Shown here in pieces: positions 1 to 61,870 of a stretch of DNA of 61,870 nucleotides. The notes below the pieces were generated by a model. It searched no databases. It was not told the origin of the DNA and was given only the letters and a program-made list of their open reading frames with translations. How positions within the stretch are numbered: the first letter of the stretch is position 1; the number at the start of each line of letters is the position of its first letter. The translations under genes and the position numbers were made by a program. The DNA comes from Pseudomonadota bacterium (GTDB taxonomy: Bacteria > Desulfobacterota > Desulfobulbia > Desulfobulbales > Desulfocapsaceae), in NCBI GenBank assembly GCA_018820855.1, contig JAHJNL010000101.1, positions 1 to 61,870 of the forward strand. Direction: 5' to 3'.

Positions 1-2058
1 CTCCACGTTGGCGCCGTCCAGAGTACCGATGGTGAGCGCTCCATTCATGGAGAACTTCATGTTGCCGGTACCCGAGGCTTCTTTGCCTGCCAGGGAAATC
101 TGTTCCGAGAGGTCGGTCATGGGGTAGACAGTATGGCCGATTTTGACATTATAGTTGGGGATAAAAAATATCTTCAGCCGGTCTTGCAGGTCAGGGTCGT
201 TGTTCACCACTGCAGCCACCGAGGTGATCAGTTTAATCATCCGTTTGGCCATGAAATAGCCTGGTGCTGCCTTGCCGCCAAAGACAAAAAGGCGGGGAGG
301 GATATCGATATCCGGGGTTGTTTTGATCCGGTTGTAGAGGGTGATGATATGGAGGACATTCATGTGCTGGCGCTTATACTCATGGATCCGTTTTACCTGG
401 ACATCGAACATGGCCTTTGGGTCAACAGCCATGTTTTGGCTTTGCAGGATCAGGTCGGCAAAATCCTGCTTGTTGTCCTCTTTGACAGTGCGCCAAGCAT
501 CGAGGAATGAAGCATCATCTGCCAATTTTTCCAAAGCGTTGAGTTCATCCAGGTGGGTGAGCCAATTTTCACCGATGGCCTCAGTGATCAACCGGGTCAG
601 GCGAGGATTGCTCACTGCAATCCAGCGTCTTGGCGTAACCCCATTGGTGATGTTGCGGATTTTACCAGGGTACATGCTGTTCCAGTCAGCAAGGGTGTGT
701 TTGCGCAGGAGATCCGTGTGCATGGCGGCCACCCCGTTAATGGCCTTGGAACCAATGCAGGCAAGGTTTGCCATGCGTACATACCTGGCGCCGGACTCAT
801 CAATAATGGACATCCGGCTTAAGCGGCCCTTGTCACCTGGATATTTGATCCGGACTTCATCCAGGAAACGTTGATTGATCTCAAAGATGATTTCCAGGTG
901 TCTGGGCAGGAGGCTGCCGAACAGGTCAAGCTGCCATTTCTCCATGGCTTCGGGCAGCAGGGTGTGATTCGTGTAACACAAGGTTTTACATGTGATATCC
1001 CATGCCTTATGCCAATCGTAGAGATGGACGTCTACCAGGAGTCTCATCAACTCCGGTACTGCCACTGCAGGATGGGTGTCATTGAGCTGAACTGCGAAAT
1101 AATCATAGAAATTATCCAGGCTGTCCTGAGTGAACAGATGGATACGGATCATATTTTGCAGGGAACAGGAAACGAAAAAGTATTGTTGTTCCAGTCGCAG
1201 TTGCTTGCCAAGAAATTGTTCGTCATTGGGGTACAGGACCTTGGTAATGGTTTCTGCGCTGATTTTATCTTCCACGGCCCCATAGTAGTCGCCGGTGTTG
1301 AAGTCTTCAAAGTCAAAGGAGGTGTGAGCCTCGGCGCTCCAGAGGCGTAGCAGGTTGATATTGTTTACTTTGTATCCTGGGACAGGTGTGTCGTATGGGA
1401 TTCCGGTGATCACCCGGGCAGGGATCCAGCGTATCCGGCGGTTTCCCCGTTCGCCATGGTACACTTCGCTGTGGCCGCCAAATCCCACATCACAGGCCAT
1501 GTCCGGTTTCTTGATTTCCCAGGGATTGCCGGGGTGCAGCCAGCGGTCGCTGAGTTCTTTTTGCCAGCCGTCTACAATTTCCTGGTCAAACATGCCGTAT
1601 TCGTAACGGATTCCATAGCCAATGGCTGGAATCTGTAGGGAGGAGAGTGAGTCCAGATAGCAGGCAGCAAGGCGTCCCAGCCCGCCGTTGCCCAGGCCGG
1701 GTTCTTCTTCATGGTCGATTAGTTCTTTGAGATTCAGCCCGCTTTCATTTGCAGCTTGTTCAAAGTCATTATAGAGACCAAGGTTGATCAGGTTATTATG
1801 CAGATGAGGGCCCATGAGGAATTCTGCAGAGAGATAGCAGACAATCTTGGAATCCTTGTCCAATAGAGCCTCCACCGAATTGACAAAGAGATGCTGCATC
1901 TGGTCTCGAAGGGTGTAGGATACTGCAAGGTAATAGTCATTCAAACCTGCTGTCCTGGTGGTGACTCCCTGCTTGTAAAAAAGATTGTAGGCAAAGGCAC
2001 GTTTCAGCTTGTTGATGCGTTCTTGTTGGCTGTCAGTTGTATTTTTTGAAGAACTCAT
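1..2058 (-). CDS. glgP: Glycogen/starch/maltodextrin phosphorylase, C-terminal part outside window
   Basis: Cytosolic PLP enzyme that cleaves alpha-1,4-glucan with phosphate to glucose-1-phosphate. The reading frame runs open from an ATG at 2058 to the window edge, giving 686 codons of an expected 810-850. The start is supported by GGAGG eight bases upstream of the ATG. Recognisable family blocks include EEEPGLGNGGLGRLAACYLD near the N-terminus, TNGVTPRRW, VKRIHEYKRQ and, just before the edge, EASGTGNMKFSMNG, whose lysine is the PLP Schiff-base residue of the family. The missing end should be about 130-150 residues of C-terminal domain. All plus-strand frames across 133-1638 are shadows. The gene stands downstream of the M48 protease gene on the same strand, with a gap of about 217 bases. 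Confidence 0.97.
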   Translation of the reverse strand, partial: MSSSKNTTDSQQERINKLKRAFAYNLFYKQGVTTRTAGLNDYYLAVSYTLRDQMQHLFVNSVEALLDKDSKIVCYLSAEFLMGPHLHNNLINLGLYNDFEQAANESGLNLKELIDHEEEPGLGNGGLGRLAACYLDSLSSLQIPAIGYGIRYEYGMFDQEIVDGWQKELSDRWLHPGNPWEIKKPDMACDVGFGGHSEVYHGERGNRRIRWIPARVITGIPYDTPVPGYKVNNINLLRLWSAEAHTSFDFEDFNTGDYYGAVEDKISAETITKVLYPNDEQFLGKQLRLEQQYFFVSCSLQNMIRIHLFTQDSLDNFYDYFAVQLNDTHPAVAVPELMRLLVDVHLYDWHKAWDITCKTLCYTNHTLLPEAMEKWQLDLFGSLLPRHLEIIFEINQRFLDEVRIKYPGDKGRLSRMSIIDESGARYVRMANLACIGSKAINGVAAMHTDLLRKHTLADWNSMYPGKIRNITNGVTPRRWIAVSNPRLTRLITEAIGENWLTHLDELNALEKLADDASFLDAWRTVKEDNKQDFADLILQSQNMAVDPKAMFDVQVKRIHEYKRQHMNVLHIITLYNRIKTTPDIDIPPRLFVFGGKAAPGYFMAKRMIKLITSVAAVVNNDPDLQDRLKIFFIPNYNVKIGHTVYPMTDLSEQISLAGKEASGTGNMKFSMNGALTIGTLDGANVE

Positions 2059-2275
2059 ACAAAACCTCCAGAAGAAATGATTTCATTGCCTGTCTGCATG
2101 GCAATTAGGGCTGGTGTGAAAGAGTTGCGGCTGGAATAGCTCCTTTGTCTGTCAACGAGTAGTGTGGGTTCAAAACACATTGGGTGAGAGATTGTGAGTT
2201 TGATTGTAGCATAAAAGAGTCTGTGTTGTAAGTTTGTTGTCCTCTTTGTGGGTGGATTATTGTTAGGGAGTGTAG

Positions 2276-4183
2276 TCACATTTTCTCATTGCTTCTTTTC
2301 AGACTTGTTTCGTAGTCGCTATTGCTAAACTTTCTGATTTGTTGCTGGTAATATTCGCTTTGCTCAGGATCAACGAAGATGGCCTGTTTTTCAGTCTCTA
2401 TTGCCTCGTTGAAAAGATTGTTGGCCCAATAAGCAGTGGCCAGGGTGTCCAGGACATGGCCGCGGGGTTCGAGCATGGCTGCGGATCTTGCCAGCTTTAA
2501 TGCCCTCAGAGGATCACGCAGTTCCAGCTTCTCGCTTGTCAGCAGCAGCCAGGAGAGATTGTTGAGTATCTCCGGGTTTGATGGTTCCAGGAGCAGGGCT
2601 TTTTCGTATGCCTGCAGGGCCTTTTTCTCCATTTTTTTGTACTGCATCAGGTCGCCGGCAAGGCGCAGCCATAGGGCCTTGTCCGGCTCATGCATGAGTT
2701 TCTGGTCAATAATGTATTCTGTATATTTCTCTTCATACATTTTTTCCCAGGTGTCGGAGGGGAGCAGACTCTGTCCAAAGGCCAGAGCGCCTAATACCAG
2801 AAGGTAGGTGAGCAGGCAGAGGCGTACTTTTCGGTTGTGACGGCGAATCCAGGCAGGGTTAGCCTCACATTTTTCCAGGTAATCGACACGCTGACCTATT
2901 CCAAAATGATGCCAGCTCGGCAGGTCTCTGGTATTCCCTGAAAGAATGGCAATTTTTTCAAAGGCGGAGATGATGGAATGACTGGAGCCGAGTGCCTCAA
3001 AGACGTGAAGGTCGGCCTGGCGCTCAAAATTTCGAATGAAAAAACCGAACAGATAACGGAAGTAGAGGACCATGAGGCTAAGTGTGGTGGTCGTCATCAT
3101 GACAGTGAGCACGGTTTCTGGTGTTTGTCCTGTCTTCTGCAGCAGAAGGTAAAAAATGTCTTTGGAAAGGACGAAAAAGGTGAATGGCTCCAGGACAAAT
3201 CCGGCAATTATGCTGAAGCCGGCTATGATCAGGAGATAGAGGAGCATATGTTTTCTCTTGATATGGCCTATTTCGTGGGCCATCACCGCGTCGAGTTCAT
3301 CCAGCGTCAGGGTTTCCAGTAGTGCGGGTGTAATAAGGACATAGCGTAGGCCGGGAATGATTCCCATGACTCCTGCTGTCAGAACCCTGCCTTCAAATAG
3401 AGGCCAGAGGTAAATTTGGGCTGAAAAACGCTGTTTTTTGAAAAAGGAGTGAAGATGATCATGCAGAGGGCCATGCGGGAAGGGAATGCAGCCCCAGAGC
3501 CGACGAATGAGAGGAGGGAAAAAAGTCAGGACCAGAATCAGGAAAAGGATAAAGGAAAAATATTCCCCTGTTTGGGAATGAAAGAAGGCCTTGAGTCCGG
3601 GAAAGGGGAGCAGGGCCAGGATGTCGTATACAAGGGTGAGAAGGATCCAGGGCAGAACAATCGGCAGGTTTGTCCTGATATTGGATGAGAGAAAGGCCAG
3701 TGTCGTATAGCTGCGCCCAAAGGCTGTCTCATAAGTTGATCGTGCCCGCCGCCACATCAGGCTTAAAAAGAGGACAAAGAGTACGAGTCCGCCGATATTG
3801 GTCAGAGAAGGAAGCTGTCCTCCCAGAGAGAGTGGTGTCAGGTAGTAATGGATATCGCAGAAATAAAGGGCAGCAGAGTAGAAGAGCAGGGCCAAAAGAG
3901 AGAGCCGCTTTTCTGTACTGAAATAAGCAGAGGATCCTTTGCCCTTGCTTCTTGAAAAAAATCTCCTGGAAATAAGGTCATAGGAAAAAAGAAGACAAAA
4001 GAGTATAATAAAGGAAGTTGAGAAGTGAAGCAGGGGCTCATTCGAGTCGCCGGTGACAGTAAAGAGAAAGATGGCGACGAGGAAATAGAGAAGGTTGTTG
4101 TAGATCACTGTTGATCGTACTCCATGGAGAAGTGAGTGGGGGGAAAGCGTATGCAGTGCGCGGTAGTAAAGGTTTTGAAACAA
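2276..4183 (-). CDS. M48-family membrane metalloprotease with C-terminal TPR repeats
   Basis: A 635-residue integral membrane zinc protease of the Ste24/HtpX/BepA superfamily. About six hydrophobic segments fill residues 28-225. The zinc motif HEIGH is at residues 303-307, inside DAVMAHEIGHIKRKH; two further hydrophobic segments follow (about 315-375), then FERQAD, which supplies the third ligand glutamate. Residues 480-620 form TPR-like helices (ALQAYEKALLLEPSNPEILNN and AIETEKQAIFVDPEQSEYY), as in BepA-type proteases acting on envelope proteins. The open frame starts with TTG at 4183 and no in-frame ATG lies near, so the start is uncertain. It is a single gene, and its substrate cannot be told from sequence. 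Confidence 0.9.
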   Translation of the reverse strand: MFQNLYYRALHTLSPHSLLHGVRSTVIYNNLLYFLVAIFLFTVTGDSNEPLLHFSTSFIILFCLLFSYDLISRRFFSRSKGKGSSAYFSTEKRLSLLALLFYSAALYFCDIHYYLTPLSLGGQLPSLTNIGGLVLFVLFLSLMWRRARSTYETAFGRSYTTLAFLSSNIRTNLPIVLPWILLTLVYDILALLPFPGLKAFFHSQTGEYFSFILFLILVLTFFPPLIRRLWGCIPFPHGPLHDHLHSFFKKQRFSAQIYLWPLFEGRVLTAGVMGIIPGLRYVLITPALLETLTLDELDAVMAHEIGHIKRKHMLLYLLIIAGFSIIAGFVLEPFTFFVLSKDIFYLLLQKTGQTPETVLTVMMTTTTLSLMVLYFRYLFGFFIRNFERQADLHVFEALGSSHSIISAFEKIAILSGNTRDLPSWHHFGIGQRVDYLEKCEANPAWIRRHNRKVRLCLLTYLLVLGALAFGQSLLPSDTWEKMYEEKYTEYIIDQKLMHEPDKALWLRLAGDLMQYKKMEKKALQAYEKALLLEPSNPEILNNLSWLLLTSEKLELRDPLRALKLARSAAMLEPRGHVLDTLATAYWANNLFNEAIETEKQAIFVDPEQSEYYQQQIRKFSNSDYETSLKRSNEKM

Positions 4184-4449
4184 GAATCATAGTATGCAGC
4201 TTTCCAAGAGTTGGTCATGTTGGTAACATTAGAGAGTTGCTCACGCATATCTGAAGTGCTGGTGGATTCTTATCTCGTTATTGAGACTATACAGTTCACT
4301 GCGAGCTCTTTCAACCTGAGAAACGAAATGATGAGTCTCTCAAGTATCAATTTATATTGGGCTGGTGCAGGGTTATTGTGATTGGCTGTGCTTTTTTAGT
4401 TGACTTTTTTGCTCGTGTGTTTTTATATATAGAGTTTTCGTGCCAGAGC

Positions 4450-4525
4450 GGGCGCATAGCTCAGCTGGTAGAGCCACCGGCTCATAACCGGTCGGTCGTA
4501 GGTTCAAGTCCTACTGCGCCCACCA
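4450..4525 (+). tRNA. tRNA with CAU anticodon (Ile2 or elongator Met), CCA encoded
   Basis: A 76-nt cloverleaf. The acceptor stem GGGCGCA/TGCGCCC is closed by discriminator A and genomic CCA. The D arm is GCTCAGCTGGTAGAGC, the anticodon stem ACCGG/CCGGT holds loop CTCATAA (anticodon CAT), and the T arm is GTAGG-TTCAAGT-CCTAC. It is not an initiator: position 1 pairs with 72 and the GGG/CCC anticodon stem is absent. The variable region and T arm (GGTCGTAGGTTC) resemble bacterial tRNA-Ile2, whose C34 is modified to lysidine by TilS, and a different CAU tRNA lies at 55061-55137. Automatic callers may label this one Met. Confidence 0.95.
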
Positions 4526-4671
4526 TGTAACTACAGAATCTGACAAGATGACCAGGTTCCTTGAATAGAATAGAATCTTTTGCAAATAGAGAGAGGCAGC
4601 TCGCCTCTCCCCTCATACGTATTATCGGTGAAGCAGGTGAAAGATCCTGTTTCAGGCCGCTAGAAATCCAA

Positions 4672-4703
4672 AGGTACAACCCGAGAGGGCTGTACCTTTT
4701 TTT
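4672..4703 (+). terminator. Rho-independent terminator after the tRNA
   Basis: The arms AGGTACA and TGTACCT are extended by CCC/GGG around a GAGA loop and followed by a run of seven T. It lies about 150 bases after the tRNA and 34 bases before the Nif3-like gene, so it ends the tRNA transcript. Confidence 0.85.
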
Positions 4704-4736
4704 ATTTCCTGATTTCAAAAAATTAGGGGATGTGAT

Positions 4737-5573
4737 GTGACAATTCTACAGGTCAGAGACCTCCTGGGTGGAATTAACCGCTTTGCACCTTTTGGCCTAG
4801 CTGAAAGCTGGGACAACGTGGGGCTCTTGATCGGCAGGCCCGACCGAGAGGTTCGCTCCCTGTTGCTGGGGCTCGACCCCACCCTTTCCCTTCTTAATGA
4901 AGCTCTCCAAAAGGGAGCAGATACCCTGATCACCCATCACCCCTGTATTTTCCGTCCTCTTCTTTCAGTCAACACAGCAACTCCCGCCGGTGCCTTTCTT
5001 GAAAGGGCGCTGGAACAGAAGATAAATGTCATTGCCTGCCATACCAATCTTGACAGTGCTGTGGAGGGGGTCAGCGATGCTCTTGCAGACCGCCTGGGGT
5101 TGAGGAACTTGCGTCCCCTGCGTGCTGTGGAATTTTCCGGTATGGCCGGTGTCGGGCCGGGAAGAATAGGAGATTTTCATACGCCTCTTTCTTTTCCGAA
5201 TTTTCTGAAACGTGTTTTCGATGTGTTGGGAATTGTCGGGGTACATGTTGCCGGACAACCACCCAACGAGGTGAGAACAGTAGCTTTGTGTGGCGGCAGC
5301 GGTTCTGAGTTTGCCGAAGATGCCCTGCACAGCGGTGCGGACGTCTATCTCTCTGCAGAAATCAAACATTCCACGGCGCGCTGGGCGGAAGAGTCCGGAT
5401 TTTGTATCGTTGACGGGACACATTATGGAACAGAACAACCGGCAGTGGCACTGCTTGCCGACAAGTTAGGGGTTCTTGCTCAAGAGAAGGGCTGGAATCT
5501 CAATATTTTTCAGGCCGACTCTGAACGGCCGGTTTTTACATTTATTCATAAAGAAGATACCATTACGGAATAA
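4737..5573 (+). CDS. Nif3-like dinuclear metal centre protein (GTP cyclohydrolase I type 2/YbgI family)
   Basis: A 278-residue member of the Nif3/YbgI/YqfO family, which forms toroidal hexamers with a two-metal site in each subunit; the physiological role is not settled. Metal-ligand blocks are all visible: ITHHP near residue 63, CHTNLDSA near 98, and DGTHYGTEQP near 235. Length matches the short YbgI-type proteins without the roughly 100-residue middle insertion of YqfO. The GTG start at 4737 is preceded by AGGGG; the overlapping ATG at 4735 leads straight to a stop. It is followed after 24 bases by a zinc-ribbon gene and then rnpB. Confidence 0.93.
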   Translation: MTILQVRDLLGGINRFAPFGLAESWDNVGLLIGRPDREVRSLLLGLDPTLSLLNEALQKGADTLITHHPCIFRPLLSVNTATPAGAFLERALEQKINVIACHTNLDSAVEGVSDALADRLGLRNLRPLRAVEFSGMAGVGPGRIGDFHTPLSFPNFLKRVFDVLGIVGVHVAGQPPNEVRTVALCGGSGSEFAEDALHSGADVYLSAEIKHSTARWAEESGFCIVDGTHYGTEQPAVALLADKLGVLAQEKGWNLNIFQADSERPVFTFIHKEDTITE

Positions 5574-5597
5574 TTATCAATATACAGGAGAAAAGTC

Positions 5598-6320
5598 TTG
5601 AACGAAGAAATAGTCCAACTCACATTGCTGCAGGTTATTGATCATGAGATTGATAGTATTGATTCTAAAATTCAGGAAGAGCAGGATGCCCTGGAAAACC
5701 GGAGCGCTGCTCTGGTAGAGCGAGAGGCAACGGTTGCCATCCTTGAGGAAAAAATAGAGAACCTGGAGAAAGAGCGGCGCACCCTGGACATGGAAGCCGC
5801 AGATGAGATGGCGCATGTAAGGGATCGACAGTCCAAGATGATGCAGGTGCAAACCGGGCGTGAACAAGCCGCTTTGCTCAAGGAGATCGAGGACGGCAAA
5901 AAAGGCGTTAAGGAAAAAGAAGATAAGATTGTTGTCATCATGGAAGAAGTGGAACGGCTGACCGCAGAGATCAAAGAGCTGAAAAATCTTCTTAAAGGTG
6001 AGACTGAATTGCTGAAGGAAGAGACGGAAAATGTCAAAAAGAACATAGAAAAGATCAGCAAAGGCAAAAAAACTAAAGAAAAGAAACGGGAGACACAGGC
6101 CAATAAACTGAATAAGTCGCTTCTGAAAAAATATGACACTCTGCGTAAACATCGTAACGGACTTGCCGTTGTTAATGTTCTTCAGGGGGTCTGTCAGGGT
6201 TGCTTTATGGCCATTCCGCCTCAGCGTTATAACGTTCTTCTTCGCGGAGATGAATATTTTGACTGCCCTACCTGTCAGCGAATTATGTATCATCAGCCGG
6301 TAGAGGAAACAGAGGAGTAA
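5598..6320 (+). CDS. Coiled-coil protein with C-terminal C4 zinc ribbon
   Basis: A 240-residue protein. Residues 1-180 are almost entirely charged heptad-like helix (for example EEKIENLEKERRTLD and EVERLTAEIKELKN), consistent with a long coiled-coil hairpin. The C-terminus holds a zinc ribbon with ligands in CQGC and CPTC. This is the zf-RING_7/CT398-like architecture, a common companion of Nif3-like genes; CT398 in Chlamydia has been linked to sigma-54 and secretion proteins, but the role in other bacteria is unknown. The start is TTG at 5598 with GGAG seven bases upstream. It is probably co-transcribed with the Nif3 gene. Confidence 0.9.
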   Translation: MNEEIVQLTLLQVIDHEIDSIDSKIQEEQDALENRSAALVEREATVAILEEKIENLEKERRTLDMEAADEMAHVRDRQSKMMQVQTGREQAALLKEIEDGKKGVKEKEDKIVVIMEEVERLTAEIKELKNLLKGETELLKEETENVKKNIEKISKGKKTKEKKRETQANKLNKSLLKKYDTLRKHRNGLAVVNVLQGVCQGCFMAIPPQRYNVLLRGDEYFDCPTCQRIMYHQPVEETEE

Positions 6321-6431
6321 AGGCGGCTTTGAAAATTGTCTTTTCGCCCGGGGAGATGGCTCGAGTCTGTGTTTGCCTGATCTCTCTGCAACCGCCTGAT
6401 TCTTGACAGAACCCTAATGTATATTTTTCGC

Positions 6432-6460
6432 TTTCAACTTTAGAGCAATCTTACTATAAA
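6432..6460 (+). promoter_or_regulatory. Probable sigma-70 promoter of rnpB
   Basis: A -35-like TTTCAA (6432-6437), 17-base spacer and -10 TATAAA (6455-6460) place transcription start at about 6467-6468, exactly where the paired 5' end of RNase P RNA begins. This is inference from spacing and consensus only. Confidence 0.6.
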
Positions 6461-6467
6461 TAACGGT

Positions 6468-6823
6468 GGAGCGGGTGTATGGTCGCTCCGGTCCTTGAGG
6501 CCGGGGAGGAAAGTCCGAACTCCACAGGGCAGGATGGTTCGTAACGCGAACGCCGGGTGACTGGCGGAAAGTGCCACAGAAAAGATACCGCCGGGCCTTT
6601 TAGGCTTGGTAAGGGTGAAATGGCGAGGTAAGAGCTCACCGCCTGCATGGTGACATGCAGGGCAGGGTAAACCCCATCCGGAGCAAGACCAAATAGGAAG
6701 ACGATTGAGGGCGGCCCGCCTGAGGTCTTCGGGTAGGTTGCAAGAGGTGCCGGGCGATCGGTATCCACAGTGAAATGACCATGATCCCGCAAGGGAAACA
6801 GAATTCGGCTTACAGCCCGCTCC
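6468..6823 (+). ncRNA. rnpB: RNase P catalytic RNA, bacterial type A
   Basis: The ribozyme that removes 5' leaders from tRNA precursors. P1 is formed by GGAGCGGG (6468-6475) and CCCGCTCC (6816-6823). Conserved core elements are present in order: GAGGAAAGTCCGAACTCC, ACAGGGCAGGATGG, the AGTGCCACAGAAAA block, and the 3' ATTCGGCTTACAGCCCGCTCC. About 356 nt is normal for type A. P1 is immediately followed by eight T (6824-6831), so the last helix also serves as the terminator stem. Minus-strand reading frames over this interval are coincidental. A promoter with correct spacing lies just upstream. Confidence 0.98.
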
Positions 6824-6864
6824 TTTTTTTTGACGTTGTGGGAGTTCCCCAGCACCCCATCTTC

Positions 6865-6907
6865 GCATGATCAGTCTAGCTCACATAGTGAACTAGACTG
6901 ATCATGC
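6865..6907. repeat. 43-nt near-perfect palindrome between rnpB and ispDF
   Basis: Arms GCATGATCAGTCTAG (6865-6879) and CTAGACTGATCATGC (6893-6907) are perfect 15-bp complements. After one C/A mismatch the inner segment TCAC-ATA-GTGA continues the helix to a 3-base loop. No T-run follows on either strand, so it is not an ordinary intrinsic terminator. It may be a processing hairpin, a protein-binding site or a transcript-stabilising structure. Confidence 0.9.
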
Positions 6908-7083
6908 AAATATGAGGCACTGGTAACCTCCTACAGTACCGATGGTTAGTGAAGCTACTTTTTGCGGGAGCGCAAGCTTCAGTTTCCTTTCGATACTGTT
7001 GTGAAGACCACTTGTTGTTTTTGTTGGATCAAGTCTCTGCTCGGTTCATTAATCCTTTCTTGGAACTGTATTATTTTTTCTTA

Positions 7084-8265
7084 ATGGTCACTGCTGCTGC
7101 CATAATTCCTGCTGCTGGAAGCGGAAGCAGGATGGGACTGGATCATCCCAAACAGTATCATGTTCTTGCCGGTGCCCCTGTTCTTGTGCACACCATTCGG
7201 GTGTTTGTCACTTCTCCATGTATAGATAAAATTGTAGTGGTTGTTCCTGCTGATCGGGTTGATACTACGTGTCAACTCCTGGCAGATTACGATCTGGCAG
7301 ATAGCTCTGTGCAAGTGACTGCCGGCGGCAGACGGCGGCAGGATTCTGTGCGGGCCGGCCTGGCTCTTCTCGATAATACAGTGGATATCGTCCTTGTCCA
7401 TGACGGTGCGCGTCCATTGGTCGAAACTGAATTGATCGGACGATGCTGCCAGGCAGCGGCCGAGTACGGTGCAGTCATTGCTGCCGTACCGGTGAAGGAT
7501 ACCCTGAAGAAAGGAGGATCTGATAATCGAATCCTCCACACTGTTGACCGGGATGGCTTATGGCAGGCTCAGACGCCGCAGGCAGCACGCCTCTCTCTTC
7601 TGCAAAAGGCTTATGAGTGTGTTGGCGATAGAGATGTTACGGATGAGGCCTCGTTGCTTGAGCTTGCTGGCATCGAAGTTCAGCTGGTTGAGGGCTCTGA
7701 GACCAACATCAAGATTACACGGCCGGAGGATCTGGTCATTGCTGAAAAACTCATGGAAAAATCAAATGTTCCTTCAGTGCGAATAGGGCATGGCTATGAT
7801 GCCCATCGCTTTGCTTTGCACCGGAAGCTGGTGCTTGGTGGAGTAACCATCCCCTTCGAGATGGGACTCGCCGGTCACTCGGATGCTGATGTTTTGACCC
7901 ATGCCCTTTGTGACGCTATGTTAGGAGCCATGGGGGCAGGAGATATCGGAACCCATTTTCCGGATACGGAGCAACGTTTTAAAAATATCTACTCCATTGA
8001 GCTCTTGAAAGATGTGGTAAAGCTTGCCGGGGAAAAAAACCTGGAATTGTCCAACGCTGATATCACATTGGTTTGTCAGGGCCCGAAGTTGGCGCCCTTC
8101 ATAGCAGAGATGCGTATAATCCTGTCAGAAGCCTGTTCGGTTGCTGCAGAGTGCATGAATGTAAAGGCAACAACCACTGAAAAAATGGGTTTTACCGGGA
8201 GAATGGAGGGGATCAGTTGTCATGCTGTTGTTCTCCTTGGAAAAAGAAAGGAGAAAAGAGGATGA
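7084..8265 (+). CDS. ispDF: Bifunctional IspD-IspF: MEP cytidylyltransferase and MEcPP synthase
   Basis: Two steps of the MEP isoprenoid pathway fused in one 393-residue protein. The N-terminal IspD domain (residues 1-225) has AAIIPAAGSGSRMG for CTP binding, then PKQY, DGARP and DVTDEA. The C-terminal IspF domain (about 235-393) begins VRIGHGYDAHRF and has GHSDADVLTHAL, the zinc ligands, and FPDTEQ. The frame stays open upstream to a GTG at 6949, but that would add 45 hydrophobic residues before the canonical IspD N-terminus, so ATG 7084 is chosen although no clear Shine-Dalgarno sequence precedes it. The stop overlaps the start of the M20 peptidase (ATGA). Such fusions occur in several proteobacterial groups. 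Confidence 0.96.
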   Translation: MVTAAAIIPAAGSGSRMGLDHPKQYHVLAGAPVLVHTIRVFVTSPCIDKIVVVVPADRVDTTCQLLADYDLADSSVQVTAGGRRRQDSVRAGLALLDNTVDIVLVHDGARPLVETELIGRCCQAAAEYGAVIAAVPVKDTLKKGGSDNRILHTVDRDGLWQAQTPQAARLSLLQKAYECVGDRDVTDEASLLELAGIEVQLVEGSETNIKITRPEDLVIAEKLMEKSNVPSVRIGHGYDAHRFALHRKLVLGGVTIPFEMGLAGHSDADVLTHALCDAMLGAMGAGDIGTHFPDTEQRFKNIYSIELLKDVVKLAGEKNLELSNADITLVCQGPKLAPFIAEMRIILSEACSVAAECMNVKATTTEKMGFTGRMEGISCHAVVLLGKRKEKRG

Positions 8266-9401
8266 ACTGTTCCATCGACAGAGAACGGCTGGCAAGGGGG
8301 TTCATGCGGCTTTGTGAGATCGACAGCCCTTCTCGTCAGGAAAGGCGTGTGGCTGATTATCTGACCGCCGTTTTTACTGAGTTGGGGGCGGAAGCGGTAA
8401 TAGAAGATGCTTCTGCAGAAAAGACCGGAGCTGACTGCGGAAATCTGCTCATTCGCTTCGCCGGGACAGTGGCACGTGAACCGATTTTTTTCGCCTGCCA
8501 TATGGATACGGTGGAGCCCGGCTGCGGTATTGAGGTGCTGCGGACCGGTGATGTTTTTACTTCTTCAGGGAATACGGTCCTGGGAGGAGATGATAAGTCA
8601 GGAATAGCTGCCCTTATTGAGATGATACGGGTCCTGCAGGAGGATGAATCTTCGTATGGGCCTGTGGAGATCCTGCTCACCACTTGCGAGGAGATCGGCT
8701 TGCTGGGAGCAAAACATCTGGATCATAGCCTCCTCCATGCCAAATTCGGATATGCGCTGGATTCCACCGGAATTGATCGGGTCATTGTTGGAGCACCGGC
8801 GGCGAATCGCCTGAAAATTGAGGTGCATGGTGTTGCCGCCCATGCCGGACTCAATCCGGAACATGGCATTTCAGCTTTCTGTCTGGCCGCGCGAGCCATT
8901 GCCGACCTGCGTCTCGGGCGACTGGATGAGCAGTCTACTGCCAACTTTGGCTTGATTCATGGCGGTGTGGCCACCAATATTGTCCCGGACCTGATTACCA
9001 TAGAAGGGGAGGTCCGCTCCCATTCTGTCCAGAAACTGGAAGATTATACGCAGGAAATTAAAAGTACCTTCCAGAAGGTGGTGAGAGGTTGGGTGGCACA
9101 GGCAGGTGGTGCAAAACAGCCTTCAGTGGATATCGGAGTGCAGATGGAGTATCCAGCCATGCACATTGAGGATGATGATCCGGTCCTTGTCAGGGTTCGG
9201 CAGGCGGGGGATCATCTGGGGCGCGAGATCGTATTTCAGGTGGCCGGGGGCGGGTCGGATGCCAATATATTTAACAGCTATGGATTGAAAACCGCTATTA
9301 TCGCCACAGGCATGGATAAGGTTCATACCACTGATGAGTGCCTCGATCTCAGGGATCTTGTCAGTCTCACAGAATTGTTACTGGCTATTACTCTGGTCTG
9401 A
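8262..9401 (+). CDS. M20-family zinc peptidase, PepT-like
   Basis: A 379-residue cytosolic aminopeptidase of the M20 family. Blocks seen are FFACHMDTVEPG (first ligand and nearby Asp), LGGDDKSGIAAL (bridging Asp), TTCEEIGLLGAK (catalytic Glu pair), LDSTG and KVHTTDE near the end (last His ligand). The middle dimerisation domain contains GVAAHAGLNPEHG. Overall it resembles the tripeptidase T-like branch; the exact substrate is inferred. ATG 8262 overlaps the ispDF stop and follows AGAGG, so the two are translationally coupled. The upstream open part of the frame inside ispDF is not used. The last 24 bases overlap the 3' end of selD on the opposite strand. Confidence 0.92.
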   Translation: MNCSIDRERLARGFMRLCEIDSPSRQERRVADYLTAVFTELGAEAVIEDASAEKTGADCGNLLIRFAGTVAREPIFFACHMDTVEPGCGIEVLRTGDVFTSSGNTVLGGDDKSGIAALIEMIRVLQEDESSYGPVEILLTTCEEIGLLGAKHLDHSLLHAKFGYALDSTGIDRVIVGAPAANRLKIEVHGVAAHAGLNPEHGISAFCLAARAIADLRLGRLDEQSTANFGLIHGGVATNIVPDLITIEGEVRSHSVQKLEDYTQEIKSTFQKVVRGWVAQAGGAKQPSVDIGVQMEYPAMHIEDDDPVLVRVRQAGDHLGREIVFQVAGGGSDANIFNSYGLKTAIIATGMDKVHTTDECLDLRDLVSLTELLLAITLV

Positions 9402-10454
9402 ATCAGCCAGTTCCACCCAACCTTCTTTTCCTGTCATGATTTCACCAATGTCGGCGTAAGCCAGCGGATACGCTAATTCTTTCATCCTGTCCAGAATTGC
9501 CTGGGCCGCTTCGGGAGGGGCTGCGATGAGCAGGCCGCCAGAGGTCTGCGGGTCGGCAAGAACCATTTCCATCGTGTCATCTCCGCCCCTTATATTCTTG
9601 AGCCATTGGGCGTAAAATTTGCGATTGGTATAGGCTCCTTCAGGAATGATACCCATGGCGACAAAATCAAGGCAGCCTGGGATAAGAGGAATCTGGTCGC
9701 TGAAGATGCGGGCGCTGACCTTTGATGCTGCTGTCATTTCATGGAGATGTCCCAGCAGGCCGAATCCGGTGATGTCGGTGCAGGCATGGACCTGATGACC
9801 ACTGTCTCTGACCGACTCAATCGCCTCTGCTGCCAACCGGTTCAGGGTGGCCATGATTTCCGTGATCTGCTTTTCAACTTCGGGGCCGGCCAGGCCGCCC
9901 TTGATGGCAGTAGACAGGATCCCGGTGCCAAGGGGTTTGGTTAAGAGCAGGCGGTCTCCGGGCATGGCGCCGCTGTTGAGAAGAACCCGGTCCGGATGAA
10001 CCACGCCGGTGACCGAGAGACCGTATTTCAATTCCGTATCTTCCACCGAGTGGCCGCCTACCAGCAGGGCACCTGCTTCTTCGATCTTGGAAAGTCCTCC
10101 CCGTATCACGTCACGGAATATACCGGCGTCCATGGTTTTTATAGGACAGGCCAGGATGTTCATGGCCAGCAATGGTTTGCCTCCCATGGCATAGACATCG
10201 CTCAGGGCATTGGCTGCGGTGATTTGTCCAAAGCTATACGGGTCGTCGACTATGGGGGTGAAAAAATCCAGGGTCTGGATAAGAGCAGTCTCTTCGTTTA
10301 GAAGGTAAACCCCGGCGTCGTCGCAGGTTTCGGCTCCGACAATCAGCCGATCATTTTTGGGCAGGGTAATGCCGCAAAGTATCTGTCCCAGGTCCCCTGG
10401 GCCAAGTTTTGCCGCTCAGCCCGAGGCCTTGACTGTGGATGTCAGTTTAACCAT
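9378..10454 (-). CDS. selD: Selenide, water dikinase, selenocysteine-containing
   Basis: Makes selenophosphate from selenide and ATP, the Se donor for selenocysteine. The complete 358-residue frame requires reading an in-frame UGA at 10416-10418 as selenocysteine (residue 13) in the family motif ASG-U-AAKLGPGDL, where other SelD proteins have Cys or Sec. Downstream are GAETCDDAGVYLL, FTPIVDDPYSFG, NALSDVYAMGG (ATP and Mg site), VGGHSVEDTELKYGLSV and TDITGFGLLGHL. Conceptual translation that stops at UGA would start late at 10187 and lose 89 residues including the catalytic site. The ATG at 10454 begins MVKLTSTVKASG. A stem-loop follows the UGA. The gene is tail-to-tail with the M20 peptidase; no selA, selB or selC is in the window. 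Confidence 0.96.
10387..10418 (-). promoter_or_regulatory. bSECIS element of selD with its UGA codon
   Basis: In the mRNA the UGA (10418-10416) is followed, after 14 bases, by hairpin CCCAGG-GGA-CCTGGG (10401-10387), a 6-bp perfect stem with a G-rich loop. Distance and guanines in the apex match bacterial SECIS hairpins bound by SelB. Confidence 0.8.
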
Positions 10455-10616
10455 TGACTATTATTTCCAGGGGGAATTTTTTTACCTGTCGTCTGCTGCC
10501 ACACTTTGCTGAACCGGGCCTTATTGACCAGGAAACAGAAAAGAAAAAATGGACGAGAAGCGCTTTATTGTTGAATTTCTGTTGAACTTATTATAAGTCT
10601 TTTTATCAGATTTTGA

Positions 10617-10662
10617 GGAAAGGCACAAAGATAATCGTATTCTTTGTGCCTTTCCCTTTTTT
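10617..10662 (+). terminator. Strong intrinsic terminator upstream of purF
   Basis: Perfect 14-bp arms GGAAAGGCACAAAG (10617-10630) and CTTTGTGCCTTTCC (10642-10655), an 11-base loop, then CTTTTTT. It points along the plus strand and lies only about 78 bases before purF. The opposite strand lacks a U-tract. It may end read-through from the ispDF-M20 operon, act as an attenuator of purF, or end a small RNA. Confidence 0.85.
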
Positions 10663-10739
10663 AAAGACCTGTGGAATAGCTGTCTCGGCCTGCCTTTGTG
10701 GCGGGTGAGGCCCTGGTCTTACAAATGAAGGAATATTCG

Positions 10740-12161
10740 ATGGATATGACCAGTGTACACTCTCCGGAAGACGGGCGCCCCAAGCATGAATGTGGCGTAT
10801 GCGGTATCTTTGGCCACGAGGATGCGGCCAAGCTCACATACTTCGGTCTTTATGCCCTGCAGCACAGGGGGCAGGAGAGTGCAGGTATTGTGGCCTCGGA
10901 CGGAAAAAATGTTTCAATTCATAAAGCTATGGGGTTGGTTCCTGATATCTTTTCAGAGGCCATTCTGCAGGGACTGCCGGGTACGATGGCTATGGGGCAT
11001 GTGCGCTACTCTACCACCGGATCTTCCAATGTGGTAAACAGTCAGCCGCTGATGGTGACCCATAAGGGCTGTACTCTGGCGGTTGCCCACAACGGTAACC
11101 TGGTCAATTCCCTTGAGCTGCGTCGGGATCTTGAGGATAACGGGTCTATCTTTCAGACTTCGATGGACAGTGAGGTGGTTCTCCATCTCTTGGCCCGCAC
11201 CGCTCATCTTGGTTTGCAGCGGGCACTTTGTGAGTCTTTTTCCTGCCTCAAGGGCGCCTATTCTATTCTGCTGATGACTGGAGATACCCTGGTGGCTGTG
11301 CGTGATCCCGCCGGTTTTCGACCTCTCTGTCTGGGGAAATTGAATAACGGTGGCTGGATCGTGGCTTCAGAGACATGTGCTTTGGATCTGGTTGAGGCAG
11401 AGTATATTCGGGATATTGATCCTGGGGAAGTTTTGATTATCAACAAAGATGAGATGCTTTCCGTTTATCCCTGGCCCAAACAGAAGACCAGTTTCTGTAT
11501 CTTTGAACAGGTCTATTTTGCACGTCCCGACTCTGATATCTTTGGTATTAATGTCTATCAGGCCCGCAAGAGAATGGGTGAGATCCTGGCCCGGGAATGT
11601 CCTGTGGAAGGGGATTTTGTCATGCCTTTCCCGGATTCGGGAAACTATGCTGCCATCGGCTTTTCCCAGGCATCCGGTATTCCCCTGGAAATGGGGGTGA
11701 TTCGAAACCATTATGTGGGACGCACCTTTATCCAGCCCACCCAGTCCATGCGCGATTTTAATGTGCGGGTCAAGCTCAACCCTGTTCGCTCCTTTCTTAA
11801 GGGGAAGCGGGTAATCATTGTGGAGGATTCTATTATTCGCGGCACCACCGGGCGGAGCAGGGTTAAGGCCCTGCGCGAGGCAGGTGCTAAGGAGGTGCAT
11901 ATGATGGTGAGTTGCCCGCCCACCCGTCATGCCTGTTATTACGGGATTGATTTTCCATCCTCGGATCAACTTATTGCTGCTCAGCACTCAATAGATGAGA
12001 CTGCTGCCTACCTTGGCCTGGATTCTCTCCATTATCTCAGCTTGGATGGTTTAGTCGAGGCAACCGGGCTTACGGCAGATGATTTTTGTCTGGCCTGTTT
12101 TAATGGCAGTTATCCTGTGGAGCCGGACAAAAATTTTCGCAAAGATGCCCTGGAGCGCTAA
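10740..12161 (+). CDS. purF: Amidophosphoribosyltransferase
   Basis: First committed step of purine synthesis: PRPP plus glutamine to phosphoribosylamine. Of 473 residues, the short leader up to HECGVCGIFGHEDA is a propeptide in this family; after cleavage, a Cys of that motif becomes the N-terminal nucleophile. The glutaminase part shows ALQHRGQESAGI and HNGNLVN; the PRPP loop is VIIVEDSIIRGTTGRS. Cysteines in HACYYGIDFPS and DFCLACFNGSYP fit the Bacillus-type enzyme with a structural [4Fe-4S] cluster. ATG 10740 is chosen for its AAGGA seven bases upstream; the frame stays open to GTG 10698. A ferredoxin gene follows nine bases later. Confidence 0.97.
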   Translation: MDMTSVHSPEDGRPKHECGVCGIFGHEDAAKLTYFGLYALQHRGQESAGIVASDGKNVSIHKAMGLVPDIFSEAILQGLPGTMAMGHVRYSTTGSSNVVNSQPLMVTHKGCTLAVAHNGNLVNSLELRRDLEDNGSIFQTSMDSEVVLHLLARTAHLGLQRALCESFSCLKGAYSILLMTGDTLVAVRDPAGFRPLCLGKLNNGGWIVASETCALDLVEAEYIRDIDPGEVLIINKDEMLSVYPWPKQKTSFCIFEQVYFARPDSDIFGINVYQARKRMGEILARECPVEGDFVMPFPDSGNYAAIGFSQASGIPLEMGVIRNHYVGRTFIQPTQSMRDFNVRVKLNPVRSFLKGKRVIIVEDSIIRGTTGRSRVKALREAGAKEVHMMVSCPPTRHACYYGIDFPSSDQLIAAQHSIDETAAYLGLDSLHYLSLDGLVEATGLTADDFCLACFNGSYPVEPDKNFRKDALER

Positions 12162-12170
12162 GAAAAGCGG

Positions 12171-12362
12171 GTGAGGAAATATATCATCATTGATGTCTAT
12201 GAGTGTAACGGTTGCGGTACCTGTGTGGAGATATGTCCAGAGGTGTTTGGCATGGACGAGAGTGATGAAAAGGCAATCTTGCTTGATCCTGATGCAGAGG
12301 TGACGGGTAAGGTGGAAGAAGCAGCTGCATACTGCCCGCAGAAGTGTATTGCTATCGCATGA
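12171..12362 (+). CDS. Small single-cluster ferredoxin
   Basis: A 63-residue ferredoxin. Cys12, 15 and 18 of ECNGCGTC plus Cys55 in AYCPQKC give a [4Fe-4S] site; Cys22 and Cys59 are placed as in monocluster ferredoxins with a disulfide. GTG start at 12171, nine bases after the purF stop, suggests co-transcription. A role as electron donor is inferred; the partner is unknown. Confidence 0.88.
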   Translation: MRKYIIIDVYECNGCGTCVEICPEVFGMDESDEKAILLDPDAEVTGKVEEAAAYCPQKCIAIA

Positions 12363-12710
12363 TGGCGTTGTGGCAACGCTTCATCTCTTTTGCTCAGGAT
12401 GTTGCAGAAATTGTAGCGTAGCATTTTTATGCCTTATTTCTTCACCCGCGCACGGTTTCTGCATGGTCTTTTGTAAGTATTGAACTTCCCGCTCAGTCTG
12501 TCAGGATTTTTCCGTGTCTGTACCGTATGAGTAAATTTCTTCTTTTTATGGATTAAGACTAAAAAAAGATATTTTTTTGAGATACTATTTGTTGTTAGTG
12601 TTTCATGATATTTAAAGCGATGCTGGCGGAAAATTATTTTTTCTTTGGATCAGGCGGCAAGCAGCATCTTTGTAAGTGGTTTTAGTGAGCAATACGGAAT
12701 AAGGGATTTC
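12363..12710. other. Intergenic region, no gene seen
   Basis: About 350 AT-rich bases between the convergent ferredoxin and REC-GGDEF genes. No convincing reading frame, RNA gene or good terminator hairpin is recognised. Confidence 0.6.
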
Positions 12711-13613
12711 TCAAGGGTTGCTGATAACCCATCCAATTCCCTTGCCTTTGGCTCGATACATGGCCCTGTCGGCTCTGTCAATCAGCTGGGCCATGTCTTT
12801 GGTAAAGGGAAGGGCATGGTTTCGTGAGCAGGGAGTCATGCCGATGGAGAGGTCGGTGTTGCCAAAGGCCATTTTCCGAAAACGTTGCAGGACACGTTCG
12901 ATGACTTTTATAGCTTGAGATATGCTGGTCTGGGGGAGAATGAGGGCAAACTCGTCTCCGCCATAGCGAAAACAGGTGTCTACGTGATTACGGGTACAGA
13001 GGTGCAGAATCTCTCCCACTGCAGCCAGCACTTTGTCGCCAGCCTGGTGGCCGAAGGAGTCATTGTAATTCTTGAATCGATCCACATCCAGTATCGCAAG
13101 GTAGAGTGGATAATGCTGCCGTGCAGCTCGTTCGACCTCGCGTGGAAATCTTTTGTCGAAGGCGCGACGATTCAGAAGGCCTGTTAATTCGTCGCAAAGG
13201 GATTGCTTTTCAAGCTCACGGAGCATCTGTTGTTCGCGTAAGGCGCGAGTTAATTTCGCCTCAAGCTCAGCATGTTCTATTGGTTTTTTTATAAAATCGA
13301 TGGCTCCGGCACTGATTACTTCAGCGTAACTTGCTCTGCCGCTGAATCCTGTAGCCATAATGACACCGGTTGCCGGATATTCTTCTCTTACATGCTGCAA
13401 AAGTTCGAGGCCGTCCATGCGCGGCATGACGATATCGGTGATGATGAGATCACAGATCTGTGATTTGAGCAGTTCCAGGGCACTGATACCGTCTTCTGCA
13501 GAAAGAGTTCTGTAGCCTAGTGAAGAAATGAGGAGGGTGAGGGATTTCAGGACAAGGGGATCGTCATCCACTACAAGGACAACAAAATTTTTTCTCTCAA
13601 TCTCTTGATTCAT
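12711..13613 (-). CDS. Response regulator with diguanylate cyclase (REC-GGDEF) output
   Basis: 300 residues. The receiver domain (residues 8-125) has VVDDDP, phospho-acceptor Asp in LIITDIVMPRMDG and Lys in FIKKP. The GGDEF domain (about 135-295) has LTGLLNRRAFD, DVDRFKNYNDSFGH and the catalytic RYGGDEFA, so it should make cyclic-di-GMP when phosphorylated. The product-inhibition I-site is degenerate: the residue three before the Asp of NHVDTCFRY is Asn, not Arg. No cognate kinase is adjacent. ATG at 13613. Confidence 0.94.
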   Translation of the reverse strand: MNQEIERKNFVVLVVDDDPLVLKSLTLLISSLGYRTLSAEDGISALELLKSQICDLIITDIVMPRMDGLELLQHVREEYPATGVIMATGFSGRASYAEVISAGAIDFIKKPIEHAELEAKLTRALREQQMLRELEKQSLCDELTGLLNRRAFDKRFPREVERAARQHYPLYLAILDVDRFKNYNDSFGHQAGDKVLAAVGEILHLCTRNHVDTCFRYGGDEFALILPQTSISQAIKVIERVLQRFRKMAFGNTDLSIGMTPCSRNHALPFTKDMAQLIDRADRAMYRAKGKGIGWVISNP

Positions 13614-14242
13614 TTTGTCTTTGTAAGTTGACCTGTTGACTGAAATGGTCTGTAATTCGATTATTTTTCAGTGTATCTTTTCATGAGAGGAAAGTCTAGA
13701 GATTGAGCTTTTTTTCGTCAAGTTTTTCAGTGCTGTAGGATGGATCAATAGAGTTCTCTTCCATTATTACTTTTTTCGATCCATGGTGCAGCAAAGTATA
13801 GGTGGTGATGGGACTCAGGAGGCCTGTGTCTCTTGGCATATGGTGAATCATGAATGATACCGCCTGGGTAGATAGCCTGACATTTTAAATCGTTATGTCT
13901 GTACTTCGTTTCGGAGTAGTTTCGGATCATAGGTGGTTTTGTCTCCATTGATGGTATGGAAAAGAGCCCGGTTATGCTGATGAAGCAGGCAATAGTCTTT
14001 GAAATTTTGTGATTTGGGAAATTTCGTATATTGCAATCTGAGAATGAAAAGTATAGGCTGAAAAGTAAAGATGTCCAATAATCTAATATGTATCTTGGGT
14101 AGTTGCGCTTGATTGATCTTTTCTTTATGACTTTGAAAGAAAAACAAAATGATGGCTGGGATAATGAGGGGATGACAGTGCCTGCCGCCCACCTGCAACA
14201 TGGTGGTTGTTTTCCGTTTAGTCAAAGGCGGAACACAACGGC
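13614..14242. other. Intergenic region between divergent genes, no gene seen
   Basis: About 630 bases separating the REC-GGDEF gene and the HD-domain gene. Minus-strand frames of 67 and 110 codons here (13745-13948, 13893-14225) have no recognisable composition, domain or good ribosome site and are not called. Both flanking genes need promoters here; none is clear enough to place. Confidence 0.55.
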
Positions 14243-15157
14243 GTGGGTTTTACTGAAGAGATGAATCATTCTCACCTGACACAGGTATTCGAGTCCGGGT
14301 CTAGTGGTGACCCCCTTGATGAAATTCTCACCCTGCTCTCTTCTATTGCGCCAAGCTATTCTCAGGAGTCTCTTCGCCAACTGCACCAGGAAATTGCAGA
14401 TTTTTTTGCTGGAGATCATTCTGAATATCGGCCCAGTAACACCAAATATCATAATTTAGGGCATACTTACAGCGTTGTTCTGGCGACCACCAGACTCTTT
14501 CACGGCCTTTCCTGCGAAGAGCGCCATGTTTCTGAAGAAACATTGAAAAAAGCACTCTACTGTGCCTATTTTCATGACTGTGGGCTCTTGCTGAGAAATT
14601 CTGAAAATGCAACCACCGGTGCGGCATATACCAAGGAGCATGAGGAGCGTTCCATCCTCTTTATGAAACGCTATCTGCAAGAGAGAGAATTCCCCCCTTC
14701 TTTTATTACAGACTGTTCTTTCATCATTCAATGTACGAATCTTAAAGTTGATCCTGATACCCTGGCCTTTCCCTCCGAGGAGATCAAGCTGGCCGGTTTT
14801 GTTGTGGGCTCTGCTGATATCTTAGCCCAGATGGCTGATAGATATTATCTGGAACGTTTGCCTTTTCTTTTTCAAGAGCATAAGGAAGGGGGCATTACCA
14901 TCCATAATTCTGCTGTGGAACTTATGCAGCACACCACCTTTTTTTATCATCACGTTATTATTGATCGATTGGAGCGGGTGTTTTTTAATATTGCTGAAGC
15001 GATGCGGACCCATTTTCGTGAACGCTGGAATCTGGACAGGAATTTATATATGGAGAATATAGATAATAATATTAAATATATAAAAACTGTTGCTCTGTCC
15101 TGCGAAGATGAGCTTGAGTGTCTGCAGCAGTTTTTACGGCGAAAGCCTCCATTCTGA
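14243..15157 (+). CDS. HD-domain metal-dependent phosphohydrolase-like protein
   Basis: 304 residues, cytosolic. Blocks KYHNLGHTYSV (His70 and His74) and YCAYFHDCG (His111-Asp112) match the H...HD metal site of HD-superfamily phosphohydrolases; SADILAQMADRYYLE around 192-206 supplies a later conserved Asp. No recognised sensor or nucleotide-cyclase domain is attached, so the substrate is unknown. The start is uncertain: GTG 14243 with AGGCGGA about ten bases upstream, or ATG 14261. It is tail-to-tail with the next gene, 29 bases apart. Confidence 0.8.
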   Translation: MGFTEEMNHSHLTQVFESGSSGDPLDEILTLLSSIAPSYSQESLRQLHQEIADFFAGDHSEYRPSNTKYHNLGHTYSVVLATTRLFHGLSCEERHVSEETLKKALYCAYFHDCGLLLRNSENATTGAAYTKEHEERSILFMKRYLQEREFPPSFITDCSFIIQCTNLKVDPDTLAFPSEEIKLAGFVVGSADILAQMADRYYLERLPFLFQEHKEGGITIHNSAVELMQHTTFFYHHVIIDRLERVFFNIAEAMRTHFRERWNLDRNLYMENIDNNIKYIKTVALSCEDELECLQQFLRRKPPF

Positions 15158-15186
15158 GGCTGCATCTGTCAGCGCATGGGGAACGA

Positions 15187-16110
15187 TCAGGAGGGGAGGT
15201 TGAGACCACTGGCTTCGGATTTTTCTACCAGCTCTTTGAGATAGGCCCGTTGGACCCTGGCGACAATAGCCTCGATTTCTGCCGCCAGGGAGCGTGTTTG
15301 CAGATCGAAATAAATACCACAACGATATTCTACCCCTTTCCTTCCCCTGATCTTTTCCACCGGCAGGGTGGAACCTGAGATGCACACATCCTGATCCTCT
15401 TCTATAATAATTTGGATATTGCGGGGTTCGTCAGGAGTAAAAAGGGGACCCTCCTCTTTTTCTATAGTGAAAAATACCTCGTGGGCACTGATTTCAAGAG
15501 GCCTGCTTATTAGGTCCTTTGCCCCGTGGGCTCCGCTAATAATAATCTTGGCGTCCAGACCTGCCGGTACCATAGCCCTGTAGGCCCTCACTCCTTTGAT
15601 CAGTCTCCCCACCACAGGGTAGGCCAGTTTGAGAAGGGGAATGTCTCGAATCAGGGTCATTTCTTGAAAAAATGTGCCGAATTCAAGGGCCCCGGAACGG
15701 GTAAAAAGGCGTAATACCAACTTTTTGGAGTCTTTGATGTGGATGTTGCCCATACCGGGTTCCAGGGGTAGGGTGACGAGGTAGCCCATAGCCTTGAGAT
15801 AATCACCCTCCGTGTAAGGCGGTTCTGTCAGGATCGGTTCCCCATCAACTATCTCTTCTATCAGAGCAGGCAGGGCATCGCTCAGACGGGTAATGTAGAT
15901 TCTGGTCATACCGTCCAGTTCTATTTCCAGGACCTGCTCCTCAAGCAGGGCGCTCTGCAGATAGGGGAGGATACGTTTGGCTTCAGTAAATATTTCACCG
16001 CAGGAGACGAGTTCTTCTAACTGCTCCATGCTATAATTTTCCTCCGGGAAAAAGAGTTTCAGTTTTTTTCCTAAAGCATGCAATGCTGTTTGGGGAGAGG
16101 GGTCAGTCAT
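15187..16110 (-). CDS. Uncharacterised protein, possible divergent PilZ-like C-terminus
   Basis: 307 residues, soluble, no signal peptide. I do not recognise a family with certainty. The last 110 residues (FFTIEKEEGPLFTPDEPR onward, with VCISGSTLPV and EYRCGIYF) have a beta-rich layout reminiscent of PilZ-type barrels, but the defining RxxxR and (D/N)xSxxG motifs are absent or altered, so this is only a suggestion. It lies 27 bases after a 67-residue protein gene on the same strand and is probably in one transcript with it. AGAGAG precedes the ATG at 16110. Confidence 0.75.
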   Translation of the reverse strand: MTDPSPQTALHALGKKLKLFFPEENYSMEQLEELVSCGEIFTEAKRILPYLQSALLEEQVLEIELDGMTRIYITRLSDALPALIEEIVDGEPILTEPPYTEGDYLKAMGYLVTLPLEPGMGNIHIKDSKKLVLRLFTRSGALEFGTFFQEMTLIRDIPLLKLAYPVVGRLIKGVRAYRAMVPAGLDAKIIISGAHGAKDLISRPLEISAHEVFFTIEKEEGPLFTPDEPRNIQIIIEEDQDVCISGSTLPVEKIRGRKGVEYRCGIYFDLQTRSLAAEIEAIVARVQRAYLKELVEKSEASGLNLPS

Positions 16111-16137
16111 CAGTGATAGCTCTCTTGGTGTTTGGCT

Positions 16138-16341
16138 TTAGTTCTGACGGGGATCTTTTCCGGTTTCAAACATCTCAAAGAGGTCATAGAACAGCCTGGC
16201 CACTGCACTGAAATGAGTGGCAGATCCTGAACTTGCATAGGCCTTGGTTAGTTCCATGGCCCGGGCGAAACTTTCCTGGCTCTCTGATTCATCAGGTGCC
16301 TTCAGCACATGGACAAGACGTTCTCCGATTTCATTTTTCAT
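16138..16341 (-). CDS. Small uncharacterised protein (67 residues)
   Basis: A mostly helical, acidic small protein (MKNEIGERLVHVLKAPDESE...). It is called because the ATG at 16341 is preceded by an excellent AAGGAG at the right distance and it forms a run with the gene at 15187-16110. No domain is recognised and there is no signal or membrane segment. It lies 91 bases after pepF. Confidence 0.72.
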   Translation of the reverse strand: MKNEIGERLVHVLKAPDESESQESFARAMELTKAYASSGSATHFSAVARLFYDLFEMFETGKDPRQN

Positions 16342-16432
16342 GGAATGCTCCTTAGTGCGAGTTGATAATGTCCGGGCTAGTATAACATTCAGCCTTCAGG
16401 TTTTTTTTCAAAACAAGTCTATATTGACATCT

Positions 16433-18220
16433 TCAAGATATGGGATTTTCCACCTCTTGAAGCATCTCTTCTATGACCTGGAGGCCGCCCTGCCAGAAAG
16501 ATGAGTTGTTCAGGTCGATGTTGAAAGGTGCCAGCAGTTCATAGGGCGATTGGCTGCCTCCTTGAGAAAGTAGGTGGAGATATTTGGGAATGAACGCAGA
16601 CCCTTTCTCCTGATAGATACGATAGAGGGAGAGGACCAGCAATTCTCCGAAGGCATAAGAATAAACATAGCCGGGAGTATGCAGAAAGTGGGGGATATAT
16701 GACCACCATATACGATAATGGTCTCCCAGGGTAACCGTATCACCGAACATTGCTTCCTGGCTCTCCATCCAGAGGGCGGAGAGGTCTTCGCTTGAGAGTT
16801 CTCCCCTATCGCGGCGACTGTTGTGAATCAGTTTTTCAAAGCGGTTCATGGAAATCTGCCGGAAGACAGTGGCAAAAATTGATTCCAGTTTCTGGCAGAT
16901 AAAGGCCTGGCGCTGGGCAGGGTTACCAAGTCGTGTCAACTGTCTGTGAAAGATAAGGAGTTCGGCAAAGACCGAGGCGGTTTCGGCGAGGACCAGAGGC
17001 GTGTCACTGTTAAAATACCCTTTTTCTTTTGCCAGATATTGATGGATGCCGTGTCCAAGTTCATGGGCGACAGTGGAAACATCACGAATGTTGCCGGTAT
17101 AGTTGACCAGAATGAAGGGGTGCGCATCCGGTACTGCCGGATGGGCAAAGGCCCCGCCGCGCTTGCCTTCAAGAAGAGGGGCATGGATCCATTTCTTCTC
17201 AAAAAAGAGTGCTGCGATGTCTGCCATCTCCGGAGAAAAGGCCCGAAATCCTTCAAGGACCATTTCTTGGCATTCCTGCCAGGGAATTGGTTGATTTGGC
17301 AGGGACTGCAGGGGTGCGTAGCGGTCATAATCCTGGAGCTTATCCAGGCCCAGCAGCTCTTTTTTCAATCTGTAATAGCGCTGGACGATATCGTAACGCT
17401 CAGTGGTGCTGGCTACCAGGGCTTGCACTGTCTGGTCATCGAGTTCGTTGGAGAGATTTCTGGCACTGATCCAGGAAGGGTAGCTGCGCAGTCGATCATC
17501 TATCATCTTTTCACTTAAGATGGTGTTGAAGATATGGGTGAGGATGTGGAGCTGACTCTGCAAGCCCTCTGTCAGTTCAATGGCCGCAGCCTTGCGCACT
17601 TCCCGGCTGTCGGCGTAGAGATCGGAAAGAACCTCTTCTTCACTTCTTTTCTTTTCACCAAACTCGAGATGGCCCATCAGTTTTTCAAAGAGGGTGAGCC
17701 AGCTGTCGCGACCCACCGGTGAAAGCTCGACCAGCAGGGTTTCTTCTGTCCGGGAAAGGAGATGGGCCGCATAACGACGGAGATTGGTGAGGTAATGACG
17801 GTATGGCGCCGTGTCTGCGGCCTCAAGGAGTCGGTCGGCGGATTTCTGATCCATCTTTGCCCATTCCAGGTCAAAAAAGACCAGCTCACGATTGACACGG
17901 CTTGCAGCTTCCTTGGTCTGTTGGAGAAAGGCTCCGGCCTCACTGTTTTTTACCTGGGTGACAAAGTTGAGAAATGCGTAGGTGTCCATGCGGCCAAGAT
18001 TGACCTGAATCCGTTCCAGACGCCGGACGGTCCGGGCAAAGACAGCAGGGTCGAGTTCTGCCAGTTTTCCGGCACAGCCCTCTTTCAGCAGCTCCGCTTC
18101 TTGCAGACAGAGGTCCAGATCGTCCTGCAGCAGTTCGTCCTGCATGGATTCATAGAGGTCTCCCAGGTTCCAAGCTATATCGGTGGTACCAAGATCATTA
18201 TTTGTAGAGGCTGATGACAT
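16433..18220 (-). CDS. pepF: Oligoendopeptidase F-type M3 metallopeptidase
   Basis: 595 residues, cytosolic zinc endopeptidase degrading short peptides. The zinc motif lies in VSTVAHELGHGIHQYL (about residue 385), with the downstream LAETASVFAE providing the third ligand glutamate. The N-terminal helical half and the closing IWWSYIPHFLHTPGYVYSYAFG region are typical of the PepF/M3B branch. Full family length, no secretion signal. ATG at 18220. Confidence 0.95.
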   Translation of the reverse strand: MSSASTNNDLGTTDIAWNLGDLYESMQDELLQDDLDLCLQEAELLKEGCAGKLAELDPAVFARTVRRLERIQVNLGRMDTYAFLNFVTQVKNSEAGAFLQQTKEAASRVNRELVFFDLEWAKMDQKSADRLLEAADTAPYRHYLTNLRRYAAHLLSRTEETLLVELSPVGRDSWLTLFEKLMGHLEFGEKKRSEEEVLSDLYADSREVRKAAAIELTEGLQSQLHILTHIFNTILSEKMIDDRLRSYPSWISARNLSNELDDQTVQALVASTTERYDIVQRYYRLKKELLGLDKLQDYDRYAPLQSLPNQPIPWQECQEMVLEGFRAFSPEMADIAALFFEKKWIHAPLLEGKRGGAFAHPAVPDAHPFILVNYTGNIRDVSTVAHELGHGIHQYLAKEKGYFNSDTPLVLAETASVFAELLIFHRQLTRLGNPAQRQAFICQKLESIFATVFRQISMNRFEKLIHNSRRDRGELSSEDLSALWMESQEAMFGDTVTLGDHYRIWWSYIPHFLHTPGYVYSYAFGELLVLSLYRIYQEKGSAFIPKYLHLLSQGGSQSPYELLAPFNIDLNNSSFWQGGLQVIEEMLQEVENPIS

Positions 18221-18335
18221 GGAAAAATCCTTTGCAAAATTAAGGGATTGAGTAAGTGAATTTCGGTTGATTTTTTATAGCAGGTCTCCAGTTATTTTCA
18301 AGCTTGGAAAACAAATGGTGTCCCTGACCATCCCT

Positions 18336-18827
18336 TTATTGTTCGATGAATTCAACAACGGTAAAAGAGCTAAAGAACCAGTCTCCCTCTGATTTCGTTA
18401 CAGTAATATTCATCTCATAGGCGTCAGTAAAACGATTGTCTTTTGTTTTTCCCTCAAGACGAAGAGTAGTCATTATTTCAGCCCTGTCATCATCAGGAAA
18501 GTCGATGACAGTGTCATGAAAATCGAACCGCGTGTTGGCCAGCATTTTTTTCATCATGAGAATATGGTCGCTGATGTCTTTCTTGTTGAAATCACGATTG
18601 ATATTGAAAGATTTAACCTGGATTCGGCATGGATTACTGCACAGCTTTGCTGACAGAGCAGCTTTCTTTAGCGTCTCAATGCTTCCTTCTTCCCTTGACG
18701 AAGAACAGTAGTCAGCCAATGAGGCAAGGTTGCGCCGAATCTTTTTCTCGTCATTTGGCAGGAAGAAAAGAGTTCCACCTGCAACGAGCAGGATTGCCAG
18801 GAGAATCAGAAAGTTTCTGTTCTTCAT
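18336..18827 (-). CDS. Membrane-anchored uncharacterised protein, NTF2-like fold suggested
   Basis: 163 residues. One N-terminal hydrophobic segment (residues 6-24) is a signal anchor; the rest is predicted outside the cytoplasm. The alternation of helices followed by strands (AEIMTTLRLEGKTKDNRF, DAYEMNITVTKSEGDWFFSSFTVVEF) resembles NTF2/SnoaL-like domains, which is inference. The start codon overlaps the lepB stop (ATGA), so the protein is translationally coupled to signal peptidase. Confidence 0.8.
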   Translation of the reverse strand: MKNRNFLILLAILLVAGGTLFFLPNDEKKIRRNLASLADYCSSSREEGSIETLKKAALSAKLCSNPCRIQVKSFNINRDFNKKDISDHILMMKKMLANTRFDFHDTVIDFPDDDRAEIMTTLRLEGKTKDNRFTDAYEMNITVTKSEGDWFFSSFTVVEFIEQ

Positions 18828-19321
18828 AAGACGACTCCTCCAACGATACGGTTCATCCTCACCTGACCAAAACGATGGCGGGCCATGGGTGTTCCGCGAT
18901 TGTCACCAACTACATAGACATGGCCGGGGTCTATGGTTCTCATGGCAAGGTTCCAGTCGGAATGATGATGGACATAGGGCTCCTTAATCTGATTTCCATT
19001 TACAAACAGTTTCCCTTGCCGGAATTCAACCGTCTCGCCTGGCAGAGCAATAATACGTTTCAGTAACATTACACTCCGTCCTGTGAAACGGACAGTGACC
19101 ACGTCAAAGCGCTGCACCGGTGAAAAGAGATACTGCGGCCGCCAGCAGAAGGCAAAGGCGCCGTCCCGGTAGGTGGGCTCCATGCTATGTCCCTGGATGC
19201 GCAGGGGGATAAGGAGATAGCCAAAAATCAGATAACAGGTAAGACCCAACACGACCAGACGAAGGAGGTACCGTCTGGTCAGGGAGGGGAAAAAAAATCG
19301 GCGAATTATAGGGGAAGACAT
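18824..19321 (-). CDS. lepB: Signal peptidase I
   Basis: 165 residues, a compact S26 leader peptidase. One N-terminal membrane segment (about 19-40) is followed by the nucleophile in RIQGHSMEPT (Ser46) and the general base in LLKRIIALPGE (Lys88). The VYVVGDNRGTPMARHRFGQV box E is present. The protein is much shorter than E. coli LepB and has one membrane span, as in many Gram-positive and delta enzymes. ATG at 19321; a divergent histidine kinase gene starts 281 bases away. Confidence 0.94.
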   Translation of the reverse strand: MSSPIIRRFFFPSLTRRYLLRLVVLGLTCYLIFGYLLIPLRIQGHSMEPTYRDGAFAFCWRPQYLFSPVQRFDVVTVRFTGRSVMLLKRIIALPGETVEFRQGKLFVNGNQIKEPYVHHHSDWNLAMRTIDPGHVYVVGDNRGTPMARHRFGQVRMNRIVGGVVL

Positions 19322-19602
19322 GGCATATCAAAGAGTGACGTTAGAAGGAAAGAGACCAATATACCCCCTCATTGCAGAGGAGAGTGGTTACACGCTGTTA
19401 TTCCAGGGTCTTTCAGTAATAGTCTACGTGACTTGCGTTGAGAAGTCAAAGAAGTGAGGTGTTTTCATATTCTTTTGACACGCCTTTCTTTGGCAAAAGG
19501 AGAAAAAATTATGTCCAGGATTTTTCTCATGATATAGTGAAAAATATGAAGAAAGTATTCCTGTTCAGGACATAAAATATCCTTCTCCGATCTTTTCAGT
19601 TG

Positions 19603-21909
19603 ATGAAAATTCGTATCCTTCTCATTGTTGGCCTCTTTGCTTTGGCCTTTACTCCCCTGCTGGTCTTCATGGGCTTGAATCTGCCACGGGTACTGGCACA
19701 CTTCAGAGTTGCTGAAGAAAACAGGCAGCTCCTGGTGATTCAGAAGAATGCCGGGGAGATTGCTATGGAAATGAAGTGGCGTCAGGAGAGTCTGAGGGCT
19801 CTGAGTTTTAATGCCGGTGTTGTTGACTTGGTCAGACACACATCCGGAGACATTCCCAGGCAGGTCTTGAGAAGGCGTGTGGGGAAAATGGTTGCCAAGT
19901 GGTACCAGGAGAATCCTGAGGTACTGGCTATGCGACTTTTTGATCGACAGGGATTGGAACAGTATGTCATGCAGCGGGGCAGTGACGGGGTATTGGCTGT
20001 GCTTCCGGAGAGGGAAGCCAACTCCACTCGCATACCATCTCTGATTGCTTTGGCGGATCAGTATTCTGACAGTAAAGTGTTTTCTTTCGGCTTTGATTTC
20101 GTTGATGGCATAGGTGATGAGCAGTATCCTGTTATGCAGCTGGGAGTGGGGCTTCTGAACCAGGGAGAAGTGGTCGGTGTTTCCTGTCTTTATTTGAACA
20201 TTTCTCCCATGTTGCAGCGTTATTCCGGGTCGTTGCTTCAATACTCAACAGATGAACATAAATATGTTCCGTTTACTGCGTCCGTTTCTTCAGCAGATAA
20301 TATTTATTTTCCGATTGAAACAGATCTCATTGAACCACGATTGGTCAAAGACAGGGACGGACAGCCACAGGCACTCATTCCTTTTTTTGTGGATGGTCAT
20401 CTGCACGATAATGTGTTCCTTGCCTATCCGATAAATGCCGGAAACACGATGGTTTGGGTTCAAAAATGGCAGAGACAGATGATCTTTCTCTTGGGCCTTG
20501 TTTTCCTGGGTGTCTGTCTGGTTGCCATGAAATTATCTGCTGTAATTGATGCCTTTGCCCAGGAACTGTTTGCTGCATTTCATGCTCTGCTCCATAACCA
20601 GACGCCTCTGGCCTTTTCCTGGTCAGGACCAAAGGAACTGAAAAGTCTGAGCCGGGATCTCAACAGTCTTTCTCAGCAGTATATAGAAAGTCTCAAGGCA
20701 CAAGAAGAGATGAGACTGGAAATCCGAAAAATGGAAAGACAGTTGAGGCAGTCGCAGAAGATGAAGGCACTTGGGCTGTTAGCTGGTGGGGTGGCTCATG
20801 ACCTCAATAATATCCTTTCAGGTATTATCAGTTACCCGCAATTGCTTCTCTTGCAGCTACCGAAAGACAGCGAATTGCGAGCACCTATCGTTGAGATTCA
20901 GCGTTCAGGAGAACGGGCAGCGGCCGTGGTGGCAGACCTGCTGACTGTTGCACGCGGGGTTGCCAGTAAAAAAGAACAGTGTGAACTCAACTGGCTGTGC
21001 CGCGAATATCTTGAATCGCCTGAGTGTGTTGTCCTGAAAAAACATCACCCGCAGGTCTCCTGTGTGAGCCGATTTGCTCCCGAGGAACTTCCTGTCTTCT
21101 GCTCTCCAGTACATGTCAAGAAAGCCCTCATGAACCTGGTAACCAATGCTGCCGAGTCCATTAAGGAAGGAGGGGAGATTGTCATTTCCACGAGAAGGGA
21201 ACAGCGAGGTGGGAAAAAGGGACAGAAAACAGGCATGTTGCCTATAGATTATGGTGTGTTGCAGATTCAAGACAATGGCCCCGGAATTGCTGAAAAGGAT
21301 ATTGAACATATCTTTGAGCCGTTCTACAGCAAGAAGAAGATGGGGAGGAGCGGTACAGGCCTTGGTCTGACCGTGGTCTGGAACACCATGCATGATCATG
21401 ACGGTGAGGTTCAGGTCACGAGCAGTGCCGCGGGGGGGACATGCTTTGAACTCTTTTTTCCTTTGTCTCAGGGGGGAGCAACCGGTTATGTGATGAAAGC
21501 TGAGGAGCTGGATCTGCAGGGAAATGGTGAACGTATCCTGGTCATTGATGACGAAGCCCAGCAAAGAGATCTGGCTGTCAGGATCTTGAGTGTTTACGGG
21601 TATCAGGCAGAGAGTGTTGCCTCAGGTGAAGAAGCAGTGGAGTTTGTAAAGCATCAGGAGAGTGATCTGCTGCTACTGGATATGATCATGGACCCGGGAA
21701 TAAACGGCTATGAAACGTATCGTCAAATCCTGGAGATTAGGCCACAGCAGAAGGCGATACTCGTCAGTGGTTTCTCCGAAAGTCTGAACGTTGAGCACAT
21801 GAAAAATCTGGGGGCAGCAGAGTTTGTAAGAAAACCGTATTCCATGGAAACCCTGGCCCTGGCCGTCAAGGCCGCACTGGGGCCCAAAGGGGGCGCTTCC
21901 CAGCACTGA
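19603..21909 (+). CDS. Hybrid sensor histidine kinase with C-terminal receiver
   Basis: 768 residues. Membrane segment at 4-25, periplasmic sensor (about 30-285, Cache-like in layout), second segment at about 292-310, coiled linker, then HisKA with phospho-His399 in LLAGGVAHDLNN. The HATPase domain (about 495-625) has NLVTNAAESI, IQDNGPGI, FEPFYSKK and GTGLGLTVV. The receiver (about 643-768) has VIDDE and phospho-acceptor Asp693 in LLLLDMIMD and Lys in FVRKPYS. No DNA-binding partner is adjacent; phosphotransfer may end at the internal receiver or go elsewhere. A TTG directly precedes the chosen ATG. Confidence 0.93.
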   Translation: MKIRILLIVGLFALAFTPLLVFMGLNLPRVLAHFRVAEENRQLLVIQKNAGEIAMEMKWRQESLRALSFNAGVVDLVRHTSGDIPRQVLRRRVGKMVAKWYQENPEVLAMRLFDRQGLEQYVMQRGSDGVLAVLPEREANSTRIPSLIALADQYSDSKVFSFGFDFVDGIGDEQYPVMQLGVGLLNQGEVVGVSCLYLNISPMLQRYSGSLLQYSTDEHKYVPFTASVSSADNIYFPIETDLIEPRLVKDRDGQPQALIPFFVDGHLHDNVFLAYPINAGNTMVWVQKWQRQMIFLLGLVFLGVCLVAMKLSAVIDAFAQELFAAFHALLHNQTPLAFSWSGPKELKSLSRDLNSLSQQYIESLKAQEEMRLEIRKMERQLRQSQKMKALGLLAGGVAHDLNNILSGIISYPQLLLLQLPKDSELRAPIVEIQRSGERAAAVVADLLTVARGVASKKEQCELNWLCREYLESPECVVLKKHHPQVSCVSRFAPEELPVFCSPVHVKKALMNLVTNAAESIKEGGEIVISTRREQRGGKKGQKTGMLPIDYGVLQIQDNGPGIAEKDIEHIFEPFYSKKKMGRSGTGLGLTVVWNTMHDHDGEVQVTSSAAGGTCFELFFPLSQGGATGYVMKAEELDLQGNGERILVIDDEAQQRDLAVRILSVYGYQAESVASGEEAVEFVKHQESDLLLLDMIMDPGINGYETYRQILEIRPQQKAILVSGFSESLNVEHMKNLGAAEFVRKPYSMETLALAVKAALGPKGGASQH

Positions 21910-22023
21910 TCATGTGTCGCTATTCTTATATATGTCTTTGCAGGTGAGAGAGACAGGTAGCTCTTTGGTACCTTGTGGTTAAGAAAGGAAAAAGCCGGAA
22001 CCTTAATTATATTTTGTTTGTAT

Positions 22024-22686
22024 TCACCTTTTTTTGGGGACGGTGATCCGGATCTCGATTTCTTTGATATCGCCGCTGTTGACCTTGAGGGATTCGACAA
22101 AACCGGTAATGGATCCTGCTAAGGCATCCTGAACAAAATCTTTCATTGGTACACGGCTGCCATTGACCAGAAGAGTGGTGTGGTCTGTTCCATTTCCGGT
22201 ATCCTGGAGGAATCTTTTCTCTATAAACGAGGCGATTTCTGCTGCTTCATTGAGGCGGAAAATATAGTCGCCGCTGATCTTTTCATTGGTGGCTACGGCG
22301 ATTACGCCGCTAACCTGATCACGCAGAAGTTCCTTGCTGTTGCGGAAGACTTCAATTTTGGCGACCTGTCTCGCCTCCTTGAAACCCTCACCGATGACGA
22401 TGTCCACCTCGGGGAAATAGCGATAGGCCAGTGTGGTCAGGGAGTAGCCGCTGTTGTCAGTCATCATGACTATCTGGTCCGGGGCCACCAGCAGCACGGA
22501 ATCTGCCCCGGCCTTGCGGTGGGTATCGGTGTCTGAACCAGGTGTATCAAAGACGATACCCGTTTCCTTGGTGGATTTGATTACGGCAACCCGATAGCCG
22601 AGCTGTTTGAGATGGCGGACCACCTGTGAAGCCAGGGTGGTTTTACCGCTGTCGTGCCAGCCGATAAAGGTGACAATGGGGAGCAT
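22024..22686 (-). CDS. mobB: Molybdopterin-guanine dinucleotide biosynthesis protein MobB
   Basis: 220 residues, GTP-binding partner of MobA in making the MGD cofactor. P-loop GWHDSGKTTLAS near residues 9-20, followed by VAVIKSTKETG, DTPGSDTDTHRKAGAD and VIGEGFKEARQVAKIEV, all family landmarks. The C-terminal 60 residues extend beyond the usual MobB core. It lies immediately downstream of the FDH operon on the same strand but past a terminator, so it probably has its own promoter. Context supports a role in FDH cofactor assembly. Confidence 0.94.
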   Translation of the reverse strand: MLPIVTFIGWHDSGKTTLASQVVRHLKQLGYRVAVIKSTKETGIVFDTPGSDTDTHRKAGADSVLLVAPDQIVMMTDNSGYSLTTLAYRYFPEVDIVIGEGFKEARQVAKIEVFRNSKELLRDQVSGVIAVATNEKISGDYIFRLNEAAEIASFIEKRFLQDTGNGTDHTTLLVNGSRVPMKDFVQDALAGSITGFVESLKVNSGDIKEIEIRITVPKKR

Positions 22687-22790
22687 AAAAAAACCTCAGA
22701 AAATAAAACAGTGCTAAATTGGTGGGAGTATTTACTGGTATTTTAAGAAGATTATCTTATCTGGCAGGAAACAGCAAGCAGGGTTTGAAA

Positions 22791-22823
22791 AAGAGCCCTC
22801 TCCCCATTGCTGCAGGGAGAGGG
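22791..22823 (-). terminator. Intrinsic terminator of the FDH operon
   Basis: Arms CCCTCTCCC and GGGAGAGGG (22796-22804 and 22815-22823) form 9 bp; in the minus-strand RNA a CTCUUUUUC tract follows. It starts about ten bases after the stop of the gamma subunit. Confidence 0.85.
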
Positions 22824-22832
22824 GTGTTAGTT

Positions 22833-23699
22833 TTAGATTTTAAATCTGGGGTGAAGAATTTTCAGCTCTGCCTCAGGTTTGTAGCCGCTGATCATACTGT
22901 GGATAGCGCCTTTGATGGCAAAGAGAGACATGTAGAGATGGACAAAAAATACTGCTACCATAACGGCTCCCAGAGCATTATGTATGATTGCCGAGAGTCG
23001 CAGGGTATCAGGGGATCCCTGAAAAGAATAAAGAAAATAGCCGGTGACGGCCATGGCCGCACCGCCCATGGTTGCCAACCAGAACCAGCATTTCTGTCCG
23101 GCATTGAATCTGCCGGCCGGCACCGGTTTTTTCTCCTTACTGAGATAGCCGCCCAGGATCAGCATCCACAAGAAATCATAGGGCGTAAAGATCATGTCTT
23201 TGGCCCAGATGAGAAGCATGAACACGGCGCTCCCGGAAAAGACTACTGCCGAGATAAGGTGAACGATTCTGCCACTGCGTGGCAGAGTCCCGCCACCTAC
23301 CCATGAGCCGAAGATGATAAGTAAGCCGGTAATCACAAGCAGAGCAAAGGAGATGCCGGCAACCCAGTGAATACATCGGGCAAAAAGGTTGAAATAATAG
23401 ACTTGTTTTCCCTCGTGGGAAAACACCATTGGCCCGATGACAATGTAATGGAGCAAAAAAATCAGGGGCACAACGGTTATCACCAGAAGAAAAATCTGGG
23501 AAAAAAGCTTACTCTGCAGTGAGGTAAAGAGCTGCCCGTACTGCTGCCAGTCTCCAGTGAATAAACCGTTGATTTCGTGAAAGGCAGCGGTTGATGGACC
23601 CGGGCTGAAGCTTGTTAGTAGCTGTCCTTGTGACTGGGCAATGGCCAGTGCGGCCATTGCCCAGAAAAGGATGCAGCCTGGAAGAATGAGTTTCTTCAT
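22833..23699 (-). CDS. fdnI: Formate dehydrogenase gamma subunit, cytochrome b556 type
   Basis: 288 residues, membrane di-haem cytochrome b that takes electrons from the beta subunit towards quinone. An N-terminal hydrophobic segment with signal-peptide character precedes four membrane helices. Histidines suited for haem ligation are in ARCIHWVAG, IVHLISAV, IIHNALG and FFVHLYMS. ATG 23699 follows GAGG at six bases; the frame is open further upstream into the beta-subunit gene but that part is the overlap of a neighbour's antisense-free coding and is not used. Twenty-two bases separate it from the beta subunit. Confidence 0.93.
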   Translation of the reverse strand: MKKLILPGCILFWAMAALAIAQSQGQLLTSFSPGPSTAAFHEINGLFTGDWQQYGQLFTSLQSKLFSQIFLLVITVVPLIFLLHYIVIGPMVFSHEGKQVYYFNLFARCIHWVAGISFALLVITGLLIIFGSWVGGGTLPRSGRIVHLISAVVFSGSAVFMLLIWAKDMIFTPYDFLWMLILGGYLSKEKKPVPAGRFNAGQKCWFWLATMGGAAMAVTGYFLYSFQGSPDTLRLSAIIHNALGAVMVAVFFVHLYMSLFAIKGAIHSMISGYKPEAELKILHPRFKI

Positions 23700-23721
23700 G
23701 AACATCCTCGTAAAGGGATTA

Positions 23722-24306
23722 TTATTTTTTGTAGGCCTTGTCCCAGCCCCAGGCGTTTGTGCCTGAACCGCGTTTGAAGACGCGTTCTCGGTACACGTCA
23801 GCCACCTCGTCAGCGTCCCCTGCCAGCAGGGACTTGGTTGCACACATGGCGGCGCAAAGCGGTACCTTGCCCTCGGCGATTCGGTTTTGTCCATAGAGAG
23901 TTTTTTCTTTCTCGCTGAACGTCTCCTCAGGGCCGCCGGCACAGAAGGTACATTTATCCATGGCACCACGTGCCCCGAATACCTGGCCACTTGGAAACTG
24001 CGGCGCACCGAACGGGCAGGCCATGAAACAGTAGCCACAGCCGATACAGGTGTCTTTGCTGACCAGCACAATACCGTCGTCGCGCTGGTAGATGGCATCC
24101 ACTGGACATACTGCTATACAGGGTGCATCTGCACAGTGCATGCAGGCAACCGAGATTGATTTTTCTCCCGGTTTGCCCTGGTTGATGGTAATTACTCTGC
24201 GTCGATTGACACCTACCGGTATGTGGTGACCCTCTTTGCAAGCCACCACACAACCACTACAGTCAATACAACGCTCTATGTCACATAAAAATTTCATGCG
24301 TCCCAT
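23722..24306 (-). CDS. fdnH: Formate dehydrogenase beta subunit, four [4Fe-4S] ferredoxin
   Basis: 194 residues. Cysteine groups CIDCSGCVVAC, CMHCADAPCIAVCPVDAI, CIGCGYCFMACPFGAP and the split CTFC...CAAMC supply four clusters linking the catalytic subunit to the cytochrome. It lacks the C-terminal membrane helix of E. coli FdnH, so anchoring must come through the gamma subunit. It starts 18 bases after the alpha subunit. Confidence 0.93.
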   Translation of the reverse strand: MGRMKFLCDIERCIDCSGCVVACKEGHHIPVGVNRRRVITINQGKPGEKSISVACMHCADAPCIAVCPVDAIYQRDDGIVLVSKDTCIGCGYCFMACPFGAPQFPSGQVFGARGAMDKCTFCAGGPEETFSEKEKTLYGQNRIAEGKVPLCAAMCATKSLLAGDADEVADVYRERVFKRGSGTNAWGWDKAYKK

Positions 24307-24324
24307 TTCTTATTCCTCCCTGGG

Positions 24325-27117
24325 CTATGCCCGGCTGACCTTGCATAGGCCGTCTTTGGTTGCCTGAATCTGGGTGATAATGTCATACCCGTAGTTGGTA
24401 CAGACATTCGCTGAATCACCCATGATATACGGCTCATGACCTGCAGGGTAGTTGCCCGCCAGCGATTCGCCCATGAGTGTACCACCGAAATGGTACGGCA
24501 TGAAAATTGTCTTATCATCAACTCGTTCAGTGAAAAATGCCTTGACCTTGACCTTGCCACCTTCCGGGGATTCGATCCACATCATCTCACCGTCTCGAAG
24601 TCCTAAGTTGTTACCTAAGACAGGGTTGATCTCGGCGTACATTTCCGGTTGCAGTTCGGAGAGGTATTTGTTGCTTCTGGTTTCAGCTCCTCCTCCCATG
24701 TGTTCGACCATGCGTCCGGTGGTCAAGACATATGGGAACTCCTTGACCATATCTGGATTCTGTTCACTTTTGTACCGTGTGAATACTCGGAAATGGTTCG
24801 GTTTATCTTCGTATGTAGGATACTTTTCAATGAGATCGGGTCGTGGTGAATGAAGCGGTTCACGATGGATCGGCACCTGATCAGGGAAGGTCCATACCAC
24901 GCAGCGGGCTCTGGCATTACCAAACGGTGCCATGCCGCGCGCAAGAGCATCTTTGATCGTTTTCTGGGACAGATCTGTCTTCCAGTTGGTGCCGGGAACC
25001 ACGTCTTTGAATTCAGCATAGCCACCCTTGACCTCACTGCCAGGATTACAGACACCTGCGGCAGCCAGCTGACCTTCCGCGCGTCCGGACATGACATAGG
25101 ACGTCTCCAAGCCGAATCGGTTTCTGAAAGGAAGACCGCCTTCTGCTACAGATTTGGATATATCGTAGAGGATAGGTGTCCCAGGATGCGTATCGGTCCA
25201 GCAGGGCCAAGGCATACCATAGTATTCACCGTCACAGGGGCCGCCTTTGGCCTGCAGGGTTTCAATATCAAAGGTGTGCCAGTTTTCCATGTGCTTCTTG
25301 ATCCGCTCGGGGGTCTGACCGTTGTAACCGATGGTCAGGGTTCCTTTGTTGATCTCGCGGGTGATGTCCTCAGGCACTTCCTTGATGTTTTTGTAGAATT
25401 CGTCTGCAAAGCCAAGACGTCCAACCAGGTCTTTCATGATGGTGTAATCGTCTCTGCAGCCACCTATCGGATCAACGATTTTGTGACGCCACTGGATCTG
25501 GCGTGAAGTTGAAGTCACTGATCCCGATGTTTCGTACTGGCTGGAGCAGGGCAGCAGATAGACGTTATCTGTTGTGCAGGTCGCTGCCGCCATGGTTGGG
25601 AAGGGATCGATAATAACAAAGAGATCAAGCTTGTTGTACGCCTTAACTACTCTATTATATTGAGAGTTGGAGTTGGAACCGCAGCCCCACTGGATCATGG
25701 CCTTGATTGGTGTGTACTGCTCTATCTTTTCTTCTCCAAGAACACCTTCATACCAGCGGGCAAGGGTAAATCCCTTGGCATTCATCCACTCTTTTTCTTT
25801 GAATCTGGATGCGATATAATCGTAATCGACATCCCAGACCCGGCACCAGTGCTTCCAGGCGCCGTCTGACAGCCCGTAATACCCGGGCAGATTGTCTGCC
25901 AGAACACACATGTCTGTTGCACCCTGTACGTTGTCGTGTCCACGGAAGATGTTGGTGCCGCCGCCTGATTTACCCATATTGCCAAGTACGAGCTGCAGAA
26001 TGCAGAAGGCACGGGTAATAGAGGAACCGATAGAATGCTGGGTTCCACCCATACACCAGGTGAGGGAAGTAGGTCTGTTTGTGGCCAGGATCTTGGCTAC
26101 TTTTCTGACCTGATCTGCCGGAATACCGGTGATGTTTTCGACTTCTTCCGGTGTGTATTTGCTGGCGACTTCAACCATCTCGGGGTAACCGGCCACCCGG
26201 GTGCTGATAAACTCTTTGTCTTCCCAACCGTTCTGGATGATTTCGTTGATAAGCCCCATGATAAAGGCGCAGTCCGAACCTGGACGTATGCGAACAAATT
26301 CAGTAGCTTTTGCAGCGAGCTTGGTAAAGCGCGGATCAACCACGATTATTGGCGCATTATTGACCTCCTTTGCATGCAGAATATGCTGCATGGAGATCGG
26401 ATGCGCCTCAGCGGCGTTGGACCCGATAAAAATAAATGATTTTGCATGCCTCATATCGTTCAGGCTGTTGGTCATTGCTCCGTAACCCCATGTATTGGCG
26501 ACACCTGCCACCGTTGTGGAGTGTCAGATACGGGCCTGATGATCGACGTTATTCGACCCCCAGAATGCAGCAAATTTCCTTTGCAGATAGGCCATTTCAG
26601 TGGAGACCTTGGCACTGCCGTTTAAGTGCAGGGCGTCGGGACCGTCTTTTTCACGGATGGCTGTCAATTTAGCAGAAACTTCACTCATCGCCTGATCCCA
26701 GGTGATTTTCTGCCATTTCCCATTGACTCGCTTCATCGGGCTTTTGAGTCTTTTTTCACTGGTCACCATGTCGATGGCTGAGGCACCCTTACAGCAGTAG
26801 CCGCCTCGGCTGACAGGATGGTCCTGGGCTACTTCCTGTCTCACCCAGACGCCATTTTGGACTTCAGCATTGATACCACAGCCTACAGCACAGTGGGTGC
26901 AGATGGAACGAACCATTTTAGAATCGGGGTAGGCTGCTTTAGCGGCGGCAGGTGAGGCTGCTTTCGCAGTCATCCTTGTTGTCATAGCCGCGCCAGTCAG
27001 GGCAGCTGTTGCTACCGACAGTTTGAGGAATGAGCGTCTGGCAACCTTGGGATTCAGGGTTACCCGACTGGTTTTCGTTCCTATGGTAGAGGAACTGTGA
27101 ATTTTTCGTTGCGCCAT
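24325..27117 (-). CDS. fdnG: Formate dehydrogenase alpha subunit, selenocysteine, Tat-exported
   Basis: 930-residue bis-MGD oxidoreductase that oxidises formate to CO2 in the periplasm. A Tat signal (RRSFLK at 27-32) precedes a hydrophobic stretch; the first [4Fe-4S] site is CTHCAVGC plus YCCKG. The in-frame UGA at 26524-26526 is selenocysteine 198 in [26 protein letters not shown], exactly the catalytic motif of FDH-N/FDH-O. A read that stops at UGA breaks the gene into 24325-26511 and 26524-27117. The rest carries the molybdopterin domains (for example [26 protein letters not shown]). First of three tightly linked genes with beta and gamma. Cofactor metal may be Mo or W; sequence does not decide. 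Confidence 0.97.
26497..26526 (-). promoter_or_regulatory. bSECIS element of the FDH alpha gene with its UGA
   Basis: After UGA (26526-26524) and 11 bases, GGTGGC-AGGT-GTCGCC (26512-26497) folds to a 6-bp stem with two wobble pairs. The AGGU apex matches the SelB-recognised loop of E. coli fdhF and fdnG. Confidence 0.85.
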
Positions 27118-27137
27118 TTGAGAGTCTCCTTTTTCGG

Positions 27138-27326
27138 TTAACGCAGTGAGTCGTAATACTTCTTGAAGGCTTCTGACTTCCGGTAGAGTACTTCGTCCGG
27201 ACGCCTGGCTTTCATCTGTTCCTTGGCCTTTGCCTTTGTCCCAACCAGGGTCGAGCCGGCGACTATCGCCGAGCCAGCCAGTATCTGTTTGAGAAAGGAT
27301 CGCCTGTTGTCATCTTTTTCCTGCAT
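27138..27326 (-). CDS. Small Tat-signal protein of formate dehydrogenase regions
   Basis: 62 residues: RRSFLK Tat motif at 8-13, hydrophobic core to about residue 28, then a charged 35-residue tail (RRPDEVLYRKSEAFKKYYDSLR). Matches the family of short FDH-region Tat targets found beside fdnG-type genes in many anaerobes; function unknown, possibly a small chaperone or subunit. ATG 27326 follows GGAGG, and the gene ends 20 bases before fdnG. Confidence 0.88.
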   Translation of the reverse strand: MQEKDDNRRSFLKQILAGSAIVAGSTLVGTKAKAKEQMKARRPDEVLYRKSEAFKKYYDSLR

Positions 27327-27407
27327 ACTTTTCCTCCATAAGGTTTATGGAAACATTTGAGCTACTTGCCTTGCCGGCCAATTGCCATATTGTGTAATTT
27401 TTTCCTT

Positions 27408-28061
27408 TTAGTTATTAATAGATTGCCAGTTTGTTTCGGGTTTGTTCTGTAAGAGGCCTTGCTCCAGCTCAAGGTAGGCACAGAGAAAGGCCATACACTT
27501 TTGATAGAAATCAGCCTTTGGATTGCCTTTGATGCTCTTCTCTATATGATGTGCGGTTGGCAGGAGAAACTGGTGTAATAATTGGTCCTGCACTTCTCTC
27601 GCCATATCCGAACCCTGTTTTTCTTCTTCAACAAGGGTAATCAGCGTATCCAGCATGAGCAGAAGAGAGTCTTCAGAATCAGTGATGGAATCGTTCTTGA
27701 TAAGCTGGTTTTGTTTTAAGAGTTCACGGTAGCTGACGAGACTTGGACCGAAACTCTTGCCATCAAGATAAAAGGCTGCGTTTAACGGGAGAAGGTGTTT
27801 GCTGTAAGGATCGACGAAGAGGTCGTAGTACTCTTCTCTCAATTCCCTGAGGTCCTTATTGTCCAGCATTTCGCCAAGCTCACGGATAACTGTGTCGAGC
27901 TGTTGATTGATGCGTTCCTTGTTGAGAGCGGCAAAAATTCCCCGCCAGCGGCTGATCCGCTCGGCATCGGGCGTATCCTGGAAAAAAGATTTGAAAAGAT
28001 CCAGAAAACGAAGGCGTACCAAGCAAAGGTCACGATCTGATAGTTCGGTGTTTTGAGTCAT
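27408..28061 (-). CDS. TorD-family molybdoenzyme chaperone
   Basis: 217 residues, all-helical cytosolic chaperone that binds the Tat signal of molybdoenzymes and proofreads cofactor insertion. Typical blocks are LREEYYDLFVDPYSKHLLPLNAAFY in the middle, and LLHQFLLPTAHHIEKSIK towards the end, where TorD proteins have an H-x3-F/W signature. The start overlaps the polyferredoxin stop (ATGA). Fdn alpha is the obvious client. Confidence 0.88.
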   Translation of the reverse strand: MTQNTELSDRDLCLVRLRFLDLFKSFFQDTPDAERISRWRGIFAALNKERINQQLDTVIRELGEMLDNKDLRELREEYYDLFVDPYSKHLLPLNAAFYLDGKSFGPSLVSYRELLKQNQLIKNDSITDSEDSLLLMLDTLITLVEEEKQGSDMAREVQDQLLHQFLLPTAHHIEKSIKGNPKADFYQKCMAFLCAYLELEQGLLQNKPETNWQSINN

Positions 28062-29929
28062 TTCTCATGCCTCTCGAATAGGTTAACAACACGGCATTTA
28101 TCACAGTATTTCAGCAAATCATCTTGACTGTCATACATGTTTTTGGCAGCGAGAATGGAAATTACCTTTTCCAACGATTTACGTGTGCCGAATATTTTGC
28201 CACATGCCTGACACTTGACTGGCTCGGCTTGAGCCACAGTCTTTTTCTCGAAAAATGATGCCTGTAAGGAGAGGCCGGGTAGGGCTGTAAGGGCGTTTTC
28301 CGGGCAGACTGTAATGCATATTCCGCATTGCACACAAAGGGCTGGATAATGTTTGAGCGAAAAATTGCTGCTGTCGGCTGTCAATGATTCTACACGGCAA
28401 TCACCTACACAGGCGCTGCAGTGAGTGCATTTTTCTTCATCGCAGATTATTTCACCAAAACTGTTTGTGACAGTGTCAGTTAGACGGACTGGTTCGGCAT
28501 CGCTTTGCAGCCTGAGAAAGTTGAGCAGGTCGATGAGTTTCTCTCTACGATTAGTGTAGGAAAAATCATGATAGAAGCTGGTTAGCGGCCCAGGGCTCTT
28601 TTCTTCAGCGAGACAAGCGCTTAGCTGCTGCGTTTCGATCATACGTACCGCATCTTGTATGTGAAAAAGGGCCTGGAGAATAGTGTTGACGAATTGGACT
28701 TGAAGTCCTGCTTTACTGTTTTTTGTTCCTAGGGTGAAAATCCGTCCTGCTCCCATGGCAAAGAGCAGAAGGAGCTGCATGGCACTTAATGAATCAGGTT
28801 GCGGATGTTCCAGAAAAAATACGTTGTTAGTCCGCTGTGCTGGTGTGTACCACCAGTAACGGTGCAAATCGTGTTCGCTTCCCAGGATTACAGTTGTTCC
28901 GGCAGGGAGGGCGAAGGTTCTGAAATATTCAACAAAATGCATGTCATCAAAACGTTTGTACTGCAGTGCGCCTGTGGGACAGGCGGCCAGGCAGGCGCCA
29001 CATTCAAGGCATGCAAGGTGATCTATTTGTACACCGTCTTGGTCTTGCTTCACGGCATTGTGGGGACAGGCATTGAGACAGGCCGTGCAGCCTATTCCTC
29101 GTTTGGCGCTATATTGGCAGAAAGTATGATTCCAGGTTATGGCTTCTTCGACCTGCGTAGCATAGATAGACTTGAAGAGGCGGGGAAGAGTGTCTTCAGA
29201 GTATATTTTATCCTTGTTTTGGGGGAGATCCGCCTTGGCTCCCTGGAGAAGAAGAATAGCCGGGGTCAAGAGTTCTCTATTTTCTACGGCATGCAGATCA
29301 ATCGCTGCGTGCGAACAGGCGGCTACGCATTCTTTGCACAATGTACATCGGGAAAAATCAAGAAACAGCTGCTCGGATAAACAGTGTTCGGGACACACCG
29401 GACCACAATCGCCGCAGTAAGTACAGCGGCTAAGATCAACAGCTTGCTTGACCATGAAGCGGAGTCGGAAACCATCCTGTGTTTCTGTAATTTCCAACGC
29501 TTCGGCAGTGACCATTTCCGGATGATAGCCCCGCACAAGTAATGGGTCGATCTGCAGGACGCCGCCGTAGGTATCTGTAAAAGTCTGTAAGGAGTTCGCA
29601 TCTGCTCCCAGGACAGTCACACGGGGATCTGGCTCCAGGGTATAGGTTCGGTAGGCCTGGCTGTTGCTGCGGGTAAATTCAGCCCTGGCGATAGCGGCCA
29701 TGGCTGTTTCGCTGTAGTCTGCGAGGTCTCCGTTGAGCTGCAAAGTCGGGGAAAGGGGAAATGACGAATCGGGGTGGACTGAGGGGAACCCGCCAGCGAG
29801 AAGGACGTCCTTGTCTGACCCTTGTCGATAGCTGAAGGCTTCACCCGGACGCACAGGAATGGGGATAGAGGAAAAAATCGGATCTGCACCCTTACCCGAG
29901 CACAGAAGATGTCCTGAATAGTTTTTCAT
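28058..29929 (-). CDS. Polyferredoxin-type Fe-S protein of the FDH operon
   Basis: About 623 residues, cytosolic, no signal or membrane segment. Cysteine groups, in order: CTYCGDCGPVCPEHC, CTLCKECVAAC, CTACLNACPHNAV, CLECGACLAACPTGAL, CTHCSACVGDC, CVQCGICITVCPENAL, and a C-terminal CQACG...CDKC zinc or Fe-S finger, enough for at least six [4Fe-4S] clusters. The region between groups four and five (about 345-465) has no cysteine clusters and no recognised fold. Likely links formate-derived or other electrons with a cytosolic partner, but the partner is unknown. Start uncertain: ATG 29929 chosen, GTG 29953 is an in-frame alternative with AGG nearby. First gene of the FDH operon. Confidence 0.85.
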   Translation of the reverse strand: MKNYSGHLLCSGKGADPIFSSIPIPVRPGEAFSYRQGSDKDVLLAGGFPSVHPDSSFPLSPTLQLNGDLADYSETAMAAIARAEFTRSNSQAYRTYTLEPDPRVTVLGADANSLQTFTDTYGGVLQIDPLLVRGYHPEMVTAEALEITETQDGFRLRFMVKQAVDLSRCTYCGDCGPVCPEHCLSEQLFLDFSRCTLCKECVAACSHAAIDLHAVENRELLTPAILLLQGAKADLPQNKDKIYSEDTLPRLFKSIYATQVEEAITWNHTFCQYSAKRGIGCTACLNACPHNAVKQDQDGVQIDHLACLECGACLAACPTGALQYKRFDDMHFVEYFRTFALPAGTTVILGSEHDLHRYWWYTPAQRTNNVFFLEHPQPDSLSAMQLLLLFAMGAGRIFTLGTKNSKAGLQVQFVNTILQALFHIQDAVRMIETQQLSACLAEEKSPGPLTSFYHDFSYTNRREKLIDLLNFLRLQSDAEPVRLTDTVTNSFGEIICDEEKCTHCSACVGDCRVESLTADSSNFSLKHYPALCVQCGICITVCPENALTALPGLSLQASFFEKKTVAQAEPVKCQACGKIFGTRKSLEKVISILAAKNMYDSQDDLLKYCDKCRVVNLFERHEK

Positions 29930-29993
29930 AAACGTTTTTCTCTCAAGGGTCACCTTGCCTGATTATGTGAAGCGACCGCAAAAATGTTTTTTC

Positions 29994-30038
29994 GTTTCAA
30001 GGCTGAAACAGTTTCATTCCTGGAAAAGATCAGGAATG
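29994..30038. promoter_or_regulatory. Dyad cluster upstream of FDH operon, candidate operator
   Basis: GTTTC-N6-GAAAC (29994-30009) is followed directly by GTTTC and by the perfect 8-bp dyad CATTCCTG-N8-CAGGAATG (30015-30038). This sits 65-109 bases upstream of the first FDH-operon gene and just beyond the response-regulator gene, where that regulator could bind. Assignment to any protein is inference. Confidence 0.5.
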
Positions 30039-30135
30039 TAAATTAATACTATGATAAAGAATGAAGGAAAGAAATAGGGAGAGGACCTTTTTTTTTGTAG
30101 GGTAAAGACAACAATTCCTGTAGGTCGTGCAGGCC

Positions 30136-30807
30136 TTACAAGGAAGGGTGTCTTTTGTGGAAACATTCATTAGCCGTCCACAAGACTGCACGTCTGGTCA
30201 GTTCTGTAGCATTTTTCAAACCGAGTTTCTGTTTGATACGGTCACGATATGTGCCAATTGTCTTGACGCCGAGTGTCATCTGATTGGCAATTTCTCTGGT
30301 AGACAAGCCGGCGCCGATGAGACGGAACACCTCCAGTTCCCTGTCAGTCAAAATATCTACCGTTGATACGCCCTTGCAATTTGGATTGACCTGCAGTTTG
30401 TCAAGCAGGAGGGCAACCATGTTACTGCTGGCGTGGATTCTGCCTGCGCGGATATTCCGAAGAGCAGAAATTACCGATTCGGAAGCCTCTCTTTTCATGA
30501 CATATCCTCGCGCTCCTGCTCGGATAGCCCGCTCAGCCCAGACAGATTCATCGTGCATGGATAATACCAGCACCGGAATGTTTTTGTCGGAACCGCTTAT
30601 CTCTTTTACCAGTTCAAGGCCGTTATCCTCGGCCAGGGAAATGTCGATGATAGCCATATCGGGTGCCTCTGCGGCAAGTGCCTTGCGTGCTTCAAAGATG
30701 TCTGCAGCCACAGCACAGACCGTGAAGTCTTCTGCCTGGTTGATCAGTTCTTTCATGCCCATCCGAAAAATGGGGTGATCGTCAACAATAAGAATCTTGG
30801 ATTTCAT
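30136..30807 (-). CDS. NarL/FixJ-type response regulator (REC-LuxR HTH)
   Basis: 223 residues. Receiver domain with VDDHP, phospho-acceptor Asp55 in MAIIDISLAE and Lys in GYVMKREAS. LuxR-type HTH from about 150 to 205 (LTDRELEVFRLIGAGLSTREIAN). The start overlaps the stop of the sensor kinase (ATGA), making it the cognate partner. The FDH operon lies directly downstream, so it is the likely target. Confidence 0.94.
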   Translation of the reverse strand: MKSKILIVDDHPIFRMGMKELINQAEDFTVCAVAADIFEARKALAAEAPDMAIIDISLAEDNGLELVKEISGSDKNIPVLVLSMHDESVWAERAIRAGARGYVMKREASESVISALRNIRAGRIHASSNMVALLLDKLQVNPNCKGVSTVDILTDRELEVFRLIGAGLSTREIANQMTLGVKTIGTYRDRIKQKLGLKNATELTRRAVLWTANECFHKRHPSL

Positions 30808-33236
30808 GAGAAAACCTCTCCATAAAGAGTCACAAGTGTACCGTTGTTGTCACCGGGTCGGATATCAAGGGTAGCACCAATTGCCTTTGCCCGGTACTGC
30901 ATGGTATGTAATCCCAGGCCTTTTTTTCGACCCTGCTCCGGTATACCCTGGCCGTCATCGATGATGGTTACAGACAGGCGGTTGTCATGGCGCAGAATTA
31001 TAATTCGTATCGTATCCGGCCTGCCATGCCTGGCGGCATTAAAAAGGGCCTCCCTGATAATATAATATACATGTGGAGCAATATTACTGGCAAGCGGTTC
31101 GGCTCGGCGGTCGAACGAGAGTCTGCAGTGCACGGGATACAGCTGCTCTATTTCAGCAACCAACTCCTCAATGGCAGCCTCCAGTCCATGTTCTATGACA
31201 TGTACCGGATACAATCCCCGCGAGAGCCAACGTGTCTTTTCAATGGCCTCGCGGATCAGGTCTCGGATGGTGCTCAGCTGTCCAGCCTCTTTGGGCGCAT
31301 GTGTTTCCAGTCGCTGCTGCAGGACTTTGCTTAAGATTTCTACGCCGCTTAGGTGGGAGCCAAGATCATCGTGGAGGTCTCGGCCGATTTTGCTTCGTTC
31401 TTCTTCGCTTATGGCAATGATTTGTCTTTCCAGATTGGCCATTTCTTTTTCAGAACATGTTTTGAGCACATGGAGCCACATGCCCTCAAGCAGCATGGTC
31501 ATCTGACGCACATCAGAATTGTCGTAATCTTTGGAACTGTTGCACACTCCAGCCACCAGTACGACTTGATTGTTGTTGCTGATCGGCACATCTACCCGGC
31601 GTTCTATTTTCTGACTGTATGGGTAAGCATCAGGATTTGTTTTATCGCCGTCGTTTACGATGCAGACTTTTTGTTGCCGTATGCAACTGCCGATCAAACC
31701 ACTATCCGCCAGGCGTCTGGGGTTAATGCTGTCATCATCAGGGCTGAGACCGACTTGCCCGAGGCCAATGGTCACCTGGGAACATAACGTAGTGTGAGTC
31801 TGGGCGTGATTGACCAGAGCGATGTAGCCTCTTGTGCTGCCGGTAATCTGGACAATACGGTGCAGGACAAAGTCATATTTGTCATTGATGTCGAATTCAT
31901 CCATCGATCCGAGTTGGAGCAGGGTGTCAAGTCGCAGTTCATCACGGTGCAGGATCCGCTCTTTTTCAATGCGATCATCCACCATGGCGTTGGCAAGCCT
32001 GCCCAGATCTTCAAACTCGGAAAAGGCAAGGTCCGTGTCCTGTATTTTTACCTGGGTATGCGCGGCTTTTCTGAAAAAATCGGTAAAGAGACTGATTCCG
32101 TGTTTGATCTTAATCGAGTGGTAATAGGTCATGCTGAGGAGCAATAGAACGGCAATGGCAAAGAGTCCGATAAAGATGAACACATTTTTGAAGGAAATGG
32201 CGGTATAGGTCAGAGTTTCATCATGGATGGCCTTTGCCATGGCATCCATGGATATGTCGGCAGCCAGTATCCAGTTCCATTCGGGGTACGCTTTGATGAA
32301 ACTGAGACGCTGCTGGCCTTCATCGGGATACATCTTTGCACTGCGATACAGGACATACCCACCGGAACTGTTTTCCAGTCCTGTCTTCAGTAAAGTCTGT
32401 CCATAGGTCTTTCCCTCTATGTCGGTAAGGTCTGTGACCGACCTGCCGATGAAGTTTTTGTTCTGATGGCTGATGATCGTCCCGTCAAAACGAAAGCAGA
32501 GGATATGCCCGTCTCCGCCAAACTGTATATCCTGTACGGTGGCAAGTATTTCCTCCTGCAGATTTTTCTCCATGGCTGCGCTGGATATGCCGGCCCCGAT
32601 GTACCAGTCAAATGGTTGAAAGTATTTGACAAAGGTGATGCCTGGAAAGCATTTGCTCGTGGAGTCGTCTTCCATGTGCTTGTGACGGAATATGCCTGCA
32701 CCTTTTTCTTTGAGCATCTTAACAATATTCAGGGCTACCGGTTTGCCGGTTTGATCTTTGAGTTGGCACAGACTTTGTCCCTCAAGAAGGGGGTCATTTG
32801 CAAAGAGATCAATGACATCCTCCTCGATTCGCCCGGCAAAATAGTAGCCAAGACCGTTGTCCCAGCGAATCGGACGCAGTATCTCGGCGACCATGGAACG
32901 CAACTGCAGCATGTCCTTTTCTTCCCTGTACATCCGGTAGATGTGAGAGGCTATGGTATATGCGGATTGGACTTTCACGCGCAATTCGTTTTCGATGCGC
33001 AGGTCTGCCTGAGAACGTCGCTGCTCTATGAAATCCAAGACACTGTTCGCCTCTTCCCTGGCCCTCGTCTGGTAGAGTTCCTTGTAGTTCTGTTGTATAT
33101 TGGCGATGCTTTCCTGGTACGTCTGGTATTCGTTGATTATCCAGAATATTCCAATAAAGACAGCGAGTGCCAGGATGACAGTCAGGGAAGCACGGAAGGG
33201 AGCGGATGAGAGCGTGGGGCGGCGTGTTTTAGCCAT
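30804..33236 (-). CDS. Membrane sensor histidine kinase: double Cache, GAF, HisKA_3
   Basis: 810 residues. Transmembrane segment 17-35, periplasmic double-Cache region (about 60-340, with WDNGLGYYFAG and the repeated FIKAYPEWNWILAADIS type), second segment 348-370, HAMP-like linker, GAF-like domain about 435-590, then the NarX-type dimerisation domain with phospho-His622 in SKIGRDLHDDLGSHLS. The ATPase part has IIREALFNAARHG and GLGLHTMQYRA. Partner of the following LuxR-type regulator. The double-Cache and upstream binding-protein gene suggest a small periplasmic ligand such as an organic acid, though none can be named. Confidence 0.92.
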   Translation of the reverse strand: MAKTRRPTLSSAPFRASLTVILALAVFIGIFWIINEYQTYQESIANIQQNYKELYQTRAREEANSVLDFIEQRRSQADLRIENELRVKVQSAYTIASHIYRMYREEKDMLQLRSMVAEILRPIRWDNGLGYYFAGRIEEDVIDLFANDPLLEGQSLCQLKDQTGKPVALNIVKMLKEKGAGIFRHKHMEDDSTSKCFPGITFVKYFQPFDWYIGAGISSAAMEKNLQEEILATVQDIQFGGDGHILCFRFDGTIISHQNKNFIGRSVTDLTDIEGKTYGQTLLKTGLENSSGGYVLYRSAKMYPDEGQQRLSFIKAYPEWNWILAADISMDAMAKAIHDETLTYTAISFKNVFIFIGLFAIAVLLLLSMTYYHSIKIKHGISLFTDFFRKAAHTQVKIQDTDLAFSEFEDLGRLANAMVDDRIEKERILHRDELRLDTLLQLGSMDEFDINDKYDFVLHRIVQITGSTRGYIALVNHAQTHTTLCSQVTIGLGQVGLSPDDDSINPRRLADSGLIGSCIRQQKVCIVNDGDKTNPDAYPYSQKIERRVDVPISNNNQVVLVAGVCNSSKDYDNSDVRQMTMLLEGMWLHVLKTCSEKEMANLERQIIAISEEERSKIGRDLHDDLGSHLSGVEILSKVLQQRLETHAPKEAGQLSTIRDLIREAIEKTRWLSRGLYPVHVIEHGLEAAIEELVAEIEQLYPVHCRLSFDRRAEPLASNIAPHVYYIIREALFNAARHGRPDTIRIIILRHDNRLSVTIIDDGQGIPEQGRKKGLGLHTMQYRAKAIGATLDIRPGDNNGTLVTLYGEVFS

Positions 33237-33382
33237 TATGCCACCCGGAAGAATGATGGGTATCGTGAACCTGCATCCATTATCCGATAAGAAGCTGCAA
33301 TATTTCTGTGCTGTGGCTTACGCGAGTAATGAAAAGCGGCATTATTGTCAGGAGCTGTTGCTTTGTCTTGTGGCATGCCGGT

Positions 33383-34585
33383 TCAGTTGTCCGTTACTTT
33401 CTGGATGATAGGGTAGATGGTGGTCAGATAAATGGAATCCATACCCTGATGATCGTTTTCACCAAACTGGAAGATGACCCCACCCAGATCGAAGTGGGCT
33501 CTCTGTTGCATGGTCTGAATGAATTTTTCCCGTGTCAGCTCACCTGTCACCGCATCTGCTATGGCTGCAAAAAGTTTACCGGCAATGTAGCCCTCCAGGC
33601 TGATAAAACTGATGGGGAAGTCGCGCTGGTAGCGGTGCATGGCCTCTCTGTATTCCCGGATAAGAGGAATACGGTTGTCCCAGGGAAAAGGAACAACCTG
33701 GGAAACAATTACATGGTCACCGTAGGTACCCAGGGCATTTTTGAGGCTTTCGGTTCCAACAAAAGAAATATTGCCAAATATTCTGGGGCCCGGTTTTTTT
33801 GCCTTGCTCAGTTTAATGAATTCGGCACAGGCGGCATACGTACCAACAAGAATAACCGCCTCAGGCTCTGCCCTGTAAATTTCCTGCAGACCGCCCATGA
33901 CGGCAACAGTGTTTCTCTCATAACTTCCCTGGGAGACGAGTTGTAGATTTCTTCTCTGCAGGGCGAGTTCGATGCCCTTTAAGCCGGCAAAACCATAACT
34001 GTCGTTCTGATAAAAGCAGGCAATGCGCTGCATCCCCAGTTGTTCGGTAAAGTAGGCGGCAAGTGCTTCCATTTCCTGATAATAACTGGCACGAACGTTG
34101 ATTATATATCGGTGGAACGGATTCCTCAGTAATTCAGCTCCTGAAAAAGGGGCGAAAAAGGGAATCTTATATTTTTCAATGATGGGTACAACAGCCTTGG
34201 CCGTGGGGGTACCGACTTCACCGATGAGCAGAAAGACCTGATCGTCCTGGATCAGCTCCAGGGTGTTTCTGATTGCTCTGTCTGGCTCGTAACCGTCATC
34301 CATGCTGCGCAGGAGGACATTTCGGCCCTTTACGCCGCCCTTCTCGTTTATTATAGCAATAGCTGCCTGAAGACCGGCCCGCATTTCCAGGCCGAGATTT
34401 TCTGCAGGCCCGCTCAGAGCGCACGACTGGCCAAGCAGCAAAACACTACGCTGCTGATCCTCCTTGGCAAGTGAACTCTGGGCAAACAGGAAGAGCAATA
34501 AGAAGATCATGCCCAGTTGGAAGAGAGAACAGGGTGGAAAAACTCTTGTTGTTCTTTTGTCTTTAATTGTTTTGGCGTGTATCAT
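33383..34585 (-). CDS. Periplasmic binding protein, branched-chain amino acid ABC type
   Basis: 400 residues. Signal peptide with cut after AQSSLA (about residue 40). Type I periplasmic-binding fold with GQSCALSGPAENLGLEMRAGLQAAI, then EVGTPTAKAVVPI and IFFAPFSGAELLRN-like blocks, as in LivJ/AmiC-like proteins. No permease or ATPase genes are adjacent; instead it precedes the histidine kinase gene by 147 bases on the same strand, so it more likely feeds a ligand signal to the kinase than transport. Confidence 0.9.
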   Translation of the reverse strand: MIHAKTIKDKRTTRVFPPCSLFQLGMIFLLLFLFAQSSLAKEDQQRSVLLLGQSCALSGPAENLGLEMRAGLQAAIAIINEKGGVKGRNVLLRSMDDGYEPDRAIRNTLELIQDDQVFLLIGEVGTPTAKAVVPIIEKYKIPFFAPFSGAELLRNPFHRYIINVRASYYQEMEALAAYFTEQLGMQRIACFYQNDSYGFAGLKGIELALQRRNLQLVSQGSYERNTVAVMGGLQEIYRAEPEAVILVGTYAACAEFIKLSKAKKPGPRIFGNISFVGTESLKNALGTYGDHVIVSQVVPFPWDNRIPLIREYREAMHRYQRDFPISFISLEGYIAGKLFAAIADAVTGELTREKFIQTMQQRAHFDLGGVIFQFGENDHQGMDSIYLTTIYPIIQKVTDN

Positions 34586-34750
34586 TCCAGTATAGGTTAC
34601 ATATCAGGGAGAAACGCATTGCCTGTGAAAAGAAATTAATATGATTTTCGTTTCACAAAGAGATCATGTAAAAGAAATGTATCGTAACGAGGGTATGAAA
34701 TCCAAGGAAAAGTTTTAGCCGCTCTGCGATGTTGAGGAAAAGGAAAGGTG

Positions 34751-34771
34751 AACCGGCCGCTATGGCCGGTT
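34751..34771. repeat. Short hairpin between binding protein and moeA
   Basis: AACCGGCC-GCTAT-GGCCGGTT forms a perfect 8-bp stem upstream of moeA. No T-run follows; it may mark a binding site or leader structure. Function unknown. Confidence 0.5.
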
Positions 34772-34813
34772 ATACTCATTTGTCGACGCTAAATGATAAA
34801 AGAGAGAAAACAC

Positions 34814-36040
34814 ATGATTTCTCTGAACCAGGCCCATCAGTATGTCGGCATGCTTCGTTCGCTGGAACCGGTTGCTGTTCCTCTTGATAAGGCCCTCGGT
34901 CTGATTTGTGCAGTGGAGGTGCGTGCCGGTGTGAATTGCCCAACGGTTGATTCCTCGCTGAAGGACGGCTTTGCAGTGTTCTCTGCGGATATTGCAGATG
35001 CCTCGCCCGAGCATCCGGTGACACTCTCTGTTGCTGGTACCTTGACTGCCGGGGCTGATGCTGATAGACTCCGTGTCAAACAGGGTACGGCGGTACGTAT
35101 CATGACCGGTGCCCCTCTCCCTCGTGGTGCCACATCTGTGCTGGCATCTGAGTTTGCGCAGGTCGAAGGCGGACTGGTGACGATCAGGGCTGATGCCCGG
35201 CCAGGCCGCAATATCCTGCGCAAGGGCAGTGATATCGTACAGGATCAGGTGGTCTTGCACAGGGGAGACCTTCTTGGGCCGACCCATCTTGGCCTGCTGG
35301 CTGCAGCCGGGGTGAATGAAGTCACCTGTTACCCGTTGCCAAAGGTTGCCGTTGCCGCAACGGGCAGCGAATTGGTGTGGTCTGGTGAACCTGTGACTCC
35401 CGGAAAGGTGGCCGCCAGTAACATGGTTACAGCAGCCGCTGAGATGCAGGCATTGGGCATTACCGCTTCCACTGTTCTCTTGCGTGACAGTCTTGATCAG
35501 CTGCAGGAGCAGTTTGGCCATCTTGTCCGTCAGGTTGACATCCTGATCACCTGCGGTGGAGTACTTGACGGGGATAAAGACCTCACCCTGCAAGCCATGC
35601 AACAGATCGGTATGGAAAAAATCTTCCATCGTGTTCGTATAGGACCGGGTAAAGGCGTCTGTATGGGACGGGTTGGTGAGACGATCGTGTTTAATCTGCC
35701 GGGTGGTCCGCCATCCAACCATGTGGCCCTGCTTCTCCTGGCCCTGCCGGGAATTCGGCGATTGATGGGGTTTGCCAATCCCCTGCCACAAAAGAGAAAG
35801 GTTGTAGTGACAGAAGAACTTACTGGGCAGGAAAACTGGACCCAGTTGCTGTATAGCAGAACAAAATATGAAAACGGAATCCTTGTCGCCGTTCCCCTAC
35901 GCAGCATGGGCCGGTTTGAAGCTATGGCCACAGCCGATGCCCTGATCGAGATACCTGAGGGCTGCGCTGTGATCGGAGAAGGAACTCCTGCTGAGGCATG
36001 GCTTTTCAGGGAAAAGAGCAGAACAAACGATGAAGCATGA
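34814..36040 (+). CDS. moeA: Molybdopterin molybdotransferase MoeA (copy 1)
   Basis: 408 residues, inserts molybdate into adenylylated molybdopterin. Landmarks: VDSSLKDGFAVFS (family PAxDxSAxDGYA-type site), RIMTGAPLPRGA, PGRNILRKGSDI, AATGSELV and NLPGGPPSNHVAL. Compared with the other two MoeA proteins in the window it has PSNHV in place of the usual PVSA motif in the last block. ATG 34814 is chosen for the AGAGAG before it; an earlier in-frame ATG lies at 34793. It is followed by fdhD, so it probably serves formate dehydrogenase. Confidence 0.92.
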   Translation: MISLNQAHQYVGMLRSLEPVAVPLDKALGLICAVEVRAGVNCPTVDSSLKDGFAVFSADIADASPEHPVTLSVAGTLTAGADADRLRVKQGTAVRIMTGAPLPRGATSVLASEFAQVEGGLVTIRADARPGRNILRKGSDIVQDQVVLHRGDLLGPTHLGLLAAAGVNEVTCYPLPKVAVAATGSELVWSGEPVTPGKVAASNMVTAAAEMQALGITASTVLLRDSLDQLQEQFGHLVRQVDILITCGGVLDGDKDLTLQAMQQIGMEKIFHRVRIGPGKGVCMGRVGETIVFNLPGGPPSNHVALLLLALPGIRRLMGFANPLPQKRKVVVTEELTGQENWTQLLYSRTKYENGILVAVPLRSMGRFEAMATADALIEIPEGCAVIGEGTPAEAWLFREKSRTNDEA

Positions 36041-36115
36041 AAGGATCTTCATTTCTCACTGAAAACAGATGTCAGGAACGATAAACCCGATACCCGGTAC
36101 TTAATTTTGAAGCAT

Positions 36116-36886
36116 ATGGATAATCAGATTACACTGGTACAAAAGACAACAGTTATCAGCGCCAGCGGTCGTGAAGAACGAGAGGAAACGCTGGCCATCG
36201 AAGTCCCGTATAAGGTCGCCCTCAATGACAAGGACATCGGAGCCTCCATGGTCCTGGCAACCGGATTGGAGGAGTTCGGGGCCGGGTTTCTTTTTGGTCA
36301 GGGCTATGTTACCAAACCTGGCCAGGTGCGTGAGGTACTGGTCTGTCCGGAGGGTCGTATCTCCGTGCATGCCGATGTGGAAGAAGGTGTTGAGCCAAAA
36401 GAAGTGATTATCACTTCAGGCTGTGGTGGTACCGGGAAGATATCAAGGGAGATGCTTGAGGGGGCCTTTGATCCGCTTCAGGAGTGCACTATCAGCTTTG
36501 ATGAGGTGAAACGCTTCATCCGGGAGGTGCTGCAGAAATCACCACTTGGTCCGGCGACTCACTGCGTACACGGTTGTGGGCTCTGGGCAGATGGTAAATT
36601 GCAGGGATTCTACGAGGATGTGGGGCGCCATAATGCTGTTGACAAGGTCATCGGTGCTATTTTGCTTGGCAAAATCACGGCAAGAGGGGCGATTTATACC
36701 ACTGGCCGTCTCACTTCTGATATGGTTCTCAAGTGCGCCCGTATCGGCATCCCCATTATCCTGTCCCGTACCTCCCCGTCTTCTCTTGGTCTGGCCATTG
36801 CCCGTCGTGCCGGTGTCACGTTGGTGGGCTATGCCCGCCCGGATCGGCTCAATGTCTTTAATGCCCCGGAACGGATTGTAGAGTAG
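36116..36886 (+). CDS. fdhD: Formate dehydrogenase accessory sulfurtransferase FdhD
   Basis: 256 residues. Transfers sulfur, delivered by a cysteine desulfurase, to the bis-MGD metal, which is required for active FDH. Seen: GFLFGQGYV, ITSGCGGTGK, THCVHGCGLWADG, EDVGRHNAVDKVIG and TGRLTSDMVLK. Cys103 corresponds to the first Cys of the family CxxC loop; the second is Thr here, so a one-cysteine variant. TTG 36107 is an in-frame alternative to the ATG at 36116. Lies 75 bases after moeA on the same strand. Confidence 0.95.
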   Translation: MDNQITLVQKTTVISASGREEREETLAIEVPYKVALNDKDIGASMVLATGLEEFGAGFLFGQGYVTKPGQVREVLVCPEGRISVHADVEEGVEPKEVIITSGCGGTGKISREMLEGAFDPLQECTISFDEVKRFIREVLQKSPLGPATHCVHGCGLWADGKLQGFYEDVGRHNAVDKVIGAILLGKITARGAIYTTGRLTSDMVLKCARIGIPIILSRTSPSSLGLAIARRAGVTLVGYARPDRLNVFNAPERIVE

Positions 36887-37064
36887 CGGGGTATGTTCAA
36901 CTCATTGCGTTCTTTCATGTGTCTGTCCTGCAGGCGGTTTTTCTCATCAGCGAAGAGGGATGTCGGATGACCAGACTATCTGTTTGTCATACGGCTGCCT
37001 GGCTGTTTCGTCCGGTCGTATCTAAGACTGGCTGGACGAGGCCCTGGGGCAATCTGATTGACGG

Positions 37065-37095
37065 GAGCCCACGGTACGCCTGGCACCGTGGGCTC
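37065..37095. repeat. 11-bp inverted repeat downstream of fdhD
   Basis: GAGCCCACGGT-N9-ACCGTGGGCTC, perfect. The following bases are AAGGAACACC, so no typical U-tract is present; role unknown. Confidence 0.7.
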
Positions 37096-37120
37096 AAGGA
37101 ACACCTTCTCTTCTCACCTG

Positions 37121-37158
37121 TATTTTCTCAATCTGTACTGTGAATATTTGAGAAAATA
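37121..37158. repeat. 11-bp inverted repeat, AT-rich arms
   Basis: TATTTTCTCAA (37121-37131) and TTGAGAAAATA (37148-37158) with 16 bases between. Perfect complement; possible protein-binding dyad or weak stem-loop. Confidence 0.6.
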
Positions 37159-37366
37159 GCTGTCTGTACCTGAAAGGTATTTTTAAATTCTTGTTTTTAG
37201 GTTAAGATAGGGGCACGCGTAGAATTTGAGAAATGTAAAAAAGATCCCTGCTTACCACTGAATTTTAGCGGTTTGTCTTCTCTTGGTGTGCATGGCGCCC
37301 AAGAATTGCTAAGCTTGAGAAGCAATAAGAAAATATTTTTTCTTTGAGTGTTCCTTTCCACGACAA

Positions 37367-37399
37367 GCGCCCCTGCCCGGTAATACCGGGCAGGGGCGC
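37367..37399 (+). terminator. Very stable GC-rich terminator
   Basis: 15-bp perfect stem GCGCCCCTGCCCGGT-AAT-ACCGGGCAGGGGCGC followed by TTTCTGCTT. Ends the moeA-fdhD transcript or insulates the ABC-F gene 127 bases further on. Confidence 0.85.
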
Positions 37400-37526
37400 T
37401 TTCTGCTTATGAAACTAGCTGTTGTCTTCTGCTTTTGATTCCGGTAGGCATGTGAGAAATATCTTCTACGTAGTAACAATGGGTTAAAAAAAATTAAATG
37501 GTTACAGACATAACAAGGAAGAGATT

Positions 37527-39140
37527 ATGATCACTGCAACTGATGTCGCCCTTTCCTATGGGAAGAGGGTTATCTTTCAGGACGTTAATATAAAATTCAC
37601 CCCCGGTAACTGCTATGGCCTCATTGGGGCCAATGGTGCCGGAAAAACTACCTTTCTGAAGATCCTCGCGGGGGACTTTGAACCGGATCGGGGCACCGTT
37701 TCTATGGGGAGCCGGGAGCGGCTTGCGGTCTTGAAACAGGATCAATTTGCCTTTGATGAGGTAACGGTTATGGATACGGTCATCATGGGTCATAAGCGCA
37801 TGTATGAAGTACTGCTTGCGCGTGAAGCATTGTACGCCAAGAGCGATTTCAGCGAGGAAGACGGGATACTCAGCGGTGAACTGGAGGCAGAATTCGACGA
37901 ATTGAATGGCTACGAGGCTGAGGCCGAAGCCGCGGTTTTGCTCAGTGGTCTTGGTATTACCGAGGACCTTATCCACAAAAAGATGAAGGAGCTGGAAGGC
38001 GGTGAGAAGGTGCGGGTCCTCCTTGCTCAGGCCCTATTCGGTACTCCGGATATCCTCCTTCTGGATGAGCCTACCAACAATCTCGATATCCAGTCCATTG
38101 TCTGGCTGGAAAACTTCCTGAGCAGATTCCAGAATACAGTTATTATTGTCTCCCATGACCGGCATTTTCTCAATCAGGTATGTACTCATATGGCAGACAT
38201 AGATTTTGGCCAAATCCGGATCTATGTCGGTAACTATGACTTCTGGTATCAGGCCAGCCAACTGGTTCTACAGCAGAAGCAGAATGAGAATAAAAAAACC
38301 GGGGCCAAGGCCAAGGAACTCAAGGAGTTTATTCAGCGTTTTTCTTCCAACGCGTCCAAGGCCAAACAGGCCACTTCCAGAAAAAAACTGCTGGATAAAC
38401 TTACTCTGGAGGAGATGCCGACCTCTTCAAGAAAATATCCTTTCATATCTTTTAAGGCCGGCAGGCCATGCGGCGATATCATCCTGGAGATAAAGGACCT
38501 TGCCAAGGAACTTGATGGGGTAACCCTCTTCCAGGATCTGAACCTTACCGTGAACAAGGGTGATAAAATTGCCTTTGTCGGCAGCAACAGCATGGCTAAG
38601 ACCACACTCTTTCAGATTCTGACCGGCGAGATAGAACCGGACAGGGGCAGCTTTCGCTGGGGGGTGACCATGACTTACTCCTATTTTTCCAAGGAAAACA
38701 GCGCTTATTTTGCAAATGATGTAACTCTGGTAGAGTGGCTCGGTCAATACACTCCGATAACAGAGGGAGAGTCCTTTGCCAGAGGGTTTCTCGGCAAGAT
38801 GCTCTTTTCCGGAGAGGAGGCCTTGAAGAAGACCGGAGTCCTTTCGGGAGGAGAGCGGGTCCGTTGTCTGTTGGCCAAGATGATGCTTTCAGACGCCAAT
38901 GCCCTTGTCCTGGATGAGCCTACCAATCATCTGGATTTGGAATCTATCACCGCTTTAAACAACGGTCTCATTGCCTTCCCTGAAGTCATTCTCTTTGCCT
39001 CCCATGACCATGAGTTCGTTTCCACCATTGCGAACAGGATCGTTGAGCTTTTGCCCGGTGGTATAATTGACCGGATGATGCCCTTTGATGCCTATCTGGA
39101 AGATGAAGACGTGGCCCGTTTGCGGGCCGAGTTTTCCTGA
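37527..39140 (+). CDS. ABC-F ATPase, YbiT-like ribosome-associated type
   Basis: 537 residues, two nucleotide-binding domains without membrane spans, joined by the charged ABC-F linker (about 240-305). First domain: Walker A GANGAGKTT, signature LEGGEKV, Walker B DILLLDEPTNNLD. Second: Walker A GSNSMAKTT, signature LSGGERV, Walker B ALVLDEPTNHLD. In the second Walker A the usual Gly before Lys is Ala, which could alter nucleotide handling, though a GxxxxAKTT form is seen in YbiT-like relatives. Likely acts on the ribosome. No Shine-Dalgarno of full strength, but AGGAAGAG lies upstream. Confidence 0.93.
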   Translation: MITATDVALSYGKRVIFQDVNIKFTPGNCYGLIGANGAGKTTFLKILAGDFEPDRGTVSMGSRERLAVLKQDQFAFDEVTVMDTVIMGHKRMYEVLLAREALYAKSDFSEEDGILSGELEAEFDELNGYEAEAEAAVLLSGLGITEDLIHKKMKELEGGEKVRVLLAQALFGTPDILLLDEPTNNLDIQSIVWLENFLSRFQNTVIIVSHDRHFLNQVCTHMADIDFGQIRIYVGNYDFWYQASQLVLQQKQNENKKTGAKAKELKEFIQRFSSNASKAKQATSRKKLLDKLTLEEMPTSSRKYPFISFKAGRPCGDIILEIKDLAKELDGVTLFQDLNLTVNKGDKIAFVGSNSMAKTTLFQILTGEIEPDRGSFRWGVTMTYSYFSKENSAYFANDVTLVEWLGQYTPITEGESFARGFLGKMLFSGEEALKKTGVLSGGERVRCLLAKMMLSDANALVLDEPTNHLDLESITALNNGLIAFPEVILFASHDHEFVSTIANRIVELLPGGIIDRMMPFDAYLEDEDVARLRAEFS

Positions 39141-39600
39141 TGGTCTTGTTAAAGCGTAGACAGGCCTAAATTAAAATGTCTGCAATCTCGGTATGTTGTT
39201 GATATTCCGTGTCTCTGTTGTCTGGAACCGATAAAGGCTTCGAAGGGAAATATGACGATTTTTGAGAAAACAAGGAAGAGTGTAAGGTAACTGTTAGTTT
39301 CTCAGCTGCTTATGATTGCCGTTGGAAATTTTAACTGATCTCAGGTGGTGGTCACCGCGTGGAACATGAAGGAATGTGTTGAGATGCATTGATAACTCAT
39401 TCGGATTAGACTAGATATTAATGAATAATGAAACTATGTGTGACCGTTACCCGCACCATGATTGTCAATTAGAAGATTGAACTGGATCAGAGATTGTCGA
39501 ATGGTCAGGTAGCTACCCAATAATACAGGATATAATTTCCTGCACGGAGTCGTTCAGCTGGAAGAAACAACAGCTTCTCAAGGTAGAGTGAATCAAGAAG
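39141..39600. other. Intergenic region, nothing recognised
   Basis: 460 AT-rich bases between the ABC-F gene and the next small gene. No reading frame, RNA gene or strong hairpin is seen. Confidence 0.55.
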
Positions 39601-40020
39601 ATGACAAAAAAAAATATACCAATGCCACACTGTTTAACTTGTGGGGAAACGAGTGGTCAAGACTATATAAGCGGTGCAACCTCTTATCTCTGTCCGAACT
39701 GCGGTACGGAAATGAGATACTTGCCTGCCGGAGAGCTGCTGACTTCCAAGGGCAGTGATGTGAAAAAAAATAGTGGCTGGATAACCACATTTTCCGTGCT
39801 CAGTTCAGAGCTCCATTCTGCCTGGGCCATGTTCGGTATAGGGGGAGTGATTCTGATTGTATCCCTTTCGTTTGTAGTTGTTGGGAAAATAGAGTCTGAA
39901 AGTGCCCTTTGGAGTTCCGTTTCAGGAGGAATTCTGATTGTCCTCGGCGTAAGAAAATTGATTATGCAAAAGAAAAAAATGCAGAAGGCCCTAAGTCTGT
40001 ATCCCTACTGGGAAAAATGA
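39601..40020 (+). CDS. Zinc-ribbon membrane protein, uncharacterised
   Basis: 139 residues. The N-terminus has CLTCG and CPNCG, a four-cysteine zinc ribbon (residues 10-35), followed by two hydrophobic segments (about 78-100 and 105-122). Soluble metal-binding head on a small membrane anchor. No family name recognised. AGAAG precedes the ATG. Confidence 0.7.
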   Translation: MTKKNIPMPHCLTCGETSGQDYISGATSYLCPNCGTEMRYLPAGELLTSKGSDVKKNSGWITTFSVLSSELHSAWAMFGIGGVILIVSLSFVVVGKIESESALWSSVSGGILIVLGVRKLIMQKKKMQKALSLYPYWEK

Positions 40021-40299
40021 TTTCCGTCTCTGCTTTCCCTTTTATTCTTAACACCTTGTCTGTTGGTCTTAGGTGGTGAAGATTTGGGGGGCAGGTGAAA
40101 GAAGCTCGCGCCTGGTCTTTGCTCCTGTCAATTAAACTGGTGCTTGAAACTTCAGTGACAAGAGTTACATTCCTCCTCTGGATTGTTGGTAAGAAATTTC
40201 CCCTGTTATGAGGCAGCAGCTGATTGGGTGAAATGGACTTTAGTCATAATATTCGATGGATATCTTCCTGTAATTAGCCGATAGGTTCTTGTTACTATT

Positions 40300-41064
40300 A
40301 TGAAACGCTTAACTTCTTGTTGTCACTCTTTCCCTTTCTTGTTTTCACTGTTAATCAGCCTGACTTTTGTGGTTTCAGGTTGTGTAATGACCAAAGAACA
40401 GGATACGCCTCTCTTGCTCTTTCAGCAATATGATGAGTTGGAGAGTGTCAATAAGCAATTGGCGAAGGAATTGGAGCAACAGAAACAACTGACAGCTCAG
40501 TTACAGATGAGCCTTTTGGCAAAACATGCAGAAATTGACAGGCTTACCGTGATACAGGAGCGTTTTGTCCGTGAGTTTGTGCATAATAAGGCAAAATTGT
40601 GGAACAGAGGTGACAAGGTGGAGACTGTGAGATTTGTTGCCGAGGTGACAACGGTCATAGACATGGTAAAAGGGAACAAACCCACAGGGAGCCGGAAAGA
40701 TTCCTTGCTTCGGGCCGAGCAGTATCTGGCTGGCAGCAAGACTGCGCTGGATAAAGGTGATTTTGAGGATGCTTTGTCTCTTGCTGAACAGGCATTGCAG
40801 CAGGTACAGGCAATGCGACTGCAGTTAGCTTCTGATGGCCAATTGAAGGATGATATTCTTGTTAATTTTGCGGCACCTTTGCCGATGAGGTTATTGAAAA
40901 GCAGTAATCTCAGGGATGCTCCATCAATAGAGGCAAAAGTGAAGGGTGTTCTGGAAACAGGGTGTCATGTGATTGCTGTTGGCTATAAGGGACAGTGGGT
41001 GCAGGTGATGACTGAAGAACAGGATAAGGGATGGGTCCATTTCTCACTTCTCAGCGGAGTCTAG
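40300..41064 (+). CDS. Lipoprotein with coiled coil and bacterial SH3-like domain
   Basis: 254 residues. Lipobox VVSGC gives acylated Cys28, followed by a helical heptad region (about 40-95) and a C-terminal domain (NLRDAPSIEAKVKGVLETG, GQWVQVMTEEQDKGWVHFSLL) typical of SH3b folds that bind peptidoglycan or other wall components. Stands alone, with a diguanylate cyclase facing it from the other strand. Confidence 0.85.
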   Translation: MKRLTSCCHSFPFLFSLLISLTFVVSGCVMTKEQDTPLLLFQQYDELESVNKQLAKELEQQKQLTAQLQMSLLAKHAEIDRLTVIQERFVREFVHNKAKLWNRGDKVETVRFVAEVTTVIDMVKGNKPTGSRKDSLLRAEQYLAGSKTALDKGDFEDALSLAEQALQQVQAMRLQLASDGQLKDDILVNFAAPLPMRLLKSSNLRDAPSIEAKVKGVLETGCHVIAVGYKGQWVQVMTEEQDKGWVHFSLLSGV

Positions 41065-41096
41065 GAAGGTGATAGAGTCTTCTGAGAGTGGTTGTC

Positions 41097-42944
41097 TCAG
41101 GGGGCATCCGCTATATATACAACCTGGTTACGGCCATTTTCTTTTGCTTGGTACAATGCTTGATCAGCTCTGCTGACGAGACTGTTTTCATTTTTTTCTT
41201 TTTCCAAAATTCTGGCAACACCAATACTGATACTTACCTTTATCAAGCAGTTTTCAAAGGTGAATATATGTTTTTCCACCGCCTGTCTGATTCGTTCCGC
41301 AGTATGTTGCGCCTTCTCTCCACTCGTCTCAGCCAGAATAACAAGAAATTCCTCCCCGCCGTAGCGGCCAGCCATGTCAACATTTCGTAAGGTCTCCTGA
41401 AAAATCTTGGCCATTTGTAAGAGAACCGCATCTCCTGCCAGATGTCCATATGTGTCATTTATTCTTTTGAAATAATCGATATCGATCATTAAAATTGAAA
41501 ATTCGGCCGTATAGCGTTGGTAGTATTCAAAGTGTTTGGACAGACTTATCATGATCTGTTTCCGGTTGGCCAGCTGGGTAAGGGCGTCGGTGGTGGCAAG
41601 TTGTTCCAGTTTGGTGTGGCTCAGGTTGAGCTCGGCAACCATTTCATTAAACACCTTGGTGGCGAACCCCAGTTCGTCGTTTTTCTGAATAGGTAAAGTT
41701 ACATTTAGGTTTCCGTTTGCCACTTGCAGGGCACCGTTGGTCAAAGCTCTCAGGGGTGTAATGATCTGCCTGGCAAAGAGGTAGGCTGCCAAGCCAATGA
41801 ACAGGGAAAAAGAACAGATAATGAGGACATTTCGATTCCGGGCACGAGTAACCCTGGCAAATACATCATCATGATTTTCAGTAATGAGAAGGCCCCAAAG
41901 TGGGTTTTCCAGGGGCGTCGCTATCCCGACAACACGAGTGCCATGAGAATTGAAAAAATCCTGCAGCTGGGGTGGGCTGTCAAAAAGTTGAGCCGTGCCG
42001 CTGGTAATAATTTCAGGCGATCCGAAATCTGTGGAGTGACCGGTGGAAAGAAAATGAGTTCCATCGTGAAGATTTATAAGTGAGCCACAGATATGGAGAT
42101 CATTTTTGGTGTCAAAAAGCGCAGTTTGCAAGAGCGGCAATATTCCCTGTAGACGTACTTCAGCAGCAAGGAACCCGGCGTACGCGTCGTATCTTTCAGA
42201 AAAAAGCGGGATGCCGATCAACATCAGAGGGGAGTTGTTTTCCGCGTCAAAGTATACATCTCCTTTAAAGGAGTTCGCGGCAGCAATTTGTTCAGCAGTA
42301 TTTTCCGGTAGCTGAATCGGATGATCCTTCTCCGTTGTCTCTGAGGCAGCAACAATAACCCCTTCATTATCCAGGACAACCAGGCGTCTGTAGTCATCAA
42401 ATTGGTTTTGCACCGAGCTGAGATATGTGGCAATGTTTTTAGAATATACAGAGGGGTCGGATGGGTCTGTGTCTGTATTGTTTTTTGCGCTGAGGTGCCT
42501 GCCTAAATTTTCAGAAATGATAAATGAGTTGGAGAAAACATGCAGATCATAACTCCGTTGTTTGAACCAGAGAGCAATCTCCCGTTCAATGATATTGGCG
42601 GAATAAAGCAGTTTCTGCTCGGTCTTCTCAGTTATGGTTGTATGGATCATACTGTTCAGAATCCATCCCATCCCGAACGAAGGGATGAATGTAACCAGAA
42701 CCGAGAAAATAAGAATGCGGTTCCTGATACTCATTAATCCATAATTGTTTTTAATTTTTTCCATAATGATTGACTGCCAATCGGGCGTTATGTTTTGTAA
42801 TAAAAAAGGCCGGATGTCAGTGACGGGGGTTCGATCTGTCAGCTCATTGCGTAGACTTATAATGTTGTTGTCAGGGGACAAGCGAACCTGACAATCCTTT
42901 CGTAACCCTATCTCATTGATGAATAACATTCTAAGTATAATCAT
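41097..42944 (-). CDS. Membrane diguanylate cyclase: Cache-like sensor, HAMP, GGEEF
   Basis: Up to 615 residues. Membrane segment (RILIFSVLVTFIPSFGMGWIL), large periplasmic sensor (about 110-350) that looks like a double Cache, second segment (NVLIICSFSLFIGLAAYLFA), HAMP region, then cyclase with DALTQLANRKQ, DIDYFKRINDTYGH and RYGGEEFLVI. The I-site RNVD has the canonical RxxD pattern, unlike the other cyclase in this window. Start uncertain: residues 1-60 before the membrane segment have no recognised domain, and ATG 42764 or 42734 are alternatives. Confidence 0.9.
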   Translation of the reverse strand: MIILRMLFINEIGLRKDCQVRLSPDNNIISLRNELTDRTPVTDIRPFLLQNITPDWQSIIMEKIKNNYGLMSIRNRILIFSVLVTFIPSFGMGWILNSMIHTTITEKTEQKLLYSANIIEREIALWFKQRSYDLHVFSNSFIISENLGRHLSAKNNTDTDPSDPSVYSKNIATYLSSVQNQFDDYRRLVVLDNEGVIVAASETTEKDHPIQLPENTAEQIAAANSFKGDVYFDAENNSPLMLIGIPLFSERYDAYAGFLAAEVRLQGILPLLQTALFDTKNDLHICGSLINLHDGTHFLSTGHSTDFGSPEIITSGTAQLFDSPPQLQDFFNSHGTRVVGIATPLENPLWGLLITENHDDVFARVTRARNRNVLIICSFSLFIGLAAYLFARQIITPLRALTNGALQVANGNLNVTLPIQKNDELGFATKVFNEMVAELNLSHTKLEQLATTDALTQLANRKQIMISLSKHFEYYQRYTAEFSILMIDIDYFKRINDTYGHLAGDAVLLQMAKIFQETLRNVDMAGRYGGEEFLVILAETSGEKAQHTAERIRQAVEKHIFTFENCLIKVSISIGVARILEKEKNENSLVSRADQALYQAKENGRNQVVYIADAP

Positions 42945-43140
42945 CAATTTTATTACATCAATTTTTAGGTCGATGAAAGGTGTTTAGGAAGGTGCATTCC
43001 CGGAGTTCTGGTTACGAAGCATACTTGCCTGTGGTTTTATTTGTTTTTTTATGTCTTTTCAGATAGTTGGTTTACGTGACAGGGGGCGAGTATTGGGGCC
43101 ATGCCTTTGCTAAATAAAGAGTAACTGGAAAGTTTAAAAT

Positions 43141-43944
43141 TTATTTATAAGGGAGCAAATGATATTCGCAGTTGAGAAGGTCGCAGTGGAGCCAGGCTGC
43201 GGTCAGAGGCGAATTCTGGCCGAGAATCAGTTTGCAGACCTCTGCTGCCTGCATGGCTGCAAGAAGGGCAACGGTCGGCGGCAGGACTTGTGGGGGCGAT
43301 AGTGCTTGAGCCTGTAAGGGAAAGAGCTGGGCAATGAGATTGCTCTTCAGTTGTTCGACACCGACCTGTCCATACCATTTGTTTACGGCGGCATGGATCA
43401 GGGGCCGGCAGTATTTCATACAGAGTTGTGAGAGATGACGTCTATCCTCAATTGAATCAAGTCCATCGACGATCAGGTCGGCAGCAGAGACGGAAGTTTC
43501 GGAAAACAGACCCTTCGTCATCTCGATGTTCAGGATAGGGTTGATTTTTTTTAATTCTCGGGCCACCACCTCAACCTTGTAGTCCCCTAGGGTTTCTGTG
43601 GTACAGAAGTTCTGCCGATTCAGGTTGGATTCGTTGAAGATGTCGGGGTCGGTGAGAAAAATATTACCGACTCCCATGCGGGCAAGGAGCTCTGCGACCC
43701 TGCCGCCAAGGCCGCCGCTGCCGATAATAGCGACTTTGGCGTGAAAAAGCAGGAGCTGTTGGGCGGGGAGCAGGCCGTTGCGTTGGTAGCGTTCGGGCAG
43801 AATCGAATGACTGAGCGCAGTCTCTTCAATATCCCTCAGGGAGCAGTCAAATTGTCTGGCGGCTTCCCTTTGGGCGGTCAGGCTCAGAAGGTTGCCATCT
43901 GAGCGCTCCTGAAGAAATCTGAGCAGATCACTTTCTTCAGCCAC
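43141..43944 (-). CDS. ThiF/MoeB/HesA-family E1-like adenylyltransferase
   Basis: 267 residues. The nucleotide site has KVAIIGSGGLGGRVAELLARMGVG followed by DPDIFNESNLNRQ, the classical E1 layout that adenylates the C-terminal glycine of a MoaD or ThiS-like carrier. The catalytic CxxC zinc pairs are missing, as in many anaerobe relatives. Overlaps the MoaD-like gene by eight bases, so the two work as a pair in the AOR island; MoaD sulfuration for tungstopterin is the likely job. Confidence 0.9.
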   Translation of the reverse strand: MAEESDLLRFLQERSDGNLLSLTAQREAARQFDCSLRDIEETALSHSILPERYQRNGLLPAQQLLLFHAKVAIIGSGGLGGRVAELLARMGVGNIFLTDPDIFNESNLNRQNFCTTETLGDYKVEVVARELKKINPILNIEMTKGLFSETSVSAADLIVDGLDSIEDRRHLSQLCMKYCRPLIHAAVNKWYGQVGVEQLKSNLIAQLFPLQAQALSPPQVLPPTVALLAAMQAAEVCKLILGQNSPLTAAWLHCDLLNCEYHLLPYK

Positions 43945-44161
43945 CGCCGATTACCGGGAAGATGGCCAGGATGTCGTTTTCCCGAAGTACCGTATCAAAC
44001 TGGCAGTGGCGGGAGTTGATCATGAGTACCCCCACCTCTTCCCTGTCGATACCGAGGTCGTCGATAACCTGACCTACAATGGTGTTGTCAGCAAGCTCTC
44101 TGCCTTCTTCTTTGAAGCGGCCTTCGCGGAAAAAGGCAAAGAGTTTGACCTGTACCTGCAT
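43937..44161 (-). CDS. MoaD/ThiS-family sulfur carrier
   Basis: 74 residues, beta-grasp carrier with QVQVKLFAFFREGR start, VGQVIDDLGI, NDILAIFPVIGGG end. The terminal Gly-Gly is the site of adenylation and thiocarboxylation. Lies between the AOR gene (its stop adjoins this start) and the E1-like gene. Likely specific for the tungsten cofactor of the adjacent AOR. Confidence 0.93.
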   Translation of the reverse strand: MQVQVKLFAFFREGRFKEEGRELADNTIVGQVIDDLGIDREEVGVLMINSRHCQFDTVLRENDILAIFPVIGGG

Positions 44162-45889
44162 CTAGAAGTTCCAGTAGGTGTCGATTTCTTCTCCGCTGAA
44201 GTCCCAGACAACGTTATGAGGCGGAAGTGGTTCCAGTTCAAAGAATTCAGGTAAGCGGTCATCTTTGTTGGTGAAGCCTGCAGCCAGATTAAAGTTGTGC
44301 TCGGTCTTGAGAATATTCATGCCAAGGTTGGTGACATCGGCGGCCGTGAGATTGATGCCGAAACGGGCATTGATCATGTCGATGAGGGCCGGCAGACAGG
44401 TGGCGTCGTCCAAGGCGGCAAAGGCGATGAAGAGGCACATACCGGTGGAATCGATGGCAGCTGTTGCAATCTGCAGATTCCGGGAGAGTTCCACCTGTCC
44501 TTTTTTAGAGAGGGGATCCACGGAACCGCCGACATTCAGGATGTTGGTGGCAATGGTGTAGCCCATGGTGTGATCGGCACCCTGGGTGGAGGTGGCATAG
44601 GTGATGCCGATTCCTTTGATGGCCCGTGGATCGTAGGCCGGGATAGCCTGGTTCTTGACCACAGGAACCCGGGTAACCCCGTAAGTCTTCCCTACGTTAC
44701 CGGCCCCGCTGCCAATGATTCGGCCGAGAGGTGTGCCTTTTGCCACTTCATCTTTCAAGATGCGGATCATCTCGTTGCTGTCGCCGAACTTCAGCATCCC
44801 GCCTTCCATGGCCACGCCAAAGGCCACGGCTGTCTCGATGGTATCAATACCGATATCGTCTAAGATATGGTCCATCTCCGCAATCTGATCGAGGTCATCT
44901 ACGGCACAATCGGCTCCCATTGCCCAGATGGATTCATATTCAAAACCAGAGGTCTTGAAATTCCCATTCGCATCATTATAGATCTGGGAACATTGGATGA
45001 CACAGCCCTTGTGACAGTTGTGCCTGGGTTTCCCTCCGCGCTCAACAATCAGGTCATGCATGGTTTCACCCGAAATCTGCTCATGGCCCTCAAACTGGCC
45101 AGCGGTAAAGTTTCGGGTGGGCAGTCCTCCTGCTTCGTTGATGATGTTTACCAGGACATTGGTACCATAGGTTCCAAGGGCCTGGCTGACCGGATGGTCT
45201 ACCAGGGCCTTAGCAAAGGTCTTGTTGGCTGCTCTGAATTTTTCCGGATCAGCTATTTCAACTTTGCCCTCTCCGGCATCGAGTGAGATGAACTTGATCT
45301 TTTTGGAGCCCATGACAGCACCCAGGCCACCGCGGCCGCAGGAACGCAGGTGCCCGTCAGGATCTTTGATGGAGATATTGGCCGCAGCCATCTGCATCTC
45401 ACCGGCCTGGCCGATGCTCATTACCCCAATGGATCCAGAGAGACGCTGAGCAAGGGTCTCGACCACAGCAAAATTTCCTTTACCGATCAACTCTTCTTCT
45501 TTTTCAATGATGGCCCCTTCCGGGGTCAGACGCAGAGAATACCAGCTGTTGCCTTTGGGCTGTCCTTCAATGATAAGGGCTTTGCAACCCATTCTGGCCA
45601 TGATCTGGGCAGAGGTGCCGCCGGCATTCGCTTCCTTGATGGTGCCGGTAAGCGGACTCTTGGCTCCGCAGGAAATACGGCCAGAATTGGCAGCTGCTGT
45701 CCCGGACAGGAGGCCGGGGGCAAAGATTAATTTATTATTGGGTCCCAGAGGGTGACAGGTGGGAGGGACTTCGGCAGCGACAATGGTGGAAGTCAAACCT
45801 CTGCCGCCGAGCCCGGCCCAGTCAGCGGGAACTGCTTCAAGAGAAGTGGAAAGGTTTGTCAGGTTCACGCGGAAAATTTTCTCTGGCAT
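44162..45889 (-). CDS. Tungsten-type aldehyde:ferredoxin oxidoreductase
   Basis: 575 residues. Oxidises aldehydes to acids with ferredoxin as acceptor, cytosolic. Family blocks: GGRGLTSTI at 28, GRISCGAKSPLTGTIKEANAGG around 70, CGRGGLGAVMGSKKIKFI, and the cluster ligands CHKGCVIQCS plus a later Cys in DATCLPAL. Ligand spacing is CX3CX3C, not the CX2CX3C of the archaeal enzyme, seen in a deltaproteobacterial subgroup. Metal preference (W) is inferred from the family. It leads an AOR-MoaD-E1 run. AGGAGTC precedes the ATG. Confidence 0.93.
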   Translation of the reverse strand: MPEKIFRVNLTNLSTSLEAVPADWAGLGGRGLTSTIVAAEVPPTCHPLGPNNKLIFAPGLLSGTAAANSGRISCGAKSPLTGTIKEANAGGTSAQIMARMGCKALIIEGQPKGNSWYSLRLTPEGAIIEKEEELIGKGNFAVVETLAQRLSGSIGVMSIGQAGEMQMAAANISIKDPDGHLRSCGRGGLGAVMGSKKIKFISLDAGEGKVEIADPEKFRAANKTFAKALVDHPVSQALGTYGTNVLVNIINEAGGLPTRNFTAGQFEGHEQISGETMHDLIVERGGKPRHNCHKGCVIQCSQIYNDANGNFKTSGFEYESIWAMGADCAVDDLDQIAEMDHILDDIGIDTIETAVAFGVAMEGGMLKFGDSNEMIRILKDEVAKGTPLGRIIGSGAGNVGKTYGVTRVPVVKNQAIPAYDPRAIKGIGITYATSTQGADHTMGYTIATNILNVGGSVDPLSKKGQVELSRNLQIATAAIDSTGMCLFIAFAALDDATCLPALIDMINARFGINLTAADVTNLGMNILKTEHNFNLAAGFTNKDDRLPEFFELEPLPPHNVVWDFSGEEIDTYWNF

Positions 45890-46079
45890 GGGTGACTCCT
45901 TTTTAAAAGTTTAGAAGAGAAGAAAGAGTATCATTTAGTATACTGATTCCTATTTGGAAAGGGCAAGGAATTTCCACCTTGTGGTAGTCCTTTTCCTGCT
46001 GGGTCTCCAAAATCGGCGGTGGACAGATCGAAACCGTGACGTGGATTGTAGGCCAAGGCCTTAACGTTACGGTTTTTAT

Positions 46080-48005
46080 TTATTGTTCATACATTAGTTT
46101 CCCGCAATCACGCAGGCTGTAACCACCAAGCCCCTGCACCAAAATCTGAAATTCTGCGCTGCTCCGAATGAGTTTCAGGAGGGTCAGGATTTTCTTATCA
46201 TTTAAAAACTGTTTGGGGATGATGAGATCGTAGCGTTCTTCAGCGACAGGGACGAAGTCCAGGCCCAGGGCATTTGCGGCGGCCAGGATTCCCATACCAC
46301 TATCTACGCTGCCGCAGGCAATGGCGGCGGCTACACTCATATGGGTGTATTCTTCATGCTCGTATCCGCTAATGGCTGTGGCGGGCAGGCCCAGGTCCTG
46401 CAGGGTCTTGTCGGTCAGCAGCCTGGTGCCGGCCCCGTTCTGGCGATTGATAAAGGTAAGGTTCCTGTCAGCGATGTCCTGGAATCCTTTGATGCCCAAG
46501 GGGTTCCCTTTTGCGACAATCAAACCCTGTTGTCGGTAGCAGAGGTTGATCAGCTGCAGAGGTGTCTCCGGAAGAAAACGTTTGATAAAGGAAATATTAT
46601 ACTCGCCGCTTTCCGCATCCAGGAGGTGACTTCCGGCCAGATGGGCCTCTCCCCTCCGAATAGCCATGATTCCACCCATGGAGCCCACATGGGCCGAGGA
46701 GATACGGATGACAGGTCGCTCTTTGTGGAGTTGGTTGGCCAGTACATCAATGATATTGTCATGGCTGCCGATGGCCACCAGAGTGGACTGCACATCAACA
46801 AGTGGTCGCAGCAACTCAACCTGTACCTCTTCTCCTGCCCCCACTCCTTCCGATCCTGCAGGCAGGGTGAGGATACCATCGGCTCGGACCAGGGACATGA
46901 CTGCCCCGGCCCCCTTACCGGCAGGAGTGGCCATCAGTTCTTCTCCCACCTGGCCCAGGGTGATGCGGACAAATTCGTCCACCCCCATGGCAGAGTGCAT
47001 GGGTCTTGACATGCGGGCGGTGACCCATTGTGAAGCAGGTTTCTGCATGCCCATGAAGGCGTAAACCATATCCTGGACAAAGAGGCGCATGGTAAGAATG
47101 GCTGAGACCGGGTAGCCGGGAAGACCGATCACCGGGGTGTTATCGACGATGGCCAAAATAACAGGCTTACCCGGTTTGATGGCGACTCCGTGGACCACTA
47201 CCTCCCCTAGCTCAGCAAGTATTGTTGACGTGTAATCGCGGGTACCGGCAGAGGCTCCGGCATTAATGATGACGATATCATTGTTCTTTACTGCGTCTCC
47301 TATGGCCTGTCGCAGTTTGTCCTTGTCGTCGGAGACAGGGGCAGCCCGTTGGGCAACTGCTCCCCATTCGTTGAGATAGCCTGCCAGGATTCGGGAGTTG
47401 AATTCGATGATCCGGCCTGGTGCTGGTGTCTCCCCGGGCTGGATCAGTTCAGAGCCGGTGGGAATGACCGTCATCCGCGGCGCCTCTCTGACCAGGACTT
47501 CAGTAACCCCTGTGGCCAGCATGGCCCCTTGGTCAATGGGACGGATTTTGTGGCCTTCAGGAAGGATAAGCTCGGTGGTCACGATATCTTCGCCAATGGT
47601 TCGGACGTGCTGCCAGGGGGTAGCCGGGATGGAGAGTTCGACCTCATCTGCACTGAGATAGTGCACGTCCTCAATCATTACCACTGCGTCAAAATCATGG
47701 GGCAGGGCGTTGCCGGTGTTGACCGGGTGAAAGCGGTCAGCAGCAAGGCGTATCGGTGAGGCCTCGCTGGCAGCGGCTAGATCTGTAAAGTGAACAGCGA
47801 TCCCATCCATGGCCGCAGCATTAAAGGGAGGCGAGGAATGGGCGGCAAAAACAGGGGTTCCGGTAATCTGCCCCAGGGCCTTGTCAACAGCCATCGTCCT
47901 TGTTGCGCCTGCAGTGAAAAAGTTGATTTTGTGCAGGGCTTCCTGCCAGGTTGCCATAGCCTGCGGCAGCGGCATATTTGTTACATAGATATCTTTCTGT
48001 TTCAT
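46080..48005 (-). CDS. MoeA fused to a periplasmic-binding-protein-like domain
   Basis: 641 residues. Residues 1-405 are MoeA (SSPPFNAAAMDGIAVHF, EDVHY, EVLVREAP, IPTGSELI, SAGTRDYTSTIL, GLPGYPVSAIL). Residues 415-640 form a class II binding fold (IGSHDNIIDVLANQL, SSAHVGSMGGIMAIRRGEAHLAG, NRQNGAGTRLLTD, GYEHEEYTHMSVAAAIACGSVDSGMGI), probably a cytosolic molybdate or tungstate sensor or loading module. This architecture is known in anaerobes and archaea; placing it in front of AOR suggests tungsten insertion. Confidence 0.93.
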   Translation of the reverse strand: MKQKDIYVTNMPLPQAMATWQEALHKINFFTAGATRTMAVDKALGQITGTPVFAAHSSPPFNAAAMDGIAVHFTDLAAASEASPIRLAADRFHPVNTGNALPHDFDAVVMIEDVHYLSADEVELSIPATPWQHVRTIGEDIVTTELILPEGHKIRPIDQGAMLATGVTEVLVREAPRMTVIPTGSELIQPGETPAPGRIIEFNSRILAGYLNEWGAVAQRAAPVSDDKDKLRQAIGDAVKNNDIVIINAGASAGTRDYTSTILAELGEVVVHGVAIKPGKPVILAIVDNTPVIGLPGYPVSAILTMRLFVQDMVYAFMGMQKPASQWVTARMSRPMHSAMGVDEFVRITLGQVGEELMATPAGKGAGAVMSLVRADGILTLPAGSEGVGAGEEVQVELLRPLVDVQSTLVAIGSHDNIIDVLANQLHKERPVIRISSAHVGSMGGIMAIRRGEAHLAGSHLLDAESGEYNISFIKRFLPETPLQLINLCYRQQGLIVAKGNPLGIKGFQDIADRNLTFINRQNGAGTRLLTDKTLQDLGLPATAISGYEHEEYTHMSVAAAIACGSVDSGMGILAAANALGLDFVPVAEERYDLIIPKQFLNDKKILTLLKLIRSSAEFQILVQGLGGYSLRDCGKLMYEQ

Positions 48006-48132
48006 TTAAACGTTCTCCGGCAATCGAATCAATTTACTTGGTTTTCTGTATGGTAGGAGGTTACCGTGCCCCATCTTCGCCTGGTCGGTTGCTGTGTTCT
48101 TGCTTATATGGGCGGTGCTGGTAAACTCTGTT

Positions 48133-49404
48133 TTATTGTAAGAGATGTACCTTAACTTCTGTATCTTTGTTAATTCCTTGAGACTGCGTATCAATAAAGA
48201 AATAACCATCGGCGCGGGAGAGGGTGGATATGGAACCGGATTTTCCCAGGACCGGAACGGCCAGGAAGGAGCTGTCCTCCTGCTGTTTCAGCTGAACGCG
48301 GACCAGATCCAGCCTGCCGGCAGCTGAGTTGATGTTTCTGTCGAGTCTTGCTCTGATGGTGGGTTTGAAGGGTTTTGTTGAGACCGGGATACCGGAGAGC
48401 AAGCGCAGGGCCGGGCCTACAAAGAGTTCGAAGCAGACCATGGCTGAGACCGGATGCCCGGGCAGGCCAAAGATCGCGGTACTGTTGCTCAGGCCGATGA
48501 GAATCGGTTTGCCGGGTTTCAGGGCCACGCCATGGACCAGGATGCCGGGATTTCCAAGTTTTTCTATCACCCGTTCTCCCAGATCACGCATGCCCACGGA
48601 ACTGCCTCCGGAAAAGAGGACAATGTCGTTTTCTTGTGCGGCCTGGCGGACACCGGCAAAAAAGATTTCCTCGGTGTCGGAAACAATGCCGTAATCGGTG
48701 ACCTGTGCCCCGCAACGGCTGGCAAGGGCCGAAAGAGTAATTCCGTTAATGTCGCGAATCTTGCCAAGGGGCGGAGTCTGAGCCCAGGGCACGATTTCGT
48801 CCCCGGTGGAAAGAATTCCAACCCTGGGTTGCCGGTACACATCTACCTCGCCAATGCCCAGTCCGGCCAGCAAACCAAGATCCTGGGGGCGGAGAAGATG
48901 GTCTTGGGACAACGCAGCCCGGTCTTTTTTGATATCTTCACCTCGGTCAATGAGATTAGTGCCCACTCCCACGCTCTTTATGATCTCGATCATCCTGTCG
49001 TCAACTGGGATCGTATGCTCGAACATGACCACTGCATCACTGCCCTGTGGCAGGAGCCCGCCTGTTGCGATGCGGAAACACTTGCCCTTGTGCACCTCAC
49101 CCTCTGGTGCATGGCCCATGGCGATTTCTCCGTCGATTTCCAGGTAACAAGGCATGGACTGGCTGGCGCCGAATGTGTCGGCAGCACGGACTGCAAAGCC
49201 GTCCATGGTGGACCGGGGGTGACTGGGAAGATCTTCGGGTGAGCGAATCTCAACAGCAAGGACCCTGTCCAGGGCCGCAGGGAGCGGGAGCCGTTCCCGC
49301 TTCAAAGGAAGGGCGGCCAGCTCTCGCAGAAGGATGGTCAGGGCTTCTTCTACCGGAGTCAGGCCCTGGCGGCCCAGCATGTCCTTGAGTCCTTTAGCTG
49401 TCAT
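48133..49404 (-). CDS. Molybdopterin molybdotransferase MoeA (copy 3 in window)
   Basis: 423 residues. Landmarks: HPRSTMDGFAVRAADTFG, GLLPQGSDAVVMFEHT, LIDRGEDIKKD, ILSTGDEIV, SVGMRDLGERVI and GLPGHPVSAMVCFELF. It keeps the canonical PVSA block. ATG 49404 follows GAGG and overlaps the upstream unknown gene by 11 bases; a longer frame from 49485 is rejected. No PBP-like domain. Together with the fusion protein it gives the AOR island two MoeA proteins. Confidence 0.92.
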   Translation of the reverse strand: MTAKGLKDMLGRQGLTPVEEALTILLRELAALPLKRERLPLPAALDRVLAVEIRSPEDLPSHPRSTMDGFAVRAADTFGASQSMPCYLEIDGEIAMGHAPEGEVHKGKCFRIATGGLLPQGSDAVVMFEHTIPVDDRMIEIIKSVGVGTNLIDRGEDIKKDRAALSQDHLLRPQDLGLLAGLGIGEVDVYRQPRVGILSTGDEIVPWAQTPPLGKIRDINGITLSALASRCGAQVTDYGIVSDTEEIFFAGVRQAAQENDIVLFSGGSSVGMRDLGERVIEKLGNPGILVHGVALKPGKPILIGLSNSTAIFGLPGHPVSAMVCFELFVGPALRLLSGIPVSTKPFKPTIRARLDRNINSAAGRLDLVRVQLKQQEDSSFLAVPVLGKSGSISTLSRADGYFFIDTQSQGINKDTEVKVHLLQ

Positions 49405-50008
49405 GGTTGCCTCTGACTGTGAGTTTGATCGTATCTTCTTGCTCCAGGAGAGAAAGAAGTTCCTGCAGGCTGCAATCTTTACCATTTATCTCACGCTCTC
49501 TGATCTGGGATGAGAGAGTGTTGCGATAGGTGAGAAATTTTTGAAGACTTGAGGCAGGAATGATACAGCCACTGTTCAATATCCCTTCGCCTTTTTCCAC
49601 TGCAATCATATTGAACAGTTTCAGACGGATTTTGACAGGACCGTTTGTTTCAGGGGATTTTAGTGGGACTTTGCCAGCACTGGTTCGGAGTGAAGCATGC
49701 ACGCCGTTTTTGCGAAAGATGGCACCGGCCAGACCGGGCATTGCCGCAGATATGGCAAGGACAGCATCGATGCCCAAAAGTTGTTGGTCCAGGTCATCGG
49801 CTGGCAGTCCGCCAAGAAAAATTGTCTGAACCCTCTGGGCTATGTAGTCTTTGCTAAATCCGGGGAGAGAGACAAGGAGTTCGCCGATGCTTGTTTTTTG
49901 AGGGACATCAAGGAGAAACCCGCCTTGGAGCAGGGTGGTGAATTTGGCCAGAGCTTCGGCGTTGACGCCAAGGGTGACGCTGGTAATTGAGGTCTTCTTT
50001 CTATCCAT
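49394..50008 (-). CDS. Uncharacterised AOR-island protein with beta-grasp-like region
   Basis: 204 residues, soluble. First gene of the AOR island. Residues around 30-100 read as a ubiquitin-like pattern: LLDVPQKTSIGELLVSLPG, VQTIFLGGLPADDLD and DAVLAISAAMPGLAGA, comparable to the hydrophobic-strand layout of MoaD (DILAIFPVIGGG). It does not end in Gly-Gly, and the C-terminal 100 residues have no recognised fold. Start ATG 50008 has AGG six bases upstream; GTG 50035 is an in-frame alternative. Function unknown; its coupling with moeA suggests pterin cofactor chemistry. Confidence 0.72.
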   Translation of the reverse strand: MDRKKTSITSVTLGVNAEALAKFTTLLQGGFLLDVPQKTSIGELLVSLPGFSKDYIAQRVQTIFLGGLPADDLDQQLLGIDAVLAISAAMPGLAGAIFRKNGVHASLRTSAGKVPLKSPETNGPVKIRLKLFNMIAVEKGEGILNSGCIIPASSLQKFLTYRNTLSSQIREREINGKDCSLQELLSLLEQEDTIKLTVRGNHDS

Positions 50009-50667
50009 GACAGCCTGTTTCGTTGTTCCTTTCACGATCTTGACACGTTATCATCTGAAACTGAGGAGAATGACGCGAGAAAAAGCATTGTATCCTGTAT
50101 TGTAATATCATCATCAGGAAAAATTACCAGAGAAAACAGTTGAGATGATCTGCCGGATCTTTACTCTGCATTTTGACGTCAGACCGCACTTGTCTGTGTT
50201 AAGCTATTGTTCGCACAGACATAACAATACCATAGAATCTGACATCATTCTTAAATATCTCTCCGTTGTTACGACAACATCTTGGTTTCATTTCTTCAGC
50301 TATATTTTAGGCTATGTCTATCCTTCATCTTCTCATCGGTTATGAGAGTGTTGTATTCTTTTTGGTGCTTTCGCGATGTGCTGCTCAAGTGTACGGCAGA
50401 GCCAATCTTTGGGAAAAATTGTTTCAGGATGTTGCGGTTCAGGTAACTCTTGCTGTTGAGCGACCCAAAGGGTAGATCATTGCTCTGATGTCGGAGATAT
50501 CTCAGTTCTGATGAAAACAAGAAAGCAGTCAAGAGGAACAGTTATACCACAAAAAAAATCGATCTGGCGAAATAAGAAAAGACCTGCTACTGTTAAGGAG
50601 GTAACAGTTTTTTTTGTCATCCTCACCGATCCAGACGGACTGAAACCACAGGGAAAGACGTTGCGTT
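50009..50667. other. Intergenic region between divergent genes, no gene called
   Basis: About 660 AT-rich bases between the AOR-island unknown and the Na/Pi cotransporter. Short frames of 66 to 97 codons exist on both strands but none has recognised composition or a ribosome site. Promoters for both flanks are expected here. Confidence 0.5.
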
Positions 50668-52263
50668 ATGGAAATTTTCTCAATCACGACACAAATTCTC
50701 GGTGGACTCGCTCTGTTTCTCTTCAGTATAAACAGGCTGAGCTCCACCCTCAAGAAAATCGCCGGTGTCAGGCTCAAGCAGATTCTCCAAAAAGCCACCG
50801 CTAACCGTTTGCTTGGTGCTGCCACCGGCACCCTTGTCACCTTCTTTGTCCAGAGCTCTAGCATTACGGTGCTCTTGCTCTTGGGCATGGTCAACGCCGG
50901 AGCCCTGAACCTCAGGCAGGCTGTCTATGTCATCCTTGGTTCTGAAATCGGAACGACCATTACTGCCCAGATCGTGGCTTTTAAAGTCAAGATGCTGTTC
51001 TATCCCCTCCTGATGGCTGGTTTTCTTCTGTTTTCCCTTGCCGGCAAGGAAAAACAGAGGAATCTCGGTGAAATACTGTTCAGCCTGGGGCTGATATTCC
51101 TTTCTATGAAATTGATGACTGACGGTTCCCGGCCGTTGCAGGATTTTCCGCTGGTGATTGATGCCTTCAGCAGTTTCGGTGCCTTCCCCTTTATCGGTAT
51201 TCTTGTTGGCGCAATATTCACCTCTGTCACCAGCAGCAGCTCGGCGACAACGAGCCTGATTATCGCCATGGGCATGGAAGGAGTGATTGATCTGCGCTCA
51301 GGTATTGCCCTGATGATCGGAGCAAATATCGGTACCTGCACTCTGGAGTTGATAGCCTCGATAGGCACCAACGTCACAGCACGGCGAACAGGAATGGCCC
51401 AGTTTCTCATCAATATAATCGGAGCCCTGCTTTTTTACCCATTCATCAATTCCTTTGCAGAAATTGTTTCACATACGGCTCATGAACTGCCGCGTCATCT
51501 TGCCAACGCCCATACCCTGTTCAATCTTTCGGTCAGCCTCATACTCATGCCCTTTGTCGTCCCCCTTATAAAGATCCTTGAAAAGATCATTCCCGGCAGG
51601 GAGCGATCTGAGGCGGAAACTTACGGTATCCTCGACGAAAGGTTTCTGAAAGTACCCTCTCTTGCCTTGATGGAGGCGGAGGAAGAGGTTAACAGAATGG
51701 CGGCAATCACCAAGGAAATGCTCAAAGCTGCCAGACAGGCGTTTTTCCTGCGCAATAAAGATGCCCTGAAAGCCGTATTGGAAAATGAAAGGGCTGTGGA
51801 TATGATTTATGAAAAAGTTGGAAATTATCTCAGTCAGATCAGTACAATCATGCTCAGTGAACAGGATAGAAGAAAAAAAAGATCTTATATTCACGCCATT
51901 GGGGATATCGAACGGATTGCGGATCTTGCTGAGAATCTTGCCGAATATGCCGGTCAGAAAGACGCTGTTTTTTCCGACACGGCGCTCAGGGAGATTGAGA
52001 GACTTTTCGACAAAACCGAGCAGATATACAGTGCGGCCATCAATTCATTAAAACAGCACAGGAAGTCTCTCGTGCTTGATATTACCCGTATGGAAGAGTC
52101 GGTGGATACGCTTGAAGAAGTATACAGAAAAGAATTTATTCGGAGAATGCAAACAGATCTGATCATACCGGCTAAGGATGCCATGTACCCAAGAATCCTG
52201 CAGGATCTTGAAAGAATAAGCGATCATGCAAACAATATTGCCGAACACGTTATGAAAATGTAG
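50668..52263 (+). CDS. Na+/phosphate cotransporter (NptA/YjbB-like) with PhoU domain
   Basis: 531 residues. Two copies of the Na/Pi membrane repeat: QSSSITVLLLLG near residue 62 and SSSSATTSLIIAMG near 190, each a signature serine cluster, among about eight hydrophobic segments up to 305. The C-terminal 220 residues form helical PhoU-like domains (for example EKVGNYLSQISTIM and RISDHANNIAEHVMKM). Probably exports or takes up phosphate with sodium. Isolated gene, weak ribosome site. Confidence 0.92.
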   Translation: MEIFSITTQILGGLALFLFSINRLSSTLKKIAGVRLKQILQKATANRLLGAATGTLVTFFVQSSSITVLLLLGMVNAGALNLRQAVYVILGSEIGTTITAQIVAFKVKMLFYPLLMAGFLLFSLAGKEKQRNLGEILFSLGLIFLSMKLMTDGSRPLQDFPLVIDAFSSFGAFPFIGILVGAIFTSVTSSSSATTSLIIAMGMEGVIDLRSGIALMIGANIGTCTLELIASIGTNVTARRTGMAQFLINIIGALLFYPFINSFAEIVSHTAHELPRHLANAHTLFNLSVSLILMPFVVPLIKILEKIIPGRERSEAETYGILDERFLKVPSLALMEAEEEVNRMAAITKEMLKAARQAFFLRNKDALKAVLENERAVDMIYEKVGNYLSQISTIMLSEQDRRKKRSYIHAIGDIERIADLAENLAEYAGQKDAVFSDTALREIERLFDKTEQIYSAAINSLKQHRKSLVLDITRMEESVDTLEEVYRKEFIRRMQTDLIIPAKDAMYPRILQDLERISDHANNIAEHVMKM

Positions 52264-52329
52264 GAAAATTTCGGCAACTCTTGTCGAGGCGTCACGAATT
52301 GGTCCAGGAGTTCCAGTTTTTCTGCACTG

Positions 52330-54660
52330 TCACATCTTGGCGGCCATCATTTTTACCTGGCTATTCAGAAGCCTGTTCATCCGTTCCAGATAACGCTCCA
52401 CAGGAAGTTGCCGTAGAGAAGCAAGGTTGACTCGTAAATTCATGGTTTGCAGGCTGGTGGCAAGACGTGGATCCGCTCCTATCTTTTCCGCCTCTTCATA
52501 CTGTTTTAATTTGATGTGGGCCTTAAGCCGCTGATTTTCCATCTCAGCACTACTGTCTGCCGCTTTCTGCAGGAATTCCAAAGCTTCTTCAGGTAATTCG
52601 TTAGCCAGCAGAACTCTGCCGGCATGTCCAAGAACAGAAGGTTCCTGAGGCAGGGAATAGGCAAGATCAAGGGCCTTTTCCTTAAAGCCGAGTTTCAGGT
52701 AATAGTTGAACAGCGCCATCAGATGGGGAAGATTGCCTGTGTAACTGTGGAGCACGGAATCACGCAACACCATAAAATAGAGATTTTTATTGTGTTTTTT
52801 CAGGTTAAACAGATCCTCAAACCTGAACATGTTGCGGGGATATTTTTCGGAAATTTTTTCAATGTTGGTATAAACCACGGGTTCAAGCACCTGATGCAGG
52901 TAGACCTGGAAAGAGACTTTTTGCCCAGCCAGTTTTCTGTTGCCATAATCAGCAGGGAAAATAACCTCAAATTGTGTGGCACTGCCCGCCTTTACCCCAT
53001 CCACGCCTTTTTCAAAATCTGCAAGAAGCGTTTTGTCGCCAAGAGTCGCCATGTTGAAATGACTTTCTGTCTCAGGGACAACAGTTCCGGCAAGCAGCCC
53101 TTTACAGTCAAAAATAATCCTGCAGCCTTTCCTGGCGATAGCCCTTCGTTTATTTCTGTAGCCAATAAAAGGACGGTTCAGAAATCTCTCGACTGCGGGA
53201 TCGCTGCCAAATTTTTGTCGCAGACGCAGGAAGCATTCCGCTGCCGGGCCACACTCATCAAGATGCATATAAATGCTGGCAAGCATCATGTCTGCTTCTG
53301 GTCGGGTGTCAAAATATTTTTTGTGACGGGTAATAAAACCGGCAATCGTAAACAGGTTCGTCCCATTCTTGATGTCTTCGGCAAAGTCCTTGCGGTTTAG
53401 TCGCCAGATAAGACTCATTTGGCGAATTTCTTCCTCCGTCATGCCGTCCGTTTGAAAATCACGGCAAAGACTTTGATAGGCGGGTTTGGTTATGGGCAGA
53501 GCGCTAATACCGTGCCGGACGGGATCTTCACTTATTGGAGTGCCGAAAAAGACGTGTAGTTGCTGCGAAATTGAGTTGCCGTCAATATCGACATCATGTC
53601 GTTTGACAAAATCAAGGGTTTGCTGGGCATTTTCCAATGACTCGCCGGGTAACCCGAACAGGGAAAACAACTCCACATTGATTCCGGCATTCTGGGTGAG
53701 TTTGATTGCCTTGGATAATTCATCAAGCTTCGTTCCTTTCTTGATTTTTTTCAGGATTCCGTCATGGGCTGATTCCAGGCCAAAGGCCAGAGTATGCGCC
53801 CCGGCTCTTTTCAGGAGAGCAAGCAGGTTGGCGTCAACGAGATTAGCACGTGTCTGGCACCAGAATGAGGCCCCGGGGACCTTATTGATGATAGACTCTA
53901 AAAAAGCTTCAAGGCGCTCCCGTGAATGGGCAAAATTAGGATCAGCAAACCAAAAGTCATTGATACCTTTTCCTTGCAGATGCTGCATTTCAGCGACAAC
54001 CCGATCTACAGAATGAAAGCGCACTTTCCTGCCGTTGGCGCGGGGGGTATAACAGAAGGTACAGGCAGAAGAACAGCCGCGCGAGGAGAGAAGAATTGCT
54101 CTGCTTTTTCCTCTACAATCAAACGCTTCATCTAGATAGGGGGAAGGAAGGTTGTCCAGATTCTCAGAGCCTGGACAGATTCCTGTTTCAACTATTGAAC
54201 CATTTTCCCTGCAGCAGATGCCGGCTACATCCTTGAAAGTCCTATTGCCTGCAAGGGCATTGGCAATTTCAAGCATCACGGTTTCTCCTTCTCCACGACA
54301 AAGAATATCGACCTCATTCATTTGTTCGAGGGCTTCGCCGGGCATAAAGGTTGTTTGTGGACCGCCAAGCACCACAGGGATTTCCGGGTCAATTTTTTTT
54401 GCCAAAGCGGCCCAGGCTCGTACCCTGTTGATATTTTCTTCGTAAACGGAAAAACCGATGGCCTTGGGATGCAATTCCTGCATGCAGGTATGAAAATGAT
54501 GTGGTGTAAGAGGCCGGTCTTTGTAATCACCGACTATTTGCCCGTTATAGCCGTGTTTTTTCAGATTTGCCAGGATATATCCCTGGGAAAGTGGGATAGC
54601 ATCGGAACTTTCAAAATCAGCCCACTCATTGACATGTAACAAAAGAAAATTCTCAGACAT
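52330..54660 (-). CDS. B12-binding radical SAM protein with FKBP/trigger-factor-like domain and helical tail
   Basis: 776 residues. 1-145: cobalamin-binding fold (PLSQGYILANLKK, VVLGGPQTT). 185-430: radical SAM, cluster Cys196, Cys200, Cys203 in SRGCSSACTFCYTP. 505-595: IIFDCKGLLAGTVVPE, ADFEKGVDGVKAG, FEVIFPADYGNRKLAGQKVSFQVYL, matching the FKBP-type insert of trigger factor (PxDY, LAGKxxxFxV). 640-776: helical repeats resembling TPR. The fused combination is unusual; a peptide or protein substrate may be held while the radical enzyme modifies it. It is not followed or preceded by a recognised precursor peptide gene. Next upstream, past a terminator and tRNA, are groEL and groES. Confidence 0.9.
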   Translation of the reverse strand: MSENFLLLHVNEWADFESSDAIPLSQGYILANLKKHGYNGQIVGDYKDRPLTPHHFHTCMQELHPKAIGFSVYEENINRVRAWAALAKKIDPEIPVVLGGPQTTFMPGEALEQMNEVDILCRGEGETVMLEIANALAGNRTFKDVAGICCRENGSIVETGICPGSENLDNLPSPYLDEAFDCRGKSRAILLSSRGCSSACTFCYTPRANGRKVRFHSVDRVVAEMQHLQGKGINDFWFADPNFAHSRERLEAFLESIINKVPGASFWCQTRANLVDANLLALLKRAGAHTLAFGLESAHDGILKKIKKGTKLDELSKAIKLTQNAGINVELFSLFGLPGESLENAQQTLDFVKRHDVDIDGNSISQQLHVFFGTPISEDPVRHGISALPITKPAYQSLCRDFQTDGMTEEEIRQMSLIWRLNRKDFAEDIKNGTNLFTIAGFITRHKKYFDTRPEADMMLASIYMHLDECGPAAECFLRLRQKFGSDPAVERFLNRPFIGYRNKRRAIARKGCRIIFDCKGLLAGTVVPETESHFNMATLGDKTLLADFEKGVDGVKAGSATQFEVIFPADYGNRKLAGQKVSFQVYLHQVLEPVVYTNIEKISEKYPRNMFRFEDLFNLKKHNKNLYFMVLRDSVLHSYTGNLPHLMALFNYYLKLGFKEKALDLAYSLPQEPSVLGHAGRVLLANELPEEALEFLQKAADSSAEMENQRLKAHIKLKQYEEAEKIGADPRLATSLQTMNLRVNLASLRQLPVERYLERMNRLLNSQVKMMAAKM

Positions 54661-55010
54661 GGCAGCACCCTTTTATTGCTAAATGAGAATCTGTTTTCCA
54701 CGCATGAAGGAGCAACCTGGAAGTTGCTCTTTTCCAAAGCACATATCCTGCTTTGCAGGGTTAGTTCAAGTCACTTTGAACTCTCATGTACTTGAATAAG
54801 AAACAAAAACACAAAAATAAATATTTTCAATAGAAAATTTAGATTAGCAGTCTTTTTTTAAAATTTTAATCCTCCTTGAAAAACAGGGAGGTGCTCAAAA
54901 AAGCAACGGAATATTGAGGGTGGAAAGAGGACATTGTCAAGAATATCAGGTCAATAATTTCTTACAACATGATATGCTGGAAATGATAGGCAATGAGAAG
55001 GGTAAACGTA
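54661..55010. other. AT-rich region upstream of the radical SAM gene
   Basis: About 350 bases holding the promoter of the radical SAM gene, presumably. No reading frame of note on either strand, in particular no small precursor-peptide gene is evident. Confidence 0.5.
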
Positions 55011-55053
55011 AAAAAGCCCGTTGAAATCACTGGGGATTTCAACGGGCTTTTTT
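55011..55053. terminator. Bidirectional intrinsic terminator beside tRNA-Met
   Basis: GCCCGTTGAAATC-ACTGGG-GATTTCAACGGGC, 13 bp perfect, flanked by A5 on the left and T6 on the right so it can act on both strands. It ends the minus-strand tRNA transcript eight bases after the CCA end. Confidence 0.92.
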
Positions 55054-55060
55054 AATGATT

Positions 55061-55137
55061 TGGTGGCGATGCAGGGAATTGAACCCCGGACACTACGGAT
55101 ATGAGCCGTATGCTCTAACCATCTGAGCTACATCGCC
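55061..55137 (-). tRNA. tRNA-Met (CAU), elongator type, CCA encoded
   Basis: 77-nt cloverleaf. Acceptor GGCGATG/CATCGCC, discriminator A and CCA. D arm GCTCAGATGGTTAGAGC, anticodon stem TACGG/CCGTA with loop CTCATAT, T arm CCGGG-GTTCAAT-TCCCTG. Sequence around the anticodon arm and variable region resembles known elongator tRNA-Met. It is different from the CAU tRNA at 4450-4525. Confidence 0.96.
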
Positions 55138-55215
55138 ATGTATGAGGAGGAAAATAGATACCTCATTCGTTTTCTGCTGTCAACTTTTTTCCGTGAAAAA
55201 AAACTGTACCAAAAG

Positions 55216-55246
55216 AAAAAGGGTCCCACGAGGAGACCCTTTTTTT
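55216..55246 (-). terminator. Terminator of the groES-groEL operon
   Basis: AAAGGGTC and GACCCTTT form 8 bp around an eight-base loop, with runs of A before and T after, so U-tracts appear on both strands. In minus orientation it lies 85 bases after groEL. Confidence 0.82.
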
Positions 55247-55330
55247 GTTCTTCAATAGGGGGAAGTACCTTCACGAAATGATTCTCTTAAAAAACAGGAA
55301 AATCATTCCTAGGTAACCGACCAGGGGGAA

Positions 55331-57010
<1,680 letters not shown>

Positions 57011-57055
57011 CTAAAAAAAAATAAACTCTTGGTATAGAGTATAGTTGACAAAAAA

Positions 57056-57343
57056 TTATTCTACGATTCCAAGGATGTCATCTTCGCGCATGATAAGGAA
57101 GTCCTCACCATCGAGCTTGACGTCGGTACCGCCGTACTTGGAAAACAGGACTCGATTACCTACACTTACCTGCATGGCAACGCGCTCACCGTTATCAGCT
57201 GTTTTGCCTGGTCCAACTGCTACTACTTCACCCTCTGCGGGTTTCTCTTTGGCACTGTCAGGGATGATGATGCCGCCGGCTGTTACTTCTTCTTCCTTCA
57301 GTCTCTTGACCAGAAGACGATCATTTAAGGGACGAATTTTCAT
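57056..57343 (-). CDS. groES: Co-chaperonin GroES
   Basis: 95 residues. [25 protein letters not shown] start, mobile-loop region following [13 protein letters not shown], and the [29 protein letters not shown] end. AGGAGG precedes the ATG at optimum spacing. No CIRCE (TTAGCACTC-N9-GAGTGCTAA) is found in the 135 bases upstream, and no convincing sigma-32 promoter either, so its heat control differs or lies further up. Confidence 0.99.
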
Positions 57344-57478
57344 TGAGATCCTCCTGTAAAACGTATGTTAAGTGTTAATGCTTGGGGTATTCCCTTATGG
57401 GCAGGGATAGCAATCCGAAAGGATTTTCGGTTTTCCCTAAACTGCGCAAAACTATAGGTTGGCTTTTATGAAAATCAA

Positions 57479-57509
57479 GGGGCGAACACTAAAAAAAAGT
57501 GTTCGCCCC
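57479..57509 (-). terminator. Inverted repeat after ilvE, likely terminator
   Basis: GGGGCGAACACT-A7-AGTGTTCGCCCC, 12 bp perfect. In minus orientation it lies 110 bases after ilvE and is followed by TTGATTTTC. It separates ilvE from groES. Confidence 0.7.
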
Positions 57510-57619
57510 AACTGTTTGAATTTATGGTTTTTGTGTGACCTGTGTCACGTGCGGAGGTGGCTGAGTGTTTATCTCAAGGCTTACACTTTACTTCACGTCG
57601 CACAGCAAGGCGGGTATGA

Positions 57620-58702
57620 TTAGCCGATGCGGACAATCCACTTGAAGGGGTCTTTCTGCTTTCCGTTTTGGATTGCCTGCAGTTCTTCAAAGAGTCGCCT
57701 GGATAGTTCTCCGGTTTTCCCGTCGGCTATTATATACTGTTTATCCTGATAGCAGAGTTCACCCACCGGGGAGATCACTGCAGCTGTACCGGAAGCAAAA
57801 ATTTCATGCAGACTGCTGTCACTGCAGGCTGCAATTACCTCATCGATGCTGATTTGTTTTTCCACCACATTGATTCCCCAACTGCGCGCCAGCTGGATAA
57901 CAGAATCCCTGGTGATGCCACCAAGGATTGATCCGTCCAGAGGTGGGGTGATCAGTTCATCACCAATCTTGAAAAATATGTTGGAGGTTCCCACTTCTTC
58001 AACATATTTACGTTCACAGGCATCGAGCCAGAGGACCTGGGTGTAGCCTGCCTTATGCGCCTCTTCTGCTGCCATGATAGAGGCTGCGTAGTTGCCTGCG
58101 GTCTTGACATGGCCCACGCCACCTTTCACGGCCCGGACATACTTGTCCGTGACCCAGATTTTGGTGGGGCTGAAGCCTTCTGGGTAGTAGGCTCCCACAG
58201 GAGACATGATAATAAAAAAATAGTATTCATTTGAAGGTCGGACACCAAGGGCCGGTTCAACGGCAATCATGGTGGGACGAACGTAGAGTGTCGCTCCGTG
58301 GTTTGTCGGAATCCATTCTCTGTCCAGATACACAAGGGCTTTCAGGCCCTTCAATACTTTCTCTACAGGCAGGCGGGGCATGCACATCCTGAGTGCTGAA
58401 GTATTCATGCGCTCCAGATTGTCCTCCGGTCTGAACATGTATATCTGGTCGTTTTCCCCTTTGTATACCTTGAGTCCTTCGAATATTGCCTGGCCGTAGT
58501 GAAAGACCATGGACGCCGGGTCCAGATTGAAATTGCGGTAGGGGCAGATCTCGGCATCATGCCAGCCATTCTGTCGATCCCATTTCATGAGAAACATATG
58601 ATCGGTAAAATGTTTACCGAATCCGAGAGCATTCTGGTCCGGTTTGTCTTTGCGCTTGTCAGAATCGCATTTGTTTACCGCTACTTCTATATTTTCCCAC
58701 AT
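57620..58702 (-). CDS. ilvE: Branched-chain amino acid aminotransferase
   Basis: 360 residues, class IV PLP fold. Last step of valine, leucine and isoleucine synthesis. FHYGQAIFEGLKVYKG near 75-90, active-site lysine in GVGHVKTAGNYAAS, EEVGTSNIFF and the C-terminal ASGTAAVISPVG. It matches the longer (about 360) BCAT form. ATG at 58702 preceded by GAGG with short spacing. Confidence 0.96.
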   Translation of the reverse strand: MWENIEVAVNKCDSDKRKDKPDQNALGFGKHFTDHMFLMKWDRQNGWHDAEICPYRNFNLDPASMVFHYGQAIFEGLKVYKGENDQIYMFRPEDNLERMNTSALRMCMPRLPVEKVLKGLKALVYLDREWIPTNHGATLYVRPTMIAVEPALGVRPSNEYYFFIIMSPVGAYYPEGFSPTKIWVTDKYVRAVKGGVGHVKTAGNYAASIMAAEEAHKAGYTQVLWLDACERKYVEEVGTSNIFFKIGDELITPPLDGSILGGITRDSVIQLARSWGINVVEKQISIDEVIAACSDSSLHEIFASGTAAVISPVGELCYQDKQYIIADGKTGELSRRLFEELQAIQNGKQKDPFKWIVRIG

Positions 58703-58953
58703 AATATACCTCTTTTAGCTCAGCTAACGTATTTCACTTTTCTTAAACTGCAGTCCAATATATAGTATAGATGTTGTGTTGGGTAATTGAAAAAAAAATT
58801 CTTCCCGACACTGACTAACGAAGGCGTAAAATTACTCAGGTCCGAAAAAAATGCAACATTTTCCTGCGGTAGGGCATAATACTGTAATGAGATAGTAGTG
58901 AAATGATTAATCACGAAATAGCTCCGGGCGGGCAGAGAAAGGGACCGAATTCC

Positions 58954-60000
58954 ATGAGAATATGGTATTTTCTCCTGGTCTTTCTCGTCTCCATTATCTT
59001 TCTTGGCCGTATCCTCTGGCCTTTCTGGTCGATTTTGGTCCTTTCTTTCCTGCTTACCAGTCTCTTTCGTCCGGTATATAGTGTTCTTGTCAGGAAAATG
59101 CCGGTGAACCTGGCCTCAATCCTCACCTGTCTGTTGATTATTCTTATAGTTTTTATCCCGCTCTTCTTTTTTGTAGGGGCCTTGTCCAACGAGGCTCTGG
59201 GGTTGTATCATTGGGGACGCGATACTCAGGTTGGGCTGAAGTTTCAATTTTTTATTCAGAACAGTCCATTGATCGCCCAACTGCAGGTCTATCTGGATGA
59301 GTTCGGTTTCCGCTTTGAGCCTGCCCAGCTCACTGGGGCACTTTCCTATCTAGCCAAGATGGCCGGACTCTTTTTTTACAATCAGGCCAGCTCCTGGGCA
59401 GCTAATATTCTGCAGTTTCTCTTCTTGTTTTTTATGATGATCCTGACCATCTTCTTCCTTCTCATTGATCAGGAACGGCTGATCAATTTTATTATTGATC
59501 TTTCTCCTCTGCCCGATGACGAAGATCGTTTGCTCCTGGAGAAATTTGAAGAGATTGCCAACGCTATTCTGAAGGGTAACGGGATCTGTGGAATTATTCA
59601 GGGTGTGTTGGGCGGGGTAGTCTTTTCTATCCTCGGCCTCAATTCTCCCATTCTCTGGGGCGGGATCATGGCCATTCTTGCCTTTCTTCCCATCTTTGGC
59701 ATCGGCCTGGTAATGATCCCGGCAGCAATTATTCTTATGCTCAATGACAGTGTCGGGTCTGGAGTATTTCTCTTTTTCTTTTATCTTGTTTTGTCTTTTA
59801 CCATAGAATACCTGGTCAAGCCGAAGATGGTAGGGAACCAGGTACACATGCATACCTTGCTGGTGTTTCTTGCCATCCTTGGTGGGCTCAGCGTCTACGG
59901 ACTGCTGGGGATTATTTATGGACCGCTCATTATTACCGCATTTCTTACTCTGACTGATATCTATCTGGCCAAGTATGATTACTACGTTCAGCGGATGTGA
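58954..60000 (+). CDS. AI-2E family transporter (PerM/YdiK-like permease)
   Basis: 348 residues with about seven to eight membrane helices, including the conserved C-terminal cluster (GGVVFSILGLNSPILWGGIMAILAFLPIFGIGLV and IYGPLIITAFLTL). Substrate unproven: members export autoinducer-2, act as Na+/H+ antiporters or are uncharacterised. ATG 58954 has AAAGGG ten bases upstream; an in-frame ATG at 58903 lacks a ribosome site. Confidence 0.9.
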   Translation: MRIWYFLLVFLVSIIFLGRILWPFWSILVLSFLLTSLFRPVYSVLVRKMPVNLASILTCLLIILIVFIPLFFFVGALSNEALGLYHWGRDTQVGLKFQFFIQNSPLIAQLQVYLDEFGFRFEPAQLTGALSYLAKMAGLFFYNQASSWAANILQFLFLFFMMILTIFFLLIDQERLINFIIDLSPLPDDEDRLLLEKFEEIANAILKGNGICGIIQGVLGGVVFSILGLNSPILWGGIMAILAFLPIFGIGLVMIPAAIILMLNDSVGSGVFLFFFYLVLSFTIEYLVKPKMVGNQVHMHTLLVFLAILGGLSVYGLLGIIYGPLIITAFLTLTDIYLAKYDYYVQRM

Positions 60001-60153
60001 GGGGGGAAGGAATAGGCTGAAGGCCAAGGGATGAAGATTTACGGCACAATAAGTGCATTGTCGCCATGTCGTGCTGTAAAAGAAAAACTGTTTTGGCATG
60101 AGGCGTGCTGTCCTTCAGCCTTCAATTCTTTCTTTTTTTCCCTTTTTCCTTTT

Positions 60154-61293
60154 CTAAATATGCCCAGTCGTTGAACAGGTGCTTCCGCTGCATCCGCATC
60201 CGCCCTCTTTTTTTGAAAAGCACTTTTTTGCGATAGCTGCCAGGGGAAGGATGGAAAGGATAAGGAGAAGCAGCGTTGCTGCCAGGGATATTGCCGGCGG
60301 CAGGGCTTTACTGCCCTCTCCAATGATGGCAATGGCTGATATGCCCAGAGAGGCATAAACCAGGTCAAGAGCGAGGCCGCAGAGTACAGCAAACACTGCG
60401 ATGGCTGTAAGGTAGATGGCGGTAGCCTGTTTTCCCAGTATTCCGAAGAGTACGGAGAGGGAGGTGATGTTGGTTGCCGGACCCACCAACAGAAAGACCA
60501 GGGCAGTGCCGGGGCTGACTCCTTTAAGGATGAAGGCTGCTGCAATGGGGGTAGACGCCGTGGCGCAGATATACAGAGGGATTCCCAGGCAAAGCATGAG
60601 GAGCATTGAGCTCAGCCCGCCTCCTAGATAGCTGGCAATAATCTCGTCCGGAATAAGGACGGTGATGATACCAGCAGCCAAGATTCCGACAAAAAACCAT
60701 CCTGCCAGATCGCCCCAGATATCTGTGGCCGCATAGCGAATCCCCATTCCCAATCGTGTCATGAGCCCGGGCTGTCTGTTTGCTTTGGAGGCAGAGCATG
60801 TTCCGGAGCAGCCGCAGTCTGTCTGCAGAGGTGTCGGTGGCGCTGGCGCTGGTCTTTCCCGTGTTGCAGGCGGCTGGAGAAGATTGATGCCGATTCCGGC
60901 GGCCATGGCTGAGACAAAGGCGGCAATCGGCCTTGCCACGGTCATTATGGGATCGAGCAGGGCATAGGTGATGGCAATGGAATCCACTCCGGATTCCGGT
61001 GTGGAGATGAGAAATGCAGCTGTTGCTCCCTTGTTGGCTCCCTGCTTTTTTAAAGAGGCGGCAGCGGGCAGAACTCCGCAAGAGCAGAGGGGAATGGGGA
61101 TACCTAAAAGGGATGCTTTGATTACAGAGCTGAAACGCCCCGATCCGAGATGCCTGTTCACAAACTCCTGCGAGAGAAAGACCTTAAGCAAACCACCCAC
61201 CAGCAGGCCAAACAGCATGTAAGGGGCAGACTGGAGCAGCAGCTGCCAACTGGCCTCTAATGCGTCTGTAATAAATAGTATAAAATTCATCAT
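60154..61293 (-). CDS. Metal-efflux permease of the SO_0444/YraQ (DUF318) type
   Basis: 379 residues, two bundles of membrane helices separated by a cytosolic loop. CSC at 70-72 lies in IPIPLCSCGVLP, the YraQ-type motif; the loop has CGCSGTCS near 160, and the C-terminus ends in CGCSGSTCSTTGHI, a soft-metal-binding tail. Family relatives are linked to Cu, Zn or arsenic efflux. Two in-frame ATG codons at 61293 and 61290; GGGAG suits the second. Start overlaps the ArsR stop (TAATG), so the two form one unit. Confidence 0.88.
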   Translation of the reverse strand: MMNFILFITDALEASWQLLLQSAPYMLFGLLVGGLLKVFLSQEFVNRHLGSGRFSSVIKASLLGIPIPLCSCGVLPAAASLKKQGANKGATAAFLISTPESGVDSIAITYALLDPIMTVARPIAAFVSAMAAGIGINLLQPPATRERPAPAPPTPLQTDCGCSGTCSASKANRQPGLMTRLGMGIRYAATDIWGDLAGWFFVGILAAGIITVLIPDEIIASYLGGGLSSMLLMLCLGIPLYICATASTPIAAAFILKGVSPGTALVFLLVGPATNITSLSVLFGILGKQATAIYLTAIAVFAVLCGLALDLVYASLGISAIAIIGEGSKALPPAISLAATLLLLILSILPLAAIAKKCFSKKEGGCGCSGSTCSTTGHI

Positions 61294-61640
61294 TACTCCC
61301 TGGTATGTTCAAGAGCTGTCTGCATAAGAGCTGCAACATGGTGATCATTGAGATGATAATAAAGGATCGGCCCTTCTCTGCGGTTGCTTACCAGCTGCAG
61401 TTGCCTCAGCAGGCGTAGCTGGTGACTTACTGCTGACTCTGAGACCTGAAGAAAGGCAGCAATGTCGCAGACGCACATCTCTCCGTGATCCAGGGCCCAA
61501 AGGATTTTCAAGCGATTCGCATCTCCCATGGCCTTGAAGAGCTGGGCCATCTGTTGATTGTCCTGTTCCGGCAGGGCTTCAGCAGTTGCAGTTGTAACCC
61601 GTTTTTCATGGATACAGCGGCAGTCGCAGAGATCTGTCAT
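61293..61640 (-). CDS. ArsR/SmtB-family metal-responsive repressor
   Basis: 115 residues. Winged helix (about 35-95) with GDANRLKILWALDHGEMCVCDIAAFLQVSESAVSHQLRLLRQ. N-terminal CDCRC (residues 6-10) and CVC in the alpha-3 helix are metal-ligand candidates, the arrangement of CadC-type sensors of soft metals. ATG 61640 has AGGA six bases upstream; the frame is open further up, but a good ribosome site argues for this start. It regulates itself and the permease from the operator upstream. Confidence 0.94.
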   Translation of the reverse strand: MTDLCDCRCIHEKRVTTATAEALPEQDNQQMAQLFKAMGDANRLKILWALDHGEMCVCDIAAFLQVSESAVSHQLRLLRQLQLVSNRREGPILYYHLNDHHVAALMQTALEHTRE

Positions 61641-61667
61641 ATCGTTCCTATGTGGCATTGGCTTCCT

Positions 61668-61705
61668 CGTTTTATCATATGAGCATCTGTTCATATGATA
61701 AAACG
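61668..61705. promoter_or_regulatory. ArsR-type operator, 15-bp perfect dyad
   Basis: CGTTTTATCATATGA-N8-TCATATGATAAAACG. Inner ATATGA/TCATAT matches the 12-2-12 core bound by ArsR/SmtB repressors. It begins 28 bases upstream of the repressor ATG, over the expected promoter. Confidence 0.9.
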
Positions 61706-61731
61706 ATTTCAAGAAGATGCAAGGATAAATC

Positions 61732-61870
61732 TTACCTGGGTTTGCAGCGGGCGGTTGCCTGGGCAATTAAGGGATCGTCCGGCCAATAGTGTTTGGGGTA
61801 ACGACCGGCCAGTTCTTTTTTTACTTGCGGGTAGGTGTTGCACCAGAAGGAGGCGAGATCGGCGGTGACC
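61732..61870 (-). CDS. hrpB: ATP-dependent helicase HrpB, C-terminal end only
   Basis: The last 46 codons, entering from the right window edge: [20 protein letters not shown], then [12 protein letters not shown] and CKPR-stop. The AGRYPKHxWPDDP block is the HrpB C-terminal signature. The helicase domains lie outside the window. Its stop lies 26 bases beyond the ArsR operator; same strand as ArsR. Confidence 0.88.

Follow-up and report, generated by a model that had tools for sequence, protein, structure and literature searches.

We identified a 776-residue protein, encoded in a 61,870-nucleotide stretch of DNA (the whole of which is called the window here), in which a cobalamin-binding domain and a radical SAM core are followed by a trigger-factor-type FKBP domain embedded in TPR-like helices (Table 1). 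That a B12 radical enzyme of a sulfur-metabolising bacterium is fused to a folding module and a helical arm suggests that it modifies another protein, possibly one of the sulfite-reducing machinery. As a tentative explanation, we propose a cobalamin-dependent radical SAM protein modifier, probably a C-methyltransferase, that holds an unfolded client, perhaps a Dsr protein. Judging from the domains and folds, the client is likely to be a protein, and, if it is one, methylation would be the probable reaction.

Table 1. Positions in the window of the gene, of the parts of its protein and of two neighbouring genes.
Feature	Positions	Strand	Remarks
Gene, complete with stop codon, of the 776-residue B12-binding / radical SAM / FKBP / TPR-like protein	52330..54660	(-)	ATG start
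B12-binding domain, residues 20-132	54265..54603	(-)	Pfam PF02310, 57.3 bits (cut-off 32.1)
Radical SAM core, residues 192-352	53605..54087	(-)	Pfam PF04055, 81.5 bits (cut-off 29.5)
[4Fe-4S] motif C196xxxC200xxC203	54052..54075	(-)	Invariant in 40/40 aligned rows
Helical TPR-like linker, residues 430-497	53170..53373	(-)	Helices in the model of residues 430-776; weak TPR_14 match at 454-494, below cut-off
Trigger-factor-type FKBP (PPIase-fold) domain, residues 500-596	52873..53163	(-)	Profile and fold matches
C-terminal TPR-like helical array, residues 611-776	52333..52830	(-)	Helices in the model; MamA Z 14.9, CHIP Z 14.8
tRNA-Met	55061..55137	(-)	Neighbour of the gene
GroEL gene	55331..56998	(-)	Beyond the tRNA-Met

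The original prediction, made from the letters of the DNA, had read this gene as one protein combining B12-binding, radical SAM and FKBP-like modules with a repeat tail, and Pfam placed all three domains above their cut-offs. TPR repeats were matched below cut-off, at residues 454-494 and 684-727. The AlphaFold2 model of the full-length protein reached a pLDDT of 92.7 and a pTM of 0.89, with a single short weak loop at residues 637-641, and residues 430-776 modelled alone gave similar values (pLDDT 92.1, pTM 0.87). When superposed with VIA-align, the C-terminal helices matched the TPR proteins MamA and CHIP as well as designed TPRs, in agreement with the predicted repeat tail, and TPR-like helices were found to flank the FKBP domain on both sides. 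The source genome carries one copy of the gene (second-best match 85 bits vs 1791). Among the PHROGs, a single match, phrog_26774, covered residues 506-616, which correspond to the FKBP part, and plasmids contained no match to the protein at E 1e-40.

By its domain order, its CX3CX2C motif and its fold, the protein is of the cobalamin-dependent (class B) radical SAM type. The motif Cys196-x3-Cys200-x2-Cys203, which the original prediction had named, was invariant, together with G294 and E296, in all 40 rows of an alignment of the window protein with 39 long-form relatives. Cobalamin-dependent radical SAM enzymes of such build mostly methylate unactivated carbons. In the structure search, the full-length model was closest to the B12 radical SAM enzymes CysS, TokK and TsrM, followed by MgmA and AprD4. 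CysS, TokK and TsrM are methyltransferases of the same cofactor architecture whose substrates, as the titles of the structures also indicate, are natural products, and we know of no FKBP/TPR arm in any of them. Among the NCBIfam profiles, the top match was the RiPP radical SAM protein ApyD (NF050148) over residues 62-375, yet the score was far under the cut-off (136.7 vs 750 bits). The score against the MgmA family (TIGR04014) was likewise below the level of membership (109.6 bits vs a cut-off of 360), and the other sub-cut-off matches were to lipid, tetrapyrrole and natural-product enzymes, namely HpnJ, BchE and PhpK.

MgmA, the methyl-coenzyme M reductase glutamine C-methyltransferase (PDB 9ccb), resembles the window protein in its B12-binding and radical SAM halves and is a structural match to it, but in the passages of PMC11796369 that deal with its architecture it has the canonical domain order without an FKBP or TPR module, whereas the window protein has both. 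The same passages describe a large cleft thought to accept unfolded McrA, the lack of MgmA in some methanogens and its clustering with mcr in some groups only; they add that the target also receives a thioglycine from a YcaO whose gene frequently adjoins the mcr operon (PMC11796369).

Residues 505-595 had been likened to the PPIase insert of trigger factor, and this proved right to within a few residues. Pfam located FKBP_C at residues 509-586 (28.8 bits, cut-off 21.1, E 1.6e-6), and the NCBIfam trigger factor profile TIGR00115 matched residues 506-603 (E 1.7e-14) with 53.5 bits, a score under the whole-protein cut-off of 180.2, as expected where one domain matches. A profile built from 34 FKBP stretches retrieved trigger factor 1l1p from the PDB (E 2.9e-17), and FKBP_C was matched individually by 34 of the 34 long-form members scanned (E 0.01 or better). 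Trigger factors also topped the Foldseek ranking for the C-terminal half of the model, and residues 500-596 superposed on the PPIase domain of E. coli trigger factor (1w26, residues 150-245), which is of the same fold and family, with a Z of 16.0 and an rmsd of 1.1 A over 96 residues at 24% identity (VIA-align). The FKBP assignment is firm, and a chance resemblance is excluded. The whole trigger factor differs in its N and C domains: neither the N (ribosome-binding) nor the C domain was among the 11 Pfam families that matched the 776-residue protein at E up to 1. The source genome also contains a 445-residue ORF, taken to be the bacterium's own trigger factor, part of which aligns with the FKBP domain over 91 residues at 33% identity.

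The proline-binding pocket of trigger factor is lined by what we take to be F168, F177, F198, F217, Y221 and F233, and residue n of the enzyme corresponds to residue n-351 of trigger factor in the profile-to-trigger-factor alignment. The equivalents of F198, F217 and Y221 were found in 40/40 long-form rows, that of F233 in 28/40, that of F177 in 12/40 and that of F168 in 0/40, with the F168 and F177 positions both altered in the window protein. D518, F549, G559, F568, P569, Y572 and L577 of the enzyme were invariant in all 40 rows. The pocket thus appears to be only partly retained, and since the fold and core of the domain are conserved while the pocket drifts, a role in holding the client would fit at least as well as catalysis.

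Matches to the protein at E 1e-60 or better occurred in 24 of the 257 genomes of the source order, one of them (G040, L018) being a short form without FKBP, and a scan of named genomes yielded 57 loci. The alignment of 40 rows was made up of the window protein and 39 stop-free long forms, of which 38 were full length and one (L076) was cut by the start of its contig. The FKBP stretch was present in 39 of the 39 aligned relatives; the expected co-occurrence of the three modules was thus borne out, and in no aligned long form was the stretch absent or unconserved. In a midpoint-rooted tree of the enzyme core, 41 long forms were separated from 10 short forms with a support of 100/100. Because the long forms fall in a single fully supported clade, one fusion event would be the simplest account of their origin.

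The short-form relatives share a homologous core with the window protein (35-46% identity), but they form a separate clade, their enzyme has no FKBP domain and their TPR protein is encoded next door. In all 11 short forms whose downstream DNA could be read (L096, L097, L099-L103 and L105-L108), a separate TPR gene comes next, mostly overlapping the enzyme gene. Among these, the TPR gene of L101 and L106 had been merged with a spurious frame in gene calling, and the enzyme frame of L108 is broken; L104 stops where its contig does, and truncation of a long form probably accounts for L098. Since the long form carries TPR in cis and the short form has it in trans, from the adjacent gene, the TPR part appears to be the constant companion of the enzyme and the FKBP domain an addition of the long form. 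Two homologues deviate at the cysteine motif: in L017 (G036) the entire Cys-motif segment is missing with the reading frame intact, and L053, from the same genome as L069, has a TAG stop inside the motif. A pyrrolysine reading of this TAG was rejected because PylS was above cut-off in 0/7 genomes, which makes it a stop or a sequence error.

The window gene stands alone between its neighbours, with a convergent Na/Pi cotransporter gene (50668-52263, plus strand) on one side and the tRNA-Met and GroEL genes on the other. The last two had been recognised correctly, but a conserved linkage to groESL was dropped, as GroEL was encoded in 0/54 related loci. On the far side, the closest relatives (L055 and L056) share moeA and AOR genes. 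The original prediction had also seen no precursor peptide nearby. In agreement with this, at 22 loci the 1 kb on each side contained no ORF of 20-110 aa that was shared more widely than among close relatives, and no family-wide precursor emerged, though a protein of 115-129 aa precedes the gene at five Desulfobacterales-type loci. This protein is restricted to one clade, and its copy at L077 belonged to no Pfam family. YcaO-family genes, a family known from protein and peptide modification, adjoin the gene or lie close to it in two lineages (L080-L082; L074, L075 and L079). Since PF02624 occurs in 238 of the 257 genomes of the order, YcaO does not track the enzyme, and we rejected it as a specific partner, leaving it as a weak hint only. 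In addition, OYE-family and enoyl-CoA hydratase genes adjoin the Desulfomonile-type loci, and a squalene-hopene cyclase gene adjoins the loci of one Desulfobulbaceae group. An Rfam search of the upstream DNA placed a tRNA alone above cut-off, with no cobalamin riboswitch.

We investigated the presence of dsr genes by searching 54 loci (L055-L108; 815 kb, with 10 loci under 10 kb) with reference Dsr proteins, using 20 loci (333 kb) around paralogous radical SAM genes as a control. Core dsr genes (dsrA, dsrB, dsrC, dsrD or dsrN) were found near 9 of the 54 loci vs 0 of the 20 control loci (Fisher's test, one-sided p 0.048, two-sided p 0.10, with related loci not being independent). Without the two loci that have dsrN only (L059 and L076), the count was 7/54 (one-sided p 0.098), and the enrichment relative to the control loci is borderline. 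The remaining loci carried dsrC (L080-L082), dsrABDN (L074, L077 and L079, with an additional dsrC at L077) or dsrABNC (L100, a Chloroflexota short form). The nine loci represent four or five lineages of the tree, namely L059, L080-L082, L100, and L074, L077 and L079 with L076 beside them. Seven of the dsr genes (at L074, L079, L080 and L100) were confirmed by NCBIfam, in which dsrN appears as cobB, and the others were assigned by similarity to those. Given the general role that cobB plays besides that of dsrN, dsrN alone, as at L059 and L076, is the weakest evidence; genes of the cobB family (dsrN) were near six of the 54 loci, and the dsrN of L059 adjoins a TPR gene, as in the dsr clusters L200-L202.

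Outside the 54 loci, a genome of the source order (G043) has dsrA, dsrB and dsrD directly downstream of the gene's C-terminal part, on the same strand. In the genome of L076 (G277), the same three genes directly precede a long-form fragment, comprising the N-terminal 140 residues, that lies at a contig end; the contig of this fragment and that of L076 have no sequence overlap, and we infer that the two are parts of one gene. No dsr gene was found in the flanks of 45 of the 54 loci, nor around the window gene, and the dsrA of the source genome is on another contig (C21).

Among the 49 carrier genomes, which are those behind 50 of the 57 loci, 42 contained dsrA. Of the seven others, G265 has dsrB, and G261, G279 and G300 have a gene of the DsrC/TusE family; in G262, G266 and G302, dsrA, dsrB and dsrC were all not found. 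G279 (L078), a single 2.38 Mb contig that is titled chromosome and is about a whole genome in size, encodes the long form, and neither dsrA nor dsrB was found in it. It is the clearest case against DsrAB as the client, and its genome may be incomplete, as runs of N in the locus would allow. The case of G279 lowers the probability of a client in the Dsr system, which we regard as possible, if somewhat short of an even chance.

In the phylum Acidobacteriota, dsrA was present in 3/3 carriers tested (G299, G303 and G304) vs 18/149 genomes of a phylum sample that includes G303. The short form occurred in 1 of these 149 genomes, namely the centre genome itself, and was missing from 17 of the 18 genomes bearing dsrA; this sample adds little beyond the dsrA background. 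In the source order, dsrA was found in 229 of the 257 genomes and the enzyme in 24 (one as a short form). With dsrA near-universal, the order offers no discrimination, and as the enzyme is rare there, it cannot be essential to Dsr; given its patchy distribution, whatever it did to Dsr would refine the system without being required. In a comparison of 17 carrier rows from 13 genomes (four of them entered twice) with 20 (DsrA) and 19 (DsrB) non-carrier rows, neither DsrA nor DsrB had a residue that followed the enzyme from clade to clade: some columns differed, and none of these differences held in the carriers of other clades. This leaves DsrA and DsrB possible as clients, because a modified residue need not vary. 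A modification of D. vulgaris DsrC is described as lysine methylation in the relevant passage of PMC3125180, which constitutes no evidence for the present enzyme.

According to the explanation we propose, the N-terminal half would bind cobalamin, a [4Fe-4S] cluster and SAM, and a methyl group would most likely be passed to an unactivated carbon. The FKBP domain between the TPR-like helices would grip the client polypeptide, probably before it has fully folded, and the FKBP/TPR arm would feed the target residue into the active site. That the enzyme modifies an unfolded protein or a nascent chain, as originally predicted, is plausible. Where gene order is informative, the most likely client would be DsrC, DsrA, DsrB or a factor that matures a Dsr protein. 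By analogy, the working model may be pictured as MgmA acting on unfolded McrA, with a built-in holding arm added. The most specific version, in which an arm-bearing radical SAM enzyme C-methylates a still-unfolded Dsr protein in some lineages, is doubtful and, on our own estimate, unlikely.

The same protein-modifying enzyme may act on a client outside sulfite reduction, such as a ribosomal or another abundant protein, in which case the dsr neighbours would reflect a general clustering of sulfate-reducer genes. We consider this somewhat unlikely: the 45 loci without a dsr neighbour, the single-contig carrier G279 and the YcaO-family genes of two lineages, widespread as that family is in the order, are consistent with such a client, but dsr genes are the most specific class of neighbour that recurs in distant lineages, including the Chloroflexota short form, in a specificity comparison that covered dsr among the recurring clusters, of which c4 and c16 of the AOR family are others. 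Alternatively, the enzyme may convert a small molecule (a tetrapyrrole, a lipid or another metabolite), with the FKBP/TPR arms merely docking on a partner such as Dsr or a chaperone complex. HpnJ, BchE and PhpK among the sub-cut-off NCBIfam matches, the small or carrier-bound substrates named in the structure titles of CysS, TokK and AprD4, and the cobB-family genes near six loci all argue for this. However, if no polypeptide is involved, it is difficult to account for a trigger-factor-type domain amid TPR-like helices, and both the top NCBIfam match, the RiPP enzyme ApyD, and one of the best structural matches, MgmA, act in peptide or protein modification; a small-molecule substrate is unlikely in our view.

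It is very unlikely that the enzyme is a RiPP maturase whose precursor peptide is encoded elsewhere, or nearby in some lineages only. Such a function would agree with the rank of ApyD, low as its score is, and with the 115-129-aa protein of no known family upstream of the gene at five loci, but that protein is confined to one clade, and the 22 loci yielded no small ORF conserved beyond close relatives. Slightly less probable again is that the protein mainly chaperones or assembles Dsr or other proteins, its radical SAM half having lost catalysis. The loss of the whole Cys-motif segment in L017 and the stop within the motif of L053 are what one might expect in that case; on the other side, G294, E296 and all three cysteines do not vary across the 40 aligned rows, although these rows omit L069, and L017 is not among the source loci.

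A search of the open-licence PMC literature, outside which most subscription journals fall, brought up no publication describing a fusion of radical SAM and FKBP domains or a radical SAM enzyme with Dsr as its substrate. Protein-modifying radical SAM enzymes may need to reach residues that are later buried in the folded client, and, if the enzyme is a protein modifier as we tentatively propose, its fused trigger-factor-type domain would offer a direct way to study how a client is captured before folding. A modification of Dsr can be checked by mass spectrometry on a cultivated carrier. If a Dsr client is confirmed, the anaerobic sulfur cycle would, in one of its central parts, bear a carbon modification of which we found no report, comparable to that of methyl-coenzyme M reductase in methanogens. 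Dissimilatory sulfite reduction, like methanogenesis, would then be under B12-dependent post-translational modification in some lineages.

Two homologues of the enzyme gene were altered at the radical SAM [4Fe-4S] cysteine motif (C196xxxC200xxC203 in the window protein). In the L017 homologue (genome G036), an in-frame gap covered the segment equivalent to window residues ~141–257, so that the entire motif was missing; the FKBP and TPR parts were complete. This gap is either an assembly fault or the mark of a non-catalytic form. The L053 homologue, from the same genome region as L069, carried a TAG codon within the motif. Since PylS, which bears on a pyrrolysine reading of TAG, was not found over the cut-off in the genome of L053, this codon represents a stop or a sequence error.

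Coordinates of the features in the window and in related loci
Locus	Feature	Position	Strand
L017	Homologue with in-frame gap	1054–3078	
L053	Homologue with TAG codon	1501–3813	−
L074	115–129-aa protein	2208–2555	
L058	B12 radical SAM gene with DUF4070	1367–2857	
L077	c27	14758–16038	
Window	Conserved 5′ stretch	54661–54740	

The neighbors of the long form (the B12-binding/radical SAM/FKBP/TPR-like fusion) varied among loci. In five Desulfobacterales-type loci (L074, L075, L077, L078, and L079), a CxxCxxCC-type gene was followed by the gene for a conserved 115–129-aa protein and then by the long form; a Pfam scan of the L077 copy of this protein gave no match. At L058, the long form was immediately preceded by a second B12 radical SAM gene, which bears DUF4070 and is encoded on the same strand. 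In one Desulfobulbaceae group (L061, L062, and L071), a squalene-hopene cyclase gene lay opposite, facing the long form, the call in L071 being based on cluster membership only. Additionally, an unnamed protein family of ~320–440 residues, c27, repeatedly adjoined the dissimilatory sulfite reductase genes dsrAB in genomes carrying the enzyme gene (also in dsr clusters L185–L189, L191, L192, L197, L202, and L203); its L079 copy had no NCBIfam match.

Approximately 70 bases ahead of the window gene's start codon were well kept in L055, L056, and L057, and the window copy contained an inverted repeat (GAGCAAC/GTTGCTC). An Rfam search of this stretch returned no family over its cut-off; the stretch is possibly a leader or promoter.
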